A stretch of 64,000 nt of DNA from Stappia indica (lineage in GTDB: Bacteria; Pseudomonadota; Alphaproteobacteria; Rhizobiales; Stappiaceae): positions 4,059,001 through 4,123,000 of the forward strand of contig NZ_CP046908.1 of NCBI RefSeq assembly GCF_009789575.1, written 5' to 3'. Both the position numbers and the translations under genes were made by a program. The notes beneath the pieces were generated by a model. The model saw nothing but the letters and a program-made list of their open reading frames with translations. It was not told the DNA's origin and made no database searches. Positions 1 through 64,000 of this stretch are shown here, in pieces (positions within the stretch are counted from its first letter, which is position 1; every line of letters begins with the position of its first letter).

Positions 1-109
1 GGCGAGGCTGGAAATCGACAGCGTTCCCGGCAAGGGCGCGGTCTTCACCGTTAGGTTTCCTGTCGCAAAAGACGCCGAGATTTCGGAAAAAGTCGAAAAA
101 GCCGTTTAA
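1..109 (+). CDS. phoR: phosphate regulon sensor histidine kinase PhoR, C-terminal end (partial)
   Basis: Only the last 35 codons are in the window, read in the frame starting at base 2 and ending with TAA at 107-109. They encode a stretch with the motif PGKGAVFTVRF, which is the usual end of a HATPase_c domain (G2 box followed by the last beta strand). The gene lies directly upstream of pstSCAB-phoU-phoB, so PhoR, the membrane kinase that phosphorylates PhoB when phosphate is low, is the expected identity. The residues alone show only that it is a histidine kinase; the name rests on context. The tail after the domain is lysine- and glutamate-rich. Confidence 0.75.
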   Translation, partial: ARLEIDSVPGKGAVFTVRFPVAKDAEISEKVEKAV

Positions 110-124
110 AATCAACGCATTGAA

Positions 125-158
125 TTGTCACAAAACTGATACCGGACCTTCATATAAG
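125..158 (+). promoter_or_regulatory. Pho box and -10 of the pst operon
   Basis: Two 7-base direct repeats, TTGTCAC at 125-131 and CTGATAC at 136-142, are separated by AAAA. This matches the classic PhoB-binding layout (CTGTCAT-N4-CTGTCAT). A -10-like TATAAG follows at 153-158, ten bases after the box, with the Pho box in the place of a -35. PhoB, encoded at the end of this operon, should activate transcription from here when phosphate is scarce. Confidence 0.8.
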
Positions 159-247
159 CATCACGGGCCAGGACTAGGGTGCCCTCGACCTCGCGGGAAT
201 AAGTCCGCGGGGGAAGTGAGAAATCCTGAAATCCAGGGAGAGGTCAG

Positions 248-1288
248 GTGAACATCAAAGCTCTTCTCAGCGCGACCGCGGTCGCTTCGGTCGCCTTCGC
301 TGGCGCCGCCATCGCTCGCGACCAGATCCAGATCGCCGGCTCCTCGACGGTTCTTCCCTATGCCTCCATCGTTGCCGAGGCCTTCGGCGAGAACACCGAC
401 TTCCCGACCCCGGTGGTCGAGTCGGGTGGTTCGGGCGCCGGTCGCAAGAAGCTGTGCGAAGGCGTGGGCGAGAACACGATCGACATCGCCAACTCCTCGT
501 CGCGCATCAAGCAGTCGGATATCGACAACTGCGCCGCCAACGGCGTGACGGAGATCCAGGAAGTCCGCATCGGCTATGACGGCATCGTCTTCGCCTCGGA
601 CATCAACGGCCCGTCCTTCGCGTTCACGCCGGCCGATTGGCACAACGCCCTTGCTGCCAAGGTCGTCAAGGACGGCAAGCTCGTCGACAATCCGCACAAG
701 ATGTGGAACGACATCCGCGCCGACCTGCCGGCCCAGCCGATCCTCGCATTCATTCCGGGCACCAAGCACGGCACCCGTGAAGTGTTCGACGAGAAGGTGC
801 TCATCGACGGCTGTGAGGAGAACGGTGCGTTCGAGGCACTCGCCGCTGCCAACAACGGCGACAAGAAGGCCGCCGAGAAGGCCTGCATGGCGCTGCGGAC
901 CGACGGCGCGTCGATCGACATCGACGGCGACTACACCGAGACGCTCGCGCGCATCGACGCCAACAAGGATGGTATCGGCGTGTTCGGCCTGTCGTTCTAC
1001 GAGAACAACACCGACAAGCTGAAGGTCGCGACCATGAATGGTGTCGTGCCGACCACCGAGGCGATCGCCAAGGGCGAGTACCCGGTTTCGCGTCCGCTCT
1101 ACTTCTACGTCAAGAACGCGCATCTCGACGTTATCCCGGGTCTCCAGGAGTACGTCGAGTTCTTCGTCTCCGACGAGATCGCCGGTCCGGACGGCCCTCT
1201 GGCTCAGTACGGCCTGGTCTCCGATCCGGAGCTGGCCAAGACCCAGGAGATGGTCAAGAACCGGACTCCGATGGGGCCGCTGAACTGA
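248..1288 (+). CDS. pstS: phosphate ABC transporter substrate-binding protein PstS
   Basis: This 346-residue protein is the periplasmic phosphate receptor of the high-affinity Pst transporter. It begins with GTG, preceded by an AGGGAGAGG ribosome site, and has a clear signal peptide of about 23 residues ending in an AIA-type cleavage site. The mature part opens with IQIAGSSTVLPYASIVAE, typical of the PBP_like family that binds phosphate through backbone and Ser/Thr contacts. It is first in the operon, directly behind a Pho box, and is followed by a stem-loop that may help it be made in excess over the membrane parts. It belongs to the longer PstS type of about 345 residues common in alphaproteobacteria. 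Confidence 0.95.
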   Translation: MNIKALLSATAVASVAFAGAAIARDQIQIAGSSTVLPYASIVAEAFGENTDFPTPVVESGGSGAGRKKLCEGVGENTIDIANSSSRIKQSDIDNCAANGVTEIQEVRIGYDGIVFASDINGPSFAFTPADWHNALAAKVVKDGKLVDNPHKMWNDIRADLPAQPILAFIPGTKHGTREVFDEKVLIDGCEENGAFEALAAANNGDKKAAEKACMALRTDGASIDIDGDYTETLARIDANKDGIGVFGLSFYENNTDKLKVATMNGVVPTTEAIAKGEYPVSRPLYFYVKNAHLDVIPGLQEYVEFFVSDEIAGPDGPLAQYGLVSDPELAKTQEMVKNRTPMGPLN

Positions 1289-1301
1289 CACTGAAGCACA
1301 T

Positions 1302-1328
1302 CCGGCGGTGCGGTCTTCGCACCGCCGG
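1302..1328 (+). terminator. intercistronic stem-loop between pstS and pstC
   Basis: A perfect 11-bp stem, CCGGCGGTGCG at 1302-1312 pairing with 1318-1328, has a 5-base loop. Only a short T tract (TTTT at 1334-1337) follows. It sits 13 bases after the pstS stop. In binding-protein ABC operons such hairpins usually act as partial terminators or protect the upstream message from 3' decay. Confidence 0.65.
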
Positions 1329-1360
1329 TCCTGTTTTGGCGGCAAGCGGCGGACGATTCC

Positions 1361-2821
1361 ATGAACGCTGGATTTCTTATTTTGATCGTGCTGGGCGTCT
1401 CCGCGCTCGGCTATTTTTTCGGCAGGCGCCGAGCCCTCGCGCTTTCGGCAGCCAGCGGGCGTCGTCTGCACTCGCTCCCTACCTATTACGGGCAACTTGT
1501 GGCCTTGTTCGCCGGCGTGCCGGCACTGCTGCTTCTGCTGGCCTGGCTTTTCGCGCAGCCCATCGTCCTTCATGGGCAGGTGAGTAGCCTGATTCCCGAC
1601 AGCGCGATCCCGGAGGGCGGCGCCAGGAGCCTGGTGATGGCCGATGTCGAGCGTATCGCCGGCGGCCTCGATGCGTTGATGCAGGCGCGTGGCCTCGGCG
1701 AGGCCGAACTGGACCGCATGCGTGCCGACATGACCGACATTCGGTCGCGCCTCGCCGATGTCGGAGTTGCGCTGGGCTCAAATGTCCCGGTAGAGGTTTT
1801 CGAGGCTGCCAAGACCTACAGGAGTGCCCACCGCAACGGCCAAATGCTGATGACGGTGTCGGTTCTGATCCTGTCCCTCGGCCTCGCCTTCCTTGCATAT
1901 CGCCGCGTGACACCGGAGTTGAGGGCCCGCAATACCAGCGAGACCTTCGTGCTCTCCTTGCTCATCGGCTCGTCCTCGGTGGCGATCCTCACCACCGTCG
2001 GCATCTTCGGCTCGCTGGTGTTCGAGACCTACAACTTCTTCCAGATGTATCCGGCGGAGGATTTCTTCTTCTCCACCGTCTGGAACCCGCAGTTCCGGGG
2101 CGGATCCGATCTCGGCATCCTGCCGCTTCTCTGGGGTACCTTCTACGTCTCCCTGGTCGCTCTTTTCTTCGCTGTGCCGATCGGTCTGATGATCGCGATC
2201 TATCTGTCGGAATATGCCGGCAGTACGCTGCGCAGCTTCGCCAAACCTGCGATCGAGATCCTGGCGGGCATCCCGACCATCGTCTACGGTCTGTTCGCCC
2301 TGATCACCGTCGGACCGTTCCTGCGTGATTGGATCGCCCAGCCGGCCGGCCTTGGAAGTTCCTCTTCCTCCGTTCTGACGGCCGGCCTGGTGATGGGTAT
2401 CATGCTGATCCCCTTCGTCAGCTCACTGTCCGACGACATCATCAACGCCGTGCCGCAGGCAATGCGCGACGGTTCCTACGGCCTTGGCGCCACCCAGTCC
2501 GAGACCATCAAGCAGGTGATCCTGCCGGCGGCGCTGCCCGGTGTGGTCGGAGCGATCCTGCTGGCGGCAAGCCGGGCCATCGGCGAAACGATGATCGTGG
2601 TTCTCGGCGCGGGCGCTGCCGCCAAGCTTGACCTCAATCCCTTCGAGGCGATGACCACGGTCACCGTGAAGATCGTCAGTCAGCTTACCGGCGATACGGA
2701 GTTCGCCTCGCCCGAGACGCTGGTCGCCTTCGCCCTCGGACTGACGCTCTTCGTCTTCACGCTGGGCCTCAACGTTCTCGCCCTCTACATCGTCCGCAAG
2801 TATCGGGAGCAGTACGAATGA
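1361..2821 (+). CDS. pstC: phosphate ABC transporter permease PstC
   Basis: This 486-residue inner-membrane permease forms the phosphate channel together with PstA. An extended N-terminal section with two membrane segments (about residues 1-75) and a soluble stretch (about 80-165) precedes the usual BPD_transp_1 core of about 300 residues, which contains the EAA-type loop near GLGATQSETIKQV that docks on PstB. PstC proteins with this long N-terminal region are common in alphaproteobacteria. The start codon is ATG at 1361. The gene follows pstS by 72 bases and overlaps pstA by four bases (ATGA), so the two permeases are translationally coupled. Confidence 0.93.
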   Translation: MNAGFLILIVLGVSALGYFFGRRRALALSAASGRRLHSLPTYYGQLVALFAGVPALLLLLAWLFAQPIVLHGQVSSLIPDSAIPEGGARSLVMADVERIAGGLDALMQARGLGEAELDRMRADMTDIRSRLADVGVALGSNVPVEVFEAAKTYRSAHRNGQMLMTVSVLILSLGLAFLAYRRVTPELRARNTSETFVLSLLIGSSSVAILTTVGIFGSLVFETYNFFQMYPAEDFFFSTVWNPQFRGGSDLGILPLLWGTFYVSLVALFFAVPIGLMIAIYLSEYAGSTLRSFAKPAIEILAGIPTIVYGLFALITVGPFLRDWIAQPAGLGSSSSSVLTAGLVMGIMLIPFVSSLSDDIINAVPQAMRDGSYGLGATQSETIKQVILPAALPGVVGAILLAASRAIGETMIVVLGAGAAAKLDLNPFEAMTTVTVKIVSQLTGDTEFASPETLVAFALGLTLFVFTLGLNVLALYIVRKYREQYE

Positions 2822-4182
2822 CCGACGCGACAATCCCGGCATCCGCCGCCGGCAGCGGGTCTGCGTCTGCCCGCAGCTCACTCCTCACGGTCGACACCCA
2901 TACCAGGCGTCGTCGCAGTTCCGAGGCTCGCTTCCGTCTGCTCGGACTGCTGGCGGTCAGCCTCGGCGTGCTGGCCCTGCTGGGCCTGCTTGCCTCCATC
3001 TTCTCAAACGGGCTGTCCTCTTTCCAGCAGACCTACATTCGGCTCGATATCCATCTCGATGCCGCCCGGCTGGACAAGGCTGGCGACCGAAACCCGGACC
3101 AGATCGCCAAGGTCTCGACATTCGGTTACGCGCCGCTGATCCAGAAGGCGATGGAAGAGAAGATGGCGGCGGCTGGCATCGCTATCGAGGGCCTTTCCGC
3201 GAGCGACGCCGCCGATCTGATTTCGAAGGAGGCGCCTGCCGAGCTGCGTCGCTATGTCCTCGCCGACCCCTCTCGCATCGGCCAGACGGTGCCGTTCGAC
3301 CTGCTCGCCTCGGGCCGGATCGACGGCTACTACAAGGGCCGGGTAACGATGGCCAGCGCCGAGCTCGACCGGAACGTATCGCCGCAGCAGCTTCAGCTCG
3401 CCGACCAGCTCAAGGACGCAGGGATCCTGGAGACCAGGTTCAACTGGAGCTTCTTCACGGCTCCGGACGCCTCGGATACGCGGCCCGAGGCCGCCGGTCT
3501 GGGAGTGGCGATCCTCGGTTCGGCCTACATGATGCTGATTGTGCTGGCGCTGTCGCTGCCGATCGGTGTCGCCGCCTCGATCTATCTCGAGGAATTCGCG
3601 CCGAAGAACCGCTTCACCGACCTGATCGAGGTGAACATCGCCAATCTCGCGGCGGTTCCCTCCATCGTCTTCGGTATCCTCGGCCTGGCGGTCTTCATCA
3701 ACTTTGCCGGCCTGCCGCAGTCAGCTCCGGTCGTCGGTGGCCTGGTGCTGACGCTGATGACCTTGCCGACCATCATCATTGCCACCCGTGCCTCGCTGAA
3801 AGCGGTGCCGCCCTCGATCCGCGACGCAGCTCTCGGCGTCGGCGCCTCGAAGATGCAGTCCGTGTTCCACCACGTGCTGCCACTGGCCATGCCGGGCATC
3901 CTCACCGGCACGATCATTGGCCTTGCCCAGGCGCTGGGCGAGACCGCCCCGCTGCTTCTGATCGGCATGGTGGCCTTTGTGCGGGAGTATCCGGGCGAGC
4001 CGCCGGCGGGCTTCTTCGACCCTGCCTCGGCCCTTCCCGTCCAGGTCTACAACTGGACGCAGCGAGGAGACCCGGCCTTCGTCGAGCGTGCGTCCGGTGC
4101 GATCATCGTCCTGCTGGTGTTCCTCGTGCTCATGAACCTGATTGCGATCGTCCTGCGCCGTCGTTTCGAACGTCGCTGGTAA
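2818..4182 (+). CDS. pstA: phosphate ABC transporter permease PstA
   Basis: This 454-residue permease is the second membrane subunit of the Pst complex. One membrane helix near residues 40-65 is followed by a roughly 150-residue periplasmic region. The conserved permease core follows from about residue 235, with [12 protein letters not shown], the phrase [18 protein letters not shown] and the coupling loop [18 protein letters not shown]. The start overlaps the pstC stop as ATGA. The N-terminal extension makes it longer than the approximately 300-residue E. coli protein, as is usual in this bacterial class. pstB starts 16 bases after the stop. Confidence 0.93.
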
Positions 4183-4198
4183 GGAGGCTCTCCAAGCC

Positions 4199-4996
<798 letters not shown>

Positions 4997-5064
4997 TCTG
5001 GACCAGCCGCGGGAACAGACGGGATGACGCGCGCGCCTCGCCGCGCCCCGAATGGAGAAGAAAC

Positions 5065-5775
5065 ATGAGCCAACATACCGTTTCGTCGTTCGACGAGGAG
5101 CTGAAGGACATCGCCGGCCGCGTGTCGGAGATGGGCGGCCTCGCCGAGATGATGCTGAACGATTCCGTGCAGGCCCTGGTGCGCATGGACAAGGAGCTGG
5201 CGCGCCGCGTCATTGCGCAGGACAAGCGCGTCGATGCCCTGCAGTTCGAGATCGAGGAGCAGGCGATCCTGATCATCGCTCGCCGCCAGCCGGTCGCCAG
5301 CGACCTGCGTGACGTCATCTCGGCAATGCGCATTTCCAACGATCTGGAGCGCGTCGGCGACCTCGCCAAGAACGTCGCCAAGCGCGTCATCGCCATCGAG
5401 GGCACCTTCGACTCCAAGAAGTTCGCCCTTGGCGTCGAGCACATGACCGAGCTCGCCCAGAGCCAGCTCAAGGATGTGCTGGACGCCTATGCCGGGCGCG
5501 ACGGCACAGCGGCAGCCGCCGTGCGCGATCGCGACGACGAGGTCGATGCGCTCTACACCTCGATCTTCCGCGAACTCCTCACCTACATGATGGAGGATCC
5601 GCGCCAGATCTCGGTCTGCGCCCATCTGCTGTTCTGCGCCAAGAACATCGAGCGCATCGGCGATCATGCCACCAACATCGCCGAGAACGTCATGTACATG
5701 TCGACCGGCGTGCTGCCGACCGACGAGCGCCAGAAGGTCGACGAGACCGGCATCGAGACCGATACGGCGTCCTGA
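5065..5775 (+). CDS. phoU: phosphate signalling complex protein PhoU
   Basis: This 236-residue cytoplasmic protein links the Pst transporter to PhoR and keeps the Pho regulon off when phosphate is plentiful. It is an all-helical protein made of two similar three-helix bundles, each with the E(R/K)(I/V)GD metal-binding motif: LERVGDLAKNVAKR near residue 95 and IERIGDHATNIAENV near residue 200. The ATG at 5065 follows GGAGAAG and gives the usual family length; a longer reading frame upstream lies inside pstB and is not expected to be translated. It is 68 bases downstream of pstB. Confidence 0.95.
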   Translation: MSQHTVSSFDEELKDIAGRVSEMGGLAEMMLNDSVQALVRMDKELARRVIAQDKRVDALQFEIEEQAILIIARRQPVASDLRDVISAMRISNDLERVGDLAKNVAKRVIAIEGTFDSKKFALGVEHMTELAQSQLKDVLDAYAGRDGTAAAAVRDRDDEVDALYTSIFRELLTYMMEDPRQISVCAHLLFCAKNIERIGDHATNIAENVMYMSTGVLPTDERQKVDETGIETDTAS

Positions 5776-5912
5776 GGGCGTTCAGGCGAACTGAGCATGG
5801 CGCGGGCGGCACTGTCGCCCGTCGCCGCTGACAACGAGAGCCGGCAAGGCGGCGCGAGCGAAAAGCCGCGCCGATGCCTCCCGGCCGGGTCGATTGGACA
5901 AGGGTACCCCAT

Positions 5913-6614
5913 ATGCCGAAGGTCCTGATTGTCGAGGACGAAGAGCCTCTGGTGATGATGCTGCGCTACAATCTCGAGGCCGAGGGCTACAAGGTCGAGA
6001 CGTGCATGCGCGGCGACGAGGCGGATCTTCTCCTGCGCGAGAGCCAGCCGGACCTGCTGCTTCTCGACTGGATGCTGCCGGGTCTGTCCGGCATCGAACT
6101 GTGCCGCCGCCTGCGCTCGCGTCCCGAGACCGAGCGCCTGCCGGTGATCATGCTCACCGCGCGGGGCGAGGAGCAGGAGCGCATCCGCGGCCTTGCCACC
6201 GGCGCCGACGACTACGTGGTGAAGCCCTTCTCGATCCCCGAGCTGATGGCGCGCGTGCGGGCCATGCTGCGCCGGGCAAAGCCGGAGGTGGTGTCCTCTC
6301 TGCTGCGCGCCGGCGATCTGGAACTCGACCGGGAAACCCACCGGGTGCGCCGTTCGGGGCGCGAGATCCATCTCGGTCCGACCGAGTTCCGCCTGCTGGA
6401 ATTCCTGATGACGTCGCCGGGGCGCGTCTTCTCGCGCGAGCAGCTGCTGGACGGTGTCTGGGGACACGACGTCTATGTCGACGAGCGGACGGTCGATGTT
6501 CACGTCGGCCGGCTGCGCAAGGCCATCAACCGCGGCAAGGTGCCGGACCCGATCCGCACCGTGCGCGGCGCCGGCTACGCCTTCAACGACCAGTTCGCCG
6601 CCGCCGCGTCCTGA
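5913..6614 (+). CDS. phoB: phosphate regulon response regulator PhoB
   Basis: This 233-residue OmpR-type regulator activates Pho-box promoters, including the one before pstS. The receiver domain (about 1-120) has acidic residues D9-E10, phospho-acceptor D52 in LLLDWMLPG and the conserved lysine in DYVVKPF. The C-terminal winged helix (about 130-228) holds the recognition-helix region VDVHVGRLRKAI. The ATG at 5913 starts the typical MPKVLIVEDE. The gene lies 137 bases after phoU and is closed by a strong hairpin at 6670-6715. No second Pho box is evident in that 137-base gap. Confidence 0.95.
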   Translation: MPKVLIVEDEEPLVMMLRYNLEAEGYKVETCMRGDEADLLLRESQPDLLLLDWMLPGLSGIELCRRLRSRPETERLPVIMLTARGEEQERIRGLATGADDYVVKPFSIPELMARVRAMLRRAKPEVVSSLLRAGDLELDRETHRVRRSGREIHLGPTEFRLLEFLMTSPGRVFSREQLLDGVWGHDVYVDERTVDVHVGRLRKAINRGKVPDPIRTVRGAGYAFNDQFAAAAS

Positions 6615-6669
6615 CGCGCGCCGGCGGCAGGGACGCCGGGCAGGGCGGTCTGCCCACCTATCTGCGAAC

Positions 6670-6715
6670 AACGAGAAAGGCCCGCCGCGGTGATCGCAGG
6701 CGGGCCTTTCTCGTT
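6670..6715. terminator. bidirectional terminator between phoB and gcrA
   Basis: A perfect 17-bp inverted repeat (6670-6686 with 6699-6715) has a 12-base loop and A/T-containing ends on both sides. phoB ends at 6614 on the plus strand and gcrA ends at 6753 on the minus strand, so the hairpin sits exactly between two convergent genes and should end both transcripts. Confidence 0.85.
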
Positions 6716-6752
6716 TCGGCTGCCCATCTTGAACAGATGGGCGGGCGTTGCC

Positions 6753-7295
6753 TCAGCCGTTGGCGACGTTGCGGTCGCGGCGGCGGTCGCTCGCCGGCTG
6801 GTAGGCGATGCGGCAGTGATAGGTGCAGTAGGGGACGCCCGGGTTCGACGGGTGGCCGCAGAAGTAGAAGTCTTCCTTGGTCGGGTCGCCGATCGGCCAT
6901 TTGCAGGTCCGCTCGGTCAGCGTCAGGATGGTCGCGCGCTTGGCGATCGGCACCAGCTCGGCAACGGGCTTGGCCTGCGGCGCGGGGGCTGCGACCGGTG
7001 CCGCCTCGACCTTCAGCGCGGTGGCGCCCATTGTCTGCGGTGCCGACGGGGCGCTGCCGCCCTGCTGCGGCGAGGCGGTCTGCGCCGCGTCCTCGGCGCC
7101 GCCCTTTGCCGGCTTGCTCCGGGGCTTCTGCGCAGGTGCGGCCGCCTTGGCGCGTCCCGACAGGCCGAGACGGTGGACCTTGCCGATCACCGCATTGCGG
7201 GTGACGCCGCCCAGCTCGGCGGCGATCTGGCTGGCGCTCAGCCCGTCCGTCCAGAGCTTTTTGAGAAGGTCGACGCGTTCGCTTGTCCAGGACAT
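6753..7295 (-). CDS. gcrA: cell cycle regulator GcrA
   Basis: This 180-residue protein is GcrA, an alphaproteobacterial coactivator that binds RNA polymerase with sigma-70 and acts at promoters carrying GANTC sites methylated by CcrM. The N-terminus MSWTSERVDLLKKLWTDG and the helix-turn-helix LSASQIAAELGGVTRNAVIGK (about 20-40) are diagnostic. A low-complexity Ala/Pro linker follows, then the C-terminal sigma-binding region with CKWPIGDP and YCTYHCRIAYQP. The ATG at 7295 is chosen because it starts the conserved motif. The upstream DNA holds a CtrA-like box and a GANTC site, in line with the known Caulobacter circuit. Confidence 0.95.
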   Translation of the reverse strand: MSWTSERVDLLKKLWTDGLSASQIAAELGGVTRNAVIGKVHRLGLSGRAKAAAPAQKPRSKPAKGGAEDAAQTASPQQGGSAPSAPQTMGATALKVEAAPVAAPAPQAKPVAELVPIAKRATILTLTERTCKWPIGDPTKEDFYFCGHPSNPGVPYCTYHCRIAYQPASDRRRDRNVANG

Positions 7296-7333
7296 GCGCT
7301 CAACTCCGTGTTTGATCGGGCCCCGACATCTGG

Positions 7334-7348
7334 TTAATAAAAGGTTAT
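7334..7348 (-). promoter_or_regulatory. CtrA-like box upstream of gcrA
   Basis: TTAA at 7334-7337, seven bases, then TTAT at 7345-7348 matches the CtrA consensus TTAA-N7-TTAA with one mismatch. It lies about 40-55 bases upstream of the gcrA start. A GANTC methylation site (GAGTC) is at 7399-7403. In Caulobacter, CtrA represses gcrA; the same control here is inference. Confidence 0.45.
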
Positions 7349-7572
7349 CGGCACACCGTAGGGGTGCCCCGCTCATTGCCGGATTTTGAGGCTATTGTGA
7401 GTCGGATACACGAGATGTCGTATTTCTTGACTGCAAAGCTACAATATGCCGGGTTTGCGGTTCAAGGTGAGGGGGCGATTCACCTGGGGATTGATACGGT
7501 TTTCCCCAGAAAAGGCCGTTTCTGGCGACTTTGGCCCTGCCGGGCGCCTGGCGGCGCGCTCAGCCAATTCCG

Positions 7573-7792
7573 TTGACTTTCCCGCGCGCTCCCGGTGTAT
7601 AACGGGGCTTCCTCGCCGTGCCGCCTCTCGTGGGCGGCATAATTGCTTTCGGCAGTGGGTGCCAGCGGTTCTTGCAGCTCTTTGCGGCAGCAGGACGGCA
7701 ACATTCCAGGTCCGGGCGAGGGCATCGAAGGCGGCTGGGGCCGCCAAGGCATCTCCCCGGCAGGCAAGCCGGTCAATGGGAGCAGGAAGGAC
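7573..7792 (+). promoter_or_regulatory. argD promoter and long GC-rich leader
   Basis: TTGACT (7573-7578) and TATAAC (7598-7603) form a plausible promoter, although the 19-base spacer is long. If used, it would give a leader of about 185 bases before argD. The leader contains a hairpin formed by GCCGCC and GGGCGGC near 7620-7640. I recognise no known riboswitch in it. The rest of the 7296-7572 gap shows no other gene. Confidence 0.45.
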
Positions 7793-8992
7793 ATGGAAGG
7801 TTCATCTCTCTATCAGACCTACAGCCGCGCGAACTTGGAGTTCGTGCGTGGCGAGGGTGTGTGGCTGGAGACTTCCGATGGCCGACGCTTTCTCGACTGC
7901 GCCGCCGGCATTGCCGTCAATTCGCTCGGCCATTCCCATCCCGGCCTCGTCAAGGCGCTGAAGGACCAGGCCGACAAGCTGTGGCACGTGTCCAACGTCT
8001 ATGCCATTGAGGGGCAGGAGGCGTTCGCGCGCAAGCTGACGCAGGCGACCTTCGCCGACCGCGTGTTCTGCACCAATTCCGGCGCCGAGGCGCTGGAATG
8101 CGCGATCAAGACCGCGCGTCGCTACTTCTATGCGAAGGGCGAGCCGGAGCGGATCGACATCATCACCTTCGAAGGCGCCTTCCACGGCCGTACGCTGGCG
8201 ACCATCGCCGCCGGCGGGCAGGAAAAGTACCTGGAAGGCTTCGGCCCCAAGGCGCCGGGCTTCATCCAGGTGCCGTTCGGCGATCATGAGGCGCTGCTTG
8301 CAGCCATCGGCGACACCACTGCGGGCCTCCTGATCGAGCCGATCCAGGGCGAGGGCGGCGTCCGGCCGGTGCCGACCGAATATCTGCGCGAGCTGCGCCG
8401 CCTGTGCGACGACAAGGGCATCCTGCTGATCCTCGACGAGGTGCAGACCGGCGTCGGGCGTACGGGCAAGCTCTTTGCCCATGAATGGGCCGGCATCACC
8501 CCGGACATCATGGCGATTGCCAAGGGCATCGGCGGCGGGTTCCCGCTCGGCGCGTGCCTTGCGACCGAAGAAGCGGCCTCCGGCATGAAGCCGGGCACGC
8601 ATGGCACCACCTATGGCGGCAATCCGTTGGCCATGGCGGTCGGCAATGCGGTGCTCGACGTGGTGCTGGCCGACGGCTTCCTTGAGGGCGTGCAGAAGAA
8701 GGGCTTGCTGTTGAAGCAGAAGCTTGCCGCCGTCGTCGACGGCCATCCCGCGATCCTGGAAGAGATCCGCGGCAAGGGCCTCATGCTCGGCCTGAAGTGC
8801 CGGGTCACCAATACCGAGCTGCTGTCGCATTTCCGCGAGGCCGGCGTGCTGGCCGTGGGCGCGGGCGACAATGTCCTGCGTATCATGCCGCCGCTGACCA
8901 TCACCGAGGCGGAGATCGAGGAGGCCGTGTCGCGCATCGACCGCGCCGCCACCGCCATGGAAGCCGGGCTCGAGCGGGGAGCTGCAGAGTAA
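7793..8992 (+). CDS. argD: acetylornithine/succinyldiaminopimelate aminotransferase
   Basis: This 399-residue class III aminotransferase makes N-acetylornithine from N-acetylglutamate semialdehyde using glutamate, in the cytoplasm. The PLP-binding lysine is about residue 244 in [15 protein letters not shown], with the cofactor aspartate in [15 protein letters not shown]. Other family marks are [16 protein letters not shown] and [12 protein letters not shown]. The ATG at 7793 follows AGCAGGAAGG and gives standard ArgD length. It overlaps argF by one base (TAATG), so the two arginine genes are coupled. ArgD often also serves as the DapC aminotransferase of lysine synthesis, which the sequence cannot confirm. 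Confidence 0.93.
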
Positions 8993-9924
8993 TGACGATC
9001 CAGCCGCGCCATTTTCTCGACCTCACCGATGTCGATGCCAGCGAGCTGCGCTTCATCCTGGACGGCAGCCGCCGCATCAAGCAGGCGCGCGGCCCCGTCC
9101 GCGTGTCCGGCGGCGGCCCGCTTGCCGGCCGCGTGCTGGCCATGGTGTTCGAGCAGCCCTCGACCCGGACCCGCATCTCCTTCGATGTCGGCATGCGCGA
9201 GCTCGGCGGCGAGACCCTGATGCTGACCGGCGCCGAGATGCAGCTCGGCCGCGGCGAGACCATCGCCGATACGGCCCGCGTGCTGTCGCGCTATGTCGAC
9301 GCGATCATGATCCGCATTCTCGATCACGACGCGCTGACGGAGCTGGCCGAATACGCCACCGTGCCGGTGATCAACGGCCTGACCAAGCGCACCCATCCAT
9401 GCCAGATCATGGCCGATGTGCTGACCTTCGAGGAGAAGAAGGGCAGCATCGCCGGGCGCAGCGTCGCCTGGACCGGCGACAGCAACAACGTGCTGGCGTC
9501 CTGGGTGCATGCCGCGGCCAAGCTCGACTTCGCGCTCAACATCGCCACTCCGTCGCAGCTGGCACCGCCGGCCGAGCTGATCGCAGCGGCCCGCAAGGCC
9601 GGTGCCGAGATCCGCATCACCGACGATCCGTTCGAGGCCGTGAAGGGCGTCGACTGCGTCGTCACCGACTGCTGGGTCTCGATGGGCGACGACGACGGCG
9701 ACCGCCACAACCTGCTGAGCCCCTATCAGGTCAACGACCGCCTGATGGCGGAAGCCGACAGCAAAGCCATCTTCATGCACTGCCTGCCCGCCCATCGCGG
9801 CGAGGAGGTGACGTCGGAGGTGATGGACGGTCCGCAGTCCGTCGTCTTCGACGAGGCGGAAAACCGGCTCCATGCACAAAAGGGCATTCTGGCCTGGTGC
9901 TTCGGAGCGCTGCAGGACTCGTAG
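8992..9924 (+). CDS. argF: ornithine carbamoyltransferase
   Basis: This 310-residue enzyme joins carbamoyl phosphate and ornithine to give citrulline. The carbamoyl-phosphate loop STRTR starts at about residue 57, and the ornithine-binding parts DSNNVLASW and [11 protein letters not shown] (about 263) are present. The ATG at 8992 shares its A with the argD stop codon, so a longer upstream extension in this frame is not real. hslO follows after nine bases. The argD-argF-hslO order is common in Hyphomicrobiales, from established knowledge of these genomes. Confidence 0.95.
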
Positions 9925-9933
9925 GATCCGACC

Positions 9934-10923
9934 ATGAGCGTTCAGGACGAACTGGAGCGGCTGGGCGTCACCCCGGCCGGTCGCGATGCCGTGCTTCCCT
10001 TTGCGGTGGAGCCGCTGGACGTGCGCGGCCGCGCCGTGATGCTCGGCCCGGTGCTCGACCGCATTCTGGAGCGTCACGCCTATCCGGCGCCGGTCTCGCG
10101 TCTTCTCGGCGAGGCGGCGACGCTCGTCGCGTTGCTCGGCACCTCGCTCAAGTTCGACGGACGCTTCACCCTGCAGACCACGACCGACGGTCCGGTGTCG
10201 ATGCTCGTCGTCGATTTCCAGACGCCGGACGGCCTGCGCGCCTGCGCCCAGTTCGATGCCGAGGCCGTTGCCGCGGCCGAGGCGGCCGGGCAGACCGACA
10301 CGCCCTCGCTGCTGGGCAACGGGCATCTCGCCATGACGGTCGACCAGGGTGCGGCGATGAACCGTTACCAGGGCATCGTCGCGCTGGACGGCATCACGCT
10401 CGAAGAGGTGGCGCATCGCTACTTCGCCCAGTCGGAGCAGATCCCGACCGTGGTGCGCCTTGCCGTCGGCGAGGTGCTGGACCGGCGCGCCGGCGACAAG
10501 CCTCGCCATTCCTGGCTGGCCGGCGGCGTGCTCGCGCAGTTCCTGCCCGAGGCGCCGGAGCGCATGCGGCAGGCCGATCTGCCGCCGGGCGATGCGCCGG
10601 AAGGGGCGTTCGAGCACGAGTTCGAGGAGGACGACGCCTGGCGCGAGGCCCGCGCCCTGGTCGAGACCCTGCGCGACGACGAACTCGGCGACCCGGACAT
10701 GAGTGCCGAGCGGCTGCTGTTCCGCCTGTTCCACGAACGCGGCGTGCGCATCTTCGCGCCCCAGCCGCTCGCCGACCGGTGCCGCTGCTCCGACGAGCGC
10801 ATCCGCGGCATGCTGAAGGGCTTCACCGCCGAGGAGCGCGACGACATGACCGTCGGCGGTCGCATCGAGGTGACCTGCCGCTTCTGCAATACCCGCTACG
10901 ACTACAGCCCCGACGAGTTCTGA
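9934..10923 (+). CDS. hslO: redox-regulated molecular chaperone Hsp33
   Basis: This 329-residue cytoplasmic chaperone is switched on by oxidation. The N-terminal alpha/beta domain contains FTLQTTTDGPVSMLVVDF, and the C-terminal switch has four zinc-binding cysteines as CRCSDE (about 282) and CRFCNTRY (about 315). When these form disulfides the protein binds unfolding clients. It is about 35 residues longer than E. coli Hsp33, with an acidic stretch around residues 220-240 that probably forms a linker insertion. The start is ATG at 9934, nine bases after argF. Confidence 0.94.
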   Translation: MSVQDELERLGVTPAGRDAVLPFAVEPLDVRGRAVMLGPVLDRILERHAYPAPVSRLLGEAATLVALLGTSLKFDGRFTLQTTTDGPVSMLVVDFQTPDGLRACAQFDAEAVAAAEAAGQTDTPSLLGNGHLAMTVDQGAAMNRYQGIVALDGITLEEVAHRYFAQSEQIPTVVRLAVGEVLDRRAGDKPRHSWLAGGVLAQFLPEAPERMRQADLPPGDAPEGAFEHEFEEDDAWREARALVETLRDDELGDPDMSAERLLFRLFHERGVRIFAPQPLADRCRCSDERIRGMLKGFTAEERDDMTVGGRIEVTCRFCNTRYDYSPDEF

Positions 10924-10932
10924 GCCCGCGTG

Positions 10933-11289
10933 TCAGGTGTCCTTGGGCAGGGCCGGAGTGCCCGACGCCAGATCGGCGGTGCCTGATCCGATATCCGGGG
11001 TACCGGATCCGATATTCGGCGTGCCGGATGCGATGTTCGGCGTGCCGCTCGCCGTTGGCGGCGAAGGTGGCGGCTTCGTCGGTCGGGGCGAGATGACAGG
11101 CGTGCCGCTCGCCGTTGGCGGTGAAGGTGGCGGCTTCGTCGGTCGGGGCGAGATGACAGGCGTGCCGCCTGCAACCCCGGTTTCGGGGGGAGTGGAGGGG
11201 AGCGAATAAAGGTCTCGCCCTCCGGCCGATGCCTTCTTGTCAGCTTTCCCGTCCGGATCGCCGGGTTTGGTTTCGGTCTTGCGCGTCAT
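10933..11289 (-). CDS. small proline-rich repeat protein of unknown function
   Basis: A 118-residue reading frame lies convergent to hslO. The N-terminal 25 residues are charged (MTRKTETKPGDPDGKADKK). The middle holds two identical 20-residue repeats beginning GTPVISPRPTKPPPSPP. The end is a run of five seven-residue units of the type SGTP(N/D)I(G/A). No signal peptide, membrane helix or folded domain is evident, so it is probably disordered. A GGGAGG ribosome site precedes the ATG at 11289. I do not recognise it. That it is truly translated is supported by the ribosome site and by repeats that preserve the frame, but it could still be a spurious frame. Confidence 0.55.
   Translation of the reverse strand: MTRKTETKPGDPDGKADKKASAGGRDLYSLPSTPPETGVAGGTPVISPRPTKPPPSPPTASGTPVISPRPTKPPPSPPTASGTPNIASGTPNIGSGTPDIGSGTADLASGTPALPKDT
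11041..11160. repeat. 60-bp tandem duplication
   Basis: Bases 11041-11100 and 11101-11160 are the same 60-base sequence with one difference (C at 11062, T at 11122). The unit is a multiple of three and encodes the 20-residue repeat of the small proline-rich protein. Shorter 21-base units lie to its left at about 10960-11045. Confidence 0.97.
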
Positions 11290-11422
11290 GACTGGCTGAC
11301 CTCCCTGAGGTGTTTCGTCTCTCGATTGCAAGGGGAGTATGATGCACCCTTTCCGGGCGAGGGTTGACCTGCGTCAATCCAGACCCTGCGCTGACCACGA
11401 AAAGCGGCAGAAATCGTCCCAT

Positions 11423-11443
11423 CCTGTCACTGGATGTGACAGG
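11423..11443. promoter_or_regulatory. perfect inverted repeat upstream of the RND operon
   Basis: CCTGTCAC at 11423-11430 and GTGACAGG at 11436-11443 form a perfect 8-bp palindrome with a 5-base spacer. It lies about 150 bases before the efflux adaptor start in the 11290-11596 gap. The size and symmetry suit a dimeric repressor. No regulator gene lies next to it. The rest of the gap shows no gene. Confidence 0.5.
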
Positions 11444-11596
11444 GGCCGCGGTGGTCACATTTTGATACACTCTTCGCCTTGCCAGTCGTTTGCGGCGCCT
11501 GAATAGTCCGCAATTGCGGCATGGGCGCCCGCGAAGCAATCCAGTCCGCGCCGGAATGCCTATAGGGTACCGGAACGCGCACAAGAGAGCATTCGA

Positions 11597-12988
11597 GTGG
11601 AAAAGAGTGTCATGCTGAAATCGGTGGACGATAACAACCGCACTCCCAGGGGGGAGGTCGCCTTCGAGCGCCCCCAGACCCGTGGCCGCTCGGCGGGTCG
11701 CACCGGTATCCTTGCCGCGAAGCTCGTTCTGCAGGCGGTGATCGCGCTCGCCGTGCTGATCGCCGCCTATGTCGGCATGAACCGGCTGATCCTCGCCAAG
11801 GATCCGGTGCCTGTGCGGCCCGCGCGCGAGACCGCCTATATCGTTGAAACGACGCCGGTCGAGATGCGGGACCACGCGCCGATGCTCTCGCTCTACGGCG
11901 AGGTCACCGCCGCACGCACCGCCGAACTCCGCACCCTGGTGGCCGGCGAGATCATCCGGGTCAATCCCGCCCTGGAGACCGGCTCCATCATTTCTTCCGG
12001 CGAGGAACTCCTCGCTGTCGATCCTTTCCAGTACGAGGGCGCCGTCACCGAGGCGCGCGCCAATCTCGTCGAGGCCCGTGCCGCCCTTGTCGAGGCCAGG
12101 GGCCGGGTGTCCACCGAGGAAGGCAATGTCGAGCGCGCCCGCGAGCAGCTCGAATTCGCGCAGCGCGATCTGCAGCGGGCCGAGCAGCTGCTCGGCAGCG
12201 GCTCGGTGACCGAGCGCACGGTCGACGAACGCCGCCTGCTGGTCTCCCAGCGCGGCCAGGCCCTGGAGCAGCGCCGTTATGCCCTCGATGTCGAGAAGGC
12301 GCGCGTCGACCAGCAGCAGGCGGCCATCGACCGGCTGCAGTGGCGTCTGTCGCAGGCCGAGCGGAACCTTGCCGACACCGTGCTGAAGGCACCCTTCGAC
12401 GCGGTCGTGCGCTCGGAGAACGCGGCCATCGGCCGGCTTGTCGGCGTCAACGATGTGGTTGCGACCCTGTACGCGCGCGATGCGCTGGAGGTCCGCTTCT
12501 CCCTCTCCGACAACCAATATGGCCGTATCCTGTCCGACAACGGCACCGTGGTCGGCCGGCCTGTCGAGGTGTTGTGGCATATCGGTGGCCAGCCGGTCGC
12601 CTATCGCGGCGAGATCCGCCGGATCGGCGCCGAGGTGGCGCTGGCGCGCGGCGGCATCGACGTCTATGCCAGCGTTACGGTGGCGGACGGGCAGCCGGCG
12701 CTGCGGCCGGGCGCCTTTGTAGAGCTGCGCCTTGCCGACCGCACCTACCCCGCCTCCGCCCGCATCCCCGAGGGGGCGATCTACGGCACCGACCATGTCT
12801 TCGTGGTCGACGAAGAGAACCGCACGCGCCGGCGAGACATCGAGGTGCTCGCCTTCGACGGGACCCATGTCATCGTCTCGGGCGATCTCGCAACCGGCGA
12901 CCGTCTGGTGTCGACCCGGCTGGACAAGGCCGGAGAGGGCCTCCTCGTTTCCGAGCCGCGCAATCGCGGCGCCAACACGGGCGGCTGA
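11597..12988 (+). CDS. RND efflux system periplasmic adaptor (membrane fusion protein)
   Basis: This 463-residue protein joins the RND pump encoded next to an outer-membrane channel. One membrane helix (about residues 38-62) anchors it. A periplasmic part follows with the lipoyl-like half GEVTAARTAELRTLVAGEI, a long alpha-helical hairpin (about 150-255) rich in Ala, Glu, Arg and Gln, the returning lipoyl half with VLKAPFDAVV, and beta-barrel and proximal domains. The start may be GTG at 11597 or ATG at 11612; neither has a clearly better ribosome site. The permease follows three bases after the stop. The substrate cannot be told from sequence. Confidence 0.88.
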   Translation: MEKSVMLKSVDDNNRTPRGEVAFERPQTRGRSAGRTGILAAKLVLQAVIALAVLIAAYVGMNRLILAKDPVPVRPARETAYIVETTPVEMRDHAPMLSLYGEVTAARTAELRTLVAGEIIRVNPALETGSIISSGEELLAVDPFQYEGAVTEARANLVEARAALVEARGRVSTEEGNVERAREQLEFAQRDLQRAEQLLGSGSVTERTVDERRLLVSQRGQALEQRRYALDVEKARVDQQQAAIDRLQWRLSQAERNLADTVLKAPFDAVVRSENAAIGRLVGVNDVVATLYARDALEVRFSLSDNQYGRILSDNGTVVGRPVEVLWHIGGQPVAYRGEIRRIGAEVALARGGIDVYASVTVADGQPALRPGAFVELRLADRTYPASARIPEGAIYGTDHVFVVDEENRTRRRDIEVLAFDGTHVIVSGDLATGDRLVSTRLDKAGEGLLVSEPRNRGANTGG

Positions 12989-12991
12989 CCC

Positions 12992-15900
12992 ATGCGCGAC
13001 ACCGGCTTCGTTCCGCGCGGCGTAATTGGCCATTTCCTGCGCCATCGCAACGCCGCCAATCTCGTCATGGTGCTGATGATCCTGTTCGGCGCCTTCGGCC
13101 TTGCCCGGCTGAACGCCGAGTTCTTCCCGCAGATCGTCATCGACCGCATTTCCGTCTCCGTCTCCTGGCCGGGCGCCAGCGCCGAGGACGTGGAGAAGAA
13201 CATTCTGCAGGCCATCGAGCCGGAACTGCGCTTCATCGACAATGTCGACGAGATGGTTTCGTATTCGCGTGAGGGCGCGGCCTCGATCAGCCTGGAGTTC
13301 CTCGAAGGCGCCGACATGCAGAAGGCGCTGTCGGACGTGGAGCAGGCCATCGCCGGCATCACCACGCTTCCCGAAGATGCCGAGCGGCCGGTCATCTCGC
13401 TCGCCAACTGGTTCGACCGGGTGGCCCGCGTTGCCCTGCGCGGCCCCTTCAGCGAGGATGCGCTGAAGGCGTTCGCCCGCCAGATCCGCGACGGCCTGAT
13501 CGACCGCGGCATCGACAAGGTCTCGTTCAACGGCTTCCGCGACACCGAATACGTGGTCAAGGTGCCCGAGCGCGAGCTGCGGCGCCTCGACCTGACGCTT
13601 GCCGATATCTCCGAGCGCGTGGCCGCCAACACCCGCGACCTCCCCTCCGGCGACCTGCAGGGCGGCGTCGAGCGGCAGGTGAGGGCGGTTGCCGATACGT
13701 CCTCGCCGGAGGCGATCAGCCGTATCGTCGTCAAGTCCTTCCCGACCGGCGAGAAGATCGAGCTGCGCGACATCGGCGATGTGTCTCGCTCCTACGATCC
13801 GGACCAGACCATCGGTTATTCCGACGGTATGCGCGCCGTCGAGCTGACCGTGGAGCGTTCGGCCCGTGCCGACCAGCTCAAGGTCAACGCCATCCTCGAC
13901 CGCTACCTGGCCGAGATCGCGCCGCAGCTGCCGGCCTCGCTGGAGCTGGTCAAGTACGAGGTGCGCGCCGAGGCGCTGACCGACCGCATCATGATCCTGG
14001 TGGAGAACGGCATTTCCGGCCTGTTCGTCGTCGTGATCGTGCTCTTCGCCTTCCTCAACGGCCGGATCGCCCTGTGGGTCGCGGCCGGCATTCCGGTCGC
14101 GATGATGGCGACGCTCGGGTTCATGTGGGTCTCCGGGCAGACCCTCAACATGTTCTCGCTCTTCGCGCTGATCATGACGCTCGGTATCATCGTCGACGAT
14201 GCCATCGTCGTCGGCGAGCACACCGCCACCCGCATTGCCATGGGCGACGGGCCCTATCTGGCGGCCGAAGAAGGCGCCGGCCGCATGCTCTGGCCGATCA
14301 TCGCCGCCTCGACCACCACCGTCGCCGCCTTCCTGCCGATCATGCTGATGGGCGACACGATCGGCCAGCTGATGGGCGTGCTGCCGCTCGTCGTCGTCGC
14401 GGTGATCACCGCCAGCATCATCGAGTGCTTTTTCGTGCTGCCGGGCCACCTTGCCCACTCGCTCGCCCGTCCGCCCTCGTGGAACTGGTGGCGGGTGGTG
14501 CTGATCGCCGGCGTGCCGGCGCTCTTTCTCGTCGGCCTCGCCGGGCGCGACGACATCACGGTGCCGGTCTGGCTCGACTGGCTGGCCGTGCCGGCCCGCA
14601 CAGGCCGCGAGACCTTCGGCACGGTGCCCTTCGATATCGCCGTGGTCGTTGTCTTCTTCGTCGTGGCTTCGGCGGTCGAGTTCCTGCTGCTCCTGCTGCG
14701 CCGGGCCCGTACCCGCCGCACCTTCGACGAGCAGCCGGGCTGGTTCCGCCGCAACTTCGATGCCGGCTTCGGCTGGTTCCGCGACGTGCCGTTCCGCGCC
14801 TTCGTGCGCCTGACCTACGACTGGCGCTATGTCACGGTCGCCTTCGCCATCGGCCTGCTGCTGCTCACCGCCGGCCTGATGCGGGGCAACCATGTCGGCT
14901 TCCGTTTCTTCCCCTCGCCGGAGGCGGAGAACATCCGCGCGACGGTCGATTTCGTCGCCGGCATCTCCATCGAGGACGCGGAGAAGGCGTTGCTGCGCAT
15001 CGACGGCGCCTTGCGGCAGGCGCAGGAGAGCCTGACGGCGGAGACCGGCGAGACGCTGGTCGTCGCGTCCTATGCGACCCTCGGTCAGTCGGGTAACAGC
15101 CGGGGCAACAACGTCGCCAGCATCGACGTCCAGCTGACCACCTCGGAGCAGCGGAGCGTGCGCACGCCCGACATCGTCCAGGCCTGGCGGCGTGCCATTC
15201 CCGAGATCCCCGGCACCAAGCGCGTGGCCGTGTTCGAGCGGCGCGGCGGCCCCCCGGGGCGCGATCTCGACATCCGTCTGATGGGCGACGATACGCGCGC
15301 GCTGAAGGAAGCCTCTCTGGAGCTGCAGGAGATGCTGACCTCCTATCCGGGTGTGGATGGGGTGGCCGACGACCTGCCCTATGGCAAGCCGGAACTGGTG
15401 CTGGATATCAGCCCGCGCGGCAAGGCACTCGGCTTCACCGTCGAGAATGCCGCCCGCCAGATCCGCTCCGCGCTGGAAGGCTCCATCCCGCGCCGCTTTG
15501 CCCGCGGCGAGGAAGAGATCACGATCCGCGTCAGGCAGGAAGTATCCATGGGGGGCGGGGCCTTGCGCGAGCTCTCCTTGCGGGCGCCGAGCGGCGAGTT
15601 CGTGCCGCTGACCGAGGTCGTGACGCTGGACGAGCGCGAAAGCTTCTCGGTGATCCAGCGCCGAGACGGCCGCGTCACCGTTGCCGTCTCGGCCGATGTC
15701 GATGCGGATGTCACGTCCAACATCGAGATCGTCCGCGACCTCGAGACCGGCAAGATGCAGGAGCTCGCCGGCAAGTACGGCGTCGACTACCGCTATTCGG
15801 GCCGCGAGGAGGAGCGGCGTGCCGCCTTCTCCGACCTGCAGCTCGGCATGGTCGCGGCGCTGGCGATGATCTACCTGATCCTGGCCGCGATCTTCGCAAG

Positions 15901-16408
15901 CTATTTCAAGCCGCTGGCGGTGATGTCGATCATTCCCTTCGGTGTGGTCGGCGCGGTGGCGGGCCACTACTTGATGGCCTATGACCTGACCATCCTCAGC
16001 TTCGTCGGCCTGCTCGGCCTGTCGGGTATCCTGGTCAACAACTCGATCATCCTTGTCGACCGGTTCGAGGACCACATCAAGGACGGCCGCAGTGTCGCCG
16101 ATGCCGCGGTGATCTCGGCGCAGGATCGCCTGCGCGCCGTGCTGCTGACCTCGCTGACGACCATCGGCGGACTTGCGCCGCTGCTGTTCGAGACCAGCCT
16201 GCAGGCACGCTTCCTGATGCCGATGACGATCACCATCGTCTTCGGACTGGCGACGGCAACGCTTCTGGTTCTCGTGCTGGTGCCGGCGTTGATCGGCATT
16301 GGCGAAGACCTGCGGCGGATGGTCAGCCTGCGCCGCGATCCCCATGGCGACGACGGCGGCGATCAGGGCCACCGCTCCGGACCGCCGGCCCAGGTGCCGG
16401 CGGAATAG
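12992..16408 (+). CDS. RND family efflux permease (AcrB/hydrophobe-amphiphile family)
   Basis: This 1138-residue inner-membrane proton antiporter pumps its substrate through a tripartite complex with the preceding adaptor. A first membrane helix lies near residues 20-40, two large periplasmic loops follow, and clusters of six helices occur at about 330-530 and 930-1120. The typical helix-4 aspartate pair is seen in LGIIVDDAIVVGEHTA, and the second-half marker is LSGILVNNSIILVDRFEDH. It is about 100 residues longer than AcrB, mainly from an insertion around 500-620 with added hydrophobic stretches (near 14500-14700). No outer-membrane partner is encoded here. Confidence 0.9.
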   Translation: MRDTGFVPRGVIGHFLRHRNAANLVMVLMILFGAFGLARLNAEFFPQIVIDRISVSVSWPGASAEDVEKNILQAIEPELRFIDNVDEMVSYSREGAASISLEFLEGADMQKALSDVEQAIAGITTLPEDAERPVISLANWFDRVARVALRGPFSEDALKAFARQIRDGLIDRGIDKVSFNGFRDTEYVVKVPERELRRLDLTLADISERVAANTRDLPSGDLQGGVERQVRAVADTSSPEAISRIVVKSFPTGEKIELRDIGDVSRSYDPDQTIGYSDGMRAVELTVERSARADQLKVNAILDRYLAEIAPQLPASLELVKYEVRAEALTDRIMILVENGISGLFVVVIVLFAFLNGRIALWVAAGIPVAMMATLGFMWVSGQTLNMFSLFALIMTLGIIVDDAIVVGEHTATRIAMGDGPYLAAEEGAGRMLWPIIAASTTTVAAFLPIMLMGDTIGQLMGVLPLVVVAVITASIIECFFVLPGHLAHSLARPPSWNWWRVVLIAGVPALFLVGLAGRDDITVPVWLDWLAVPARTGRETFGTVPFDIAVVVVFFVVASAVEFLLLLLRRARTRRTFDEQPGWFRRNFDAGFGWFRDVPFRAFVRLTYDWRYVTVAFAIGLLLLTAGLMRGNHVGFRFFPSPEAENIRATVDFVAGISIEDAEKALLRIDGALRQAQESLTAETGETLVVASYATLGQSGNSRGNNVASIDVQLTTSEQRSVRTPDIVQAWRRAIPEIPGTKRVAVFERRGGPPGRDLDIRLMGDDTRALKEASLELQEMLTSYPGVDGVADDLPYGKPELVLDISPRGKALGFTVENAARQIRSALEGSIPRRFARGEEEITIRVRQEVSMGGGALRELSLRAPSGEFVPLTEVVTLDERESFSVIQRRDGRVTVAVSADVDADVTSNIEIVRDLETGKMQELAGKYGVDYRYSGREEERRAAFSDLQLGMVAALAMIYLILAAIFASYFKPLAVMSIIPFGVVGAVAGHYLMAYDLTILSFVGLLGLSGILVNNSIILVDRFEDHIKDGRSVADAAVISAQDRLRAVLLTSLTTIGGLAPLLFETSLQARFLMPMTITIVFGLATATLLVLVLVPALIGIGEDLRRMVSLRRDPHGDDGGDQGHRSGPPAQVPAE

Positions 16409-16421
16409 GAGCTAAGCTGCG

Positions 16422-16495
16422 GCGAGCCGCCTTGCGAAATCGGCAGCCGCCTTCGCGGCGAGCGCCAGGTTGCCGTCCCAGGTGGCCGGCGACGC
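16422..16495. repeat. duplicated 3' end of the downstream hydrolase gene
   Basis: This 74-base stretch matches 16570-16643, the last codons of the hydrolase at 16560-17213, at 72 of 74 positions. It lies about 75 bases beyond that gene's stop codon. Read on the minus strand it again encodes PATWDGNLALAAKAAADFA and its own stop. It looks like a leftover 3' end of a tandem or replaced gene copy. A 9-bp inverted repeat (CGCATTTTC at 16493-16501 with 16527-16535) lies between the copies. Confidence 0.85.
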
Positions 16496-16559
16496 ATTTT
16501 CCAGCGGGCGCGCAGCGCCGCGTCGCGAAAATGCGGCAGAGAAAAAAGGCGCGCCGGCC

Positions 16560-17213
16560 TTAGGTTTCCGCGAGCCGCGTTGCGAAATCGGCGGCCGCCT
16601 TCGCGGCGAGCGCCAGGTTGCCGTCCCAGGTGGCCGGCGACGCCCCGCGCGGGGCAAGGTCGTGGTTGCCGTCCTCCAGCCAGACGAGCTCGACATGCGC
16701 GGGCAGGGTGACTTCGGCGATCTCCGCGGCGTTGCCGAAGCCGTCGCGGTCGCCTTGCGCGACCAGTATGGGCCGGCGCGCGCCTTCCAGCGGCGCCATG
16801 CGCCACTCGTCCGGCTTGCCCTGCGGGTGGAACGGATAGCCGAGGCAGACGACGCCCGAGACGCGCTTGGGCAGCGAGCTGCCGGCCGCCAGCATGGCGG
16901 CAACGCGTCCGCCCATCGACTTGCCGCCGACAAGCACCGGCCCCTCGACGCTTTTCGGAACGTCCTGCAAGGCGCTCTGGTATTCGCCGACCAGCAATTC
17001 TGCCTTGGGCGGCGGCCGCTTCGAGCCTCCGGTGCGCCGTGCCGCCATATAGGCGAATTCGAAGCGTGCGACCGCAAGGCCGGCCGCCGCCGCATGGCCG
17101 GCGAAGCGGTTCATGAAGCCGGAATCCATGGCCGCGCCGGCGCCGTGCGCCAGCAGCAGTGTCGCCACGGTCGGCGTGTCGCCTTCGGGGCGGGTCCAGA
17201 GTAGCTCGGTCAT
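16560..17213 (-). CDS. alpha/beta hydrolase family protein (KANL3/Tex30-like)
   Basis: This 217-residue protein has the alpha/beta hydrolase fold. The nucleophile elbow is GGKSMGG with serine near residue 99. An HGAGA loop early in the chain could form the oxyanion hole. Candidate acid and base residues are in QGDRDGFG and DGNHDL. The family (DUF-type, related to Tex30/KANL3) has no firm substrate, so none is assigned. The 3' end is duplicated just downstream. Its start at 17213 lies about 100 bases from the divergent sterol-desaturase-like gene. Confidence 0.75.
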   Translation of the reverse strand: MTELLWTRPEGDTPTVATLLLAHGAGAAMDSGFMNRFAGHAAAAGLAVARFEFAYMAARRTGGSKRPPPKAELLVGEYQSALQDVPKSVEGPVLVGGKSMGGRVAAMLAAGSSLPKRVSGVVCLGYPFHPQGKPDEWRMAPLEGARRPILVAQGDRDGFGNAAEIAEVTLPAHVELVWLEDGNHDLAPRGASPATWDGNLALAAKAAADFATRLAET

Positions 17214-17317
17214 CCGTGGCCTTTGGTCGCGATCTGTTGAATTGGATTGCGAGCGCCTATCTCACGGGATGGGGTAAGGTGCAAGCGCCACTGTGGCAAG
17301 GCAGGGATCGCGAGGGG

Positions 17318-18178
17318 ATGATGAGCGAGGCAACCGTCCGGCTGCTGCTGTTTCTGGGCATCTTCGCTGCCATGGCGCTGTTCGAGCTGGCCGTGCCGCG
17401 CCGCGCGCTGATCTTCTCCCGCGCCCGGCGGTGGACCACCAATCTCGCCATCGTCGCCACGGATACGGCGGTGCTGCGGATCGTCTTCCCCATGGCCGCC
17501 GTCGGCATCGCGCTGTGGGCCGGCGAACGGGGTATCGGCCTTTTCCCGGCGCTCGGCATGCCGCTGTGGCTTGCCGGCCTGCTCGGCTTCGTGCTGCTGG
17601 ACTTTGCCGTGTGGGCCGAACACTGGGCCTCGCACAAGATCCCGCTTTTGTGGCGCATCCACCGGATGCACCACGCCGACCGCGACATCGACGTGACCAC
17701 CGCCCTGCGGTTCCATCCGCTGGAGATCGTCGTCTCGATGCTGTGGAAGGCGGCAATCGTCGTCGCCTTCGGCATTCCGGCGGGCGCGGTGCTGGTCTTC
17801 GAGGTGGTGTTGAACGGGGCGGCGATGTTCAACCATGCCAATGTCCGCCTGCCGCTGGCGCTGGACCGCTGGCTGCGCGTTCTGGTGGTCACGCCGGACA
17901 TGCACCGGGTCCATCATTCGGTGATCCGGACCGAGACGGATTCCAACTACGGCTTCAACCTGGCGATCTGGGACAGGCTGTTCGGCACCTATGTCGACCA
18001 GCCGGCACGGGGGCACGAGGGCATGGTGATCGGCCTCGACGAATACCAGCACGACGGGCCGGCCGGATACGTGTGGTCGCTCGGCGTCCCCTTCATGCGG
18101 ATGCATCCGGACAGCGGCAGGCGCAGCGAAGACGCTCCGGCGCGCAGCAAAATGCCGGCCTCGGACGCTGCCGAGTAG
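17318..18178 (+). CDS. sterol desaturase/fatty acid hydroxylase family membrane protein
   Basis: This 286-residue integral membrane protein belongs to the di-iron fatty acid hydroxylase superfamily. The histidine clusters expected for the iron site are present: HWASHK and HRMHHAD (about 105-125), FNHAN (about 170) and HRVHHS (about 195). Four or so hydrophobic helices surround them. Two adjacent ATGs (17318 and 17321) could start it; both follow a GAGGGG or AGGGA site. The real substrate in bacteria is usually a lipid or carotenoid and is not known here. It is convergent with the solute-binding protein gene, nine bases apart. Confidence 0.85.
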   Translation: MMSEATVRLLLFLGIFAAMALFELAVPRRALIFSRARRWTTNLAIVATDTAVLRIVFPMAAVGIALWAGERGIGLFPALGMPLWLAGLLGFVLLDFAVWAEHWASHKIPLLWRIHRMHHADRDIDVTTALRFHPLEIVVSMLWKAAIVVAFGIPAGAVLVFEVVLNGAAMFNHANVRLPLALDRWLRVLVVTPDMHRVHHSVIRTETDSNYGFNLAIWDRLFGTYVDQPARGHEGMVIGLDEYQHDGPAGYVWSLGVPFMRMHPDSGRRSEDAPARSKMPASDAAE

Positions 18179-18186
18179 AGATCGCT

Positions 18187-19062
18187 TCAGTAGAAGCTGA
18201 CGGGGAAGTAGCGCAGGTACAGCTCGCTGTAGACGCCCTTCAGCTGCAGCCGCTGCAGGGCATGGTTGACCGCTTCCTGCCGCAGCGCGTCCTCCTTGCG
18301 GAAGGCGATGGTCATGCCGCGATCGAAATAGCCCGGCTCGATCCACGGCTCGCCGACGAAGACGCAGCAGTCGCCGGAGGTCTTGCCGTTCAGCCAGAAG
18401 GACAGCGACAACCCGTCGCCGAAATGCACCACGGCCTCTTCCGTGCCGAGGGCCGCGCGCGCTTCCGTCGCCCCGTCGAAGGGAACGATCTGCGCATCCG
18501 CGAAATAGCTGCGCAGGAAGCGCTCATGCACCGTGCCCTCGACGACGGAGATCTTCCGTCCCGCCAGTCCTTCCGGCGTGGTGTCGATCTCCGCGCCCTT
18601 CAGCGCAACGAAACGGGCCGGCAGGCCGATATAGGGGTCGGAGAAAAGCAGCGTCTTGACGTTGGCTTCGGTCATCGCCAGTCCGGCGATGACGGCGTCG
18701 CCTTCCTCGCGCACCAGGGCCGGCACCAGCGCGTCGAAGGACTTGATGCGCAGCGAGCAGGCCGCGTCCAGTTCCTCGCAGATCGCGCGCGCCAGATCGA
18801 TGTTGAAGCCGGTCAGCCGGCCGGTTCCGTCGCGAAACGAGAAGGGCGGGAAATCGTCGCTGGCAAGAAAGCGGATCGTCTCCGGCGGCACGGTCGGCCG
18901 GTCGCTGCTGCTGCGCGGGTCCCAGAAGTTCGGCACGGTGACGCCGGGTGCTGCCTCCTGCGCTGCGGCCGGGCGGGCGAGAGGGTCAGTCAGAAGCGCG
19001 AGACATGCAACCGCCATGAAAGCAAGGGTTGCAATTCCTGAAATCCTGCTATCAAATCGCAT
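18187..19062 (-). CDS. extracellular solute-binding protein, family 3 (amino-acid type)
   Basis: This 291-residue protein has a signal peptide of about 34 residues ending AAAQ and a type II periplasmic binding fold. Family marks are IRFLASDDFPPFSF at the first strand, TGFNIDLARAICEEL, a ligand-binding aspartate region AGLAMTEANVKTLLFSDPY, and VVEGTVHERFL. No ABC permease or ATPase lies next to it, so it is an orphan receptor, perhaps serving a transporter elsewhere or acting as a sensor. A CC pair in GDCCVF is unusual. The ATG at 19062 starts the signal peptide; a longer upstream frame is not needed. Confidence 0.82.
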   Translation of the reverse strand: MRFDSRISGIATLAFMAVACLALLTDPLARPAAAQEAAPGVTVPNFWDPRSSSDRPTVPPETIRFLASDDFPPFSFRDGTGRLTGFNIDLARAICEELDAACSLRIKSFDALVPALVREEGDAVIAGLAMTEANVKTLLFSDPYIGLPARFVALKGAEIDTTPEGLAGRKISVVEGTVHERFLRSYFADAQIVPFDGATEARAALGTEEAVVHFGDGLSLSFWLNGKTSGDCCVFVGEPWIEPGYFDRGMTIAFRKEDALRQEAVNHALQRLQLKGVYSELYLRYFPVSFY

Positions 19063-19234
19063 CGCTGTCTTGGCCGTTTGTCGGGGGGCGAACCGCAATG
19101 AAGTCCGGGCCTTGCGCCTGCGCCGTGCCGTATTTTCGGCACTTCTGTCGCTGCGCTGTCCGGCGGGGCATGGCACTCCCCTTTGCCGTCGCTCCCGTTC
19201 TCCCTTGCCCGCCTGTCGAGGGGCCTGCACGTTG

Positions 19235-21250
19235 ATGGCGGACGGGCAGTTTCCGGATCCTTCGTTTCCGCAAGCTGCCCGCGCCGACGCGATCCTATCA
19301 CATCGATCCGCGCCCGCGTCCAGCCATGCGATGCGCGTCCACGCTCGGCGCAATGGCGTACCGCCGCCCGCCGTTGTGCTTCGGCAGATGGCGGCCGAGG
19401 CAAGGTCCGCACCGGCGGTGCCGTCCCGGCTGCCGCCTGAGTTGGCGCTGTTGCGCGGGCGGGGCCTTGCCGATGCGCATCTGGTGGCGCTCGCCCGCCG
19501 CGCCGGCCCGCGCGAGGGCGCGCTGGCCCGGCTGCTGATGGAGGAGGGGCTCGTCGCACCCGACGCCTATTACGCCGCGCTCGCCCAGTCGCTTGGCCTG
19601 CCCTTCCTGCCGCAGGGCAGTTTCCGGGCGGATGCGCAGCTGGAGCTTCTGCCGCCTCCCGGCTTTCCCGGTCCGCTCTTTTGCGGCCGCACACCGTCGG
19701 GCGAGCGGCTCGCCGTGTTCGCGCCGGTGCCCGAGAGCGTCGCCGCGATCCGTGCGCTGCTGGCGCGCGCGCCGTCCTTGCGCGCGCGTCTTGCCATCGC
19801 CACCCCAGTGGCGCTGGAGCTTGCCGGCCGGGCCGCCGCGCCGGGTCTGCGGCTGGCGAGCGAGCGGCCCGATGTCAGCGCCCGCGCGGTGCTGACGCGC
19901 GGACAGATCGCCGTCGCCGGGCTTGCCGTCGCCGCCTTTTGCCTTGGCCGGCTACTCACCGTGGAGGCGCTGGTCATCTTCGCCTCCGTGCTGGTGACGC
20001 TGCTCGGCATGATGCTCGGCGCGTTGCGGCTTCTGGCCGGTCTCAGCCACACGCCCAGCCCGCGGCCTGCGCAGTTAATCCCCGCCCGGCTGTTGCCGCG
20101 CTACTCCGTGCTGGTGCCGCTGTACCGCGAGGCGCGGGTGGCGCAGAGCCTGGTGCGCCATCTGGACGCCCTCGATTATCCCCGCGACCGGCTCGAGATC
20201 CTCTTCCTGCTGGAGGAGGACGACAGCGAGACCCGCGCCGCTCTCCTCCCGTATCTGGGGCCCTGCATGCGCGTGCTGACCGTGAGCGGGGCGGGGCCGC
20301 GCACCAAGCCGCGGGCGCTCGTCCACGGGCTCGACCATGCGCGCGGCGAGCTCATCGCCGTCTATGACGGGGAGGACCGGCCGGAGCCGGACCAGTTGCT
20401 GCTGGCCGCCTCGCGCTTTGCCGAGCTGCCGCCCTCCGTCGCGGTGCTGCAGGGGCACCTTGCCATCGATCACCGAAGCCACCGGTTCTTTCCGCGCCAG
20501 TTCCTGCTGGAATATGCGGGCCTCTTCGATTGCCAGCTGCCCTGGTTTTCCGCGCGCGGCCTGCCGTTTCCGCTCGGCGGCACGTCCAACCACTTCCGCC
20601 GCACCGCGCTGGACGCGGCCGGCTCGTGGGACCCCTACAACGTCACCGAGGATGCCGACCTTGCCATGCGGCTGGTGCGCGGCGGCTGGTCGATGCAGAT
20701 GCTCGCCTCCACCACCTTCGAGGAGGCGCCGCTCAGCTGGCGCGCCTGGCACGGGCAGCGCGCCCGCTGGCTGAAGGGCTGGCTGCAGACCCTGCTGGTG
20801 ACGCTGCGCGAGCCCTTCCGTCTGGCTGCGGAGCTGCGCCGCACGCGCCTTGCCGTGCTTCTCGTCTATCTGCTGGCCATGGTGGTGACGCTCGCCGCCC
20901 ATCCCTTCTTCGTCGGCATCCTGCTGCTTTACGGCTCCGGTGTTGCCGGCCTGCTGCCGCGCTTCGACGTGCTCGGCGGCGTGGTGCTGACGCTGGCCGG
21001 CGTCAGCGTCACCCTGTGCTATGCCAGCATGACGCTTCTGGCGATCGCCGGGGCGGCAGCACGCTCGCGCCTGCCGTCGTTGCTCGACCTGGCGCTGATC
21101 CCGGCCTATTGGCTGGCCCAGAGCCTTGCCTTCTATGCCGCCGTCGTCGATCTGGTGCGCCGGCCGCACCGCTGGCAGAAGACCGAGCACGGCCTTGCCC
21201 GTCGTCCGTCGCGAATGCCCGGCGTTCAAAGGCGCGGCAAAACCCACTAG
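19235..21250 (+). CDS. glycosyltransferase family 2 membrane protein with N-terminal MshEN-like domain
   Basis: This approximately 671-residue protein has an N-terminal 150-residue soluble part (LARLLMEEGLVAPDAYYAAL and onward) that resembles the MshEN/GspE-N fold. Two membrane helices near 230-275 are followed by a processive GT2 domain: YSVLVPLYREARV, a DxD-like YDGEDRPEPDQ (about 378), EDADLAMR (about 472) and QRARWLKG (about 507). At least four more helices end the protein. It likely polymerises or transfers an exopolysaccharide sugar across the membrane. The start is uncertain: ATG 19235 is chosen, ATG 19331 is possible. It is divergent from the binding protein and runs into the nuclease gene. 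Confidence 0.82.
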   Translation: MADGQFPDPSFPQAARADAILSHRSAPASSHAMRVHARRNGVPPPAVVLRQMAAEARSAPAVPSRLPPELALLRGRGLADAHLVALARRAGPREGALARLLMEEGLVAPDAYYAALAQSLGLPFLPQGSFRADAQLELLPPPGFPGPLFCGRTPSGERLAVFAPVPESVAAIRALLARAPSLRARLAIATPVALELAGRAAAPGLRLASERPDVSARAVLTRGQIAVAGLAVAAFCLGRLLTVEALVIFASVLVTLLGMMLGALRLLAGLSHTPSPRPAQLIPARLLPRYSVLVPLYREARVAQSLVRHLDALDYPRDRLEILFLLEEDDSETRAALLPYLGPCMRVLTVSGAGPRTKPRALVHGLDHARGELIAVYDGEDRPEPDQLLLAASRFAELPPSVAVLQGHLAIDHRSHRFFPRQFLLEYAGLFDCQLPWFSARGLPFPLGGTSNHFRRTALDAAGSWDPYNVTEDADLAMRLVRGGWSMQMLASTTFEEAPLSWRAWHGQRARWLKGWLQTLLVTLREPFRLAAELRRTRLAVLLVYLLAMVVTLAAHPFFVGILLLYGSGVAGLLPRFDVLGGVVLTLAGVSVTLCYASMTLLAIAGAAARSRLPSLLDLALIPAYWLAQSLAFYAAVVDLVRRPHRWQKTEHGLARRPSRMPGVQRRGKTH

Positions 21251-21263
21251 TGTCCTCTCTCCT

Positions 21264-22538
21264 GTGGTTGATGATTCCCGGCTGGTGCGCGACGTGTCGT
21301 CCTTTTCCTTCGTCCATGCGGCGGACCTGCATCTCGGTAGCCCCCTGACGGGGCTTTCCCTGCGCGATCCCGAAATCGCTCGCCGCTTCGGCGAGGCGAC
21401 CCGCACCGCGCTGTCCACGCTCGTCACCCGCACCATCGAGGCGGGAGCCGCCTTCATGGTCATCGCCGGCGACGTCTATGACGGCGAGTGGCGCGACAAT
21501 TCCGTCGGCCTGTTCTTCGCCCGCGAGATGGCGCGGTTGGAGCGTGCCGGCATTCCCGTCTTCATCCTGCGCGGCAACCACGATGCCGAAAGCGTCGTCA
21601 CCCGCGCCGTCACCCTGCCGGACAATGTCACGAGCTTCGGCACCCGCCGTCCGGAGACGCACACGCTGGACGATCTGCGCGTTGCCCTGCACGGCCAGAG
21701 CTTCCCGGACCGGCAGGTCGGCGAGAACCTTGCCGCCGCCTATCCGGCGCCGGTGCCCGGCCATTTCAACATCGGCGTGCTGCACACCTCGCTGACCGGC
21801 CGCCCGCCCCATGCCGACTATGCGCCCTGTTCGCTCGCAGACCTGGCGGCGCGCGGCTACGGCTACTGGGCGCTCGGCCATGTCCACGCCTTCGAGGTGG
21901 TGAGCGAAGATCCGCCGGTGGTCTTTCCCGGCAACATCCAGGGCCGCTCGATCCGCGAAACGGGCGCAAAGGGCGCGGTGTTGGTCACCGTCACCGATGG
22001 CGAGGTGTCCGGCATCGAGCGGATGATCGTCGACGAGGCGCGCTGGGCCCGCGTCGAGATCGCCGCCGGCGGGGCGGAGGATCTCGCCTCCCTCGTCGTC
22101 GCGGCGCGCGAGGCGCTGCGTCCGCATGTGGCGGCGGCCGAGGGGCGCCCGCTCGCGCTGCGCCTGCGGCTGTCCGGCGAGAGCCAGCTTTACGGCTGGG
22201 CGCTCGCCAACCGCGCGCTGCTCATCGACGAGATGCAGAACGCCTGCCATCAGGCGGATGCCGAGGCCTGGCTGGAGAAGCTGGAGCTCGACCTTGCCCC
22301 GCCCGCCGAGGCCCGTCCGCTCGCACCGCTCGATGCCTCGCTCGACCTTGCCGCGCTGCTTGCAGAGGCGGCGAACGATCCGGACTTCCGCGAGGAGGCC
22401 GCCGGACAGATCGGGCTGCTGGTCAGCAAGCTTCCCGCAGGCCTCGTCGACCCGGCCGCGCCCTTCGGCGAGGAACTCGACACGCTGGTCGCCGAGGCGC
22501 GGGCGCTGCTCGCCGAACGCATCGCGGAAGGGAGCTGA
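21264..22538 (+). CDS. DNA repair metallophosphoesterase (SbcD/YhaO-like)
   Basis: This approximately 424-residue calcineurin-type phosphoesterase carries the expected metal ligands: HAADLHLG, AGDVYD, RGNHDAE and GHVHAF. The fold and size match YhaO/SbcD exonucleases that act with an SMC-like ATPase. Its partner, a large YhaN/SbcC-like ATPase, begins five bases after its stop, which strongly supports this role. The start is uncertain: GTG codons at 21264, 21285 and 21294 are in frame, with no good ribosome site, suggesting coupling to the glycosyltransferase whose stop is at 21250. Confidence 0.85.
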   Translation: MVDDSRLVRDVSSFSFVHAADLHLGSPLTGLSLRDPEIARRFGEATRTALSTLVTRTIEAGAAFMVIAGDVYDGEWRDNSVGLFFAREMARLERAGIPVFILRGNHDAESVVTRAVTLPDNVTSFGTRRPETHTLDDLRVALHGQSFPDRQVGENLAAAYPAPVPGHFNIGVLHTSLTGRPPHADYAPCSLADLAARGYGYWALGHVHAFEVVSEDPPVVFPGNIQGRSIRETGAKGAVLVTVTDGEVSGIERMIVDEARWARVEIAAGGAEDLASLVVAAREALRPHVAAAEGRPLALRLRLSGESQLYGWALANRALLIDEMQNACHQADAEAWLEKLELDLAPPAEARPLAPLDASLDLAALLAEAANDPDFREEAAGQIGLLVSKLPAGLVDPAAPFGEELDTLVAEARALLAERIAEGS

Positions 22539-22543
22539 GGCGG

Positions 22544-25500
22544 ATGCGGATCGAGCGGCTGCATCTGCTGCGCTACGGCAGCCTGACCGACCGGGAGCTG
22601 CGCTTTCGCCCAGGCGCCGGCCTGCATCTCGTCTACGGCCCCAACGAGGCGGGCAAGAGCTCGACGCTCGCCGCGATTTCCGACCTGCTGTTCGGCTTCA
22701 GCGAAAAGCGGCGTGCGGCCGACGGTGCCGAGGAACGGCGCTACGACTTCCTGCATGAGGCACCGAGCCTGCGCGTGTGCGCAACGCTCACGGACGCGCG
22801 CGGCAACAGCCTGTCGCTGCGCCGCCGCAAGGGCCGCAAGAACACACTGCTTGCCGACGACGAGAGCGAGACGCCGCTCGCCGACGATGTCTTGGTGCCC
22901 TTTCTCGGCGGGCTGACGCGCGAAGTCTTCCAGCTCGCCTTCGGCCTCGATTCCGCGCGCCTGCGCGAGGGCGGGCGCATGCTCCTGTCCGGCGACGGGG
23001 AGGGCGGGGAGATCTTTGCGGCCGCCTCGGGCCTGCACGGGCTCAATGCCCTGCGCGCCGATCTCGACCGCGAGGCGGACGGCCTGTTCGCGCCGCGCGC
23101 CTCCGGTACGCGGAAGATCTACCAGGTGCTGGAGCGCCATGCGGAGGCGCGCCGCGAGGAGCGCGAGCGCCAGCTGCGCGAGGCCGAATGGAAGTCGCTC
23201 AACAAGGCGGTCGAGACGGCGAACGAGACGCTGACCGAGGCCGAAGCGCACCTCAGCGAGGCCCATGCCCGCCGCGAGCGCCTTGCCCGCCTCGTCAGTC
23301 TCAAGCCGCTGCTTGCCCGCGTTACCGCGAGCGAGGCCCGCCTTGCCGCCTTCGCCGATCTGGGTGAGGTGCCCCGCGGCCTTGCCCGCCGGCTGCAGGA
23401 GGCGCTTGCCGCCACCACGACAACGGCCGAGGCGCAGCGGGATGCGGTCCGCCGCCTGCAGGAGGCGGAGGAGCTGGCGCGCGGCATCGCGGTCGACCGC
23501 CCGCTCATCGAGGTGGCCGCGGACGTGACCGCGCTGCATGCCGAGATCGGGGCGGTGCGTCAGCGAAGAAGCCAGATCCCGCGTGTCGAGCAGGAGGCAC
23601 GCGACCTGACGGATGCGATCGGGGCCCAGCTGCGCCGCCTCGGCCTGACGCTGGAGCCGCAGGACAGCGAGGCGATCCGCGCCCGCCAGCCCTCAGATGC
23701 GGGCCTTGCCGATCTTGCCGCGCGCCTTGCGGAGGGCGACGGGCTGTTGCGCCGGCGTGCCGAGTTGCAGGCGGTGCTTGCCAGAGAGAGCGCGGACTTC
23801 GAGCGCCTGTCCGGCGGGGCTGTGGATGGGCGTGCGGCCGATCCGGCGCCCTTGCGCGCCCGTCTTGCCGCGCTCGCCCCGCAGATCCGCCAACTGGAAG
23901 AGCGCGACCGGCTGCAGCCGGCGCGCGAGCGTCTGACAAGCCGCCTCATGGAGACCGCTGCGCGCCTGTCGCCGCCGGTTGCCGAGCCCGAGCGTCTGGC
24001 CGCCGCGCCGCTGCCCGGCATCGAGCAGATCGCGGAGTTTCGCGCCCGGTTCGATGAGATCGGCGAGGCGCTGCGCCGCCACCGCGAGCAGGACGCTGCG
24101 CGCGTCGAAGAGATCGCGGGTCTCGACGCCGCCATTGCCGAGAGCGAGCGCGGCGGCGCCATGCCCTCGCGCGCCCGCATCGAGGCCGCGCGGCGCGAGC
24201 GCGACGAGGCGCTTGCGAAGGTCCCGGATGGCGGCAAGCCTGCTCTGGAGGCGGCGCAGCCGCTGCTGCGCGAGGCCGACCAGCTGGCCGACCGTGCCGT
24301 TGCCGAGGCCGACCGCGTGTCGCGCCATGCTGCCGATGTCGCCCGCCGCGATGCGCTGCTTGCCCGCCGGGCCGAGGCCGCGCGCCAGGGGGAAGCGCTC
24401 TCCGCCGATCTTGCCGCCGCGAAGGCGGCCTGGGCCGCGCTCTTTGCGCCCCTCGGGCTGGAGCCGGCAGGTCCCACCGCGATGACCGAATGGCGAAAAT
24501 CGGTTGACCGCTGGCTGGAGCAGCGCGACGAACTGGCCGATCTCGTCTCCACCATCGATGGCCTGGAGGCCAGTGCCAGCCGTGCCTTGCCGGGACTGGC
24601 AACCTTGGCCGGCGAGCTGGGGCTGGCCGTGCCGGCGGCCGGCGACCTTGCCCGCGATGGCCTTGCCCTGCTGCGCCTGGTCGAGGGCGAGCTGGAGCGC
24701 CGGGCCGAAGGCTTCCAGCAGGGCCGTGCGCTGGCCGCGCGTATCGGCGATGCTGCGGCGCGCCTCGACCGGCTGAAGCGCGAGGCCGCCGAGGTCGATG
24801 AGGCGCAGGCGCGCTGGCGTCAGGACTTCGACGCAGCACTTCGCGCGGCAGGCCTTGATCCCGGCGCCTCGCCGCAGGCGGCCGCGGCCGTGCTGGAGGT
24901 CTGGCGCGAACTGTCTGCCGCGCTGACCGAGCGCGACAAGCTCGCCCGCCGCGTGCGCGGCATGCAACGCGACAACGAGGCGTTCTCGGCTGCTGCCCTC
25001 GATCTCGTACGCCGTGTCGCCCCGAGCCTTGCCGAGGGCGAGGAAGGCACGGAGCCCGACCGGCTGGTCGAGGCGCTTCATGACCGTCTTGCCGAGGAGC
25101 GCGCGGCGCTCACCCGCGCGGAAGGGGCCGGCGAGGCGCTTGCAAGGTCCCGCGCCGAGCTGGCCCGGGCCGAGGAGCGGCAGGCGGGCGCAGCAACGCA
25201 GCTTTCCGGACTTTGCGCCGACCTTCCCGAGGCGCTGCGGGCGGGCGACATGACTTCGCTCGCCGCCCGTCTGACGGAGCGCGACGGCGCTGCCGCCGCC
25301 CTCGACGAGACGCTGGCGCTGTTTGCCGAAACGGCGGCAGGCGAGCCGCGCGAAGCGGTTGCCGAAGAGCTCTCGGGTCTCGACGAAGGGGCAGCCCAAG
25401 CCGCGCTGGAGCGGCTCGCCGGCGAGATCAATGCGCTGACCGCAGGCATGAAGGAGGCGCTCGCCGCCCGCCATGCCGCATTGGCCGAGCGCGACCGCGC

Positions 25501-26053
25501 CGAGGCCGGCGAAGGGGCCGACCGCGCCGCCTTCGAGAGGCTCGCCGCCGAGGCCGAACTGCAGGAACTCGGCCGCCAGTGGCTCGTCACCCGGCTTGCC
25601 TCGCTGCTTCTCTCCGGCGCGCTGGAGCAGCACCGCGCCCGTCAGGACGATCCGCTGCTGGAGCATGCCGGCCGGCTGTTCGCCGGGCTCACCTCCGGCT
25701 CCTTCGAGGGGCTGACGCGCCGCTTCGGCGAGGACGACCGGGCAGAGCTTCTGGCGCGGCGCCCGGATGGGGCGACCGTCGGCCTCGTCGGCTTGAGCGA
25801 CGGCACCTGCGACCAGCTCTATCTGGCGCTGCGGCTTGCGTTTCTGGCCGACTACGCCACCCGCGCGGAGGCCGCCCCCTTCATCGGCGACGACCTGTTC
25901 CAGACCTTCGACGATGCGCGCACGGCCGCGGGCCTGCGCACGCTTGCAGGCCTGTCGGACACGCTGCAGCCGATCCTCTTCACCCACCACGCCAGCGTGG
26001 TCGACATCGCCCGGCGCGAGCTCGGCGAGCGGCTCGACCTGCTGGAGATGTGA
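22544..26053 (+). CDS. SbcC/YhaN-like AAA ATPase, DNA double-strand break repair
   Basis: This 1169-residue protein has an N-terminal ATPase half with Walker A GPNEAGKSS near residue 33. It is followed by about 900 residues of Ala/Glu/Arg-rich coiled coil. The C-terminal ATPase half has the signature-like LSDGTCDQLYLALRLA and a Walker B region FIGDDLFQTFDD, then an ILFTHH switch. This matches the YhaN (AAA_27) branch of the SbcC/Rad50 group rather than true SbcC. With the adjacent phosphoesterase it should form a nuclease complex for broken or blocked DNA ends. The ATG at 22544 starts MRIERLHLLRYG; longer in-frame extension upstream lies inside the nuclease gene. Confidence 0.87.
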   Translation: MRIERLHLLRYGSLTDRELRFRPGAGLHLVYGPNEAGKSSTLAAISDLLFGFSEKRRAADGAEERRYDFLHEAPSLRVCATLTDARGNSLSLRRRKGRKNTLLADDESETPLADDVLVPFLGGLTREVFQLAFGLDSARLREGGRMLLSGDGEGGEIFAAASGLHGLNALRADLDREADGLFAPRASGTRKIYQVLERHAEARREERERQLREAEWKSLNKAVETANETLTEAEAHLSEAHARRERLARLVSLKPLLARVTASEARLAAFADLGEVPRGLARRLQEALAATTTTAEAQRDAVRRLQEAEELARGIAVDRPLIEVAADVTALHAEIGAVRQRRSQIPRVEQEARDLTDAIGAQLRRLGLTLEPQDSEAIRARQPSDAGLADLAARLAEGDGLLRRRAELQAVLARESADFERLSGGAVDGRAADPAPLRARLAALAPQIRQLEERDRLQPARERLTSRLMETAARLSPPVAEPERLAAAPLPGIEQIAEFRARFDEIGEALRRHREQDAARVEEIAGLDAAIAESERGGAMPSRARIEAARRERDEALAKVPDGGKPALEAAQPLLREADQLADRAVAEADRVSRHAADVARRDALLARRAEAARQGEALSADLAAAKAAWAALFAPLGLEPAGPTAMTEWRKSVDRWLEQRDELADLVSTIDGLEASASRALPGLATLAGELGLAVPAAGDLARDGLALLRLVEGELERRAEGFQQGRALAARIGDAAARLDRLKREAAEVDEAQARWRQDFDAALRAAGLDPGASPQAAAAVLEVWRELSAALTERDKLARRVRGMQRDNEAFSAAALDLVRRVAPSLAEGEEGTEPDRLVEALHDRLAEERAALTRAEGAGEALARSRAELARAEERQAGAATQLSGLCADLPEALRAGDMTSLAARLTERDGAAAALDETLALFAETAAGEPREAVAEELSGLDEGAAQAALERLAGEINALTAGMKEALAARHAALAERDRAEAGEGADRAAFERLAAEAELQELGRQWLVTRLASLLLSGALEQHRARQDDPLLEHAGRLFAGLTSGSFEGLTRRFGEDDRAELLARRPDGATVGLVGLSDGTCDQLYLALRLAFLADYATRAEAAPFIGDDLFQTFDDARTAAGLRTLAGLSDTLQPILFTHHASVVDIARRELGERLDLLEM

Positions 26054-26137
26054 AAGGCGCTTTCTGCGTGTTGCCAGCGGCGGCGCGATCCGGCATGGCT
26101 TGCTGCATAACCGCATTTTCCCACCTGGAAAGCCGCC

Positions 26138-27346
26138 ATGCGCGCTGAGCGCTTCGACACTGTTATCCTCGGGGCCGGCGCCGCCGGTATGATGTGCGCC
26201 GCCCATGCAGGCGCGCGGGGCGGGCGCGTGCTCGTCATCGACCATGCCAAGGCGCCGGGCGAAAAGATCCGCATTTCCGGCGGCGGGCGCTGTAATTTCA
26301 CCAATATCGGCGCGACGGCCCGCAATTTCCTGTCCGCCAACCCGCATTTCGCCAAGTCCGCGCTCGGCCGCTACACTGCCCGCGATTTTCTGGCGCTGGT
26401 CGAGCGGCACCGTATCCCCTGGCACGAGAAGACGCTGGGCCAGCTTTTCTGCGACAACTCGGCCGGGGATATCATCGCGATGCTGCGCGCGGAGATGGAC
26501 GCGGTCGGCGCCGAGTTGCGGCTCTCGACCACCTTGGAGGAGCTGGAGCGCGGGGATAACGGCTTCCGCGTGACGCTGGGCGGCGAGGGGGCGGCGACGG
26601 TCTCCTGCCGCCATTTCGTCGTCGCCTGCGGGGGTAAGTCGATCCCCAAGATGGGCGCGACCGGCCTTGGCTACCGCATCGCCGAGCGCTTCGGCCTCGC
26701 CGTCACCGAAACGCGGCCCGCCCTGGTGCCGCTGACCTTCGCCGAAGACATGCTGGCGGGCTTCCGCGAGATCGCCGGCGTCGCCGCGCCGGTGCGCATT
26801 TCCTTCGGCAAGACCTCGTTCGACGAGGCGATGCTCTTCACCCATCGCGGCCTGTCCGGCCCGGCGATCCTGCAGATCTCGTCCTATTGGCGCGAGGGCC
26901 AGCCGGTCCGCATCGCCTTCCTGCCGGGCCGCGACCTTTTGGGCGAACTGCGTGCCTCGCGCCAGGAAAACGGCCGCCGCAGCCTGGCCAATGCGCTCGC
27001 CGAGATCCTGCCGAAGCGCCTCGCCGGCTACATGGCGGACCGCCACGGCTGGTCGGGCCAGATGGGCGAGACCGGCGACCGGAAGCTTGCCGCCATCGCC
27101 GCGACGCTGCAAGGCTGGGAGGTGATGCCGCTCGGCACGGAAGGGTACCGCACGGCCGAGGTGACGCTCGGCGGCGTCGATACGGCGGGGATCAACTCGA
27201 AAAGCCTGGAGGCCAAGGCCGTGCCGGGCCTTTATTTCATTGGCGAAGTGGTCGACGTCACCGGCTGGCTCGGCGGGTACAATTTCCAGTGGGCCTGGTC
27301 TTCGGGCTGGGCCGCCGGCACGGCGATTGCCGAGGCGGGCGCTTAA
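26138..27346 (+). CDS. NAD(P)/FAD-dependent oxidoreductase, HI0933/YhiN family
   Basis: This 402-residue flavoprotein has an N-terminal FAD-binding loop GAGAAGMMCAAHAG and the family signature ISGGGRCNFTN. A second cofactor contact is formed by GLYFIGEVVDVTGWLGGYN near the C-terminus. Proteins of the HI0933 family are widespread and their substrate is unknown. The start ATG at 26138 lies 84 bases after the ATPase stop. The 3' end overlaps the convergent PaiB-like gene by four bases. Confidence 0.87.
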   Translation: MRAERFDTVILGAGAAGMMCAAHAGARGGRVLVIDHAKAPGEKIRISGGGRCNFTNIGATARNFLSANPHFAKSALGRYTARDFLALVERHRIPWHEKTLGQLFCDNSAGDIIAMLRAEMDAVGAELRLSTTLEELERGDNGFRVTLGGEGAATVSCRHFVVACGGKSIPKMGATGLGYRIAERFGLAVTETRPALVPLTFAEDMLAGFREIAGVAAPVRISFGKTSFDEAMLFTHRGLSGPAILQISSYWREGQPVRIAFLPGRDLLGELRASRQENGRRSLANALAEILPKRLAGYMADRHGWSGQMGETGDRKLAAIAATLQGWEVMPLGTEGYRTAEVTLGGVDTAGINSKSLEAKAVPGLYFIGEVVDVTGWLGGYNFQWAWSSGWAAGTAIAEAGA

Positions 27347-27978
27347 GGCCGCCGCAAAAGCGGGATCTCGCGCGCCACCCGCCGCGCCATCTCGCTCGCC
27401 TCGCCGGCAAGCCCCTGCGCAACGCCGGCCCGGTCGGCGGCGCTGCGGTTCTGGCTCATCTTCCGCTTGCCCTCCAGGCGGGTGATAACCATCCGCATGC
27501 CGACGATCCCGCGAAGCTGCGCGGCGACGAAATCGGCCGGCGCGTCGGAGACGGCCCAGGCATTCGCGCGCCCGGCCTCGTGCCGCTCCGTCAGGCGGCG
27601 GACCACCTGAAGCAGCCGATCCGCGTCCTCGAAAAACTCAATCTTTCCATAGGCATGGACGGCGGCGTAGTTCCATGTCGGCACGACCTTGCCGTGCTCC
27701 GCCTTGCTGGCGTACCAGCCGGGGGAGACATAGGCGTCAGGCCCGGAAAAGGTCGCCAGCGCCTCACCGAGGACCGGCGCGCGCCACTGGGGATTGGCGC
27801 GGGCAAGATGCCCGTGCAGCACCCCGAACGGGCCTTCAGCTGGGTCGAAGAGCAGCGGCAGCGGCGTCGCCAGCAGGCCGTCGGCGGTGGCGGTGACGAG
27901 CGTTGCGAGGGGGCAGGCCCCGATCATCGCGGCGAGCGCTGCGGGATCGTCCTCGCGAAAGGCAGGCGGCGTGTACAT
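27343..27978 (-). CDS. FMN-binding negative transcriptional regulator, PaiB family
   Basis: This 211-residue protein matches the PaiB family, a split-barrel FMN-binding fold. The start MYTPPAFREDD and later marks HLARANPQW, YVSPGWY and VPTWNYAAVHAYG are typical. Despite the family name a DNA-binding role is not shown for most members; it may instead be a flavin enzyme. I start it at ATG 27978, since the frame upstream uses only a TTG. It is convergent with the HI0933-like gene and stands about 110 bases from the YciI gene on the same strand. Confidence 0.82.
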   Translation of the reverse strand: MYTPPAFREDDPAALAAMIGACPLATLVTATADGLLATPLPLLFDPAEGPFGVLHGHLARANPQWRAPVLGEALATFSGPDAYVSPGWYASKAEHGKVVPTWNYAAVHAYGKIEFFEDADRLLQVVRRLTERHEAGRANAWAVSDAPADFVAAQLRGIVGMRMVITRLEGKRKMSQNRSAADRAGVAQGLAGEASEMARRVAREIPLLRRP

Positions 27979-28087
27979 CGGCAAAGGATCCGGACAGTCG
28001 TGACTGCCTTGAAACTAGGGGCTTTTCGCCCGTCCGCGAAGGTCCGCCTGCCGGCGCAATCGGGGTACCGCTTCGCGCAAAGCCGGC

Positions 28088-28375
28088 TCAGGCGAGCAGG
28101 GCGGCGAGGCCCTCGTGGGTGCGGCCGGGAGCGATCTGGTGGATCTCGGCGCTGACGACGCCCTCCTTGACGAACGGGTCCGCGGCAACGCGCGCCTCCA
28201 GCGCTTCGCGGGCCTCGCCGCGGGCGAGAACGGCACCCCCGACACCCGGCACCAGGCTGCCGGCGAGCAGGAAGACGCCGTCCTCGAAGCCCTGGCGGAT
28301 CCAGGCGTTATGCCCGTCCATGTGGCGGGGCGCCTCCGCCCTGTTGGTGGCGAATTTCAGGAACACGACGAACAT
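28088..28375 (-). CDS. YciI family protein
   Basis: This 95-residue protein of the dimeric alpha/beta-barrel YCII family begins MFVVFLKFATNRAE. It has the conserved histidine/aspartate pattern of the group (HMDGHNAWIRQG) and ends in a region of the type EIHQIAPG. The biochemical role of the family is unclear; a hydrolase or dehalogenase activity has been proposed for some members. It is 29 bases downstream of the tetR gene on the same strand and probably shares its promoter and operator. Confidence 0.82.
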   Translation of the reverse strand: MFVVFLKFATNRAEAPRHMDGHNAWIRQGFEDGVFLLAGSLVPGVGGAVLARGEAREALEARVAADPFVKEGVVSAEIHQIAPGRTHEGLAALLA

Positions 28376-28404
28376 GGCTTTCTCCTTTGAAAACGTGAGA
28401 CCGA

Positions 28405-28980
28405 TCAGGCGCTTGCCGGCACGGTTTGGTCGAGCCAGCGGGTGAGATCGGCGACTTCCCGCTCGACGAAATCGGCATCATTGAGGGCATTGGCGAGGGT
28501 CGCTATCCCCTGGCTGCGGGCGATCAGATGCAGCGCCAGACGGTCGGCATCCGGGCCAAGGCCGAGCGCTGCGAACTGGCGCGCCAGCCAGTCGCGGAAC
28601 AGGGCAAAGAGGCCGCCGGCATCGCTCAGCGAGGGGTGGTCGATCTTGGCAAGCTCGGCGGTGAGCGTGCCGACCGGGCAGCCGTGGCGCAGGATCTTCG
28701 CCCGGTTGGCGATCAGGATGCGGATGAAGCAGCGGATGCGCGCCGCCGGGCTGTCGCCGGCCTCGCTCTCCCAGGCCACTAGGAGCGCGCGCGTCGCCTC
28801 CAGCCGCCGGTCGATCACAGCAATGAGGATCTCGTCTTTCGTCTTGAAATGATGGTAGAAATTGCCCCGCGAAATGCCGACCGCCGCCGCGATATCGGCA
28901 AACGAGGTGTGCTCGAACCCCTGCTCGTAAAACAGCCGGTCGGCCTCGCCGACGATCTGGTCGCGGGTCGCGCGCGCCAT
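28405..28980 (-). CDS. TetR/AcrR family transcriptional regulator
   Basis: This 191-residue repressor has an N-terminal helix-turn-helix (about 9-50): LFYEQGFEHTSFADIAAAVG and the recognition part ISRGNFYHHFKTKDEIL. The C-terminal ligand domain contains HGCPVGTLTAEL, a common element in one large TetR subgroup. It forms an operon with the YciI gene. A pair of matching palindromes sits 53-91 bases upstream, so autoregulation is likely. The inducing molecule is unknown. Confidence 0.9.
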   Translation of the reverse strand: MARATRDQIVGEADRLFYEQGFEHTSFADIAAAVGISRGNFYHHFKTKDEILIAVIDRRLEATRALLVAWESEAGDSPAARIRCFIRILIANRAKILRHGCPVGTLTAELAKIDHPSLSDAGGLFALFRDWLARQFAALGLGPDADRLALHLIARSQGIATLANALNDADFVEREVADLTRWLDQTVPASA

Positions 28981-29032
28981 TCTCCCCCACCCTTCCTCTG
29001 GTTGCTGCCCGGACAGGGGATAGTGCCTGTCT

Positions 29033-29071
29033 GGGACGCTCGTCCTAATTCTGATTTAGGACGAGCGTCCC
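29033..29071. promoter_or_regulatory. double palindromic operator of the tetR-yciI operon
   Basis: Two 16-bp arms (29033-29048 and 29056-29071) are perfect inverted repeats with a 7-base spacer. Each arm itself contains a short palindrome of the form GGACG-NN-CGTCC (29034-29045 and 29059-29070), with centres 25 bases apart. Two such sites suit two TetR dimers. The site is 53 bases before the tetR start codon. Confidence 0.8.
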
Positions 29072-29549
29072 AATCCTGTCAAGCGGGGACAACAGGGATG
29101 GCGGGGAGGGCGGGACGGGCGAAGGAAGGACGCGCGGCGAAGCGGCGCGAACTGCCCGAAACGGCGGCGCAGCGGCAGGATCTTCCGGCTAACCGTCTGA
29201 AAACAGGCGTGTTTTGGTCGCTACGGAAAATTGAGAAATTTTGCGCGGAATTTTGCAAAATCGCGTCTCGAAATGCTCGAAAATTGAGAAAGCCGTCGCA
29301 AACGCACTGAAATCGGCCGTTCGCCCGAAATCGGCAGGGGAAGCCGCGGCACTGGTCAGGAGAGGGACCGGCTACCCGCCCGGCCGCCGACCGGGCCGCC
29401 TGTCGGGCCAAGAGGGAAGGACCGGGATGTTATCCCCGGTCCGACTTTTTGTAGGAAAATGCCGCGTTCAGACCAGTGCCGCATTACGGCGGTGAGCCCG
29501 AAGAGCGCAGTTGCCAGTCTAGGTCAAAAGTGCGGCGAGAGGGGAAGCG
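29072..29549. other. 478-bp gap with an orphan hairpin-terminator
   Basis: No convincing coding frame lies between the tetR operator and tRNA-Gly. The middle (about 29220-29300) is AT-richer than the surroundings. On the plus strand an isolated Rho-independent terminator stands at 29419-29450, with several GC-rich hairpins just before it. A small RNA ending there is possible but unproven. Confidence 0.4.
29419..29450 (+). terminator. orphan Rho-independent terminator
   Basis: GGACCGGG at 29419-29426 pairs with CCCGGTCC at 29435-29442, and five T residues follow at 29446-29450. The nearest plus-strand gene upstream ends at 27346, with three minus-strand genes between, so no annotated transcript explains it. 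Confidence 0.6.
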
Positions 29550-29623
29550 TGGAGCGGGTGAAGGGAATCGAACCCTCGTCACTTGCTTGGGAAGCAAATG
29601 CTCTACCATTGAGCTACACCCGC
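29550..29623 (-). tRNA. tRNA-Gly (anticodon CCC)
   Basis: Read on the minus strand from 29623, the cloverleaf is complete: acceptor GCGGGTG pairing with CACCCGC, D arm GTAGCTCAATGGTAGAGC, anticodon stem TTTGC/GCAAG with loop TTCCCAA, T arm with GGTTCGATTCC, and an encoded CCA at 29552-29550. The anticodon at positions 34-36 of the loop is CCC. A truncated relative of its 5' half lies at 33649-33686. Confidence 0.95.
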
Positions 29624-29633
29624 AACGCCCTCC

Positions 29634-29662
29634 TGACTACAGTTTCGGCGTGACGGCTTCAA
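29634..29662 (-). promoter_or_regulatory. promoter of tRNA-Gly
   Basis: On the minus strand TTGAAG (29662-29657) and TAGTCA (29639-29634) are 17 bases apart, ten bases before the tRNA 5' end. If the island model below is right, this promoter was brought in by the island. Confidence 0.5.
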
Positions 29663-29696
29663 GCTGAAAGTGGTCAGACTGCGCCGTTTCGCGGTG

Positions 29697-31157
29697 CTAG
29701 GATGAGTGACCCTTACCGCGAAGGAAGCGTTCGATCTCTGCCTCGGCCAATTCCGCCAACTCGTTCTCAACCTCGTCTGCCTTTGCCCACAAAGAGAATG
29801 CTTCTTCGGCGAGCGACGCGATATGCTTCTCTTTTTCTGCTTCGAGACGAGGGACGGCGAAGTCCTTGAGGTCTTCGACTTCGATGTGAGGAATACTGGA
29901 ACCGTAGGCAAGAGACTTGGTTCTTGGCCTGCCGAGTTCGGGATGGCTCATTGCGACGTATAGATAACCGGGCGCTATCGTATCGCCTGCGGCAATACGG
30001 ATAACATCATCCGAGACGACTTTGCCTTCGTGCTGCTCGGTCGCAATCGCGACGGAACCCAACAAACCATACACCTGCCCGGATCGAGACATCATCAGCC
30101 AACCCGGTTTCACATAGCCATTGTTTTTGTCGGCGATGCCTGCCGCGGAGATTCGGCGAGCATAGTCAGGATTGATCTCAAATATCTGAGAGCTGTCTAT
30201 CAGGGACACCCCATCTTCGGCGGGAACACGCTTAAAGCGATTTGGTAGCCAAACATCGCACTTCGCATCGCGGAGCGATGTCCAACTAGAAGCACCTTTT
30301 CGCAGTCTGGTTTCGATTTCTGACTTTTGGGGGTTGTGACTCCAAGCATCAAATCGACGGCGATTGCCAAACAAACAATCGCTTGCGCGGCGCACAAATG
30401 CTGCTTCGTCGTCCGCCCCTGCTGTATTGCCGAAATTGCCGCCGAAAGCGGCCTCGGCTTCCTCCATTTTCTTGCGCGCGGAATTTCGGCAAGCAATGAC
30501 TTGATCAAAGCCGTCGTTGCAATCGGCAAGCATCTTCGCATTGCTTGGCTCGATTAGCGGGAGCGCGTCGAGGTGATGAGTTTCGAGGTGTTTGATGATA
30601 TGCCCATACTGTGCTGCCATCATCATGTCGCGCACCGAAGGAGCGCGAAGGTAGGCATAAACCCAACCCCGCCATGATGGGTCAATCGCATCAATTCTTA
30701 GAAGGTCGTGAGAGACCAAAATTCCGTCGATTGACGAATGGGCAAGTGTCGCCCTGCCTACGCTGCCCGAGCAAGTGACGAGTATAGTGCCGTGCTTTAC
30801 AAACCTCTCAGCGTGATCAGCCGTTCGGTTTAGCGACAGCCACTTGCGGGGAATAGGTCGAACATCGAAAACCTGAGTGGCGGCAAGAAACGGCGTTCCG
30901 AAGTCCGCGCTAACTTGGATGCCTTTAAGGCGTGATGGCTGCCAAGTTCGGGCCTTTTCGGATAGCTGCCCCCATCCCGACGACTTGGATTCAATCGAGA
31001 GCCGCGTGCCGAAGCCACTGGCAAGGAAGTTCTCGGCCTCCATCCGACGCCCGCCGCCGAACAGCAGCGAGGCACGCAGGGACGACGACTTGACCTTGTG
31101 CCAAGGCCAATCCGTCTTTGTCTCGCGCGGCGGGGTTAGTCTTGCTCGTAGAGCCAT
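29697..31157 (-). CDS. type I-like restriction-modification specificity subunit (S)
   Basis: This 486-residue protein directs the methyltransferase-nuclease to its DNA target. It shows the two-TRD plan of HsdS: a first recognition domain (about 40-215) containing TILVTCSGSVGRATLA, a helical spacer (about 220-240, RNSARKKMEEAEAAF), a second domain (about 270-450) with PGWLMMSRSGQVYGLLGSVA, and a C-terminal helix rich in Glu and Lys. The matching phrases SGSVGR and SGQVYG mark the equivalent positions in the two domains, so the target should be bipartite. Its start overlaps the end of the methyltransferase gene by 22 bases. Confidence 0.82.
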   Translation of the reverse strand: MALRARLTPPRETKTDWPWHKVKSSSLRASLLFGGGRRMEAENFLASGFGTRLSIESKSSGWGQLSEKARTWQPSRLKGIQVSADFGTPFLAATQVFDVRPIPRKWLSLNRTADHAERFVKHGTILVTCSGSVGRATLAHSSIDGILVSHDLLRIDAIDPSWRGWVYAYLRAPSVRDMMMAAQYGHIIKHLETHHLDALPLIEPSNAKMLADCNDGFDQVIACRNSARKKMEEAEAAFGGNFGNTAGADDEAAFVRRASDCLFGNRRRFDAWSHNPQKSEIETRLRKGASSWTSLRDAKCDVWLPNRFKRVPAEDGVSLIDSSQIFEINPDYARRISAAGIADKNNGYVKPGWLMMSRSGQVYGLLGSVAIATEQHEGKVVSDDVIRIAAGDTIAPGYLYVAMSHPELGRPRTKSLAYGSSIPHIEVEDLKDFAVPRLEAEKEKHIASLAEEAFSLWAKADEVENELAELAEAEIERFLRGKGHSS

Positions 31158-33112
31158 GACCGGAACGCCTGTGCGATTTGGAGGGTGTTGTCGTCGATGA
31201 CTTTGCGCTGCGTGCGCTGCTTCTTGTAGACGGGTTTGCCGTCCTCATACTCCTTGAGGGTTTCTTCGACTTCCTCGACAATCTCATTGCCTTTGCGGTC
31301 GCGCACATAGGTGACGTTGCCGCGCTTGTCGTGACCGATGTGGTTCGCCACGGCCATGAAGACCTCGTAATCGTTCAGGCGACCCGCTGCCGTCTCGACG
31401 GCAATCTGCTCGTCCGTCTTGCGTTCGAGGACGAGCACGCTCGTCTGCACGCTGACATGCGGCTGGAAGGTGTCGGGGTGCAGGTCGATGCTCGCGAGCA
31501 CGCGCGTGTTCTGCAAAATCCACTCGCGCACATAGCCAAGCCCCGGCGATCCGAGGATGCCGTCAGGCAAGACGATGGCGCAGCGACCCGAGCCGGGTTT
31601 CAGCAGTTTGATGCACCGCTCGATGAACAGGATTTCGGGCGGCTGCGATTTCTGAACGGCGTCAGTTTTCGTCCACTTGTCGGTGTCGGCATCGTAGGCC
31701 CATGTGTGCCCGAGGTCGTATGCCTCCAAGATCGACGGTTCGTCGATGGGGATTTTCGAGCCGAAAGGCGGGTTGGTGAACAGCAGATCGACCTGACCCA
31801 TGATCTGCCGATCCCGAAGGCTGTCCTCCCATGTGGCAGGGGCCTTGAGGGAGTTCGCCTGATACAGCCCGCCAGCACCGTCATTGTTCATGACCATGTT
31901 CATCTTGGACGCTTTGACGAGGTTCGGGTTCAGGTCCATGCCAATGATGTAGTTCTGCGCGAAACGGCTGACACGCTGACGGATCGCCGTTTCTGCGCGC
32001 TCAACGTCTCCCCATTTGCTGATCTCGGCAGACCTGATCTTTTCGATCACATAGTTCATGGCTGTGATCAGAAAGCCCCCGGTCCCACATGCCGGATCGA
32101 GGATCATTTGCCGCTCACCCGGATCAAGCATCGCGACGGCCATTTGGCAGATGTTGCGAGGGGTAAAGAATTCGCCGCGATCCCCGCGCAGGTTCGACCC
32201 GACGATTTCCTCGTAGGCGCGCCCCTTCACGTCGATGTCGCTTTCGAGCAGCGAATACATCTGCAACTGGCTGACGATGTAGGCGCGAACGCCGTCATTG
32301 AGTTCGACGACTTCGTTTTCGCGGAAGATCGTGGGATATTCCGCTTTCACCTCGTCAAACAGGCGGGCGATGCGCGCCTTGACCTTGAGTTGCCCGTTCA
32401 TGCCGTGGCGCTCTTTCGAGGTCGCGTAGAATTCCACCTCGTCAGAGCTTCGCTCGTCGTGGATTTTGCAGAAGATGATCTTGAGCAGTTCCCAAAACGC
32501 TTCGGGCTTCTGTAGCCCTTGGTTTCCGGCGATGTAGTTATGGCAGCGGCGGAACGCGAAAAGCAGCGCATCGGACGACGCCGCCTTCAACTGATCGAAG
32601 CGCGGGCGTTCGACTTCATCCTCTGTCCGGCCTTTGCCGGGAATGTCGGGGATTTCCTCGAATTTGACGGAGCCATTGGTATCGACTCGCCGATAGCAGT
32701 AGCGTTCGATCCCATTCGTCCACATGCCATAGGCAACATTCGGGCACGCCGCCATGTAGCTTTGAAGCTGGCCGACGCCTTCCTTGCGGTCTGATGATTT
32801 GATCTTCTGCGACTTGCACTCGATGATGATGCGGGCGCGATCCTGATCGTGCTTGTCGCCTTCGTCGAAAATGACGAGGTCAGCCCTTGGCTTACGCGAG
32901 CCAAGGCGCAGAACAAATTCAACGGACACCTCGGCTTTCTCATACCCATATTCGCGCACAAGCGACTTTGCGATCTCTTGGCGGACGTATTCCTCGGGCG
33001 TCTCATTCCGCTGAGTGATGCCGTCGATGTAGTCGAGGATTTTTCCCTGCTGAACGATAACGGCAACGGGGCGCGCGGCCGTCTTTTGAAACTCGGCAGC
33101 TTGGACGGCCAT
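31136..33112 (-). CDS. nuclease-N6-adenine methyltransferase fusion (HSDR_N_2 + HsdM-like)
   Basis: This 658-residue protein combines an N-terminal restriction nuclease domain with an HsdM-type methylase. The nuclease has a PD-(D/E)xK core: D78 in RADLVIF and E98/K100 in IIIECKSQ, as in the HSDR_N_2 group. A helical linker with FFTPRNICQMAVAM leads to SAM-binding DPACGTGG (about 339-346) and catalytic NPPF (447-450), which methylates adenine N6. There is no separate HsdR helicase, so cutting would come from the fused nuclease, as in BcgI-like type IIB or type IIG systems. ATG 33112 follows the small upstream gene by two bases. Loss of the nuclease function cannot be excluded. Confidence 0.85.
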   Translation of the reverse strand: MAVQAAEFQKTAARPVAVIVQQGKILDYIDGITQRNETPEEYVRQEIAKSLVREYGYEKAEVSVEFVLRLGSRKPRADLVIFDEGDKHDQDRARIIIECKSQKIKSSDRKEGVGQLQSYMAACPNVAYGMWTNGIERYCYRRVDTNGSVKFEEIPDIPGKGRTEDEVERPRFDQLKAASSDALLFAFRRCHNYIAGNQGLQKPEAFWELLKIIFCKIHDERSSDEVEFYATSKERHGMNGQLKVKARIARLFDEVKAEYPTIFRENEVVELNDGVRAYIVSQLQMYSLLESDIDVKGRAYEEIVGSNLRGDRGEFFTPRNICQMAVAMLDPGERQMILDPACGTGGFLITAMNYVIEKIRSAEISKWGDVERAETAIRQRVSRFAQNYIIGMDLNPNLVKASKMNMVMNNDGAGGLYQANSLKAPATWEDSLRDRQIMGQVDLLFTNPPFGSKIPIDEPSILEAYDLGHTWAYDADTDKWTKTDAVQKSQPPEILFIERCIKLLKPGSGRCAIVLPDGILGSPGLGYVREWILQNTRVLASIDLHPDTFQPHVSVQTSVLVLERKTDEQIAVETAAGRLNDYEVFMAVANHIGHDKRGNVTYVRDRKGNEIVEEVEETLKEYEDGKPVYKKQRTQRKVIDDNTLQIAQAFRSWLYEQD

Positions 33113-33114
33113 GA

Positions 33115-33309
33115 TCACTCTCCCTCTTTGGCGACCTTGGGCCACTGCTCCGTGACGGCCTTCTCGACCAGTTGCACCATCCAATCTTGGACAGATGTGT
33201 CCTCGGCTGCGACGACAATCCTGAGCCTTCGGTGAAGGTCAGGTTCCAGCCTCACATGGACCATGCGCGGCCCATCAGACCGCTTTGACTTGGTGGCGGC
33301 GCGAGCCAT
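33115..33309 (-). CDS. small ribbon-helix-helix (Arc/CopG-like) protein
   Basis: This 64-residue protein starts with a basic arm (MARAATKSKRSDG). A beta strand RMVHVRLE, a helix DLHRRLRIVVAAED, a turn and a second helix SVQDWMVQLVEKAV then give the standard ribbon-helix-helix DNA-binding pattern. A GAGGG ribosome site precedes the ATG at 33309. It is two bases upstream of the methyltransferase gene, so it is probably co-transcribed. It may repress or time the restriction operon, or be a stray antitoxin; no toxin gene is visible. Confidence 0.7.
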   Translation of the reverse strand: MARAATKSKRSDGPRMVHVRLEPDLHRRLRIVVAAEDTSVQDWMVQLVEKAVTEQWPKVAKEGE

Positions 33310-33648
33310 CGGACAACCCTCGTCACGTTTGTGATTCTTGTAACACCGCGACTCCGGTAGCACTAGAGGAAAGTGAAGTCTTATGAATGGCTTGGCGCTT
33401 GGGTCGCGGTTGGCGACAGCAAAAACAAAAGGAGGGACAGAGTGCTTCCATTTCGGGTGTCAGTAGATCGCTCAACGGCAGGTGAGCGTCCGCCAACCTC
33501 AGACGCATATCAACCTCTAAGTGCGTGTGAGCATCTCTTGTCACCACTTTGTAAAGGATTTGAGTTCGCTGATTGAGGCGCAATACAACAGGACTGCGTA
33601 GACGCTGATTTGAATGTTCCAAAATGTGTCGGATGATAAACGCGTGGA
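33310..33648. other. island end without a recognised gene
   Basis: The stretch should hold the promoter of the restriction operon. Two short frames exist (33373-33576 plus, 33323-33622 minus), but neither has a good ribosome site or recognisable motifs. Nothing here resembles an integrase. It may contain decayed remnants of the rest of the element. Confidence 0.4.
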
Positions 33649-33686
33649 CTTGGGAAGCTCTCGCTCTACCATTGAGCTACACCCGC
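33649..33686 (-). pseudogene. truncated tRNA-Gly(CCC), 5' half (attachment-site remnant)
   Basis: Read on the minus strand from 33686, the first 24 bases equal those of the intact tRNA-Gly at 29623. Four mismatches follow in the anticodon stem, then GCTTCCCAAG is again identical, for 34 of 38 matches. The T arm and 3' acceptor are absent, so it cannot be a working tRNA. Confidence 0.85.
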
Positions 33687-33697
33687 ATCTCGGCCTC

Positions 33698-33727
33698 TAT
33701 ATCGGCGCGGGGCGGGCGGGCTGTCAA
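33698..33727 (-). promoter_or_regulatory. promoter in front of the truncated tRNA-Gly
   Basis: On the minus strand a consensus TTGACA (33727-33722) and a GATATA-type -10 (33703-33698) are 18 bases apart, 11 bases before the tRNA remnant. The GC-rich spacer looks like host DNA, so this may be the original tRNA promoter. Confidence 0.5.
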
Positions 33728-33866
33728 GCGCCTCGCGGGCGGCTGGGGAGGGCTCTCCCGCGAAATTGCTTTCTCCTTGATTTTGCGGTGCCGATGACCA
33801 CTTCTCGTGCCGACCGGCGGCCCCGCCGGTGCGCGCGCCGCACAAAGCGTTCTGGAGAGTAAAGAC

Positions 33867-34661
33867 ATGCGTGAACGGCTCAAGGCCCTGGTCCAGTCGC
33901 GCCGCTGGGAAGCGGTGATCATCGCGCTCATCGTCGTCAATGCGGTGACGCTCGGCCTGGAGACCAGCCCGAGCATTATGGCCGCCTTCGGCCCGGCGCT
34001 CGTCGCCTTCGACGCGCTGATCCTGGCGGTCTTCACCGTCGAGATCGCCTTGCGGATCGTGGCGCACGGGCCGTCCTTCTTCCGCGATCCGTGGAACCTC
34101 TTCGACTTCGCGGTGGTGGGCGTTGCCCTGATGCCCGCCAGCGGGGCGTTCTCGGTCTTGCGCGCGCTGCGCATCCTGCGCGTGCTGCGGCTGATCTCGG
34201 TGGTGCCCTCGCTGCGCCGGGTGGTCGGCGGCCTCGTCGCGGCGCTCCCCGGCATGGGCTCCATCGTGCTGCTGCTCGGCCTCGTCTTCTACGTCTTCGC
34301 GGTGATGACGACGAAGCTCTACGGCGCGTCCTTCCCCGAATGGTTCGGCACCATCGCCGCCTCGCTCTACACGCTGTTCCAGATCATGACGCTGGAAAGC
34401 TGGTCGATGGGCATCGTGCGGCCGGTGATGGAGGTCTATCCGCTGTCCTGGCTGCTGTTCGTGCCCTTCATCCTGTGCACCGCCTTCACCGTGCTGAACC
34501 TTTTCATCGGTGTCATCGTCTCGGCCATGCAGCAGGAGCACGAGCACACGGCCGAGGCCGACCGCCAGGCGATCCACGACGAGACCGGGCTGGTGCTGGC
34601 CGAGGTGCGGGCGCTGCGCGAGGAAGTGCGCGAGCTGCGCGGGCGCCTCGCCGAGCGCTGA
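33867..34661 (+). CDS. voltage-gated sodium channel, NavBac/NaChBac type
   Basis: This 264-residue protein is one subunit of a homotetrameric ion channel. Helices S1-S4 occupy about 15-122. S4 carries arginines at every third position (R99, R102, R105, R108), the voltage sensor. The pore loop reads TLESWSMG with TLESWS at 175-180, the high-field-strength selectivity filter of bacterial sodium channels. S6 ends near 222 and a Glu/Arg-rich coiled-coil tail follows (about 223-264), as in known NavBac tetramers. ATG 33867 follows GGAGAG. In marine and alkaliphilic bacteria such channels support sodium entry for motility or pH control; the role here is inference. Confidence 0.9.
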   Translation: MRERLKALVQSRRWEAVIIALIVVNAVTLGLETSPSIMAAFGPALVAFDALILAVFTVEIALRIVAHGPSFFRDPWNLFDFAVVGVALMPASGAFSVLRALRILRVLRLISVVPSLRRVVGGLVAALPGMGSIVLLLGLVFYVFAVMTTKLYGASFPEWFGTIAASLYTLFQIMTLESWSMGIVRPVMEVYPLSWLLFVPFILCTAFTVLNLFIGVIVSAMQQEHEHTAEADRQAIHDETGLVLAEVRALREEVRELRGRLAER

Positions 34662-34671
34662 GGGGCGGGAC

Positions 34672-36624
34672 TTACGGCGCCGTCAGCTCGTAGACGGCGA
34701 TTTCCGCCGCCCGGCCCTTGGCCCGCGCGCTGCCGAGCGGGCGGAAGGCGAAGGCTTCGTCGCCGGCAGCCACCCGCACCGCCTCGCTGGTCAGGACGGT
34801 GGTGCCGAACTCCTTGTTCATGCCCTCCAGCCGCGAGGCGACATTGATCGTGTCGCCGATGGCGGTGTACTGGCGCCGGGTCGAGGCGCCGACGCTGCCG
34901 ACGACGGCAATGCCGGTATGCAGCCCGAAGCGGGTGGCAAGCTCGGGCCGGCCGGCGGCGCGGTTGTCCTTGTTGAACGCGGCGACCGCCTCTGCCAGTT
35001 CCAGGGTGCAGCGGCAGGCGTCCGCCACATGGTCCGGGTTGCTCTCCGGCGCGTTCCACATGGCGTAGACGGAGTCCCCCAGATACTGGACGATGACGCC
35101 GTCATGCGCCTCGACGATGCGGTTGAGCAGCTCGAAATAGTCGGAGAGCAGGGCGACCACTTCCTCCGGCGCGTGCTGCTCCGAAAGGGTGGTAAAGTCG
35201 CGGATGTCGGTGAACAGGACGGTGACGTCGCGCCGCTCGGCCGAGGCCGGGTCCTGCCGCCCGGCGGCGACGACCTTGCGCACCAGCTCGCGCGGGACAT
35301 AGAGCGCGAAGCTGGCGATGGCGGTGCGGGCGGTGGCGAGCGCGCCGGCCAGCGTGTTGATCTCCGCGACCAGCGAGGAGACGAGGGGGCGGGTCTCAAG
35401 GTCGAGATCGCCGATGCGCGCGGCATCGTCCGCAAGCTGCGTCAGCGACCGGCTGACCAGGCGCGCGACGAGCAGGGCCGACAGCACGCCCATGACGATG
35501 AGGCCGAAGGAGACGATGAGGGCGCGGGCGAGCAGCAGCCGGCTTTCGGCGGTGAAGTCCGACAGCGGCGCGGCAACGGCAACGACGGTGCCGGCAAGTT
35601 CGCTCGCCCCGCGCACCGGCTCCAGCGCCAGCAGGTAGGTCTCGCCGCCGGCCTCGATCCGGTGGAGGCCGGAGACGGTGCCCGGCCCCAGCTGCGGCAG
35701 CAGCAGGGGGAGCAGCGGATCGTCGAGGCTGACGGACGTGTGGCGCGAGCGCGACGAGAGCTGCGGCAGGAGCGCTGCCATCATCTTCGGGTCGGAATGG
35801 ACGATCAGCCGGCCGGCCTCGTCGAAGACGTAGCCGCTCGCCCGCGGCGACACCGCCTCGCGCGACAAGAGGTCGCTGAGGGTCTGCAGCAGCAGGTCGG
35901 CGCCGACCACCGCGCCCGGCTCGTCGGGAGCCTCGACGGCGATGGTGAGGCCGAGCTCGCCGGTGGTCGCCATCGTGTAGGGCCCGACGGTGACGGGCCG
36001 GCCGCGCGCCGAGATCGCCGCCCGGTACCAGGGCCGGCGGCGCGGATCGAAGCGGGTGACGCCCTCTTCGCGGCGGGAAATCTCGCGCCCGTCGGCGGTG
36101 AGAAAGCGCCAGGCGGAGCGGCGGGTGCCGTCCTCGCCGGGCAAGATGGTGCGCACCGCGTGGTCGGTGCCCTGAGGCGCCTCAAGCGCTGCATGCCAGG
36201 CCGCAGTGTCGCCGACGCCATGCAGGAAGCTGCCGTCGGCACGGGCGGCATAGAGCCCGTCGATATGCGGCGAGGTGTCGAGAACCCGGTCGAGGAACAG
36301 CGCCTTGCCGGCCATGTCGCCGGTGGGATCCTCCAGCAGCGTGTCGGCGGCGGCGGCCAGCATCACGGCGGTGAGCCCGTCGTTGAACACCGCCTCGTAC
36401 TGGGCGGCGACGCGCCGGCCGAGCAGGCTCATGCGCTCGCTCGCCGCCGAGGTGGCGAGGCGGGTGCCCTGGTCGTGGGCGAGCCAGGTGAGCGGCAGCG
36501 AGATGCCGAGCAGCAGGGCGACGATCACGGTGCTGAGATGGACGCGCAGCGGCCGCGCCCAGTCGCGCCGCCGCACATCGCGTGCCGACAGCTCCGGCGC
36601 TGCCCTGTCCCTTTCCCCCGTCAC
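34672..36624 (-). CDS. membrane class III adenylate/guanylate cyclase with Cache sensor
   Basis: This 650-residue protein has a first membrane helix (about 30-50), a periplasmic double-Cache-type sensor region (about 55-350, with DPRRRPWYRAA), a second helix (about 360-390), a HAMP-like linker and a C-terminal cyclase domain (about 455-650). The metal aspartates are in VLFTDIRDFT and LGDSVYA, and the transition-state residues are in GDTINVASRLE. The base-reading lysine common in adenylate cyclases (IxKxxGD) is replaced by glutamine in IVQYLGD, so substrate preference is open. It ends 11 bases from the convergent channel gene. Confidence 0.85.
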   Translation of the reverse strand: MTGERDRAAPELSARDVRRRDWARPLRVHLSTVIVALLLGISLPLTWLAHDQGTRLATSAASERMSLLGRRVAAQYEAVFNDGLTAVMLAAAADTLLEDPTGDMAGKALFLDRVLDTSPHIDGLYAARADGSFLHGVGDTAAWHAALEAPQGTDHAVRTILPGEDGTRRSAWRFLTADGREISRREEGVTRFDPRRRPWYRAAISARGRPVTVGPYTMATTGELGLTIAVEAPDEPGAVVGADLLLQTLSDLLSREAVSPRASGYVFDEAGRLIVHSDPKMMAALLPQLSSRSRHTSVSLDDPLLPLLLPQLGPGTVSGLHRIEAGGETYLLALEPVRGASELAGTVVAVAAPLSDFTAESRLLLARALIVSFGLIVMGVLSALLVARLVSRSLTQLADDAARIGDLDLETRPLVSSLVAEINTLAGALATARTAIASFALYVPRELVRKVVAAGRQDPASAERRDVTVLFTDIRDFTTLSEQHAPEEVVALLSDYFELLNRIVEAHDGVIVQYLGDSVYAMWNAPESNPDHVADACRCTLELAEAVAAFNKDNRAAGRPELATRFGLHTGIAVVGSVGASTRRQYTAIGDTINVASRLEGMNKEFGTTVLTSEAVRVAAGDEAFAFRPLGSARAKGRAAEIAVYELTAP

Positions 36625-36804
36625 GTTACGTCAGCCTCCCCGCCCGCTTGCCGGCCCGCCGGAATCACCGGCGCGCCTCGCGCGCGATGCTAGCACGGCG
36701 GTTGCCGGGAGGGGCGGCGTTTGACGGGGGAGGCTTGCGGCGAGCCGGGGGGGGCGGTTGCGCGGTAGCGCTCAGGCATGGGACCGGCGCCGTGCCTCCC
36801 CGGT

Positions 36805-37106
36805 CCCGGGTCGCGGCTTCGCCTTGCCCGGAATGACGCCAGGGAGAGGGTGGGGCCACAAACATCCGCTGAGGGTGCCAATGGGTTCCGGCTCTGCGCT
36901 GCGCTTGCCCGGGATGACGTCCGAGGAGGAGGGACCGCCTCACATTCCCACCGAGGTCACCCCGGACGAGCAACGCGAGATCCGGGGGCTATTGGCTGCC
37001 AGAGCGGTGGTGAGGACACGCCCGCGCGAACCCCACCCACCGAGGTCACCCCGGCCGCAGGCGAAGCCGGAGAGCCGGGGGCCATTCGTTGCCAGAGCGG
37101 CGGTGA
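36805..37106. repeat. cluster of four palindromic intergenic repeats
   Basis: Two copies of one element (about 36805-36838 and 36886-36919, each ending GCCCGG(A/G)ATGACG) face two longer copies of a related element in the opposite sense (about 36948-37014 and 37036-37106, each starting CCACCGAGGTCACCCCGG). Each can fold into a hairpin. They fill the noncoding gap between the cyclase and dcd. Such REP-like units are widespread in alphaproteobacterial intergenic DNA. Confidence 0.75.
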
Positions 37107-37161
37107 GCGCGCGCGGGTCCTCCCGCGTCTTCCCGTGCACCCTCCCTTGCCTTCGTCCGCC

Positions 37162-38253
37162 TCAGCGGAAATGCTTCGACAGCTTCAGGCCCTGGCCCTG
37201 GTAGTTGGAGCCGATGCCCTCGCCGTAGAGCGTCGCCGGGCGGGCGAGCATGTGCTCGTAGACCAGCCGGCCGACCGTCTGGCCGTGCTCGACGATGAAG
37301 GGCACCTCGTGCGAGCGCACCTCCAGCACGGCGCGCGAGCCGCCGCCGCCGATCTCCGAATGGCCGAAGCCGGGGTCGAAGAAGCCGGCATAGTGGACGC
37401 GGAACTCGCCGACCAGCGGGTCGAAGGGCACCATCTCGGCGGCATAGAGCGGGGGCACATGCACCGCCTCGCGCGAGACGAGAATGTAGAACTCGTTGGG
37501 ATCGAGGATCAGGTCGCGGCCGCCGCGATTGACGATCGGCTCCCAGAAGTCGAGCGGGTCCTGCCCGGCGCGCAGGTCCATGTCGATGACGCCGGTATGG
37601 CGCTTGCCGCGATAGCCGATCAGGCTGCCTTCGCCCGCGCCCTCAAGATCGATGGTCAGGTGCACGCCGCCGCCGATGGTCGCCTCGCCGCCCGAGACGA
37701 GGCCGTGCCGCGCGTGGACCAGGGAAAGGGCCGCATCGTCCAGCACCGGCTGGCCGCGGCGGAAGCGGATCTGCGACAGGCGCGAGCCCTCGCGCACCAG
37801 CACCGGGAAGGTGCGCGGGCTGATCTCCGCATAGAGCGGGCCGCGATAGCCGGCCGGCACCGTGTCGAAGGCGCGGCCCTCGTCGGTGATCACCCGCGTG
37901 AACACGTCGAGGCGGCCGGTCGAGCTCTTCGGATTGGTGGTGGCGGAGACGTCCTGCGGCAGCGCCAGCGTCTCCATCAGCGGCACGATGTAGACGCACC
38001 CCGTTTCCAGCACCGCGCCGCGCGTCAGGTCGAAAGCATGCAGCTTCAGCCGGTCGAGCTTTTCCATCACCCTGGCGCCGGCACCCGGCAGGAAGCTGGC
38101 GCGCACCCGGTAGGCGAGCGGCCCGAGCCGCAGGTCGAGGCTCGCCGGCTGGATCTGGTCATCGTCCGGACGGCGCGGCGCACCGATCTCGCCGCGCTCG
38201 AACATCTCGGCGACGGCCTGCGCCGGCAAAATGCCGTGGTCGGCTGCGGTCAT
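37162..38253 (-). CDS. dcd: 2'-deoxycytidine 5'-triphosphate deaminase (two-domain type)
   Basis: This 363-residue enzyme deaminates dCTP to dUTP for thymidylate synthesis. It is about twice the length of E. coli Dcd and shows two dUTPase-like folds in tandem. The first half has QPASLDLRLG and ATTNPKSSTGRLDVFTRV. The second half has LDPNEFYILVSRE and ends with AGFFDPGFGHSE and the flexible tail NYQGQGLKLSKHFR. The double form is typical of alphaproteobacteria. It stands alone, bounded by the repeat cluster downstream. Confidence 0.9.
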   Translation of the reverse strand: MTAADHGILPAQAVAEMFERGEIGAPRRPDDDQIQPASLDLRLGPLAYRVRASFLPGAGARVMEKLDRLKLHAFDLTRGAVLETGCVYIVPLMETLALPQDVSATTNPKSSTGRLDVFTRVITDEGRAFDTVPAGYRGPLYAEISPRTFPVLVREGSRLSQIRFRRGQPVLDDAALSLVHARHGLVSGGEATIGGGVHLTIDLEGAGEGSLIGYRGKRHTGVIDMDLRAGQDPLDFWEPIVNRGGRDLILDPNEFYILVSREAVHVPPLYAAEMVPFDPLVGEFRVHYAGFFDPGFGHSEIGGGGSRAVLEVRSHEVPFIVEHGQTVGRLVYEHMLARPATLYGEGIGSNYQGQGLKLSKHFR

Positions 38254-38383
38254 TCTCGGGTTCCTCGTTTGCCTGTTTCGCCGTGATTAACAAAGCAGAC
38301 CCCCATTGGCCAACGGGATTTGCATGGGGCGGCGCCGCCAGAGCGGATGCGGGCGCGGCCCCGGCGTCCGCAATGGCCCGTAT

Positions 38384-38410
38384 TGACGTAATTTTAGAAT
38401 ATACTAATAT
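38384..38410 (+). promoter_or_regulatory. AT-rich promoter/operator of the DUF2892-RND operon
   Basis: TTGACG at 38384-38389 is followed by a very AT-rich stretch that includes a small palindrome AATAT-ACTA-ATATT and a -10-like TAATAT. The surroundings are GC-rich, so it stands out. ArsR repressors of the BigR/SqrR group bind AT-rich palindromes before DUF2892 genes in related bacteria; that link is inference. Confidence 0.5.
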
Positions 38411-38443
38411 TTGAACAGATACAGACCTCAGGAGGCTTATCCA

Positions 38444-38644
38444 ATGACCCTCGACCGTGCCGTTCTCGCCTTTGCCGGCGCCATGACGCTTCTGTCCGTG
38501 GTGCTGACGCTCACCGTTTCGCCGCTCTTCGTCTGGTTCACCGTGTTCATCGGTGTCAACATGCTGCAGGCCGCCTTTACCGGCTTCTGCCCGGCGGCGA
38601 TGATTTTCCGCCGTCTCGGCATCGCGCCGGGAACGGCGTTCTGA
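38444..38644 (+). CDS. DUF2892 (YgaP-like) inner membrane protein
   Basis: This 66-residue protein consists mainly of two membrane helices (about 8-28 and 30-50) followed by the conserved GFCPAAMIFRRLG. This Cys-Pro motif is the mark of the DUF2892/YgaP transmembrane family. Many members accompany sulfur or sulfide-response genes such as rhodaneses. A perfect AGGAGG at 38430-38435 precedes the ATG. It is 11 bases upstream of the efflux adaptor and is clearly the first gene of that operon. Confidence 0.85.
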   Translation: MTLDRAVLAFAGAMTLLSVVLTLTVSPLFVWFTVFIGVNMLQAAFTGFCPAAMIFRRLGIAPGTAF

Positions 38645-38655
38645 CGGAGACCGCG

Positions 38656-39630
38656 ATGACCCTGCGTGCCGCAGTTCTGGCAGTCTCGGCCCTCGCCCTT
38701 GCGGGGCCGGCGCTGTCGGCGGAGACCCTGACCGTGGAACCCCGCACCGTGACCGAATGGAAAGCCGTGTTCGGCCAGGTCCAGTCGCGGGACGAGGTGC
38801 CTGCGCGCGCCCGCATCGGCGGCACCATCGCCGAGCTGGAGGTGGAGGAGGGCGACAGCGTGCGCGCCGGCGAGCGCATCGCCACGGTGACCGACGAGAA
38901 GATCGCCTTCCAGGTGGCAGCCCTGGATGCACGGCTACGCGCACTGCAGAGCCAGCTGGAAAACGCCGAGGCCGAGCTTGCCCGCGCCCAAACCCTGGTC
39001 GAGCGCGGCGTCGTCACCCGCCAGCGGCTGGAGCAGCTGGCGACCTCCGCAGACGTCACCCGCAACCAGATCGCCGCCGCCCGCGCCGAACGCTCCGTCG
39101 TCGTGCGCCAGGGCGAGGAGGGCGAGGTGCTGGCCCCGGCCGACGGGCGCGTGCTCACCGTTCCGGTGACGCGCGGCGCGGTGATCATGGCTGGCGAGAC
39201 CGTCGCGGTGCTGGGCAGCGGCGGCACCTTCCTGCGCCTTGCCATCCCCGAGCGCCATGCGGCCAGCCTCAAGGACGGGGCGGCCATCGAGATCGGCGCC
39301 GACGGGGCGACGACGACCGGCCGGCTCGCCAAGGTCTATCCGCAGATCCAGGCCGGGCGGGTGATCGCCGATGTCGAGGTCGAGCGGCTCGACACCGATT
39401 TCGTCAATGCCCGCGTGCTGGTGCGCGTGCCGGTCGGCGAGCGGCAGGCGATCCTGCTTCCCGCCGCGGCCGTGACCACCCGCGCCGGCCTCGATTTCGT
39501 TGACGTAAGCGGCAGCAGCGGCCCGTCGATGCGCACCGTGCTGACCGGCGGCACCGTCCGCATCGACGGCGAGGCCTTTACGGAAATCCTCTCGGGGCTT
39601 GCGCCCGGCGACGAGGTGCTTGTCCCATGA
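38656..39630 (+). CDS. RND efflux periplasmic adaptor subunit
   Basis: This 324-residue protein has a cleavable signal peptide (about 21 residues ending ALSA). The membrane-fusion plan follows: a lipoyl-like half GQVQSRDEVPARARIGG, a shorter helical hairpin (about 90-150) and the returning half EGEVLAPADGRVLTV, then beta-barrel domains. It is smaller than the adaptor at 11597 and lacks its membrane anchor. The last four bases overlap the permease start (ATGA), so they are coupled. The substrate is unknown; the leading DUF2892 gene points to a sulfur-related stress, by inference. Confidence 0.87.
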   Translation: MTLRAAVLAVSALALAGPALSAETLTVEPRTVTEWKAVFGQVQSRDEVPARARIGGTIAELEVEEGDSVRAGERIATVTDEKIAFQVAALDARLRALQSQLENAEAELARAQTLVERGVVTRQRLEQLATSADVTRNQIAAARAERSVVVRQGEEGEVLAPADGRVLTVPVTRGAVIMAGETVAVLGSGGTFLRLAIPERHAASLKDGAAIEIGADGATTTGRLAKVYPQIQAGRVIADVEVERLDTDFVNARVLVRVPVGERQAILLPAAAVTTRAGLDFVDVSGSSGPSMRTVLTGGTVRIDGEAFTEILSGLAPGDEVLVP

Positions 39631-42600
39631 CCACGCCAACCGGCGGGGGGCTCGGCATTGCCGGCGGGCTCACCCGCGCCTTCATTTCCTCGCCCCTGAC
39701 GCCGCTGTTCCTGCTCGCCTCGCTGGCGCTCGGGCTGATCGCCCTTGTCAGCCTGCCGCGCGAGGAGGAGCCGCAGATCTCCGTGCCGATGGTCGACATC
39801 CATGTCGATGCGAGCGGCCTCAGGGCCATGGACGCGGTGAAGCTCGTCACCGAGCCGCTGGAGACCATCGTCAAGGGCATCGACGGGGTCGAGCACGTCT
39901 ATTCGCAGACCCGCGACGACGGCGTGCTGGTCACCGCGCGCTTCCTGGTCGGCACCTCGTCGGATGCGGCGGTGCTGCGCGTGCACGACAAGATCCGCGC
40001 CAACATGGACCGCATTCCGGTCGGCATTCCCGAGCCGCTGGTCGTCGGGCGCGGCATCGACGATGTCGCCATCGTCTCGCTGACGCTCACGCCGGCACCA
40101 GGGACGGGAGACGCGATCACCCCGGCCGAGCTGACGCGCATTGCCCGCGAGCTGCAGGTGGAAGTGTCGAAGGTCGGCAATGTCGGCCTCACCTATCTCG
40201 TCGGCGCGGTCGGCGAGGAACTGCGCATCAGCCCCGATCCCGAGCGGCTGGCGCTGAACGGCGTCACGCTGCAGCAGCTTGCCGGCAAGGTCGGCGGCGC
40301 CAACCGGTCCTTCCCCAGCGGCCGGGTGCGCGCGCTGCAGGACGGTACCGCGCGCGACGTGACGCTGGTCGCCGGCGAGACGCTGGCCAGCCCGGACGAG
40401 ATCGGCAATCTGGTGCTGACCACCCGCGACGGCCGCCCGGTCTATGTGCGCGACGTCGCCGACATCGCCTTCATTTCGCAAAGCGACGCGATCTCGTCGA
40501 TGCACCAGGGCGGAGAAGCGAGCCGCGTGCCGGCGGTGACGCTGGCGGTCGCCAAGCGCGCCGGGGCCAATGCGGTCACCGTCGCCGAGGCGGTGCTGCA
40601 CCGGGTCGAGGCGCTGGAAGGAACGCTGGTTCCCTCCTCCATGCAGGTGACGGTGACGCGCGACTACGGCGAGACGGCGAACGAGAAGGCCAACGAGCTG
40701 CTGTTCCACCTGGGGCTGGCGACGCTCTCCATCATCGCGCTGGTGATGGCGGCGATCGGCCGGCGCGAGGCGCTGGTCGTTGCCGTGGTGATCCCGGTGA
40801 CGATCCTGCTGACGCTCTTTGCCGCCTGGGTGATGGGCTACACGCTGAACCGGGTGTCGCTGTTCGCGCTGATCTTCTCCATCGGCATTCTCGTCGATGA
40901 CGCCATCGTGGTGATCGAGAACATCGCCCGCCACTGGGGGATGGGCGACGGGCGCGACCGCCGCCAGGCCGCCATCGAGGCGGTGGCCGAGGTCGGCAAC
41001 CCGACCATCGTCGCGACGCTGACCGTCGTCACCGCCCTGCTGCCGATGCTCTTCGTCTCCGGCATGATGGGCCCCTACATGAGCCCGATCCCGGCCAATG
41101 CCTCGGCGGCGATGATCTTTTCCTTCTTCGTCGCGGTGACGGTGACGCCCTGGCTGATGCTGAAAGTCGCCGGCAAGGCGCCCGTGCATGCTGGTCACGG
41201 GGGAGGTCACGAGACAGGGCATGACGCCAATACCGGCGGCCGGCTCGGGCGTGCCTATCTGGCGGTCGCCCGGCCGCTTCTCGCCTCCAAGGCGCGCAGC
41301 TGGGCCTTCCTGCTGATCGTCGGCGCGGCGACCCTCGGCTCCATGGTGCTGTTCGCCACCCGGGACGTGACCGTCAAGCTGCTGCCCTTCGACAACAAGT
41401 CGGAGCTCTCCGTCGCCGTCGACCTGCCGGAGGGCAGCACGGTGGAACAGACGGATGCGGTGGCGCAGGCCGTTGCCCGCACCGCGATGGCGCTGCCGGA
41501 GGTGGTCTCGGCGACCACTCATGCCGGCACCGCCGCGCCCTTCGACTTCAACGGCCTGGTGCGCCACGCCTATCTGCGCCAGGAGCCGCAGCTCGGCGAC
41601 GTCGCGCTGGTGCTGGCGCCCAAGGGCGAGCGCGAGCGGGCGAGCCACGCGGTGGCGCTCGACCTGCGCCAGCGGCTTGCCGCGCTCGACGTGCCGGCCG
41701 GCACGGTGCTGAAGGTGGTGGAGCCGCCCCCCGGCCCGCCGGTGCTGGCGACGCTGCTTGCCGAGATCTACGGCCCGGACGCGCAGACGCGCCGGGCGGT
41801 GGCGGAGAAGGTGCGCGAGGCCTTCGCCTCGGTTCCCTTCATCGTCGATGTCGACGACAGCTATGGCGTGCCGGCGCCGCGCAAGCGGGTGACCGTCTCA
41901 ACCGACGAGCTCGACTTCTTCCGCGTGCAGGAAAGCGACGTCTTCGACACGCTGGGCATTCTCGGCGGCGGGCGCACGCTCGGCTATTCGCACCGGGGCG
42001 AGGGGCGGGCGCCGATCCCGATCCGGCTGGAGCGGGCGCGCGGCGACAAGGTGCTGGACGAGCGGTTCCTGGCGACCCCGATCCCGGCCGACGTGCTGCC
42101 CGGCAGCACCAGCGTCGTGGAACTGGGCGACGTGGTGAAGGTGCGCGAGGAGGTCTCCTCGCATCTCATCTTCCGCCACAACGGCCGCTTTGCCGACATG
42201 GTGACGGCGGAGCTTGCCGGCGACTTCGAGGCCCCGCTCTACGGCATGCTGGCGGTGCGCGACGCGCTCGACGCGATGGACTGGGGCGACCTGCCAAAGC
42301 CCGTCATCCGCCTCAACGGCCAGCCGGAGGACGAGAGCGCGGTGACGCTGCTGTGGGACGGCGAATGGGAGGTGACCTGGGTGACCTTCCGCGACATGGG
42401 CGCGGCCTTCATCGTCGCGCTGCTCGGCATCTACATCCTGGTGGTGGCGCAGTTCGGCTCGTTCCGCGTGCCGCTGGTGATCCTGACCCCGGTGCCGCTG
42501 ACCTTCATCGGCATCATCGGCGGCCACTGGCTGTTCGGCGCGCCGTTCTCGGCGACCTCGATGATCGGCTTCATCGCGCTTGCCGGCATCATCGTGCGCA

Positions 42601-42857
42601 ACTCGATCCTCTTGGTCGACTTCATCCGCCATGCGCACAGGCCCGACCAGCCCTTGATCGAGGTGCTGCTGGAGGCCGGGGCGATCCGCTTCAAGCCGAT
42701 CTTGCTCACCGCGCTGGCGGCGATGATCGGCGCGGCGGTGATCCTGACCGATCCGATCTTCCAGGGCCTGGCGATCTCGCTGCTGTTCGGCCTCGCCTCC
42801 TCGACGCTGCTCACCGTGCTGGTGATCCCGGCGATCTACCGGGTGCTGCGCACGTAA
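39627..42857 (+). CDS. RND family efflux permease
   Basis: This 1076-residue inner-membrane pump partners with the adaptor before it. The first helix is near residues 25-45. The helix-4 aspartate pair is in GILVDDAIVVIENIARH, and the second half has GIIVRNSILLVDFIRHA. A His/Gly-rich stretch (HAGHGGGHETGHD, about 520-535) lies between the first helix bundle and the second half, and could bind metal. It resembles the AcrB-like group found with DUF2892 genes. No outer-membrane protein follows; the next gene is metZ with its own promoter. Confidence 0.88.
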   Translation: MTTPTGGGLGIAGGLTRAFISSPLTPLFLLASLALGLIALVSLPREEEPQISVPMVDIHVDASGLRAMDAVKLVTEPLETIVKGIDGVEHVYSQTRDDGVLVTARFLVGTSSDAAVLRVHDKIRANMDRIPVGIPEPLVVGRGIDDVAIVSLTLTPAPGTGDAITPAELTRIARELQVEVSKVGNVGLTYLVGAVGEELRISPDPERLALNGVTLQQLAGKVGGANRSFPSGRVRALQDGTARDVTLVAGETLASPDEIGNLVLTTRDGRPVYVRDVADIAFISQSDAISSMHQGGEASRVPAVTLAVAKRAGANAVTVAEAVLHRVEALEGTLVPSSMQVTVTRDYGETANEKANELLFHLGLATLSIIALVMAAIGRREALVVAVVIPVTILLTLFAAWVMGYTLNRVSLFALIFSIGILVDDAIVVIENIARHWGMGDGRDRRQAAIEAVAEVGNPTIVATLTVVTALLPMLFVSGMMGPYMSPIPANASAAMIFSFFVAVTVTPWLMLKVAGKAPVHAGHGGGHETGHDANTGGRLGRAYLAVARPLLASKARSWAFLLIVGAATLGSMVLFATRDVTVKLLPFDNKSELSVAVDLPEGSTVEQTDAVAQAVARTAMALPEVVSATTHAGTAAPFDFNGLVRHAYLRQEPQLGDVALVLAPKGERERASHAVALDLRQRLAALDVPAGTVLKVVEPPPGPPVLATLLAEIYGPDAQTRRAVAEKVREAFASVPFIVDVDDSYGVPAPRKRVTVSTDELDFFRVQESDVFDTLGILGGGRTLGYSHRGEGRAPIPIRLERARGDKVLDERFLATPIPADVLPGSTSVVELGDVVKVREEVSSHLIFRHNGRFADMVTAELAGDFEAPLYGMLAVRDALDAMDWGDLPKPVIRLNGQPEDESAVTLLWDGEWEVTWVTFRDMGAAFIVALLGIYILVVAQFGSFRVPLVILTPVPLTFIGIIGGHWLFGAPFSATSMIGFIALAGIIVRNSILLVDFIRHAHRPDQPLIEVLLEAGAIRFKPILLTALAAMIGAAVILTDPIFQGLAISLLFGLASSTLLTVLVIPAIYRVLRT

Positions 42858-42964
42858 AGCGGGGCGGGGAGAGGGCGGCGCGGTAGCGGCAACCGGCGCT
42901 CGGGTTCCTGCAAGGTTTCGCAAGATGTCGAGAACAATGAAACAAGATCCTTGCGCAAGGAACG

Positions 42965-42992
42965 TTGACGCGGCTTGCACCGTGGACTATCA
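42965..42992 (+). promoter_or_regulatory. metZ promoter
   Basis: TTGACG (42965-42970) and CTATCA (42987-42992) are 16 bases apart, close to the alphaproteobacterial sigma-70 consensus. Transcription would begin near 42999, just ahead of the riboswitch. Confidence 0.6.
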
Positions 42993-43005
42993 GGATCGTC
43001 AGATT

Positions 43006-43057
43006 CCGTGGTGATTTGAGCCGGCCGGCTTGCAGCCACGTTAAACAAGTCGCTAAA
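43006..43057 (+). ncRNA. SAM-II riboswitch
   Basis: The sequence matches the compact SAM-II aptamer: CCGTGGTGATTTGAGCC, then the paired CCGGCTTGCAGCCACG, the conserved TTAAA, and finally AAGTCGCTAAA, which folds back to make the pseudoknot. SAM-II binds S-adenosylmethionine and lowers expression of methionine genes in alphaproteobacteria. It lies directly before metZ, the expected target. Confidence 0.92.
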
Positions 43058-43074
43058 CAGGCCGGGTTGCAAAG

Positions 43075-43103
43075 ACCCCGGCCCATTTACGGCCGGGGTT
43101 TTT
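43075..43103 (+). terminator. Rho-independent terminator between the riboswitch and metZ
   Basis: CCCCGGCC (43076-43083) pairs with GGCCGGGG (43091-43098), followed by five T residues at 43099-43103. An upstream GGCCGGGT at 43060-43067 can pair with the left arm instead, so a terminator/antiterminator switch is possible. It lies 17 bases before the metZ start. Confidence 0.82.
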
Positions 43104-43119
43104 GCATTTGGAGAACGGC

Positions 43120-44328
43120 ATGACGACGAACAGGCAAGGCTGGCACCCCGAGACGACCCTGGTGCATAGCGGAACGACACGCTCCCCCTATGGCGAGACG
43201 TCCGAGGCGATGTACCTGACCCAGGGCTTCGTCTACGCAACGGCCGAGGCGGCCGAGGCGCGGTTCAACGGCGACGATCCCGGCTTCGTCTATTCGCGCT
43301 ATGCCAACCCGACCGTCGCGATGTTCGAGAACCGCATCGCCGCCCTGGAAGGGGCGGAGGCCGCCCGCGCCACGGCGAGCGGCATGGCCGCCGTCAACCT
43401 GGCGCTGATGGCCTGCTGCAAGGCGGGCGACCACGTGGTCGCGGCCAAGGCGCTGTTCGGCTCGTGCCGCTACATCGTCGAGACCCTGCTGCCGCGCTTC
43501 GGCGTGTCCTCGACGCTGGTCGACGGCACCGACCTCGACGCCTGGCGCGCCGCCATCCGCCCGGAGACGGTCGCCTGCTTCCTGGAAAGCCCGACCAACC
43601 CGACGCTGGAGGTGATCGACATCGCCGCCGTCGCCGAGATGGCCCATGCGGTCGGGGCGAAGCTGATCGTCGACAACGTCTTCGCCACGCCGATCTGGCA
43701 GTCGCCGCTGGCGCTGGGCGCCGACATCGTCGTCTATTCCGCCACCAAGCATATCGACGGCCAGGGCCGGTGCCTGGGCGGCGTGGTGCTGGGCACCGAG
43801 GAGTGGATCGCCGATGAGGTGATGCCCTTCATGAAGCATACCGGCCCGTCGATGAGCCCGTTCAACGCCTGGGTGATGCTGAAGGGGCTGGAGACGCTGG
43901 CCCTGCGCGTGGAGCGCCAGACCCGCACCGCCTCGCGGCTGGCCGACGTGCTGGCCGAGCATCCGGCGGTGGCGCGGCTGATCTATCCCGGCCGGGCCGA
44001 CCATCCGCAGGCCGAGGTGGTGCGCCGCCAGATGAAGGCCGGCTCGACCATGCTGGCGCTGGAGCTGAAAGGCGGCAAGGTTGCCGCCTTCCGCGCCTCC
44101 AACGCGCTCAAGATCGTCAAGATGTCCAACAATCTCGGCGATGCCAGGAGCCTCATCACCCATCCGGCGACGACGACGCACCAGTCGGTCGCCGAAGAGG
44201 CGAGGCTGGAGCTGGGCATCACCGACGGGCTGCTGCGCCTGTCGGTCGGCCTGGAGCACGAGGACGACCTCGCCGCCGACCTGCTGACCGCGCTGGACAT
44301 GGCGCTTGATGTGGGCCAAGGCGCTTAA
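43120..44328 (+). CDS. metZ: O-succinylhomoserine sulfhydrylase
   Basis: This 402-residue PLP enzyme makes homocysteine from O-succinylhomoserine and sulfide. It belongs to the Cys/Met-metabolism family: ARYxNPT-like YSRYANPTVAMFE, the cofactor aspartate in LIVDNVFATP and the PLP lysine (about 210) in SATKHIDGQGRCLGG. The extended phrase HIDGQGR favours MetZ over cystathionine synthases. ATG 43120 with GGAGA upstream is preferred over the in-frame TTG at 43102, which would overlap the terminator. It is under SAM-II control and overlaps the convergent phosphatidyltransferase gene by four bases. Confidence 0.92.
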   Translation: MTTNRQGWHPETTLVHSGTTRSPYGETSEAMYLTQGFVYATAEAAEARFNGDDPGFVYSRYANPTVAMFENRIAALEGAEAARATASGMAAVNLALMACCKAGDHVVAAKALFGSCRYIVETLLPRFGVSSTLVDGTDLDAWRAAIRPETVACFLESPTNPTLEVIDIAAVAEMAHAVGAKLIVDNVFATPIWQSPLALGADIVVYSATKHIDGQGRCLGGVVLGTEEWIADEVMPFMKHTGPSMSPFNAWVMLKGLETLALRVERQTRTASRLADVLAEHPAVARLIYPGRADHPQAEVVRRQMKAGSTMLALELKGGKVAAFRASNALKIVKMSNNLGDARSLITHPATTTHQSVAEEARLELGITDGLLRLSVGLEHEDDLAADLLTALDMALDVGQGA

Positions 44329-44927
44329 AGCAGCCGCGCCACCATGACGAGACGCGCGGTCGCCGAGACCGCGCAGACCGCCGCGAAGGCCCAGGCGATG
44401 GGCGCGAAGGCGGCCGGAAACAGGCAGAAGGCGAGGAAGACGGCGATCGTCTCCGCGCCCTCCGCCAGCCCGCCGAGATAGTAGAGCGACTTGGCCCCTT
44501 GCGCGCTGGTCGCAAGCCCGCGCTTTTCCGCCATGATGGCAAAGCCGAGGAAGCTCGCCCCGTTCATGTAGAAGCCGAGCAGCAGCGCGCTGGCCGCCAG
44601 CGCGTTGGCGGCCGGATCTGCCAGCGCGAAGGCGAAGGGGATCGCCCCGTAGAAGAAGAAATCCAGCACGATGTCGAGATAGCCGCCGCGATCCGTGCGG
44701 GCGCGCGCACGCGCCACCGCCCCGTCGAGCCCGTCGGCCAGCCGGTTGGCGAGGATCAGCAGCGCGGCCAGCAGCGGGGCATGCCAGCAGATGGCCAGCG
44801 CCGCGGCGAGGCCGCAGGCAAAGCCGGCGAGCGTCACCGTATCGGCCTTGACCCCGGCCGCGGCAAGACGCCGGCCGGCGGCATTGAGCACCGGGTCGAT
44901 GAGCGGCCGCAGGCGTGCGTCGAACAT
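44325..44927 (-). CDS. CDP-alcohol phosphatidyltransferase family protein
   Basis: This 200-residue membrane enzyme transfers a phosphatidyl group from CDP-diacylglycerol to an alcohol. The catalytic signature is present as DGLDGAVAR, then GGYLDIVLD (about residues 65-87), giving the DG(x)2AR(x)8G(x)3D(x)3D pattern. Five or six hydrophobic helices make up the rest. The alcohol acceptor is not evident. ATG 44927 follows GGAACC; the longer frame upstream is not needed for the family length. Confidence 0.85.
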   Translation of the reverse strand: MFDARLRPLIDPVLNAAGRRLAAAGVKADTVTLAGFACGLAAALAICWHAPLLAALLILANRLADGLDGAVARARARTDRGGYLDIVLDFFFYGAIPFAFALADPAANALAASALLLGFYMNGASFLGFAIMAEKRGLATSAQGAKSLYYLGGLAEGAETIAVFLAFCLFPAAFAPIAWAFAAVCAVSATARLVMVARLL

Positions 44928-45152
44928 GGGTGGTTCCTTCGGCGGGCAGGACAGCCCGCCTCCAAGGCAATGCCGCGGACGGCTCCTGCGCGCAAGCGGC
45001 ACGGCGGTAAAATCCGCCTCACGGATCGGCGATCCGGCGCCCGCGCAAGGGGCTGGAAATACGGGCGAACCGGATTAGATTGCGGAAACACCGGCGAGAG
45101 CCCGGTGCGTCGGCGGCGGGGCCGCGACGGCAGACGAGGCGGAAGGACAGGC

Positions 45153-45545
45153 ATGTACCGGGCGGTGACGCGCGATATCCAGGTGACGGTCGAACCGCAC
45201 TATCTCGCGGACGAATCCAGCCCGGACGACAGCCGCTTCGTGTGGGCCTATTCGGTCGACATCGTCAATCTCGGCCTCGACACGGTGCGCCTGCGCGCCC
45301 GCCACTGGCGCATCGTCGATGCGCTCGGCCGGCTGGAGGAGGTGCGGGGCCTCGGCGTCGTCGGCGAGCAGCCGGTGCTCGCGCCCGGCGAGCGGTTCGA
45401 ATACACCTCCGGCTGCCCCTTGCGCACCAGCTCCGGCATGATGGAGGGCAGCTACGAGATGGAGACGGTGGAGGGCGAGCGCTTCGACATCGCCATCCCG
45501 GCCTTCTCACTCGACATTCCCGGCACAGCGCGCAGCATCAACTGA
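45153..45545 (+). CDS. apaG: ApaG protein (Co2+/Mg2+ efflux protein family)
   Basis: This 130-residue protein is an immunoglobulin-like beta-sandwich of the ApaG family. Typical stretches are FVWAYSVDIVNLG, LRARHWRIVDALGR and LAPGERFEYTSGCPLRTSSG, ending with a strand around DIAIPAFSLD. The name comes from a Salmonella mutant with cobalt resistance; the molecular role is unsettled. ATG 45153 follows GGAAGGA. The family is single-copy in most alphaproteobacteria, as seen here. Confidence 0.93.
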   Translation: MYRAVTRDIQVTVEPHYLADESSPDDSRFVWAYSVDIVNLGLDTVRLRARHWRIVDALGRLEEVRGLGVVGEQPVLAPGERFEYTSGCPLRTSSGMMEGSYEMETVEGERFDIAIPAFSLDIPGTARSIN

Positions 45546-45602
45546 CCGCCGGCCTCCCGCGAGGTGGGCGCCGGACGCAGATCTGCCTTGCCGGTGCCGC
45601 CC

Positions 45603-45715
45603 TTGAACCGGGCGCGGGAGGAAGTATATCAAGGCCTCGAGGACGACCTCACCCGGCGGCGGCACGCTTCGCATCCGGGCAGTTCGGCCGGGACGACCCG
45701 GTTTGCAAAACCGGG
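45603..45715 (+). promoter_or_regulatory. promoter and start-site hairpin of the PACE gene
   Basis: TTGAAC (45603-45608) and TATATC (45625-45630) are 16 bases apart. Further down, CCCGGTTT (45697-45704) and AAACCGGG (45708-45715) form a perfect hairpin with a 3-base loop. Its right arm includes the GGGAG ribosome site of the PACE gene, eight bases before the ATG, so translation could be masked. Confidence 0.5.
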
Positions 45716-45723
45716 AGTTTCCC

Positions 45724-46155
45724 ATGCGCTCGACCCTCGACCGCCTTCGCCACGCCCTTGCCTTCGAGATCATCGGCCTTGCCATCATCACGCCGCTCGG
45801 CGCGCTCCTGTTCGGCCTTGCGCTGGCCGACATGGGCGTGATCGGCATCGCCGCTGCGACCCTCGCGACGGTGTGGACCTACATCTACAATCTCGGCTTC
45901 GACCATGCGCTGATGGCCCTGCGCGGCGACACGGCCAAGAGCCTGCGCCTGCGCGTCGCCCATGCGCTGCTGTTCGAGCTCGGTCTCCTGGTGATCCTGG
46001 TGCCGCCGATCGCCTGGTACCTGGACATCGGCCTCGTCGAGGCGCTGGTGATGGATGCGGCGCTGGCGCTGTTCTACGTGGTCTACGCCTTCGTCTTCAA
46101 CCTGGCCTACGACACGGTGTTTCCGGTGCCGCGCCCGGCCCTGCAGGACGGGTAG
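45724..46155 (+). CDS. PACE family efflux transporter (two BTP domains)
   Basis: This 143-residue membrane protein has four helices arranged as two bacterial transmembrane pair domains. The first pair starts RHALAFEIIGLAIITPLGA and the second AHALLFELGLLVILVPPIAW; the same H-A-(L)-(L/A)-F-E pattern in both halves marks the PACE family. Characterised members (AceI) export biocides such as chlorhexidine and short diamines. Each half has the conserved glutamate. ATG 45724 is used; an in-frame TTG lies in the upstream hairpin. A terminator follows at 46212. Confidence 0.88.
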   Translation: MRSTLDRLRHALAFEIIGLAIITPLGALLFGLALADMGVIGIAAATLATVWTYIYNLGFDHALMALRGDTAKSLRLRVAHALLFELGLLVILVPPIAWYLDIGLVEALVMDAALALFYVVYAFVFNLAYDTVFPVPRPALQDG

Positions 46156-46211
46156 GACACGCAGGGCACACGCGCGGGCAGCGGCTTTCATCGACCATCG
46201 ACATGTATTTG

Positions 46212-46243
46212 CGGCGGCAGGGCGATAACCTGCCGCCGTTTTT
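46212..46243 (+). terminator. terminator after the PACE gene
   Basis: CGGCGGCAGG (46212-46221) pairs with CCTGCCGCCG (46229-46238), followed by five T residues at 46239-46243. Confidence 0.88.
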
Positions 46244-46317
46244 CGTTGAAGGGACGAGACGAACCGCATTCTGTAAACGTCGCATCAATAGTACAAAGGT
46301 TATGTGTGATCTCTTCG

Positions 46318-46341
46318 ACAGACGAATCGTCGATCGTCTGT
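46318..46341. promoter_or_regulatory. inverted repeat upstream of the first GGDEF-EAL gene
   Basis: ACAGACGA (46318-46325) and TCGTCTGT (46334-46341) are a perfect 8-bp inverted repeat with an 8-base spacer. It lies about 80 bases before the start codon, next to an AT-rich segment. It could be a regulator site; no known motif fits. Confidence 0.4.
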
Positions 46342-46420
46342 TAACGTGCTTTAACCTTTACGGGGTTTTCGGGAGGCGGTGCGGTGTCCAACGAGGCGGG
46401 TACCGGTTGAGGGGGACGGG

Positions 46421-48508
46421 ATGCGCAACACGGTGAGAGATCCCGGCGCCTTGGCACTGCCGCCGTCGCAGCTGCATCTGCTTGCCTACCGATCGACCTT
46501 CGAAACCGCTTCCGTCCGCATCCTGGTCTGCGACCGCAAGCTAATCGTGCGCGACGTCAATCCTGCCTTGCTGGAGACGGAAGGGCTCGACAGGAGCGCC
46601 TTTGTCGGTCGCCCCCTGTCCGAGGTGATGGGCAAGGCGGTGTACGAGCGCCGGCTGCCGCAGGTCGAGGCCGCGCTGGCGGGCCAGGCGCAGACCACGG
46701 TGGAATGGGGCCTGCGCCGTGCCACCCGCGGCCAGCTGCTGCGCATCCGCCACGAGCCGGTGCGCGACGAGGCCGGCCAGGTGATCGGCGTGCTGCTGAC
46801 CATGGAGGACCGCACCGACCTGCACGAGCTGGAACAGCGCGTGTCGATGCAGGACGAGGTGATCCGCCAGACCTCCGACGCGCTGGCCGTGGTCGACCGC
46901 GCGTTCAACTTCCTTTGGGCCAATCCCGCCTATGCGATGATCTGGAACCGCCTGCCTGAGGAAGTCGTGGGCGTGCCGGTGCCCGACGTCATCGGCATGG
47001 ACGGGTTCGAGGAACGGGTGCTGCCGCACCTGACCCGCTGCTTCGCCGGCGAGGTGGTGCAATACGAGCTCGTCAAGCGCCGCGCGGACGGCGAGGAAAC
47101 CCACTTTTCCGTGCGGCTGGAGCCGCTGAACGACGACGACGACATCCTGATCGGCGCCATCGTCAACATGCGCGACGTCACCGAGACGGCGCAGCTCGAC
47201 CGCCGCATGCGCCGCCAGGCCCTGCTGGACACGCTGACGGAACTGGCCAACCGCCACGCGCTGGAAAGCGAGATCGGCCGGCGCATCGAGCTGTGCGCCG
47301 AGCAGAGCGGCGGCTGCGAGGAGTGCCGCACGGCGCTGCTGCTGGTCGATCTCGACGACTTCAAGGTGGTCAACGACCTGGCCGGACACACGGCGGGCGA
47401 TGCGCTGCTGCGCCAGGTGGCGAGCCTGCTGAAGAGCCTCGATCCGAACGCCTTCGTCGCGCGCCTGGGCGGCGACGAGTTCGCGCTGGTCGTCGACATC
47501 GCCGACGAGGCGGGGGCGGCTGCGCTGGGCGAGCGGGTGGTCCATTCGATCGAGGCGGTCGGGTTCTCTTGGAACGGCGAGCTGTTTTCCATCGGCGCCA
47601 GCGTCGGTATCGCGCTGCTCGACCGGGAAGCCTTCGCCGCCTCGACGCCGACCGCGCAGGACGTGCTGAACTGGGCCGACCGCGCCTGCCTCGTTGCCAA
47701 GGAAAAGGGCGGCGCGCGCCTGTCGGTGTTCCATCCCGACGACGACGAGATGCGTGCGCGCTTCGAAGAAATCGGCAATTTCCAGGTGGTGCAGAACGCG
47801 CTGCAGCACGACCGTTTCGAACTGTTCGTGATGCCGGTCGCCCCGGTCGACGACACCAGCCGGCCCTGGCACGAAGTGCTGCTGCGGGTGATCTCGGAGG
47901 ACGGGCGGCCGCTGCCGCCGGCCGGGTTCATCGCCGCCGCCGAACGCCACGGGCTGATGAACCGGGTCGACCGCTGGGTGGTGGAGACCGTGCTGCAGCG
48001 CCTGCCGGAGCTGCCGGCCGACGCGCATCTGTCGATCAACCTGTCGGGCCAGTCGGTCGGCGACCCGATCTTCTGCGACTTTCTTCTTTCGGCCCTGGAT
48101 GCGGCCGCCGTCGCCCCGGGCCGGCTCGCCTTCGAGATCACCGAGACTTCGGCCGTGCGCTCGATGGAGACGGCACTGGAGCTGATCGCCGGCCTCAAGG
48201 CGCGGGGCGTCGGCGTGGTGCTCGACGATTTCGGCTCGGGCCTGTCGTCCTTCGGCTACCTGCGCCGCTTCGACGTCGACATGCTGAAGATCGACGGCAA
48301 CATCATCGGCAATGTGCGCGAGGACAAGGTGCAGCAGACCATCGTCGCCGGCATCGTCGCCGTGGCCGAGGTCATGCAGGTTCGTGTCGTAGCGGAATAT
48401 GTGGAGGACCGGGAGACGCTGGAGGTCTTGCGCGGGCTCGGCGTCAGTCTCGTCCAGGGGTTTTATATCGGAAGGCCGGTTTCGTGGGGGGACGTCTTCG
48501 GAAGATGA
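46421..48508 (+). CDS. PAS-PAS-GGDEF-EAL cyclic di-GMP signalling protein, copy 1
   Basis: This 695-residue cytoplasmic protein has two PAS domains (about 25-140 and 150-265), a GGDEF domain and an EAL-type domain (about 445-690). The diguanylate cyclase motif is intact as RLGGDEFALV (about 347). The EAL signature is altered to EVLLRV (about 484), yet the other key residues are present: SINLSG, FEITET, LDDFGSG, KIDG and AEYVED. It may therefore make cyclic di-GMP, and the EAL part may be active or only bind it. No membrane helix is seen. ATG 46421 follows GAGGGGGACGGG. A close paralogue follows after 122 bases. Confidence 0.88.
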   Translation: MRNTVRDPGALALPPSQLHLLAYRSTFETASVRILVCDRKLIVRDVNPALLETEGLDRSAFVGRPLSEVMGKAVYERRLPQVEAALAGQAQTTVEWGLRRATRGQLLRIRHEPVRDEAGQVIGVLLTMEDRTDLHELEQRVSMQDEVIRQTSDALAVVDRAFNFLWANPAYAMIWNRLPEEVVGVPVPDVIGMDGFEERVLPHLTRCFAGEVVQYELVKRRADGEETHFSVRLEPLNDDDDILIGAIVNMRDVTETAQLDRRMRRQALLDTLTELANRHALESEIGRRIELCAEQSGGCEECRTALLLVDLDDFKVVNDLAGHTAGDALLRQVASLLKSLDPNAFVARLGGDEFALVVDIADEAGAAALGERVVHSIEAVGFSWNGELFSIGASVGIALLDREAFAASTPTAQDVLNWADRACLVAKEKGGARLSVFHPDDDEMRARFEEIGNFQVVQNALQHDRFELFVMPVAPVDDTSRPWHEVLLRVISEDGRPLPPAGFIAAAERHGLMNRVDRWVVETVLQRLPELPADAHLSINLSGQSVGDPIFCDFLLSALDAAAVAPGRLAFEITETSAVRSMETALELIAGLKARGVGVVLDDFGSGLSSFGYLRRFDVDMLKIDGNIIGNVREDKVQQTIVAGIVAVAEVMQVRVVAEYVEDRETLEVLRGLGVSLVQGFYIGRPVSWGDVFGR

Positions 48509-48630
48509 GGGTCTGTTACTTTCCCAACTGCGACAAAGATGCCCCCTATGGTAGAGGTTAGACGGACCGATCGCGCCAGGCGAGCTGGCCGGTGCGGTTC
48601 GGGACCGGAAACCCGACGGGGAAGGCTGAA

Positions 48631-50796
48631 ATGGCATATGGACCCCGTGGCATGAGCGGCAGCGGCTTCGACAGCCTTGCGAAGATGACCGAGCTTCCGG
48701 TGGAGGAAAGCCGGGAGACGCATCCGAAAGCGCAGGCCGGCAGCGACGACTGGCCGATCTCCGTCGACCGCGAAGTCGTGCGGTCCGCGGTCATCGAGAT
48801 GAACCGCGCCGGCATGTTCGTGTGCGACCGCGACTACCGGATCTGGGATGTCGACGGGGCCTTCCTGGACATGGAGAACCTGGACCGCGAGGAGGTCATC
48901 GGCCGGCGGGTTGCCGAGATCGTCGGCCCGCGCGTCTTCTCCCTGCGAAAGCCGTATATCGACAATGCCTTTGCCGGCCAGGCCTGCCGCCTGCGCGTGC
49001 AGGGCGTGCGCGCACGCATGGTCGGGCGCCTGTTCGAGGTGGCCATCCAGCCGGTCTCCGCACCCGGCGGCGAGGTCGCCTGCGTCGTGGTGTCCGTGCG
49101 CGACGTCAGCCAGTTCGAGGCGATGACCGAGCGGCTGTCGATGCACGAGGAAATCGTGCGCCAGACCACCGACCGGATTTCGGTGATCGGCACGGACTTC
49201 CGCTACAAGTTCACCAATGCCGCCAATGCCGCCTTTTACGGCATGCAGCCGGAAGAGTTCCGCGGCATGCATGTCAGCGAACTCATCGGCAACGAGCGGT
49301 TCGACAGACGCGCGCGCGACTATTTCCTGCGCTGCTTTGCGGGGGCGTCGGTCGAGTACGAGCACGATCTCGTCGCCCCGGCCGGGGAAACGCGCTACCT
49401 GCGCGTGCGGATGGATCCGTATCGCGACGCCGACGGCACGATCTCCGCCGCCATCGTGGTGATGCGCGACATCACGGCGGCGAGCCTGATGGAAAAGGAG
49501 CTGCGTCGGCAGGCCCGCGAGGACGCGCTGACCGGGCTTGCCAACCGGCACGCGCTGCAGGCCGAGCTGGAAGACGTGATCGCCCGCGCCACCTCCGGCG
49601 GCGAGAAGGCGGCGCTCCTGACCATCGACCTCGACGACTTCAAGATCGTCAACGACATTTCCGGCCATGTCGGGGGCGATGCGCTGCTGTGCCAGATCGC
49701 CGGCGTGCTGAAGAGCCGCGAGGCGGACGAGCGGGTGCGCTGCGCCCGGCTCGGCGGCGACGAATTCGCCGTGGTGCTGCATGGCGCGGACGCGAAGGAG
49801 GCGCTGGCCTTCGGCAACCGGCTGGTCCACGACCTTGCCGCCATGCGCTTTGTCTGGGGCGGCATCACCCACGCCGTCGCCGCCAGCGTCGGCATCGCCC
49901 TGATCGAGCCATACGCGGAAGGCGGCCTGCCGCTGACCTGCTTCGAACTGCTGAACCGCGCCGACCGCGCCTGCCTGTACGGCAAGGAGATCGGCGGCGC
50001 GCGGGCCGTGGTGTTCCGCCCCGACGCGGAGGAGATGATCGCCCGCCAGATGGATGTCGGCAATGTCCGGATCATCTCGGACGCGGCCGAGCACGAGCGG
50101 TTCCAGCTCCATACGATGCCGATCCTGCCGGTCGACGGGCGCAGCCCGCCGATCCGCGAAGTGTTGCTGCGCGTGATCGACGAGGACGGGCGGGTGCTGG
50201 CGCCGGCCGCGCTGATCGGCTCGGCCGAGCGGCACGGCCTGATGCCGCGCATCGACCGCTGGGTGGTCTCGACCGTGCTCGCCAATGTCGACAAGGTGGA
50301 GGCCGGCACGCGGCTGTCCATCAACCTGTCGGGCCTGTCTGTCGGCGATCCGGACTTCAAGGATTTCCTGCTCTGCGCCCTCGACCGGCACCCGGACGCG
50401 GCACCGCGCCTGTGCTTCGAGATCACCGAGACGGCGGCGGTCCGGAGCCTGGCCACCGCCCAGGCGCTGACCGGCGAGCTGCGCCGGCGCGGTTGCGGCG
50501 TCATTCTCGACGACTTCGGCTCGGGCCTGTCGTCCTTTGCCTATCTGCGCCATTTCCAGGTCGATGCGCTGAAGATCGACGGCGCGATCATCGGCGATGT
50601 CGTCCATGACGGCTTTCAGCAGACGGTGGTTGCCGGGCTGGTGGCCATCGCCGCCAAGCTGGGCGTCGGCGTCATCGCCGAATATGTCGAGACGGCGGAA
50701 ATGCAGACGATGCTGCGCGACCTCGGGGTGACGCAGGTGCAGGGCTTCCACGTCGGCCGGCCGACGCCCTGGGTCGGCTACGGCCTGGCGGACTGA
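48631..50796 (+). CDS. PAS-PAS-GGDEF-EAL cyclic di-GMP signalling protein, copy 2
   Basis: This 721-residue protein shares the whole plan of the gene before it: two PAS domains, an intact RLGGDEFAVV (about 373) and an EAL-type domain with the same change, EVLLRV (about 509). Long identical phrases such as LSINLSG, LDDFGSGLSSF, KIDG and IAEYVE show that the two arose by tandem duplication. The N-terminal 60 residues are different and probably flexible. ATG 48631 follows GGGGAAGG. Different PAS sequences suggest that the two read different signals. Confidence 0.88.
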   Translation: MAYGPRGMSGSGFDSLAKMTELPVEESRETHPKAQAGSDDWPISVDREVVRSAVIEMNRAGMFVCDRDYRIWDVDGAFLDMENLDREEVIGRRVAEIVGPRVFSLRKPYIDNAFAGQACRLRVQGVRARMVGRLFEVAIQPVSAPGGEVACVVVSVRDVSQFEAMTERLSMHEEIVRQTTDRISVIGTDFRYKFTNAANAAFYGMQPEEFRGMHVSELIGNERFDRRARDYFLRCFAGASVEYEHDLVAPAGETRYLRVRMDPYRDADGTISAAIVVMRDITAASLMEKELRRQAREDALTGLANRHALQAELEDVIARATSGGEKAALLTIDLDDFKIVNDISGHVGGDALLCQIAGVLKSREADERVRCARLGGDEFAVVLHGADAKEALAFGNRLVHDLAAMRFVWGGITHAVAASVGIALIEPYAEGGLPLTCFELLNRADRACLYGKEIGGARAVVFRPDAEEMIARQMDVGNVRIISDAAEHERFQLHTMPILPVDGRSPPIREVLLRVIDEDGRVLAPAALIGSAERHGLMPRIDRWVVSTVLANVDKVEAGTRLSINLSGLSVGDPDFKDFLLCALDRHPDAAPRLCFEITETAAVRSLATAQALTGELRRRGCGVILDDFGSGLSSFAYLRHFQVDALKIDGAIIGDVVHDGFQQTVVAGLVAIAAKLGVGVIAEYVETAEMQTMLRDLGVTQVQGFHVGRPTPWVGYGLAD

Positions 50797-50843
50797 AAGC
50801 GAAGGACGGCAAGGGGAGGACGGGCGCGGCAAGGCGCCCGCCG

Positions 50844-51257
50844 TCAGTTGATGCGGTAGCGGGCCTGGGCGCCGCGCTCGATCGCCGCGACCGTCAGCTT
50901 GTCGAGGCCGAGCGCATCGCGCAGCAGCTGCAGCACGCGCAGCTCCTCCTGGGCCACCGCCACGTCGGCGATGGCGATCTCCACACCCAGCGCATAGGCG
51001 GTGTCGCGATAGGTCGGCGGCACGCTGGCGGCGATCACCGCGAAGGTGTTGGCCATGCCGTTCTCGGCCTGGAGGCGCTCGCCGCAATCCTGCGACACGG
51101 CCACGATGCGCTCCTGGTCGAAGCTGGCGAAGACCGGCAGCGTCTTGATGATCTCGCCGATGGAGTGCAGTTCCTTGTCGGTCATGCTGCTGTCGGAGGC
51201 CGACACCATCACCATCACATAGATCAGGGCTTCCTGGAGGCTGACGCGTTCGCTCAT
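50844..51257 (-). CDS. TerB family tellurite-resistance-like protein
   Basis: This 137-residue all-helical protein matches the TerB fold. It begins SLQEALIYVMVMVSASDSSMTDKE, where the acidic SASDSSMTDKEL stretch is the typical metal-binding helix-loop, and the second half repeats the pattern in VEIAIADVAVAQEELRVL. The family often sits near membranes and stress systems; tellurite resistance itself is not implied by one gene. ATG 51257 is used. It is divergent from lysS. Confidence 0.82.
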   Translation of the reverse strand: MSERVSLQEALIYVMVMVSASDSSMTDKELHSIGEIIKTLPVFASFDQERIVAVSQDCGERLQAENGMANTFAVIAASVPPTYRDTAYALGVEIAIADVAVAQEELRVLQLLRDALGLDKLTVAAIERGAQARYRIN

Positions 51258-51505
51258 CGGATCTGCGGACCTTTCTTGACCTTCCCGTTGGCGGTTGCCG
51301 TTTCCCCTAGCGGCATGCGGCGGCGAGCGCAAGGTGCCCATGGTCGCACGGCGCCGGGTGTGGCGATTTTTTGCGATGCGAAGGTTCCGTTCCGCCGGGA
51401 AACGCTCTAGTGTCGCGCGCCGGTCGGCCCGCGCCCGCGCGCCGTGCCGGCCGGTTTTGCGAATACCCCAATCCCGAAACACAAGACAAAGACAACGGTC
51501 CGCAC

Positions 51506-53170
51506 ATGACCACAGCTTCGCTGCCCGAACTCGATCTTTCCCCTGCCGTCGTCGAGGCCGCCCGGACCTCGAAGGCCTGGCCGTTCGAGGAGGCGCGCAA
51601 GCTGCTGAAACGCGTGGAGAAGGCGAAGATCGACCGCCCGGTGCTGTTCGAGACCGGCTACGGCCCCTCGGGCCTGCCGCATATCGGCACCTTCGGCGAG
51701 GTCGCCCGCACCACCATGGTGCGCACCGCCTTCCGCCTGCTGAGCGAGGACCGCATCCCGACCCGGCTGCTGTGCTTCTCCGACGACATGGACGGCATGC
51801 GCAAGATCCCGGAAAACGTGCCGGACCGCGCCGCGCTGGAGCCGTATCTGCACATGCCGCTGACGGCGGTGCCGAACCCGTTCGGCGGGGACTACGACAG
51901 CTTCGGCGCCCACAACAACGCCATGCTGCGCCGCTTCCTCGACCATTTCGGCTTCGAATACGAGTTCGCCAGCGCCACCGACTATTACAAGTCGGGCCGC
52001 TTCGACGCGATCCTGATCAAGGCCGCCGAGAAGTACCAGGAGATCATGGACGTGATGCTGCCGACGCTGGGCGAGGAGCGGCAGGCGACCTATTCGCCCT
52101 TCCTGCCGATCTCGCCGATCTCGGGGCGCGTGCTCTACGTGCCGATGAAGGCGGTCGACGCGAAGGCCGGCACCATCACCTTCGAGGACGAGGACGGCAG
52201 CGACGTGACGCTCCCCGTCACCGGCGGCAACGTCAAGCTGCAGTGGAAGCCGGACTTCGGCGCCCGCTGGGCGGCGCTCGACGTCGACTTCGAGATGTTC
52301 GGCAAGGACCACCTGACCAACCAGCCGATCTACGACCGGATCTGCGAGGTGCTGGGCGGCACCCCGCCGGAGCATTTCGTCTACGAGCTGTTCCTCGACG
52401 AGGTGGGCCAGAAGATCTCCAAGTCGAAGGGCAACGGCCTGACCATCGACGAGTGGCTGACCTATGCCTCGCCGGAAAGCCTGGCGCTCTACATGTTCAC
52501 CAAGCCGAAGACCGCCAAGAAGCTCTATTTCGACATCATCCCCAAGGCGGTCGACGAGTATTTCGCCTTCGCCGAGAAGTATTCCTCGATGCCGGTGGAG
52601 CAGCAGCTCGCCAATCCGGCCTGGCACATCCATTCCGGTAACCCGCCGAAGGTGGAGGTGCCGATCTCCTTCACCATGCTGCTGAACCTCGTCTCCGCCT
52701 CCAACGCGGAGAACAAGGACGTGCTGTGGGCGTTCATCTTGCGCCATGTGCCGGGGGTGACGCCGCAAAGCCACCCCAAGCTCGACGAGCTGGTCGGCTA
52801 CGCGATCCGCTATTTCGAGGATTTCGTGAAGCCGGCCAAGGTGTTCCACGCACCGGACGAGGTCGAGCTGGAGGCCTTGAGGGCGCTGGACGAAAAGCTC
52901 GCCAGCCTGCCCGAGGGCGCGGACGGATCGGCGATCCAGGATGCGGTGCTGGATGTCGCCCGCGCCATCGAGCGCTACCAGGACCCGAACAAGAAGAGCC
53001 CGGACGGCGGGCCGGGCGTCTCCGTCGCGTGGTTCTCGGCGCTCTACAAGCTGCTGCTGGGCCAGGAGAAGGGCCCGCGCTTCGGCTCCTTCGTGGCGCT
53101 CTACGGCATCCCGGAGACCCGGGCGCTGATCGCCAAGGCGATTTCCGGCGAGCTCGTCTCCGCCGGCTGA
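51506..53170 (+). CDS. lysS: lysyl-tRNA synthetase, class I
   Basis: This 554-residue enzyme charges tRNA-Lys. It is of the class I type, found in archaea and alphaproteobacteria but not in most bacteria, which use class II. The Rossmann active site shows the HIGH-like motif PHIG (about 58-61) in [13 protein letters not shown] and the KMSKS-like KISKSKG (about 302-308). The C-terminal half is an alpha-helix cage for the anticodon. ATG 51506 is chosen; the in-frame upstream extension is GC-rich noncoding DNA. A terminator follows at 53194. Confidence 0.95.
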
Positions 53171-53193
53171 GCGGCAAAGACCATCAGAAAGAA

Positions 53194-53220
53194 AACGGGC
53201 CGCCCCTTGGGCGGCCCGTT
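53194..53220. terminator. bidirectional terminator between lysS and the first chemotaxis gene
   Basis: A perfect 12-bp stem (53194-53205 with 53209-53220) has a 3-base loop. It lies between the plus-strand lysS stop and the minus-strand chemotaxis gene stop and can serve both. Confidence 0.85.
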
Positions 53221-53248
53221 CGCGTTTGGCGGCAATGGCGCGCGAGCG

Positions 53249-54958
53249 TCAGGCGGCGCGCACGGTCTGCAGGAACTCGGCCATGCGCGAGCGCAGGACC
53301 TCCGACTGCTGCGCCAGCTCGCTGGCGGAGGAGAGCACCTGCGCCGAGGCGGAGCTCGCCTCCTGCGCGGCCTGGGTGACGCCGACGATGTTGGAGGTCA
53401 CTTCGCCCGCCCCTTGCGAGGCCTGCTGGACGTTGCGCGCGACCTCGGTCGTGGTGTTGCCCTGTTCGCCGACCGCCGCGAAGATCGCCGCCGAGATGTT
53501 GGACATGTCGTCGATCGTGCGGCCGATGCCGGAGATCGCCTCGCTCGCCTCCAGGGTCGAGCTCTGCATCGACTTGATCTGCGCGGAGATCTCGGCGGTT
53601 GCCTTGGCGGTCTGCTCGGCGAGCCCCTTGACCTCGTTGGCGACCACGGCGAAGCCGCGGCCGGCATCGCCCGCGCGCGCCGCCTCGATGGTGGCGTTGA
53701 GGGCGAGCAGGTTGGTCTTCTCGGCGATCTCGTCGATCAGGCTGATGATGGCGCCGATCTGGTCGGCATTGGTGCGCAGCTCGCCCATCCGGTCGGTGGT
53801 GCGCGTCGCCTCGGAGACGGCGCGGCCGGCAACCTCGCGCGACTGCTCGGCCTGGCGGCCGATCTCGCCGGCCGAACTGGCGAGCTCCTCTACCGCCGAG
53901 GCGACGGTCTGCACGTTCACCGCCGCCTGCTCGGCCGCCGCTGCAACGGACGCCGACTGCGAGCTGGTCTCCTCGGCGGAGGCGGTGAGCGTGCCGGCCG
54001 CGGCCTGCAGCTCGGTCGCCGCCGACGAGACGATGTTGACGATCTCGCCGACCGCATTCTCGAAGTCGTCGGCCATCCGGTTCATCTCGACGCGGCGCTG
54101 CGCGGCGAGCTTGCGGTCGCTCTCGATCTTCTCCTCGGCCTCCTGGCGCGCTTCCTCGGCCAGCTTGACCTTGAAGGCCTCGACCGCCTGGGCGATCTCG
54201 CCGACCTCGTCCCTGCGCTCGCGGCCTTCGATCTCGATGTCGAACTCGCCGCCGGCCAGGCGCTGCACCATCGCCACCAGGCGGCGCAGCGGATCGGCGA
54301 TGCCGAACTTGGCGATGGCGAAGCCGACGCCGATACCGAGAAGAATGCCGACGACGGTGACGATCATCAGCAGCCGCGAGCTGGCCTCGTACTGGGCCGT
54401 CGCCTCGTCCTTCAGCTCGCCGACCCGGTTCTCCAGGTCGCGTGCGACGTCGCCGAGGATCCGGCGCAGCTCATCGCCGCGCTGTACGCTCTGCTGCAGC
54501 TGCTCGCGGAGCTGGGCCGTGGCGGCGGTCATCTCGAAGTTCTCGACGCGCTGGGCGGCGGCGATGGTCTGCTCGACACCGCCGAGATAGGCTTCCCATT
54601 CGGCCGCAACCTGCTCCGCGCCGGCGAGGATGTCGCCCGTCGCGGCCGCGCGTACCCGGTCCAGCCGGTCGGCGAAGCGGGTGCGCTCCGCATCGATCAG
54701 CGCACGGATGCGCGCAACGGATTCAGGGCGGGGGTCGGTGCCGAGCTGGACTTCGGCGCGGCCGATGGCCAGGACGTTGGTCCCGAGCGAGGCGAAGAGG
54801 CGCGCATTGGTCGCCTGCCGGTCCATGCGCTCGCTGGAGGCATTCATCTCGTCCATGCCGGAGATGGCGATATAGCTCAACCCGCCTGCAATGGCGCCGA
54901 GAAACCCGATGACGATGAGGATCTTGGTGATGATCTTCATATTTGCCAGAAACGGCAT
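53249..54958 (-). CDS. methyl-accepting chemotaxis protein, copy 1
   Basis: This 569-residue transducer has a first membrane helix (about 9-32), a periplasmic four-helix-type sensor (about 33-190), a second helix (about 193-217), HAMP, a Glu/Lys-rich linker and a signalling domain. The hairpin tip reads [21 protein letters not shown], which contacts CheA and CheW. No CheR-docking pentapeptide is present; the protein ends TVRAA. ATG 54958 follows AGGAGA. It is paralogous to the next gene upstream, which has the same length. Confidence 0.9.
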
Positions 54959-55372
54959 GATGTTCTCCTGTCTTGATCGCCCGAAAGGGCAATGGTTTCG
55001 GCCTTCCGGCGCTGCCTTCCCCTGGAGATTCGCCTGATTGTTCGTGTCAGAACCTGAATTTTGCTACGGAGATTCGCTGTTACGCTTGTTGATTTGGCGC
55101 AAACTGGCGAGGTATTGGCGTTTTTTGATGTTGTTGATATCGAGTTTTCGAATGTGTTTATGAATGTCAGGTTAATTGTCTGAAAATTCCGCAAGGTACG
55201 ATGATAGCGATGTCGTTGCCGAACTCAGAATTCATAGGAGTGAGTGATCTTCACAATAATGACGCTAGGTAACTCAGCATATTTCTGGGGAAATTTTGAC
55301 GAGATAGTGATCCAACGTACGCAGTCTATCGTATCGCGCGGGTTTCCTTGAAATTACTTGCAGATGAACGAA
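54959..55372. other. promoter region of the first chemotaxis gene
   Basis: This approximately 410-base AT-richer gap separates the two chemotaxis genes and must hold the promoter of copy 1. I see no gene. TTTTCGAAT occurs at about 55146 and a similar TTTTCGAAT lies upstream of copy 2 near 57252, perhaps a shared promoter element. Confidence 0.35.
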
Positions 55373-55398
55373 AAAGGGCCGCCCGAGGGCGGCCCTTT
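55373..55398 (-). terminator. terminator of the second chemotaxis gene
   Basis: An 11-bp stem (55373-55383 with 55388-55398) has a 4-base loop. On the minus strand five T residues extend from it, so it ends the transcript of the gene that stops at 55460. Confidence 0.85.
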
Positions 55399-55459
55399 GT
55401 CTGTTTGTGCTCGCCTCCGGCGCGTGCCGGGGACTGTGGAGGCGGCTGCAGGGCCTGCT

Positions 55460-57169
55460 TCAGGCGGTGCGGACCTTCTCGAGGAACTGCGACATCTGCA
55501 TGCGCAGGTTCGAGGACTGCTCGGCCAGCTCGTTGGCCGAGGACAGAACCTGGGCCGAAGCGGAGCTGGCCTCCTGCGCGGCCTGGGTGACGCCGCCGAT
55601 ATTGTCCGTCACTTCCTGCGTGCCCTGAGCGGTCTGCTGGATGTTGCGGGCGACCTCGGACGTCGTGCTGGTCTGCTCGCCGATGGCGCCGAAGATCGCG
55701 TCGGCGATCGAGTTCATGTCGCGGATGGTCTCGCCGATGGAGGCGATGGCCTCGCCCGCCTCGGTGGTCGAGCTCTGCATCGACTTGATCTGGCCCGAGA
55801 TCTCGGCGGTTGCCTTGGCGGTCTGCTCGGCAAGCCCCTTGACCTCGTTGGCGACGACCGCGAACCCGCGGCCCGCCTCGCCGGCCCGCGCCGCCTCGAT
55901 GGTGGCATTGAGGGCGAGGAGATTGGTCTTCTCGGCGATCTCGTCGATCAGGCTGATGATCGCGCCGATCTTGTCGGCGTTCTCTCGCAGGTTCCGCATC
56001 CGCACATTCGTGCGCTCGGCTTCTTCCACCGCCCGCACCGCAACGTTCTTGGACTGGTGGGCCTGGCGCCCGATCTCGGTCGCCGAGCTCGACAGTTCCT
56101 CGATCGAGGCAGCGATGGTCTGCACGTTCATCGCCGCCTGCTGGGCGGCGCTGGCAACGGACGCGGACTGGGAGCTGGTCTCCTCGGCGCTGGAGGTGAG
56201 GGTGGCGGCCGCCGCCTGCAGCTCGGTCGAGGCGGAGGAGACGACGGTGACGATCTCGCCCACCGCGCCCTCGAAATCGTCGGCCATGCGGATCATCTCG
56301 GCCTTGCGCTCTGCGGCGGCCTTGAGGTCGCGCTCGATCTTGGCCTCGGCCTCGCGCCGGGCTTCCTCCGCCAGCTTGACCTTGAAGGCCTCGACGGCCT
56401 GGGCGATCTCGCCGACCTCGTCCTTGCGATCGCGCCCGGCCACCTCGATGTCGAAATGGCCATCGGCCAACTGGCGGACGCTGCCCATCAGCGCGCGGAT
56501 CGGATTGACGATGCCGAAGCGGGTGAGCAGGAAGCCGACGAAGACGCCGCCGAGAATGCCGGCGATCGCCAGCGTGATCATGCTGGTCTCGCTCTGGCGG
56601 TAGGCGGCGTTGGCTTCCTGCTCCAGCCGCTCGACCTCTTTGGTCAACCTGGCGGACAGGTCCACGAAGGACTGGCGCACGGTCTGGCTCGCCTCAAGCG
56701 TGCGATCCATCGACTCGCTGAGGATGGCGGACTGTTCGGCCGTGCGGTTGGCCCCCATCGAGGTGACCAGGTCGACATCTTCATCGACTTCGCTCTGGAA
56801 CTTATCCCAACGGGCCTGGATCCGGTCGAGCTCGGCGATGATCCAGCCGGAATCGCCGGCGCGGACTTCGGAGATGCCTTTGGCGAAGTCCTCGCGTTCG
56901 CGGACGATCGACTGGCTCGCTTCCTTGAGCGTGGCGGGGCGCGGATCGGCCGCCATCCGGTAGTTCTCGCGGCTGATGGCCATCAGGTTGGCGCTCAACT
57001 GGGCGATGAGCCGTGAATTGGTGGCCTGTGAGGACATGCGCGCGCTCGCACTGTCCATCACGGTCATGGCGGAAATCGCCTGATAGGTCAGGGCGCCGGC
57101 AATCGCGCTGAGCAGGGCGATGACCAGAAGGATCTTGTAGAGGATTCGGATGTTGGAAAGCCGCAGCAT
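55460..57169 (-). CDS. methyl-accepting chemotaxis protein, copy 2
   Basis: This 569-residue transducer matches copy 1 in length and layout: membrane helix (about 7-30), helical periplasmic sensor, second helix (about 193-218), HAMP and signalling domain. The tip is the same [21 protein letters not shown]. The cytoplasmic half is nearly identical to copy 1, while the sensor region has diverged, with [16 protein letters not shown] in place of the other's sequence. It ends KVRTA, without a CheR pentapeptide. ATG 57169 has no strong ribosome site, so expression may be low or the start may differ. Confidence 0.88.
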
Positions 57170-57729
57170 GGGGGGCTCGCAGAGTTCGAGATCGATTGGG
57201 GTGGGCGCAGCGGGAGCTTGAATTCGGCAATATATCGAATTTTTTACTTGTATGTTTTCGAATATTGCAGTTTTTCTGGCATTCAAACCCGTATCCGGGC
57301 GCGCTGTTTCGTGCAAGTTTTCCGATTTTTCTCGGATACAACTTGATCGCGCTCATTTGTTTAATTTTCTGTTAAAAATTGCTTGCCTCTACACAAAAAT
57401 CCCGAATTGGCGCCATTTCTGCAAATATCGATTGATTCTTGATTTGAAAAATTTCAACGAATACTTGTGACGGGAAGGGTGGTCTTTCCATGACTTGGCG
57501 GGTTTGCATCAAAATCGAACGGCCGTCAGGGGGTGCAAGCAGGTGGCGGAGAGAGTATCTCCTGCCCGAACTACTTGGAAGTGCCGGGGTTTGAGTCCGG
57601 TTCTGGCCCCGATTTTTTGCAGCGTCAAAGGGCCTCGTGATTTTTACTGAAATGGCCTTGCGGCCGTGCGGGTGCCGCAGCGTTCGCAAGACGCGATCTG
57701 CTTGGCGAGAAAATGACCCCGGCCCGGCG
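57170..57729. other. 560-bp AT-rich gap with a tRNA-like fragment
   Basis: The stretch is markedly AT-rich, in contrast to its surroundings, and holds no convincing gene. It contains TGGCGGAGAGAGT at 57544-57556, which equals the 3' end of a minus-strand tRNA-Ser with CCA. A T-loop-like GGTTTGAGTCC lies near 57588. No cloverleaf can be folded. A T6 run lies at 57613-57618. Confidence 0.35.
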
Positions 57730-58710
57730 TCAGTCGGTGTTGCCGGGATGCCAGGGCGTATCCGTGATTTCCACCGGCGGAAGGTCGAGCGACAGGGAGC
57801 GGGCGGGGGTCGCATCCGCTTCGGGGGCCTGACCGGCGCCTGCGCCGGCTTGCCCGGGAGCGCCGGCCGGCAGCGACGGCGAAACGCCTTCCGCCGTGTC
57901 GGCGTCTTGCGTGCCATCGTCGGCGAACGAGGGGAAGGGAGAGAGCGGTGCGGGCCCGTCGAGCTGCCAGATGCCGCGGCGCGCCTCGCGGGCGGCCTCC
58001 GCCGAGGCGAGAAGATCCTCGCCCGCGCCTTCGCCGGGGCGGGCCCAGCCCTGCGCCACCATCCAGGCGGCGAGATCCGTGCCCTGCTTGCGGCACTGCG
58101 CGAGCACCACGCCGGCGGGCGTGTCCTGCATGTCCTGGCAGGTGACCGCGTGCCGGCGGACGAGGCCGCGCAAGGCCGTGCGCGCCCGCATGCCGCAGGG
58201 CCAGGTGCCGCCGAGCCGCGAAGGGCACGTCTCCGCCGGCCCCGGCGCGTCGATGCCGGCAAGGCGGATGGTCAGCTGTTTGGTGCGGAAGCTGCCGGCA
58301 TCGATGACCAGCGGCTGGTGGAAGGTGATCTCGCTGGGGATCTCGCGCTCGGGAAGCTTCGGCAGCTGCGCGGCGACCCGCTTCAGCGGCCCGGAGATGC
58401 GCGGCGGCGGCAGGATGTCGGACGGCGTGACGTTGCGGATGGTGGACGGGTCCGGCGCATCGGGCAGCTGCACCGCGGCGGGCGGGGGAGGGGCGGCCGG
58501 CACGGGCTCTGGTGCGGACGCAGGCAGCTTGCCTGCGCCCGTGCTGTCCTCGGCGACCGCCACCGTTGCGGACGGGGCCGGCGGCGTGGGTGCCGGGCTA
58601 CCGGGGCTGCCGCCTGCGACCAGGGCCCTCAGCATCCCGTCGCTGCCATAGTCGGCCGCGGCTGCGAGCGCGCCGGCGATCAGCACTGCGATGAGGAAAG
58701 TGCGTCCCAT
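57730..58710 (-). CDS. thermonuclease family protein with Pro/Ala-rich N-terminal region
   Basis: This 326-residue protein starts with a signal peptide or anchor (MGRTFLIAVLIAGALAAAAD). A proline/alanine-rich stretch (about 30-110) follows, then a staphylococcal-nuclease-like OB fold (about 125-265): VIDAGSFRTKQLTIRLAGID, the cysteine-rich ETCPSRLGGTWPCG, and VLAQCRKQGTDLAAWMVAQG. The usual catalytic pattern D-x-x-R...E...R is only partly kept (LAGIDAPGPAE is present), so activity is uncertain. The C-terminal 60 residues are again low complexity. It likely acts outside the cytoplasm. It lies 49 bases downstream of the S24-like regulator. Confidence 0.75.
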   Translation of the reverse strand: MGRTFLIAVLIAGALAAAADYGSDGMLRALVAGGSPGSPAPTPPAPSATVAVAEDSTGAGKLPASAPEPVPAAPPPPAAVQLPDAPDPSTIRNVTPSDILPPPRISGPLKRVAAQLPKLPEREIPSEITFHQPLVIDAGSFRTKQLTIRLAGIDAPGPAETCPSRLGGTWPCGMRARTALRGLVRRHAVTCQDMQDTPAGVVLAQCRKQGTDLAAWMVAQGWARPGEGAGEDLLASAEAAREARRGIWQLDGPAPLSPFPSFADDGTQDADTAEGVSPSLPAGAPGQAGAGAGQAPEADATPARSLSLDLPPVEITDTPWHPGNTD

Positions 58711-58759
58711 ATCCGTTTCCGTTTGCCGTTTTCGTTTGCCGTTCCGGTGCCGCGTGATC

Positions 58760-59455
58760 CTACTGGCTCGCCCAGATGATCCGCGCCATCCAGGCGACCT
58801 CGGCGGCGGCCAGCCGCTCGGGCGAGGCCTGCGCATCCAGCGGCGACAGCTCGATGCGGCCGCGCAGGCGCCGGGCGAAGATGCGCGCCCTGAGCTCGCC
58901 CGAGGCAAGGCGCAGCGCCACCCGGTCGCCGCGCTGGATCGGCCGCTTCGGCGAGATGACGATGATGTCGCCCTCCCGGTAGAAGGGCAGCATGTCCCCC
59001 CCGGTGACACGGATGGCGCAGTCCTCGCAAGGGATCTCTGCAAGGCCCGCCTGCCCGCCATCGGCCTGTTCGCCACCTGCCTGACCGCTCCTGGCAAGTA
59101 CGGCCGGCAGGTCGCCGTCGTGGAAAAAGCCGCCCGCTGCCGCAGGGGCGCCGGTGGCGGAGCTGAGCTGCGGCAGCGGCAGGCGGTCGCTGTCGGCCAG
59201 GTCGGCGGACACGGCATCCGGGTCCGGCCCGTTGACCAGCGCGACGAAGTCGGCAAGGTCGGAGCGGGTGGCCCCGAGGATCTTGGCGATCGATTCCATC
59301 GACGGCCAGCGCGGCCGGCCGTCGGCAGCCGTGCGCTTCGATGGATTGAATGTGGTGGGGTCGAGCCCTGCACGCCGGGCAAGGCCGGAGGGCGTCAGCC
59401 CGTTGCGACGGGCAAGCAGGTCGATGGCCGACCAGACGGTTTCGTGCGAAAGCAT
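58760..59455 (-). CDS. XRE/S24-type transcriptional regulator with degenerate peptidase domain
   Basis: This 231-residue protein has an N-terminal helix-turn-helix (about 10-75: GLTPSGLARRAGLDPTTFNPS) and a C-terminal LexA/CI-like S24 domain (about 140-215). In S24 peptidases the motif GDSMxP holds the catalytic serine and a later lysine completes the dyad. Here the sequence is VTGGDMLPFYREGD, without serine, and RIFARRL, without the lysine. Self-cleavage is therefore unlikely. It may act as a constitutive or ligand-controlled repressor. It is divergent from DUF952-pyrD. Confidence 0.8.
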   Translation of the reverse strand: MLSHETVWSAIDLLARRNGLTPSGLARRAGLDPTTFNPSKRTAADGRPRWPSMESIAKILGATRSDLADFVALVNGPDPDAVSADLADSDRLPLPQLSSATGAPAAAGGFFHDGDLPAVLARSGQAGGEQADGGQAGLAEIPCEDCAIRVTGGDMLPFYREGDIIVISPKRPIQRGDRVALRLASGELRARIFARRLRGRIELSPLDAQASPERLAAAEVAWMARIIWASQ

Positions 59456-59610
59456 GGTTTGGCTCCGCTGCCGCCTGCCAGGGAACGGCCCTGGCCGGGC
59501 GGCCTGTTGCTGAGGCCGCCGCGGGGGCGGCCGGACGCCGGGGGCGGCCTGTGGCCGCCCGTCCCGCGCTTCCTGTCCGGGTTATCCCCGTTACGGGTAT
59601 ATATTCCTAA

Positions 59611-59626
59611 TGGCAGTCGAGTGCCA
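59611..59626. promoter_or_regulatory. palindrome between the S24-like regulator and DUF952-pyrD
   Basis: TGGCA-G-TCGA-G-TGCCA is a 16-base palindrome broken only at one symmetric pair. It lies six bases after a TATATATT stretch (59598-59605) and 125 bases before the DUF952 start. It could be the operator of the neighbouring regulator. Confidence 0.45.
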
Positions 59627-59750
59627 GTCTGGCCCGGCAACCAGCTGCCCGCTTTGCGGGCCGATTGCCCGTCTCTTGCCCTTGTCTGGCCGGCCCGCAG
59701 CCTGTAATCCGGCGCGCAAGCCTTCTTCACGCACAGGGACGGGCCGCCTC

Positions 59751-60092
59751 ATGACGTTGATCTACAAGATTTCTCCGGGCAAGGACTGGCAACAGGCCGA
59801 GGCGCGGGGGCGGTTTTCCGGTGCGCCGGTGGACCTTGCCGACGGGTTCATCCATTTTTCCACCGCCGAGCAGTTGCGCGAGACCGCGGCAAAGCACTTC
59901 GCCGGGCAGGACGGACTTGTCCTCGTCGCGGTGGAGGCCGAGGCGCTGGGCGAGGGCCTGAAATGGGAACCCTCGCGCGGCGGGGCGCTGTTCCCGCATC
60001 TGTACGGCGAGCTGGAGATGTCGGCGGTGCGCTGGGTGCGCGAGCTGCCGTTGGGAGCAGGCGGCGCCCACCTCTTCCCGGAGGCGCTGTGA
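59751..60092 (+). CDS. DUF952 domain-containing protein
   Basis: This 113-residue protein of the DUF952 family begins [13 protein letters not shown] and contains the family phrases [28 protein letters not shown] and VRWVRELPL. The fold resembles ADP-ribosyltransferases, but no activity has been established for the family. It shares its stop with the pyrD start (TGATG overlap), and the DUF952-pyrD pair is common in alphaproteobacteria. ATG 59751 gives the usual length. Confidence 0.88.
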
Positions 60093-61204
60093 TGTTCTCC
60101 TCCGCCTTCGACGCGCTCGCCCGCAAGGCCCTCTTTTCGCTCGATGCGGAGACCGCCCACGGGCTGACCGTCAAGGCGCTGGCGAGCGGCCTGACGCCGG
60201 CCTGCAAGGTGCCGCAGGACGGGCGGCTGGCGGTGACGCTCAGTGATCTCGCCTTCCCCAATCCGCTCGGCATGGCCGCCGGTTTCGACAAGAACGGCGA
60301 GGTGCCCGACGCGCTGCTGGGGCTCGGTTTCGGCTTCACCGAGATCGGCACCGTGACGCCGCTGGCCCAGGCCGGCAATCCGCGCCCGCGCGTCTTCCGC
60401 CTGCCTGCGGATCGGGGCGTCGTCAATCGCCTCGGCTTCAACAACGAGGGCCATGCGGCGCTGCGCGCGCGGCTTGCGGCGCGGCGCCATCGCGGCGGCA
60501 TCGTCGGGGTAAATGTCGGGGCCAACAAGGACGCGGCCGACCGCATCGCCGACTATGTGGCCGGCATCGAGGCCTTCGCGGATCTCGCTTCCTATTTCGC
60601 GGTCAACATCTCCTCGCCGAACACGCCGGGCCTGCGCGACCTGCAGGCGCGCGCGGCGCTGAAGGAGCTGCTCGGCCGGGTGATGGAGGCGCGGGAAGCG
60701 GCTGCCTCCCGCCACGGGCGTTCGGTGCCGGTGCTGCTGAAGATCGCGCCGGACATGGACGAGGCGGGGCTCGACGACATCGCCGCCGAGGTGCTGGCCG
60801 CCGGCATCGAGGGGCTGATCGTCTCCAACACGACGCTGGCGCGCGGCGGCCTTACCGACCGCAAGGGCGCGGCCGAGGCCGGCGGGTTGTCGGGGCGGCC
60901 GCTGTTCCGCCGCTCCACCATCGCGCTTGCCCGCATGCGGCTGCGGGTCGGTCCGCGCCTGCCCATCGTCGGCGTCGGCGGCATCGACAGCGGCGAGGCG
61001 GCCTGGACCAAGATCACGGCCGGCGCCAGCCTGCTGCAGCTCTATACCGGCCTTGTCTACGAGGGGCCGGGGCTGGTCGGCCGCATCCTGACGCATCTGT
61101 CCGCCTGCCTCGACCGGCACGGGCTCGCCGACCTTAGCGAGGCGAGCGGCCGCAACGCGGAAGCCTGGGCCAAGGCCGATCCGGACGGGCAGGGGAACGT
61201 CTGA
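60092..61204 (+). CDS. pyrD: dihydroorotate dehydrogenase (quinone)
   Basis: This 370-residue class 2 enzyme oxidises dihydroorotate to orotate in pyrimidine synthesis and passes electrons to the quinone pool. An N-terminal membrane-associating helical part (about 1-40) precedes the FMN barrel: [20 protein letters not shown], the catalytic serine region [24 protein letters not shown] and the FMN-phosphate loop [11 protein letters not shown]. The start codon overlaps the DUF952 stop. The tail is charged. Confidence 0.95.
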
Positions 61205-61211
61205 GGCGCCT

Positions 61212-62675
61212 TCAATAGGCGCTGGCGACGTCGCCGAGCTCCACGTAGACGGACTTCACCTGGCTGTAATGCTCGATGGCGGCGTGGCCGTTCTCGCGGC
61301 CGATGCCGGACTTCTTGTAGCCGCCGAAGGGCATCTCGATCGGCGTCAGGTTGTAGGTGTTGATCCAGCAGGTGCCCGCATGCAGCGCGCCGATCACCCG
61401 GTGGGCGCGGGCGATGTCGCGGGTGAAGACGCCGGCGGCAAGCCCGAACTCGGTCGCATTGGCCCGCGCCACCGCTTCCTCCTCGCTCTCGAAGTCGAGC
61501 ACGCACATGACGGGGCCGAAGATCTCCTCGCGGGCGATCGTCATGTGGTCGGCGACATCGGCAAAGACCGTCGGCTCGACGAACAGCCCGTCCGGGAAGC
61601 CCTGCACGGTGGCGCGGCCGCCGCCGCAGACGAGCCGCGCGCCCTCGGCCCGGCCCGCCTCGATATAGCCGAGCACCTTGTCGAGTTGGGCCTGCGAGAC
61701 CAGCGGGCCGGTGTCGACGCTCTCGTCCATCGGGTCGCCGAGCCTGGCGCGCGCCGTGCGCTCGGCCAGCCGCTCGAGGAAGGCCTGCTTCAGCCCCTTC
61801 TGCACGAAGACGCGGGTGCCGTTCGAGCAGACCTGGCCGGAGGAGTAGAAATTGGCGTTGATCGCCGCCGACACCGCATTGTCGAGATGGGCGTCGTCGA
61901 AGACGATCAGCGGCGACTTGCCGCCGAGCTCCAGCGTCACGTGCTTGAGCGTGCGCGCGGCGATCTCGGCGACCCTGGTGCCGGTCGGGACCGAGCCGGT
62001 CAGCGAGACCTTGGCGACGTCCGGATGCTCGACCAGGTGCGCGCCGGTCTCGCCATAGCCCTGCACCACGTTGAAGACGCCGTCCGGCAGGCCGGCTTCC
62101 TTGAAGATTTCGGCCAGCTTGAGCGCGCTGAGCGGGGTCAGCTCCGACGGCTTGAACACGACTGCATTGCCGCAGGCGAGCGCGGGCGCCGCCTTCCAGC
62201 AGGCGATCTGGATGGGATAGTTCCAGGCGCCGATGGCTCCGACGACGCCGAGCGGCTCGCGCCGCGTATAGGCGAAGGAGCCGCCGAGATCGATGTGCTC
62301 GCCGGTCAGCGTCGCGGCAAGGCCGCCGTAATATTCGAGGCAATCGGCGCCGGAGGCCGCGTCCGCCACAAGCGTTTCCTGCAGCGGCTTGCCGGTGTCC
62401 AGGGTCTCCAGCTCGGAGAGCTCGCGGTTGCGCGCGCGCAGGAGATCGGCCGCCCGCCGCAGCACCCGCCCGCGCTCGGCCGCCGGGGTTGCTGCCCACA
62501 CGCGAAAGCCGGAGCGGGCCGCGGCAACGGCGGCATTGACCGTCTCGGAGCCGGCCGAGCACAGCCGGGCGATCACTTCGCCAGTGGCCGGATAGCGGTT
62601 CTCGATCGGCCGCCCGTGCGGGTCTTCCTGGTAGCTGCCGTTGATGAAATGCGAAGCGGGGGGCTGGGCACGCAT
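61212..62675 (-). CDS. betB: betaine-aldehyde dehydrogenase
   Basis: This 487-residue NAD(P)-dependent enzyme turns betaine aldehyde into glycine betaine, an osmoprotectant. The aldehyde dehydrogenase marks are [11 protein letters not shown] with the general-base glutamate and [15 protein letters not shown] with the catalytic cysteine. The phrase [16 protein letters not shown] is typical of BetB. ATG 62675 follows AGGAGAGAG and is preferred over the start at 62696. It lies 63 bases downstream of betA on the same strand, so choline is fully converted by this pair. Confidence 0.93.
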
Positions 62676-62738
62676 GAACTCTCTCCTGGCGGACACGAAC
62701 CGGAACTTTACGAATGAGTGTGAGGCAAGTCTAAGGCG

Positions 62739-64000
62739 TTAGCGCTGCGCTGTCCGCCAGTTCGGATGGATCCACGGCTCCTTGTTGGAACGCGGCAGCG
62801 GCTCGCGCCCCATCACGTGGTCGGCGATCTTCTCCCCGACCATGATCGAGGGGGCATTGAGATTGCCGTTGGTGATCTGCGGGAAGATCGAACTGTCGGC
62901 AACGCGCAAGCTTTCCACCCCGATCACCCGGCCCTGCGGGTCGACCACCGCGAGCGGATCGTCCGCCGCGCCCATGCGGCAGGTGCCGCAAGGGTGGTAG
63001 GCGCTTTCGGCGTGTTCGCGGATGAAGTCGTCGAGCTCGGTGTCGGACTGGACGGCCTCGCCCGGCTGGATCTCGCGGCCGCGATAGGGGGCGAAGGCCT
63101 CCTGGCCGAAGATCTCCCGCGTCAGGCGGATGGCGGCGCGGAAGTCCTCCCAGTCCTCTGGGTGGGACATGTAGTTGAACAGGATCGAGGGATCGGCCAT
63201 CGGGTCGGGCGAGGTCAGCGCCACGCGCCCGCGCGACCTGGAACGCATCGGCCCGACATGGGCCTGGAAGCCGTGGCCCTCCGCTGCCGCCTTGCCGTCG
63301 TAGCGCACGGCGAAGGGCAGGAAGTGGTACTGGATGTCCGGATACTCGATGCCGGCGCGCGAGCGGATGAAGGCGCAGGCCTCGAAATGGTTGGAGGCGC
63401 CGAGCCCGGTGCCGGTGAACAGCCACTGTGCGCCGATCATGGCCTTCGAGATCAGGTTCCAGTGCTTGTAGAGGGTGATCGGCTGGGTGCAGGCCTGCTG
63501 GATATAGAGCTCCAGGTGGTCCTGCAGGTTGGCGCCGACGCCCGGCCGGTTGGCGAGGACCGGCAGGCCGAGCGCGCTGAGCGCGGCGCCATCGCCGATC
63601 CCCGACAGCATCAGGATCTTCGGCGAGTTGATCGAGGAGGCAGCAAGGATCACCTCGGCCGAGGCGCTCACCCGCTCGAGGCGCCCGCCCCGCCGGAACT
63701 CGACGCCGGTGGCGCGCGTGCCCTCGAACAGCACGCGGGTGACGGTGACACCGGTGAACAGGTGGATGTTGGGCCGCTTCAGCGCCGGACGCAGATAGGC
63801 GTTGGCGGTGGACCAGCGCCGGCCCCGCCACACGGTCATCTCCATGTCGCCGAAGCCTTCCTGCTTCAGCCCGTTATAGTCCGGCGTCGTCTCGTAGCCG
63901 GCCTGGCGCCCGGCCTCGACGAAGGCGGCGTAGAGCGGGTTCCACCTGGTGCCGCGGGTGACATGCAGCGGGCCGGAGGTGCCGCGCACGCCTGTCTCGC
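62739..64000 (-). CDS. betA: choline dehydrogenase, partial (N-terminus beyond the window)
   Basis: About 420 residues of a GMC oxidoreductase are in the window; the FAD-binding start is missing. Visible family marks are [17 protein letters not shown] (GMC signature 2), [15 protein letters not shown], the catalytic histidine in [10 protein letters not shown] and the closing [18 protein letters not shown] with the conserved asparagine. The enzyme oxidises choline to betaine aldehyde, the substrate of betB next to it. An internal ATG at 63989 is not the start; the frame stays open to the window edge. Confidence 0.93.

Follow-up and report, generated by a model that had tools for sequence, protein, structure and literature searches.

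We analyzed a window of 64,000 nucleotides (C1:4059001-4123000) from a genome (G000) that consists of a single contig of 5.1 Mb. The window holds one tRNA, a tRNA-Gly(CCC) on the complement of 29550-29623, which was found with both ARAGORN and Rfam (73.8 bits). Read along the minus strand, a host promoter region is followed by a 38-nt fragment of a tRNA-Gly(CCC), about 340 nt of further sequence, genes for a ribbon-helix-helix (RHH) protein, a predicted methyltransferase (M) and a predicted specificity subunit (S), a second promoter region, and then the complete tRNA-Gly(CCC). The features are given below (G735 and G1123 are genomes from another order of the same class, and L171 is an IMG/VR record):

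33694..33728, minus strand: host tRNA-Gly promoter region, with CTTGACA from 33728 and GATATAG from 33703, which now fronts a dead fragment; recognized from upstream sequence common to the intact tRNA of the four closest relatives, with the boxes read by eye
33649..33686, minus strand: 5' fragment of the host tRNA-Gly(CCC), the attL remnant; identical to gene positions 1-38 in relatives
33650..33656, minus strand: anticodon loop TTCCCAA, the probable crossover core; the host fragments of G1123 and G735 also end there
33521..33645, minus strand: attL-side arm and first codons of a probably lost integrase (ATG at 33534, stop as the sixth codon), from the alignment with G1123
33115..33309, minus strand: RHH protein of 64 aa (PF23807, 27.2 bits against a cut-off of 27; searched from 33312)
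31136..33112, minus strand: M gene, 658 aa, with HSDR_N_2 and N6 adenine methyltransferase domains (PF13588 and PF02384)
29697..31157, minus strand: S gene, putative specificity subunit of 486 aa (PADLOC mad5 and Specificity_I models)
29632..29720, minus strand: end of the S gene and the promoter region that arrived with the tRNA; 82% identical over 89 bp to L171, and part of a five-locus alignment
29550..29623, minus strand: complete foreign tRNA-Gly(CCC) with stem ATTTGC/GCAAGT (ARAGORN, Rfam); 74 of 74 bases identical to G735
29448..29549, no strand assigned: left junction, placed approximately; the expected host 3' fragment is absent

A previous reading of this DNA, made from the letters alone (the sequence-only reading), had placed an intact tRNA-Gly(CCC) at 29623-29550 and a 38-base fragment at 33686-33649 on the same strand, and ARAGORN, Rfam, and the sequences of relatives all bore this out. 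As it had also held, the DNA between the two copies, with the M, S, and RHH genes, is low in GC (56.5% for 29624-33648 vs 68.3% for the window outside 29401-33700) and has no integrase: none was recognized among the window ORFs of at least 80 aa, and tblastn with the integrase of G1123 gave no match in 29301-33700 at E values up to 10. No phage genes were recognized in the island. The claim that both copies have their own promoter came out weaker. A scan for sigma-70 promoters gave no match at the host-side or the island-side place; the TTGACA and TATAGA on the host side were read by eye, and on the island side the evidence is the identity to the IMG/VR stretch.

The M protein contains the motifs ECK, DPACGTGG, and NPPF. 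It scores 679.6 bits with the MADS2 model (mad2), under the cut-off of 720, and the S protein, which has no Pfam match, scores 251.1 bits with the MADS5 model (mad5), under the cut-off of 400. Note that the MADS system has further genes beyond mad2 and mad5. The pair is like MADS (NCBIfam NF047738 and NF047740) in that the mad2 and mad5 models match both island proteins nearly over their full length, and unlike it in that both proteins fall under the curated cut-offs and no further mad gene was recognized in the island; among the mad models, only mad2 and mad5 matched the three island proteins in the best 25 rows. (A mad8 model appears in a separate model search, that of the hotspot cargo proteins.) The term "restriction system" for the M and S genes is putative, and the pair may serve in restriction or in methylation only.

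The host fragment and the complete tRNA

We looked for both flanks of the island in 14 congeneric genomes, including the window's own, and compared 14 stretches from 13 relatives. As the sequence-only reading had it, the island is an inserted element: all 13 relatives, which lack it, have one uninterrupted tRNA-Gly(CCC) at the place of the fragment. The four closest of them (G001, G005, G007, and G011) have in common the host promoter region and a GAGAGC/GCTCCA stem. Both tRNA copies without inserted DNA were seen in none of the 13 relatives compared. Nor were the RM genes encountered at this place without the repeat: no good relative of the M gene was found in the other 13 genomes (weak ones, with 29-37% identity, occur at other places in G002 and G004).

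Over positions 1-38, the window fragment matches the tRNA-Gly(CCC) of the four closest relatives exactly, with the first mismatch at position 39; the tail that follows it is not homologous to the 3' half of the host gene. The fragment is the host tRNA gene, cut at the anticodon loop (33656-33650). The sequence-only reading had put the crossover in the first 24 bases, a placement that the stem and the sequences of relatives rule out. The anticodon-stem difference that it had reported is itself real, positions 25-28 being GAGA in the fragment vs ATTT in the intact copy. A search with the 5' half that allowed up to three mismatches, and that misses bodies of the type found in G008, gave no further copy or fragment of the CCC type in the window and the five closest genomes. 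(In G008, the same upstream DNA leads into a tRNA-Gly(CCC) whose body is wholly different, followed by LmuA, LmuC, and LmuB of a Lamassu system at L071:3353-7145; this locus is possibly a second tRNA replacement at the same place.)

The intact copy is foreign to the window's order. It shares with the host tRNA its last 31 bases, together with 24 bp at the other end, and carries AAGT at positions 40-43 vs the host TCCA. All of its 74 bases are those of the tRNA of G735, and the same tRNA, as read, is present in L171 and G1123; among 397 genomes of the window's own order, the exact 31-base stem pattern occurs in the window's genome only. The stretch at 29632-29720 that precedes the tRNA, S-gene end included, likewise resembles the stretch before the same tRNA in L171. 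A rebuilt gene would keep the host TCCA at positions 40-43, and the AAGT seen there shows that the island brought a complete tRNA. Thus, where the sequence-only reading had the element supply a new promoter and a new tRNA 5' end and displace the host promoter, the part concerning the promoter stands and the restriction to a 5' end does not.

The window's genome has 44 tRNAs according to Rfam, 43 of them typed (L341 was not called by ARAGORN), and the sole Gly(CCC) among them is the island copy; there is also one tRNA-Gly(TCC) and one tRNA-Gly(GCC). Because tRNA-Gly(TCC) may read the same codon as tRNA-Gly(CCC), any dependence of the host on the foreign tRNA is putative.

Related elements and the origin of the island

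A search of 371 genomes of the order of G735 gave three matches at E values up to 1e-33, namely G1137, G735, and G1123. The first is 99% identical over 3.5 kb to L171, a record that matches the S-gene end, promoter, and tRNA of the window at 88% over 248 bp and also has a 69-bp piece of the M gene; with the pattern used, no host fragment was found in G1137 or L171. G1123 carries an intact relative. On its left side, a tRNA-Gly 5' half cut after TTCCCAA is followed by two CCTACAAA repeats and a tyrosine integrase (PF00589, Arm-DNA-bind_3, and phrog_1). The interior has a primase-like gene and genes for a portal, a terminase, a DNA cytosine methylase (Dcm), and Vsr, and on the right side a promoter region, the complete tRNA, and three CCTACAAA repeats lead up to the host 3' piece (TTTCCCAAGCTGCATACGAGGG...), in which TTCCCAA sits 117 nt after the complete tRNA. 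When joined, the two host pieces form a tRNA-Gly(CCC) that is accepted by ARAGORN and that has one mismatch in 74 to L080.

G735 is a second stripped-down case. Its native 5' fragment and arm together are 69% identical to G1123 over 173 bp, and it keeps an integrase remnant (52 residues, 63%, E value 9e-18), a piece of Dcm, the promoter, and the same tRNA; the host 3' fragment is gone. A native-type uninterrupted tRNA-Gly(CCC) is present in all six other genomes of its genus that were searched, and the 3' half of the foreign tRNA differs from this native type at 12 of 36 positions. Moreover, ACATTAAGACAGCC occurs both right behind the tRNA of G735 and, at a similar position, in L287, which is one of these six; the others have less in common with G735 there. 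In G735, too, DNA resembling that of the host therefore persists downstream of the tRNA, although the 3' half of the host gene has been lost.

In the window, the sequence after the core aligns with G1123 via ACGCGTTTA..CCGACAC to the integrase start, with a local score of 90 for the attL arm against a mean of 26.2 and a maximum of 49 in 1000 shuffles. The fact that this match runs up to the start codon of an integrase that is intact in G1123 argues that the integrase was lost rather than absent from the outset. The element, described in the sequence-only reading as integrase-free, was therefore probably not so by origin.

Other searches reached less far. Searching viral contigs and, at E 1e-40, plasmids with the integrase of G1123 led nowhere, as did a plasmid search with the island right end; the attL-arm pattern had 11 matches in viral contigs, none of them after a tRNA 5' half; and in plasmid and phage searches with the S-gene end, promoter, and tRNA, the best 20 of 140 and of 44 matches, respectively, match little beyond the tRNA. 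The record L212 has Dcm, Vsr, and a complete tRNA of another stem type, with a host-type 3' piece 80 nt further on (25.5 bits, under the Rfam cut-off). Dcm or Dcm-Vsr lies directly upstream of a tRNA-Gly(CCC) at L212:449-1797, L254:7970-9906, and L248:9224-9726 (a Dcm piece in L248).

We consider it quite likely that the island is the immobilized remnant of a phage-like integrative element that carried a complete replacement tRNA-Gly(CCC). The host tRNA-Gly(CCC) gene would have been split by a tyrosine integrase, through recombination between its anticodon loop and a short attP core, and the element's own promoter and complete tRNA, lying just after the methylation/restriction genes (an order seen in G1123 and presumed for the window), would have taken over. 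Later, attR and the host 3' fragment would have disappeared; the simplest route would be an exchange between the 3' ends of the two tRNAs, whose last 31 bases are identical. The integrase and any phage genes would have decayed. Having neither attR nor an integrase, the island would be stranded, unable to leave by the usual route, and would now carry the sole tRNA-Gly(CCC) identified in this genome.

Several observations count against this account. No phage gene was recognized in the window and the 3' fragment is absent, so that just one half of the host gene is present, and the integrase remnant comprises only the upstream arm and about five codons. Many relatives of the M gene lie away from tRNA-Gly(CCC): relatives were found at 283 genome-contig loci, and among the best 80 of these 283 the S gene adjoins in 74 and a tRNA-Gly(CCC) is nearby in none, the available flanks being short for many. 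(The M and S genes were for this reason dropped as a mark of the element.) Finally, a clean recombination between 3' ends should leave the DNA downstream of the window tRNA close to that of G005, to which it is weakly similar. In eight tests, with p values uncorrected, this DNA scored 40 against G005 (p 0.0135) and 39 against G011 (p 0.0045), G007, G001, G008, and L216 were not significant, and L171 and G735 showed no similarity; scores against 20 other genomes were at most 36. No 12-mer of the tRNA 3' half was found at 29448-29549. At 29448-29455 there is one TTTGTAGG, which is the arm repeat CCTACAAA of G1123 in inverse orientation, but this stretch can also be aligned with the left flank of the relatives. 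Given the weak downstream similarity and an arm repeat in flank-like DNA, the left join may lie in the tRNA 3' half or, by another deletion, anywhere up to about 29448.

The same arrangement could have come about through homologous recombination, if donor DNA with M, S, and a complete tRNA that originated outside the order entered the locus, with no site-specific recombination in this lineage. Host and island tRNA are identical over 24 bp at one end and 31 bp at the other, which would suit such an exchange, as would a locus that is an exchange hotspot, and the weak host similarity downstream of the tRNA would fit a join further left. At the right junction, however, homologous recombination would have had about 11 bp of identity, and that junction falls at TTCCCAA with the attL arm adjoining, as in G1123 and G735; we regard this course of events as unlikely. 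Less likely again, to the point of being improbable, is a reconstitution of the 5' half, in which the element gave the promoter and 5' half and the intact gene combines these with the host 3' half: this is how the archaeal pTN3 type works (PMC8371274, in the part available), and two viral records described below seem to have an integrase placed to suit it, but it predicts TCCA at positions 40-43, where the window has AAGT, as do the complete tRNAs of G735 and G1123, and it is at odds with the divergent 3' half in G735, so that, as far as these sequences can tell, its simple form is contradicted.

Breaks of tRNA-Gly(CCC) genes in viral contigs were sought with a pattern that required the 5' half through CTTCCCAAG and so could match no fragment with an earlier break. 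Of the 53 stretches that it matched, 46 are complete tRNAs (L208 is imperfect at its 3' end) and seven are not. The latter depart within a few bases after the pattern, and one of them, L215, still reaches the Rfam tRNA cut-off (44.2 bits). Because the pattern misses earlier breaks, the matches indicate that breaks at the anticodon loop exist and are no tally of break positions. In about 12 of the complete copies, the downstream ORF is by appearance integrase-like at its N-terminus; an integrase downstream of the tRNA is the usual arrangement. Among a subset of ORFs, Pfam (a motif regex had given none) placed an integrase downstream of the tRNA half in L204, where the catalytic domain is under the Pfam cut-off, and in L224, and upstream in L246 and in L199, where it lies just before the full tRNA. 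The record IMGVR_UViG_3300034072_001527 (L209, L246, and L221) has three tandem tRNA-Gly(CCC) copies, two of them 5' fragments, together with an HSP90-like ATPase gene, a Dcm-type methylase, and an integrase that ends 48 nt before the second fragment; methylase and integrase lie between the two fragments. This record may be a true 5'-half element, and we do not assign it to the element family of the window.

Known systems and the cargo of the locus

An integrative element that brings its own complete tRNA recalls tRNA-dependent lysogeny, which has been described for phages of Actinobacteria (Guerrero-Bustamante and Hatfull 2024, PMC10865867). As far as the available part of that paper goes, the two are alike in the tyrosine integrase, a core of about 10 bp, a host tRNA that is not rebuilt, and the carriage of a complete tRNA of the same isotype. 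They differ in that here the tRNA is tRNA-Gly(CCC), the setting is Alphaproteobacteria, methylation/restriction genes lie beside the tRNA, and the window has lost the integrase and attR. A host tRNA disrupted at a short core and not rebuilt is found with both host pieces in G1123 and with the 3' piece missing in the window, and the complete tRNA at 29550-29623 is preceded by a promoter region akin to the ones in G1123, G735, and L171. The tyrosine integrase is intact in G1123 and reduced to the arm and start codon in the window; G1123 has portal and terminase genes, and no phage gene was recognized in the window's island, which does not qualify as a temperate phage. By analogy, the window's island would have worked as in tRNA-dependent lysogeny and would then have lost attR and the integrase.

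Phage-related sequences of Sinorhizobium meliloti, in which the element's own tRNA replaces that of the host (PMC11476347), also belong to Alphaproteobacteria, and there the inactivated host tRNA is replaced by one nearer to the tRNAs of unrelated Alphaproteobacteria; the available part of that paper makes no mention of tRNA-Gly(CCC), restriction-modification cargo, or an integrase-stripped remnant. According to the portion available of PMC12429752, the same group had earlier seen replacement for prophages like Mesorhizobium phage vB_MloP_Lo5R7ANS; the paper itself reports prophages without tRNA replacement. Integration of the archaeal pTN3 kind into the 5' half resembles the window in that a promoter carried in by the element drives the final tRNA; there the original tRNA copy is restored, in the extract available (PMC8371274), whereas the whole gene is foreign in the window. 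In the literature on tRNA-dependent lysogeny and alphaproteobacterial islands that was searched, as far as its texts were accessible, we found no report of the window's element family or of attR loss between tRNA 3' ends.

A stranded element of this kind would explain a defense island at a tRNA with no integrase and without the usual 3' repeat, as well as a host tRNA gene swapped for one from another order. It would add a family that carries methylation/restriction genes to tRNA-dependent integration, and it suggests a route of mobility loss, seen in two lineages of the class (the window and G735). As a search rule, one would look for a tRNA 5' fragment broken off at the anticodon loop, with a tRNA that has the same isotype and a different stem close by. 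More tentatively, and short of calling it probable, we suggest that an alphaproteobacterial family of tRNA-carrying elements inserts defense genes beside a replacement tRNA-Gly(CCC) and is repeatedly fixed via recombination between the 3' ends of the two tRNAs. If so, the attachment site would vanish, the host tRNA would be seamlessly swapped for a foreign one, and the defense genes would be kept through linkage to the sole copy of that tRNA.

The six closest genomes have six different cargoes at the tRNA-Gly(CCC) locus, five of which match PADLOC models:

Window: MADS-like pair
G007: MkoC-like helicase
G001: PDC-S28
G005: CBASS
G008: Lamassu
G011: two proteins without a match

All five relatives carry their cargo on the 3' side of the tRNA, and it thus probably arrived by a different route; a comparison of 12-mers gave no tRNA 3' half where the cargo ends (in G008 the contig stops there). 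The locus is like a known hotspot with varying antiviral systems, to the extent that this is described in the source material available, in that its position also holds varying systems, and unlike it in being a chromosomal tRNA locus with no phage backbone recognized in the window. The two proteins of G011 are encoded by adjacent genes (L070:2682-3674 and 3661-6150; 330 and 829 aa). Neither matched any Pfam, PADLOC, or NCBIfam model, and the pair is a candidate for an unknown defense system. Elsewhere in the window, at 42998-43077, lies an ordinary SAM_alpha riboswitch (86.9 bits).
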